Shown here piece after piece: positions 1 to 7,918 of a stretch of 7,918 nt of DNA. The translations under genes were made by a program, and so were the position numbers. The notes below the pieces were generated by a model. It did not search any database. It was given only the letters and a program-made list of their open reading frames with translations, and was not told the DNA's origin. The first letter of the stretch is position 1, and every line of letters starts with the position of its first letter. Source of the stretch: Thermoplasmata archaeon (lineage in GTDB: Archaea > Thermoplasmatota > Thermoplasmata > Thermoplasmatales > Thermoplasmataceae); the NCBI GenBank assembly GCA_021845325.1, contig JAKBRR010000065.1, positions 1 through 7,918 of the forward strand, written 5' to 3'.

Positions 1-843
1 ATATATAGAAAGAATAACCCCTGCCAGAAATATGAATCCTATGAACGAATTTGAGTTGAGAAATGACACCCTTATTGATTTTGGGTCGTCCGGCTTTAAA
101 ATAACATGCTGATAAATGATGAGTATGATAATTACCGTAGCAGCTGCCAGGTAAATATAGGACTTTATGAAAAATGCTATGGACAGAAATAGAGCTCCTG
201 TGACAGCATGAACTGATTCAGAATAGTGAATTCCTTTCTTTATCCCGCTTTTGCTCATAACAGTTTTTAATCCATTTTGCCTGTCATATTCAATATCTGG
301 TATTGTGTATATCATATCAAATCCTGCAATCCATAGACCTGTTGCCAGTATAAGGATATAAATTTCAGGAATCGCAGGGAAAGATGGGCTCACAGCCAGG
401 TAACCTGCCATAACACCCACTCCTATAACCAGACCCATGAAGAAATGACGAAGCATTGTGATTTTCTTGAGAAGTGGATCTATTATGAACAGAGCAAGAA
501 CAATGGGGGATAATTCAAAAACAAGTCTGTTAAGCAAAAAAGCACATGTTTCAAAAAGAAATGCGGATATAACTGTGAACCCGATGGCCTTATTAACCGT
601 GAATGAACCTTTTACGAGAGCCCAGTCTTTCTTCCTTGGATTTATTATATCGTACTTTCTTCCCAGAATCCTGTTTATTGACATACCGGTTGCTCTCGCA
701 AAACTGCCTGCCAATATAACCAGAATGAGAACAAGTGTTCCGGGATAACCGTTGGCTGCTATAAAGCTGCCTGAAACTATGAATGGAACGTCGAATACTG
801 TATGTTCCAGCTTTATATAGTCAGCAATTTCCTTAAATTTCAT
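1..843 (-). CDS. UbiA-family polyprenyltransferase (3' end cut by window edge)
   Basis: Membrane prenyltransferase that attaches a polyprenyl chain to an aromatic acid in quinone synthesis. Translating the minus strand from ATG at 843 gives 281 codons open to the window edge, close to full length for the family (about 290). Hydrophobic segments alternate with short loops through the whole length. The first Asp-rich region reads NRILGRKYDIINPR (residues 57-70), and the KK-T loop reads DPLLKKIT (122-129). The second Asp-rich region, DMIYTIPDIEYDRQNGLKT (176-194), keeps D176, Y179, D183 and D187. The first motif is odd: residue 61, normally Asp in NRxxDxxxD, is Gly, leaving only D65. The start overlaps the UbiD stop by ATGA, so the two are translationally coupled and probably act in sequence on one intermediate. 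The family call is firm. The exact substrate is inference; a menaquinone precursor, as for MqnP, is likely. Confidence 0.88.
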   Translation of the reverse strand, partial: MKFKEIADYIKLEHTVFDVPFIVSGSFIAANGYPGTLVLILVILAGSFARATGMSINRILGRKYDIINPRKKDWALVKGSFTVNKAIGFTVISAFLFETCAFLLNRLVFELSPIVLALFIIDPLLKKITMLRHFFMGLVIGVGVMAGYLAVSPSFPAIPEIYILILATGLWIAGFDMIYTIPDIEYDRQNGLKTVMSKSGIKKGIHYSESVHAVTGALFLSIAFFIKSYIYLAAATVIIILIIYQHVILKPDDPKSIRVSFLNSNSFIGFIFLAGVILSIY

Positions 844-2279
844 TTAATATACCTGCCCAGTATAGCTTCGACCTTTTTAACCACATCCTGATCCATTTCC
901 ATTACGTCAGGCCATCTCCTGTTGAACCCTTCCTCTTTCCACTTCCTGGTTGCGTCTATACCTATCTTTGAGCCAAAGTTAAACATCTCTGAAGCGTGAT
1001 CAAGGGCGTCTGTCTGTGTTCTTGGAACAATCGTAATGTCCCTTGCCGGATCTACTCTGGTTGTCATTGCCCAGATGACCTGTTTTCTATCGTGTATATT
1101 AATATCATCATCAACCACAAGAACAAACTTTGAGAACATAAGTTGTCCTGTTCCCCATATTGAAAACATAACCTTTCGTGCATGTCCCGGATATCTCTTC
1201 TTAATTGAAACTACAACCATGTTGTGGAAAACTGCTTCCTCCATGGTGTTAAGATCCACAATTTCAGGTATTTGTAGTTGAATGAGGGGCAGAAACATCC
1301 TTTCTATGGCTTTTCCCATTGCAACATCCTCATGCCAGAGCTTACCAACTATGGTTGTTGGATAAACCGGATTTTTCTTCTCTATTATCTTCTTTATATG
1401 AAACACAGGAAACTCTTCCTCGAGAGAATAATAGCCTGTGTGATCACCAAATGGACCCTCAATTCTTGTTTCCGACGGATCAACATAGCCTTCCAGAACT
1501 ATTTCTGAATTCATCGGGTATTCAAGGTCTACCGAATTTCCCTTTACAAGATCAATCCTTTTTCCAGATATAAGTCCTGAAAAGGAGAATTCGTCGAATG
1601 GATCCGGAAGAGGAGCAACCGCAGAAAAAATTGTCAGTGGATCTGAACCGATTGTAACGGCAACATCCATAACTTCCTTTTTTTCTCTTGAATCCTGCAT
1701 GTTTTGTGATCCCCCTTTGTGAATCTGCCAGTGCATTCCCAAAGTTTCATTATCATACTTTTGAAGACGATACATTCCCGCATTTCTTTGCCCCGTAACT
1801 GGATTCTTTGTAATAACAATTGGAAGCGTAATGAAGGGCCCTCCGTCCTTTGGCCATGTTGTGCATATTGGATATCTGTCCAGATCAACTTTATCAAGTA
1901 CCTTTGTTGACGAGGGAAGGGATGTGTGTATCTTTGGCCTCAGACCCGAAAGTTCTCTGAGCATTTCCAAACCTCTGGATATCATAGATTCTGATTCTCC
2001 AGGGGGTCTGATCAAATTGCGAAGCTTCATTCCTATGTCATAAGGCTTTTGCCCAAGGATCCATTCCATTTTCCTCTGACCGGAAAACAAATTCCCAATT
2101 ACCGGTATTTGAGAATTTTTAACATTTTGAAAAAGGATAGACTTATTTCTACCTGAATATTCCTCTCTGTCCATAATATATGTAAGTTCCAGGTAGGGAT
2201 CAACTACTTCTTCAACTGATATTAAATCGTTATTCTTCTTAAGAAATGATATGTAATCCTGAAGATCATCAAACGTCAT
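840..2279 (-). CDS. UbiD-family prenylated-FMN decarboxylase
   Basis: Soluble decarboxylase of the UbiD/MqnL type, which removes the ring carboxylate of a prenylated aromatic acid using prenyl-FMN and a divalent metal. The 479 residues match the usual size (450-500). The hallmark catalytic block is EGPFGDHTGYY (274-284), holding the Glu and acidic pair E274/D279 of the active site. The cofactor region includes N166, R171 (MYRLQ) and HWQIH (183-187). The C-terminal half carries the conserved DPARD segment (410-414). The ATG at 2279 has no Shine-Dalgarno site upstream and could be leaderless; an A/T-rich stretch near 2301-2312 lies at TATA distance but is weak. It is the first gene of a two-gene operon with the UbiA homologue. 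The flavin prenyltransferase (UbiX-type) that makes its cofactor is not in the window. Family is certain; assignment to menaquinone synthesis is inferred from the pairing. Confidence 0.93.
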   Translation of the reverse strand: MTFDDLQDYISFLKKNNDLISVEEVVDPYLELTYIMDREEYSGRNKSILFQNVKNSQIPVIGNLFSGQRKMEWILGQKPYDIGMKLRNLIRPPGESESMISRGLEMLRELSGLRPKIHTSLPSSTKVLDKVDLDRYPICTTWPKDGGPFITLPIVITKNPVTGQRNAGMYRLQKYDNETLGMHWQIHKGGSQNMQDSREKKEVMDVAVTIGSDPLTIFSAVAPLPDPFDEFSFSGLISGKRIDLVKGNSVDLEYPMNSEIVLEGYVDPSETRIEGPFGDHTGYYSLEEEFPVFHIKKIIEKKNPVYPTTIVGKLWHEDVAMGKAIERMFLPLIQLQIPEIVDLNTMEEAVFHNMVVVSIKKRYPGHARKVMFSIWGTGQLMFSKFVLVVDDDINIHDRKQVIWAMTTRVDPARDITIVPRTQTDALDHASEMFNFGSKIGIDATRKWKEEGFNRRWPDVMEMDQDVVKKVEAILGRYIK

Positions 2280-2504
2280 TGTTAGTATATTGCATATTAG
2301 AATATCATAATTTGTTCAAACTCTTTTCATTATGACACTTTTAAATGACTTTGAGAAACCATTTTTAATTTTATGGAATAAGGGTTCAAACTTAAATGCA
2401 TATAACCAGCCCTCATCTTCTCCTTAGATCTAACTTTCTAATTTTAATTGAGTTTGAGTTTTTTCGCTAAATCAACAACTCAGTTTCCAGTAAATCGTAA
2501 AGAC

Positions 2505-2514
2505 TATTAATTAA
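2505..2514 (+). promoter_or_regulatory. TATA-like box of the trmB-family gene
   Basis: The sequence TATTAATTAA is centred about 22 bases before the ATG at 2531, with a purine-rich GTAAAGAC just upstream where a BRE would sit. No ribosome-binding site lies between it and the ATG, so a leaderless or nearly leaderless transcript is likely. The assignment rests on spacing and composition only. Confidence 0.4.
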
Positions 2515-2530
2515 CAATGAATCATTAGCA

Positions 2531-3247
2531 ATGGAAGCTACATCCGACAGAATAGATAAAATAACTGAAATGCTCAAAATTCTGGGTTTATCTTCCTATG
2601 AAGCCCAGGGTTTTGCTGCACTGGTTTATCATAACGTTGCTAATGCAGATACCATTGCTGATACAGCGAAAATACCAAGAACGTCTGCTTATAAAGTAAT
2701 GGAATCACTGGTTCAAAAAGGCTTTGCCAGGGAAACCGAGGGGAGGCCAAAAATGTTTAAACTGGAGGATCTTGATATAATAGAAAAGAGATTTCAGGGT
2801 GAAATGAGGGAACTCTTTTCAAAGCTTCATGAGCTGCAGGACATTATGCCTTCAAAGGGTGATCCTCAGTTGATCTATACCATTTACGGCAAGAATGTAG
2901 TTCTTGAAAAACTTGCAGAATTGATCAATCTGGCTGAGCAGGAAATAATAATTTGTACTCCAAGAGTAAAAGACATAAGAACAGAATTAAAGAAGAATCT
3001 GGACAATGCCATGAAAAGAGGAGTAAATGTCATATTTGTTACTCCGCCTAATAAGAGAGTCCCACAGAATGCAAAAGTATTCCGAAAAGAAGGTCTTATT
3101 GCTACGGATATTGTTGTTGATAGATCAAAGGCACTTATTGCCGGAGCGGAGCTTGACGCTTGCGGATTCTCGGATAATCCTGGTCTTTCAATGCATGTAT
3201 ACCAGTTCATACAGATGATAATTGAGAGGAAGGATGAGATTTCATAA
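2531..3247 (+). CDS. TrmB-family transcriptional regulator
   Basis: Archaeal transcription regulator of the TrmB family, which in characterised members senses sugars or other small ligands and represses or activates promoters. The N-terminus holds a winged helix (about residues 10-78): LGLSSYEAQGFAALV is the typical opening helix, and IADTAKIPRTSAYKVMESL (42-60) is the helix-turn-helix, followed by the wing GFARETEGRPKMF. A charged helix (82-105) probably forms the coiled-coil dimer linker. Residues 120-232 fit the phospholipase-D-like TrmB regulatory domain, with strands IIICTPRV and NVIFVTPP. At 238 residues it lacks the long C-terminal sugar-binding extension of the founding TrmB, so the ligand cannot be guessed. 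The ATG at 2531 is chosen because the only nearer upstream ATG (2518) runs into a stop within four codons. It is divergent from the ubiD-ubiA operon and upstream of, but separately promoted from, the endonuclease IV gene. Its target is unknown. Confidence 0.85.
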   Translation: MEATSDRIDKITEMLKILGLSSYEAQGFAALVYHNVANADTIADTAKIPRTSAYKVMESLVQKGFARETEGRPKMFKLEDLDIIEKRFQGEMRELFSKLHELQDIMPSKGDPQLIYTIYGKNVVLEKLAELINLAEQEIIICTPRVKDIRTELKKNLDNAMKRGVNVIFVTPPNKRVPQNAKVFRKEGLIATDIVVDRSKALIAGAELDACGFSDNPGLSMHVYQFIQMIIERKDEIS

Positions 3248-3274
3248 TATATTAAAATTAAGAAAACAAATATC

Positions 3275-3301
3275 ATTGTAGTGATGGTTGAAAACTACAA
3301 T
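3275..3301. promoter_or_regulatory. 27-bp palindrome next to the endonuclease IV promoter
   Basis: A perfect 8-bp inverted repeat, ATTGTAGT (3275-3282) and ACTACAAT (3294-3301), is separated by 11 bases. It lies 28 bases after the trmB-family stop and directly abuts the TATA-like box of the next gene, so it would cover the BRE. It is not followed by an oligo-T run, so an operator is favoured over a terminator. The binding protein is unknown; the adjacent TrmB-type regulator is the obvious candidate. Confidence 0.45.
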
Positions 3302-3313
3302 ACATATTTTATG
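3302..3313 (+). promoter_or_regulatory. TATA-like box of the endonuclease IV gene
   Basis: ACATATTTTATG is centred about 32 bases before the ATG at 3340. This would place the transcript start at or a few bases before that codon. There is no Shine-Dalgarno-like sequence before 3340, in keeping with a leaderless or short-leader message. Confidence 0.4.
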
Positions 3314-3339
3314 TAAAAAGTAATTTTGTTTAATTTGAT

Positions 3340-4197
3340 ATGACACAAAAAATTACGGATATGATCAATTTGGGGGGGCATGTTTCAACAAACGGTGGAA
3401 TTGAACTTTCTCCGGAAAGAGCTGCAAAGTTCTCATTCAGTTCTTTCCAGATATTCTCGAAGAATCAAATGCAGTGGAATGCCAAACCTCTTGAAAAGAA
3501 GGCGATTGACCTCTTTAAGGAATCAAGAAAGGCAAAGAAAATATCAAGTGTCATGATTCACGCTTCTTATTTGCTCAACACTGCCACCAGTGATTCAGGA
3601 TTAAAGGAAAAGGTGAGGGCAGGCCTATCCCTTGAGATAGATAGGGCAGATTTATTAGGGGCAGATCTTTTAACATACCACCCGGGATCAAGGAAAGAAG
3701 CTTCATTAGAAAGAGGAATTCAGAATGTTGTTGAAATCCTCAATTCTGTAATCAGGGAAGACCAGAATGTTAAGGTTTTAATTGAAAATTCAGCAGGACA
3801 GGGAAACAGTGTTGGAAAAACCTTCCAGGAACTTGCATCAATCATAGATGGTGTTCTGTTGAAAGATAAGATAGGCGTTTGCCTTGACACATGTCATGTA
3901 TGGGCTGCAGGTTACGATATCGTTTCTCCTGAAGGATATAAAGAAACCATGGATGATTTAAAATCCAATCTTGGTTCAAAATATCTCCTTGGCTTTCATA
4001 TGAATGACTCAAAAAAAGGGAAGGGTTCAGGGGTAGACAGACATGAACAGATTGGAAAAGGAACTATTGGTCTGGATGGATTCAGGAATTTTATCTTCGA
4101 TGAAGAAATAAGGGGGAAGCCAATGATCCTTGAAACCCCAAAGGGTGAGGATGGATACATGGATGATATAAATGAACTCAATTCAATCTTAAGGTAA
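3340..4197 (+). CDS. nfo: Endonuclease IV (AP endonuclease, Nfo family)
   Basis: Base-excision-repair enzyme that cuts DNA 5' of abasic sites, using a three-zinc cluster in a TIM barrel. All nine family metal ligands can be placed: H74 (MIHASYL), H114 (YHPGS), E149 (IENSAG), D183 and H186 (CLDTCH), H220 (GFHMND), D233 and H235 (GVDRHE), and E265 (LETP). The N-terminal family motif GGHVS (12-16) and FQIFSKNQMQW (36-46) are also present. The 285 residues are normal for the family. The ATG at 3340 fits the TATA spacing. An in-frame ATG at 3361 would begin MINLGGHVS, closer to the usual family N-terminus, and cannot be excluded. The DUF1015 gene follows after nine bases and is probably cotranscribed. 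Nothing suggests truncation, so the protein should be active. Confidence 0.95.
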   Translation: MTQKITDMINLGGHVSTNGGIELSPERAAKFSFSSFQIFSKNQMQWNAKPLEKKAIDLFKESRKAKKISSVMIHASYLLNTATSDSGLKEKVRAGLSLEIDRADLLGADLLTYHPGSRKEASLERGIQNVVEILNSVIREDQNVKVLIENSAGQGNSVGKTFQELASIIDGVLLKDKIGVCLDTCHVWAAGYDIVSPEGYKETMDDLKSNLGSKYLLGFHMNDSKKGKGSGVDRHEQIGKGTIGLDGFRNFIFDEEIRGKPMILETPKGEDGYMDDINELNSILR

Positions 4198-4206
4198 TGA
4201 TATAAA

Positions 4207-5391
4207 TTGATAGTTAAACCGTTTAAGCCTTTCCTATATAATAAAAGTCTGGAAAATGTTGTATCGCCACCATTTGATACCATTCCGGAAGACCAGGAAA
4301 AAGCTCTGCTTAAGATACCTTACAATGTGTCCCACTTAAGCAGACTTACATGGAGCGATGAAAGCTCATACAATTTACTGAAGAGATGGATTTCCGATGG
4401 CGTTCTTGTAAGAACTGATGAACCGGTTATGATAGTTTTGTCCCAGTATTTTAAGCACAATTCAGAAACATTTCAGAGGCTGGGGGTTATCTGCCTTACA
4501 GACATTATATCTGAGGAAAATACAATAAAACCTCATGAAGATACCATCGAAGCTTATGTAATACAGAGACGTCAGCTGATGGAAGCACTTTGGAGTCAGC
4601 TTGAGCCTGTTTTCCTGATTTCATTTGAAAATCAGTTAGAAAAGACCCTTAACAGACTCATATCTGGAAAATTGCCTGATAAAATAATCGAAGAATCTAC
4701 TGGTGTAAAAAATTATATTTATATCATAAAAGAAGAACAGAGCCTCCTTAAAATTCAAGATATATTGAGAGGCAAAAATTCAGTTATCGCGGATGGACAT
4801 CACAGAATAAGAGCTTCCAAGGATCTGTTTGGGTCTGCAAATAGCCAGACAGAAAGAGACTTTTGGAGATATTCCTTAACATATATTACATCCGTCTATG
4901 AGAGGGCGATCAAAATAGGTGGAATCCATAGGATAGTAAAGGACAATAAACACACTACGGCTTCCATATTGCAAAACATTTCAGATGTTTTCCGGGTGGA
5001 AACAATGAATAATTACCACTCTGATGGAGAGATCGTGTTATACGATGGAAGATTCAACACGCTGATACCAATTAAAGAAAATATCAGAAAAGAATTCCTT
5101 GAAGGGAACCTTAAGGGGTTATCATCTCCATTCCTGGTTGATTACTTCGTTTTTAGAAGAACTCTTAACTTGAGTCAGGAGGCAAAGGACAGCCTCATCG
5201 AATATACCAACGACGTTGCTACTGCGATAAATTCAGTTGACAGAAAAAATGCATCATATGCAATTCTTATGCCCGGTTGGGATAAAGAAGAGTTCATGAA
5301 TGAAGTCCTTGCCGGAGAGATCATGCCGCCGAAGTCAACATATTTTTACCCTAAGATTCCTTCAGGTATTGCCATAGAATCTCTTTTGTGA
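4207..5391 (+). CDS. DUF1015 family protein (ParB/SerK-like fold suspected)
   Basis: Conserved protein of unknown function, 394 residues, normal for DUF1015. The TTG start at 4207 is well supported: it yields MIVKPFKPFLYN, the typical opening of the family; an ATG at 4198 hits a stop after two codons; and a weak GGT lies 11 bases upstream. Conserved blocks are VVSPPFDTIP (18-27), the HE pair in IKPHEDTI (107-114), and the family signature IADGHHRIRAS (194-204). The DGHHR box resembles the nucleotide-binding box of ParB/SerK/sulfiredoxin-type proteins, so a nucleotide-dependent phosphotransfer role is conceivable; that is inference, not established. It lies nine bases after the endonuclease IV gene and stops five bases before the tRNA gene, so one transcript could carry all three. 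No membrane segments or signal peptide are visible. Confidence 0.85.
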   Translation: MIVKPFKPFLYNKSLENVVSPPFDTIPEDQEKALLKIPYNVSHLSRLTWSDESSYNLLKRWISDGVLVRTDEPVMIVLSQYFKHNSETFQRLGVICLTDIISEENTIKPHEDTIEAYVIQRRQLMEALWSQLEPVFLISFENQLEKTLNRLISGKLPDKIIEESTGVKNYIYIIKEEQSLLKIQDILRGKNSVIADGHHRIRASKDLFGSANSQTERDFWRYSLTYITSVYERAIKIGGIHRIVKDNKHTTASILQNISDVFRVETMNNYHSDGEIVLYDGRFNTLIPIKENIRKEFLEGNLKGLSSPFLVDYFVFRRTLNLSQEAKDSLIEYTNDVATAINSVDRKNASYAILMPGWDKEEFMNEVLAGEIMPPKSTYFYPKIPSGIAIESLL

Positions 5392-5396
5392 GTCCT

Positions 5397-5469
5397 GCCA
5401 CTGTAGCTTAGCTGGTTGAGCAGCTGATTCGTAATCAGCAGGTCGGGGGTTCAAATCCCCCCGGTGGCT
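5397..5469 (+). tRNA. tRNA-Thr (anticodon CGU)
   Basis: A complete cloverleaf can be drawn by eye. The acceptor stem GCCACTG/CGGTGGC has one G-T pair. The D arm closes GCTT with GAGC, the anticodon stem is GCTGA/TCAGC around the loop TTCGTAA, and the T stem GGGGG/CCCCC surrounds TTCAAAT. The anticodon CGT at 5430-5432 reads ACG threonine codons, and the discriminator is T at 5469. CCA is not encoded and no intron is present. The gene starts five bases after the DUF1015 stop, so its promoter must lie inside that coding region (a TATTTTTA at 5341-5348 is possible) or it is processed from read-through. Its 3' portion is the left attachment site of the element that follows, and it remains intact because the element restored it. 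Confidence 0.96.
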
Positions 5470-5470
5470 T
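5427..5470 (+). repeat. Left attachment repeat (inside tRNA-Thr)
   Basis: This 44-bp copy runs from the last base of the 5' anticodon stem through the discriminator and one further T. It matches 6422-6465 at 43 of 44 positions. Being part of the functional tRNA it keeps perfect T-stem pairing, so it is the copy brought in by the element to restore the gene. Confidence 0.85.
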
Positions 5471-5950
5471 ATATTACAAAAGATTGATCTCTTAACATAG
5501 TGCAAAGCGTTTATTTCCATAATCAACTGATTTTCACTTTCCTGTAAGTATAAATTGAATCAATGTGGTTTCTTCTCTGTTTTGAAGCGTTTTCCATATG
5601 TTTGTTATTGTGATTATTCGTCTACTTAATTATACATAATATTCAGTGTAATATTCATGACAACTTTTCACATTACGAATCTGAATTTTTCACAATAAAA
5701 TTCACAATCATCTGATTTGTACTGACGTTAATTTAATTGATTGAAAATTGCTCTCCTAATTGGAGTAGTCTTATGACTTAGTAGAATTTTCGTACCGAGA
5801 TAAATGTTGTTAAACCATCAGAAATGAAATATTTGTACACCTAAATTATTTCCATAATCAGTGATTTTAACCATTTATGACCAGTGATTGTACATTGGAG
5901 CATAGTTTAATTCAATGACTTAAAAAAAACAATCTAAAAGAAACATTTAT
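5471..5950. other. Non-coding, repeat-rich half of the element
   Basis: No coding sequence of credible length is seen on either strand in these 480 bases. The block carries recurring short motifs. AATCA-TGATT palindromes with one or two central bases occur at 5522-5533, 5706-5717 and 5857-5867, and a half-site (CAGTGATT) recurs at 5882-5889. TTTCCATA occurs three times (5514, 5591, 5849). A longer copy pair lies at 5511-5534 and 5846-5868. AAGCGTTT appears at 5505 and 5585, and TAATATTCA is repeated at 12-bp spacing (5637 and 5649). Such clustering suits recombinase arm sites, replication iterons, or relics of a larger element. Which one cannot be decided from sequence alone. Confidence 0.5.
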
Positions 5951-5954
5951 ATGT
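5944..5954 (+). promoter_or_regulatory. TATA-like box overlapping the small membrane gene's first ATG
   Basis: CATTTATATGT preceded by purine-rich AAAAGAAA is the best BRE/TATA match in the window. It overlaps the ATG at 5951. If it is used, transcription would start near 5975-5977, exactly at an in-frame GTG (5975). A poorer A-rich stretch, CTTAAAAAAAAC (5919-5930), is correctly spaced for the ATG. Confidence 0.45.
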
Positions 5955-6256
5955 ATCCATATCGTATATTAAAAGTGAAAAAAGGGACATTGATTTTAGG
6001 AATTATACTTCTTATAATAGGGGTCGCGCTATTGGGTTTTGGTGCAGTTGCTTACGGTCATTATTCATATAACAGTACACAAATAGCTAATGGTAATGCA
6101 TTAAACAATGCTACTAATAATGCATTAGTAAGCACTCAATTTGGAGATGCTGTTGGTGGTTTCATAGGTGGTGTAATATTTTTTGTAATTGGATTAGTGC
6201 TAATGATAATAGGATTTAAGGGCCAGAGCAAAAAGGAGAAAAAATCTGGACAATAA
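5951..6256 (+). CDS. Small two-helix membrane protein, cargo of the mini-element
   Basis: Unrecognised protein of 101 residues from the ATG. Two hydrophobic helices are clear, residues 14-36 (opening TLILGIILLIIGVALLG) and 67-89 (GGFIGGVIFFVIGLVLMIIG). They are joined by a polar, Asn-rich loop of about 30 residues with two N-glycosylation sequons (N41-S-T and N53-A-T). The tail KKEKK (94-98) and N-terminal lysines 8, 10 and 11 put both ends inside and the loop outside. No signal-peptidase site is obvious. The start is uncertain: a strong TATA-like box overlaps the ATG, and a leaderless GTG at 5975 would give a 93-residue form beginning at KKGTLILG. It is the only gene between the two tRNA-derived repeats and has its own terminator, so it is a self-contained cassette. 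The function is unknown; small hairpin membrane proteins occur in archaeal viruses, plasmids and immunity or toxin roles. Confidence 0.65.
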   Translation: MYPYRILKVKKGTLILGIILLIIGVALLGFGAVAYGHYSYNSTQIANGNALNNATNNALVSTQFGDAVGGFIGGVIFFVIGLVLMIIGFKGQSKKEKKSGQ

Positions 6257-6280
6257 TAGAACAAATCTAATTTACACTGC

Positions 6281-6315
6281 TGAGAATGTGTTTATTACAT
6301 TCTCATAATTTTTTT
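6281..6315 (+). terminator. Hairpin plus oligo-T terminator of the membrane gene
   Basis: A perfect 9-bp stem, TGAGAATGT (6281-6289) with ACATTCTCA (6297-6305), encloses a 7-base loop and is followed within three bases by seven T residues (6309-6315). It lies 24 bases after the membrane-protein stop. Oligo-T is the main archaeal termination signal. Confidence 0.75.
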
Positions 6316-6421
6316 ATTTGCTAACTGATATGATAATTTTATAGCTGTAGAACAACACTATCTAGGAAGTAATTATTGTCCATTAGCCTTTTGACCCTGT
6401 TTCGAAAATGTACAAATTGTA

Positions 6422-6465
6422 ATTCGTAATCAGCAGGTCGGGAGTTCAAATCCCCCCGGTGGCTT
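6422..6465 (+). repeat. Right attachment repeat: displaced 3' fragment of tRNA-Thr
   Basis: A 44-base copy of the tRNA-Thr 3' portion lacking the acceptor 5' strand, D arm and 5' anticodon strand, so it cannot be a tRNA. The one difference from the left copy is A at 6443 for G at 5448. It turns a T-stem G-C pair into A-C, as expected once selection for tRNA function is lost. This marks the original chromosomal 3' end before integration. Confidence 0.85.
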
Positions 6466-6782
6466 CTTGTTGTGAAAGGTGAGTTATAATACTATACCTT
6501 AAGGAATCTTTTGTATAAGCTATTTGTTTCCCGAAATTTTTTAATTGTTAAATTCTCGAAGTACCTGTCGAGGTCAACTCTCTTTTATCAATTAAACACT
6601 GTGATCTAATTTATACCTCTCGCTACATTGCCACTAATACTTCCTTTATTGTGTGGACATTATTGAAATATTCTCAGCCTGAAGACTTTCTTCCTTGAGT
6701 TTTTTTGTAGTTCGATTTATTAAGTAAAAATAATAAGTATAAATTTAAATTACAATTAAATACTACAAAATTATAAGTATTT
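6466..6782. other. Spacer between displaced tRNA fragment and vapB
   Basis: No coding sequence is supported in these 317 bases on either strand. The first part presumably held the original tRNA termination region (a run of six T at 6537-6542 is the best candidate). The last 50 bases are the vapB promoter and operator. The remainder shows nothing recognisable. Confidence 0.5.
6736..6764 (+). promoter_or_regulatory. Promoter region of vapBC
   Basis: Two TATA-like possibilities lie here: TATAAAT (6738-6744), which would give a leader of about 15 bases, and CAATTAAATAC (6753-6763), correctly spaced for a leaderless start at 6783. Neither leaves a ribosome-binding site before the ATG. The second overlaps the left arm of the inverted repeat described separately. 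Confidence 0.35.
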
Positions 6783-6783
6783 A
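6757..6783. promoter_or_regulatory. Candidate VapB operator
   Basis: The perfect 8-bp inverted repeat TAAATACT (6757-6764) and AGTATTTA (6776-6783) has an 11-base spacer and ends on the first base of the vapB ATG. In addition ATAAGTAT occurs as a direct repeat at 6733-6740 and 6773-6780, so the half-site recurs on both sides of the TATA region. Autorepression by the ribbon-helix-helix antitoxin is the usual arrangement for vapBC; the assignment is by position. Confidence 0.5.
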
Positions 6784-7013
6784 TGAACGAAAAAGTCACA
6801 GTATCAGCGAAGATCAGCCGCGAACTTTTGAAAGAAGCCAAAGAAAGAAAGGTTGATATATCCGCCACAATAAGAAAGAGTCTGGAGGAAACCATAAATC
6901 AGAAAAAGCTTGACGAACTTATGCTCCTGATGCAGGAGATACAGCCATGGCTAAAAAAAGTGGGTAAGGATGGTTGGGTAAGCAGCATAAGGGAAAACCG
7001 TGATTCAAGATGA
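6783..7013 (+). CDS. vapB: VapB-type ribbon-helix-helix antitoxin
   Basis: Antitoxin that binds and neutralises the downstream PIN toxin and represses its own operon. The 76 residues are typical. Residues 3-35 fit a ribbon-helix-helix fold: strand EKVTVSAKIS, helix RELLKEAKERK, then DISATIRKSLEETI. The C-terminal part (36-76), rich in Leu, Met, Trp and charge, would wrap around the toxin; QEIQPWLKKVG is a likely contact segment. The ATG at 6783 has no Shine-Dalgarno site. The stop TGA overlaps the vapC start as ATGA, so the pair is translationally coupled. It is the first gene to the right of the displaced tRNA fragment, in keeping with an accessory region. Confidence 0.8.
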   Translation: MNEKVTVSAKISRELLKEAKERKVDISATIRKSLEETINQKKLDELMLLMQEIQPWLKKVGKDGWVSSIRENRDSR

Positions 7014-7390
7014 AAATTTTTGACGCTTCGGCAATATTAAATTTATTGGAAGAAGGCACTTTACCTGATTTTTCAGAATCCGCTACTATTAATCTGGCAC
7101 TTTACGAGATAGGTAATGCTGTGTGGAAACAAGTCCACTTAACAAAAAGATTGAATCAGTCTCAGGGAGAAAAAATAATTCTTTCAGCGTCCTTATTAAT
7201 AGAAAAAATGAAGTATATCAATATAGATGTTGTGAATACGTTGAAAATTGCAGTTAAGGAAGGTCTGACATTCTATGATGCATCTTATATACAAATTGCA
7301 TATTCGACCAGGTCCGAGCTTATCACAGATGATAAGAAACTTCGTGATAAAGCAGAAAAATATGTCGAAACCGCGGGAACATCTGTTTAG
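7010..7390 (+). CDS. vapC: VapC-type PIN-domain ribonuclease toxin
   Basis: PIN-domain Mg-dependent RNase toxin; family members usually cleave tRNA or rRNA. The 126 residues make a full PIN domain. The acidic active-site set is visible: D5 (KIFDASAIL), E33 (LYEIGNAVWK), D90 (LTFYDASYIQIA) and D107/D108 (LITDDKKL). All are present, so the toxin should be active and the module intact. The start at 7010 overlaps the antitoxin stop by ATGA, and the coding frame begins directly with the first PIN strand. It ends at TAG (7388-7390); a strong hairpin follows about 95 bases later. The RNA target cannot be told from sequence. Confidence 0.88.
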   Translation: MKIFDASAILNLLEEGTLPDFSESATINLALYEIGNAVWKQVHLTKRLNQSQGEKIILSASLLIEKMKYINIDVVNTLKIAVKEGLTFYDASYIQIAYSTRSELITDDKKLRDKAEKYVETAGTSV

Positions 7391-7820
7391 GGCTATTATC
7401 GAAAGGTTTTGGATTCAAGTACATCAATTGACTCTAATTGTAGCTTTCAATATGTCCCGTCCAAATAGAATATTAGATCGTTATTTCAGTAGGTACCCTA
7501 TCTACTGAATATTTATTTTGTACTCCACTTATTATTCTTAACCTACGAGTTCCGACACTAATTCTTCCACAGTCAATATTCTGTTAATGGCCATTGTTAA
7601 AAGAGAAAAGAACGAGCTTTGTCGTATTTCCTACTCCTGAAAAATTGGTCATTTCGTCAAGTTCTATGCCTCTACATTTTCTTAAACTCACATGTTCGAA
7701 GACACTAATATTTGGATTAATTTATTTATGCGATTGGACTCGATCAAATAACCTACCAGATCAATTGTTCCACAGAACTTAAAATTGCTTCCTTTAAAAT
7801 GAATTCAAGTTTCCCTTTAA
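7391..7820. other. Gene-poor, possibly degenerate spacer
   Basis: No intact gene is supported in these 430 bases. The left part holds the hairpin at 7485-7509. On the minus strand, 7584-7721 is an open stretch of 45 codons without a good start that contains the phrase GIELDEMTNFSG. It is followed in another frame by MAINRILTVEELVSELVG ending at a stop. These look like broken protein pieces rather than a working gene, and the parent gene is not recognised with confidence. Confidence 0.4.
7485..7520. terminator. Strong hairpin downstream of vapBC
   Basis: An 11-bp stem with one G-T pair, TTCAGTAGGTA (7485-7495) with TATCTACTGAA (7499-7509), has a three-base CCC loop and is followed by T-rich TATTTATTTTG (7510-7520). 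It is the best terminator candidate for vapBC, lying about 95 bases after the vapC stop. It could instead be a relic of a mobile-element end. Confidence 0.5.
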
Positions 7821-7918
7821 TCATTTGTTACTTTCTTTCCTGAATTCTGATATTGCAGCCTTAATTTCATCAACTGAAGCGGAACTTTCCAATGTTGTAA
7901 TATCCCCCGGCAACTGTC
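7821..7918 (-). CDS. C-terminal tail of an acyl/acetyl-CoA synthetase (partial)
   Basis: Only the last 31 residues lie in the window, entering from the right edge and ending at TGA (7823-7821). The tail contains LPGDITTLESSASVDEIKAA, which resembles the C-terminal end of AMP-forming acetyl-CoA or acyl-CoA synthetases, where a GDxTTLED..SV.E phrase follows the catalytic lysine region. Codon use looks like that of real genes in the window. The catalytic domain lies outside, so the assignment depends on this short tail and is moderate. It converges on vapBC across the gene-poor spacer and probably marks the resumption of chromosomal backbone. Confidence 0.5.
   Translation of the reverse strand, partial: QLPGDITTLESSASVDEIKAAISEFRKESNK

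Follow-up and report, generated by a model that had tools for sequence, protein, structure and literature searches.

The window, that is, the whole stretch of 7,918 nucleotides analysed here, is a segment of a Thermoplasmatales chromosome with 98% identity to the E-plasma scaffold KI542675.1 over its full length. Its genes encode UbiA, UbiD, a TrmB-type regulator, an AP-endonuclease-type protein and a DUF1015 protein ahead of a tRNA-Thr(CGU) gene, and a 101-aa small protein followed by a VapBC-like pair behind it. The DUF1015 protein (4207..5391, on the forward strand like all features given below; Pfam PF06245) is the left anchor of the locus and, judged from positions, lies directly upstream of tRNA-Thr in many family members. 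The tRNA gene (5397..5469), which both ARAGORN and Rfam call tRNA-Thr(CGT), is intact and represents the putative integration target. Its 3' part, from the anticodon loop onward, constitutes the attL core (5427..5470) and is repeated directly at 6422..6465, over 44 nt with 1 mismatch (43/44) and with a start-to-start spacing of 995. The Rfam scan of the window returned the tRNA only.

An earlier sequence-only reading of this DNA had described the repeat, with one copy inside an intact tRNA and one displaced, and had taken it to bound a unit of about 1 kb that lacks an integrase. The repeat is real, and the unit contains one ORF of note and, in a profile search, no tyrosine integrase. The stretch drawn at 5427..6465 ends too soon: the displaced copy serves both as the right att of a first cassette and as the left att of a second, VapBC-like one, which starts there and runs to about 7394. 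The window is best read as two stacked cassettes behind tRNA-Thr.

Cassette 1 begins with a P'-like left arm (5471..5676), which scores 131.8 bits with nhmmer against a profile whose training set included the window. The arm is similar to its counterparts at two related loci (L002 and L004), with a score reached by 0 of 200 shuffles. The half of the unit earlier called repeat-rich is mainly this end sequence of about 206 bp, common to other units, with an AT-rich spacer added. The cargo is an ORF for the 101-aa protein (5951..6256), whose hydrophobic stretches were taken by eye as membrane segments. The protein has no Pfam match and has seven homologues in the protein database, two of which carry PF13273; used as a marker, this cargo is found in 7 of 77 genomes, that of E-plasma (G001) alone being close. 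It is followed by a terminator-like hairpin and T run (6283..6316), recognised by eye from the sequence without a tool score, and by a P-like right arm (6359..6421; 27.6 bits with nhmmer, the window again belonging to the training set). The same unit is present in the 98% relative E-plasma (L001), a near-twin of the window, and no recent movement is visible there. The right att of this cassette has mutated, with 1 change in the window and 3 in L001.

The body of cassette 2 (6466..7394) encodes the VapBC-like pair. The CcdA/VapB-like antitoxin (6783..7013) matches PF07362 with an E value of 0.00012, just above the curated cut-off, and the VapC-like PIN-domain toxin (7010..7390) matches PF01850 with an E value of 0.00014, just below the curated cut-off. 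A probable decayed right att (7395..7423) was placed by alignment with the genome G037 and shows 17/29 matches by eye, a place that the automatic local alignment did not select. Neither of the common arms is present, and the ends of this cassette resemble those of its G037 counterpart alone.

In G037, cassette 2 (from 6422 to the end of VapC) lies directly at tRNA-Thr, with 83% identity over 992 bp including the att, and the match stops about 10 nt into the right att of the G037 unit. Of the remaining genomes among the 77, only G001 (97%), G003 (on C53, as far as the contig runs; 93%) and G077 (the toxin-antitoxin part; 75%) have it. The DUF1015 protein of G037 shows 33% identity to that of the window, and it is by this protein identity that a family member is called distant here. 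Since the DNA identity of 83% includes the non-coding parts, against 33% for DUF1015, the comparison points to horizontal sharing of cassette 2 between the lineage of the window and the distant G037.

The family survey covers 66 usable tRNA-Thr loci (65 CGT, 1 TGT) from 77 family genomes, each followed for up to 20 kb. In total, 75 loci entered it, nine of which (L172, L176, L179, L197, L199, L221, L223, L229 and L235) were dropped, tRNA-Thr(CGT) being absent by the test applied. Selection of the first 20 regions relied on any of three signs (tRNA-Thr match, left arm, displaced copy), and the tRNA-Thr regions added later come from part of the 77 genomes; the loci are not independent, as four come from the MAG G003 and two from G012, and L001 is nearly identical to the window. 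A displaced copy was counted when an ungapped comparison with the 3' end of the local tRNA gave at least 29/44 matches. The 779,636 bp of downstream DNA contain 27 such copies, spread over 23 of the 66 loci, whereas the opposite strand of the complete 847,806 bp has 0, which excludes chance. Upstream there are likewise 0 copies, a weak control of only 63,286 bp. The ungapped search misses some copies, such as one in G035 at about +1180, and many contigs end soon after the tRNA; one match (L219, 35/44, without right arm) may be spurious.

In the alignment, the anticodon loop marks the start of most displaced copies. The tRNA-proximal unit measures 0.7-2.5 kb at 19 of the 23 loci, 0.4 kb at one, and 4.6, 5.1 and 6.0 kb at the other three. 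In arrays, the copies tend to worsen with distance from the tRNA (43, 40 and 36 of 44 in L174; 43 and 36 in L175), as expected if new units enter beside the tRNA, few of the arrays being informative. The cargo found in the family includes VapBC-like pairs of several types, methyltransferases, an acetyltransferase, restriction-modification systems and membrane proteins, as well as a weak glyoxalase match in the L240 unit. The VapBC-like calls in the units of relatives were made by sequence reading, PIN having been called by Pfam for the window and L177 only. The att cores of the cassette in G046 are identical at both ends (44/44). At L174:3904-3998, two tRNA-Thr 3' ends lie about 50 bp apart within one array. 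At L175:5035-5060, a decayed att with about its last 10 nt left is followed by a left arm, and the unit there probably consists of two cassettes fused over a lost att. The L239 unit (G067) contains, besides a VapC-like gene, two frames resembling by eye parts of a transposase.

The similarity between units extends beyond the core, to a stretch of about 210 bp right of the core and one of about 64 bp left of the displaced core. Of the 210 pairs that 21 units form, 68 are alike (z above 5) in the left 200 bp and 29 in the right 64 bp; for middles of equal length the corresponding counts are 5 and 2. After removal of 24 pairs with similar interiors, identified by blastn, the left ends are similar in 64 of 186 pairs and the right ends in 22 of 186, against 1 and 0 of 186 for the middles; 14 of the 21 units then take part in similar pairs on the left and 11 of the 21 on the right. 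A typical cassette consists of a tRNA-Thr 3'-end core, a left arm of about 200 bp, a gene or small module, and a right arm of about 60 bp.

Arm profiles, trained on loci that are also among their matches, place a right arm before 11 of the 27 displaced copies, and a left arm after 7 of the 27 and after 21 of the 66 tRNAs. Outside the training set, the right-arm profile matches L240 (E 8e-8) and L239 (E 1.1e-5), both exactly against the displaced att, and the left-arm profile matches L212, L230, L184:3229, L175:6200 and others. The ends define the unit in many cassettes, not in all, some having ends that are diverged or of another type. A left-arm model built from sequence only, applied under strict filters to no more than 40 candidates in each genome, gives 37 matches (13 of the arms coming from the training set) in at least 23 of the 77 family genomes, 23 being a lower bound. 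By position, 35 of these lie right of a tRNA-Thr 3' end, one lies right of a decayed one (L175), and one is unrelated (G041:C66); the last is on a contig with an integrase and was rejected as weak and with no att beside it. In a sample of the class, with 7 candidates per genome scored, the model finds the arm in at least 20 of 400 genomes, 19 of them in the family and the other a weak match in G188, and blastn at the level of the order finds it in 14 of 117 genomes, 13 in the family plus a weak match in G082. An inverted motif common to both arms was rejected as not significant, 561 of 2000 shuffles reaching its score.

A close relative of the DUF1015 protein of the window, with tRNA-Thr just downstream, is found in four genomes. 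Comparison of the locus in relatives, as the sequence-only reading had proposed, reveals that the same slot can hold acetyltransferase, VapBC-like or type I restriction units instead of those in the window. Besides the near-twin in E-plasma, L002 (DUF1015 95% identical) carries a 1072-bp GNAT acetyltransferase unit between two tRNA 3' ends, and L004 (DUF1015 73%) a VapBC-like unit whose right copy has decayed. The contig of L003 stops right after the tRNA, and two more contigs of the same MAG (G003) begin tens of bases before tRNA-Thr. In one of them (L167), two perfect copies enclose a type I restriction-modification unit of 5.1 kb, and both flanks match the window (the right one positions 6418-6772, at 93%); the other (L166) encodes an Nramp transporter and extends to a flank matching positions 7757-7918 of the window, with no displaced att. 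The ends of L003, L166 and L167 do not overlap exactly, for which reason this MAG is probably a mix of strains, with alternative contents in one sample and not in one strain. The content at one tRNA-Thr place therefore differs among close relatives, both between the window, L002 and L004 and between L166 and L167. In G023, G038 and G018, whose DUF1015 proteins are 34-37% identical to that of the window, tRNA and left arm together are 77-79% identical, and the arm alone 72-75%. One methyltransferase, 81% identical in DNA over 615 bp, stands behind att copies at two different tRNA-Thr genes, tRNA-Thr(TGT) in G012 (L180:5405-6277) and tRNA-Thr(CGT) in G046 (L170:5471-6383).

No tyrosine integrase is found in any unit when frames of at least 60 codons at the 75 loci are searched with a profile built from 17 tyrosine recombinases of the four closest genomes, and the two integrases detected in all 75 loci both lie more than 16 kb from the tRNA. 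Elements of the SSV and pNOB8 types carry an integrase gene, which in SSV-type elements may be split; here no integrase fragment of at least 60 codons lies near tRNA-Thr. In none of the 66 loci, each read for up to 20 kb, was an integrase-bearing island at tRNA-Thr or a parent element found, and the search for an integrase-bearing element with these cassette ends returned none. E-plasma (G001) has four PF00589 genes, none with arms nearby, and the arm profiles run over its contigs C1-C6 (minus 155 bp of C6) give strong matches at tRNA-Thr and nothing better than E 0.018 elsewhere. The tRNA-adjacent integrases of the four closest genomes lie at tRNA-Lys(CTT) and tRNA-Ser(GCT) and, by coordinates, at tRNA-Trp in G001, and none of the 126 homologues examined for two of these integrases extends into tRNA-Thr.

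Viral contigs were also considered as the source of a helper. One scan gave eight that contain a tRNA-Thr 3' end, and they were rejected in this role: blastn of 24 loci against the eight recovered the tRNA/att part, with at most about 20 nt beyond it and no arm. In three of the eight, integrase-like sequence (E 1.8e-8 to 1.3e-5) directly precedes a core whose first base is the same as here (L186:352-1030, L192:1115-1418 and L193:2245-2548), which indicates that integrases using such a core exist elsewhere. These three may use the same tRNA-Thr target in other hosts.

The anatomy of the units, the ends shared by many of them around unrelated middles, the varied cargo at one site, the presence of cassette 2 directly at tRNA-Thr in a distant member, and the lack of a detectable tyrosine integrase support one reading above others, to which we assign a probability of roughly 0.7: non-autonomous integrative cassettes at tRNA-Thr, made up of cargo between attP-like ends, which a recombinase supplied in trans would insert. 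A circle with the core and both arms (attP) would recombine with tRNA-Thr at the anticodon loop, catalysed by a tyrosine recombinase from elsewhere for which the arms would be the recognition sites. Each arrival would restore the tRNA and displace the older cassettes, and the array would grow at the tRNA and decay outward. The sequence-only reading had raised the idea of a minimal non-autonomous element mobilised in trans, and anatomy and distribution now support it; from them we infer the mobilisation in trans itself. Counting against the cassette model are the arms, which are not universal, cassette 2, which has no common arms, and cassette 1, which gives no hint of movement between the window and E-plasma and has a mutated right att. 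The helper searches count against it as well, with 0 of 126 integrase homologues at tRNA-Thr and with arms in G001 at tRNA-Thr only.

A different and rather unlikely version is capture in the manner of an integron. Here cassettes without an integrase, recognised by their arms, would enter at the anticodon arm of tRNA-Thr as the fixed site, moved by a recombinase of the host that could be the chromosomal Xer protein. The Xer proteins of Pyrococcus and Thermoplasma have been reported to catalyse integration in vitro (PMC8371274). In the assembly of G046, whose cassette has the identical att cores, one intact PF00589 protein (a 305-aa frame), which from its score and length reads as Xer-like, and one broken fragment were found, and in that of G077 one PF00589 protein.

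It also appears improbable that every unit is left over from a larger integrase-bearing element by deletion, a CIME-like scar of the kind that the sequence-only reading had weighed for its 1-kb unit. Decay is real, as right att copies mutate and at least one unit, L175, appears to have arisen by fusion of two after the att between them was lost; units of 4.6-6.0 kb occur, and no right arm is detectable at 16 of the 27 displaced copies. However, a scar fits less well with loci in which no integrase or fragment of one is detected in the units, the only two integrases being the distant ones mentioned above, and in which no integrase-bearing island was read. Many units, moreover, keep both ends while their cargo differs, and small modules recur across genomes.

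Equally improbable is a purely homologous route, in which the conserved flanks (tRNA and left arm on one side, right arm and att on the other) recombine and exchange alleles with no site-specific recombinase at work now. The shared flanks could indeed act as homology, and the alternative contents after one tRNA in the G003 MAG (L166 and L167) speak for such exchange. Nevertheless, neither the stacked arrays nor the cores that begin at the anticodon loop can arise without site-specific integration, at least initially. In addition, G046 (L170) shares the arm, but its homology to the window begins at the tRNA itself, with no upstream DNA in common; the homology between G068 and L002 likewise begins at the tRNA.

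A conserved non-coding RNA or tRNA-processing region 3' of tRNA-Thr, with unrelated gene turnover beyond it, would account for a left arm that is present in 23 of 77 family genomes and nearly always right of the tRNA-Thr 3' end, but it is very hard to reconcile with left arms after 7 of 27 displaced att copies, with a separate right arm abutting 11 of 27, and with the failure of RNAalifold to find a consensus structure for the left arm. Given this last result and the Rfam scan of the window, in which the tRNA is the only hit, the left arm is more likely a DNA site than an RNA.

In archaea, viruses, plasmids or islands that themselves encode an integrase are the agents to which gene flow is usually linked. 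If the tRNA-Thr units are non-autonomous cassettes, the mobile unit seems cut down to end sequences plus a gene or module, and this across a family of acidophiles. The movement of integrase-free islands becomes testable with the sequences in hand, and the shared ends permit profile searches for such cassettes in further genomes.

The nearest published description found is that of additive flexible genomic islands. In Ca. Actinomarinales these are cassettes at tRNA genes with tRNA repeats at their ends and cross-genus exchange (PMC7771536), and the fGI-2 of Methylophilaceae has 20-bp repeats of tRNA-Lys (PMC10872708). Cassettes added at a tRNA and a displaced 3' repeat are common to these islands and the present units (here 23 of 66 loci, 27 copies). 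The published islands are bacterial, and a conserved end pair is not described in the passages considered of either paper (PMC7771536, PMC10872708), whereas the present units are archaeal, mostly 0.7-2.5 kb long, many with arms of about 200 and 60 bp, and centred on tRNA-Thr. Tycheposons are cargo elements of 4-200 kb with a tyrosine recombinase (PMC10872708); both they and the present units lie at tRNA genes, but the latter are mostly below 2.5 kb and without a tyrosine recombinase. A CIME is a decayed ICE or IME that has retained its att sites, with tandem accretion at one tRNA (PMC5704250). Here, too, att copies are retained and units accrete at a single tRNA, and the search for tyrosine integrases found none in the units; the differences are that no trace of an integrase was found and that the arms are common to unrelated cargo. 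The 66 loci, read for up to 20 kb each, showed no parent element.

The units can also be seen as an archaeal counterpart of integron cassettes, one based on a tRNA gene. Integron cassettes and CALINs likewise consist of small modules, toxin-antitoxin included, between repeated recombination sites, with the newest probably beside the fixed site and an integrase that can be elsewhere (PMC11389934), and integrons are known in archaea (PMC9668308). The difference lies in the site, here the 3' end of a tRNA with long arms, and in that no IntI was found by the array. For several types of archaeal integrase the att is 40-50 bp long and derived from a tRNA gene, IntSSV1 exchanging at the anticodon loop, a likeness shared by SSV/pNOB8-type elements and the present units; IntpTN3 and IntpT26-2 require sequence beyond the shared core (PMC8371274). 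The tRNA-derived att, the exchange at the anticodon loop and the need for sequence outside the core fit the proposed recombination of a circle with the tRNA. A 2025 paper on acidophilic archaea describes genomic islands at tRNA genes with toxin-antitoxin systems, and its main text contains neither "tRNA-Thr" nor "cassette" (PMC12302457). Cassettes with shared arms at an archaeal tRNA are not described in the open-licence literature searched, which is weak evidence of absence.

All 46 tRNAs on contigs C2, C3 and C6 of G001 were scanned for displaced 3' ends. This gave 12 rows, and the 5' control gave 8; in both sets, many rows are one tRNA matching another, and the strongest is tRNA-Thr(CGT). 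On C3 at about 643-660 kb (L089), 23 nt of the 3' end of tRNA-Asp(GTC) recur about 16.4 kb downstream, with two tyrosine recombinases between, and this interval is probably a conventional large integrated element in E-plasma. The tRNA-Lys(CTT) at C3:461639-461713 of the same genome has a 74% displaced copy over 47 nt, 1565 bp downstream, and in G003 and G004 integrases lie directly beside tRNA-Lys(CTT). At L041, L043, L045 and L052, the last codons of the integrase appear to run antisense into the tRNA 3' end, where an att core would overlap the end of the gene. Several contigs of G003 (C36, C50, C56, C65, C111, C161, C177 and others) start about 50-80 nt before a tRNA, as if the 3' ends of tRNAs were branch points of the assembly, and this suggests that strains in this MAG vary at many tRNAs.
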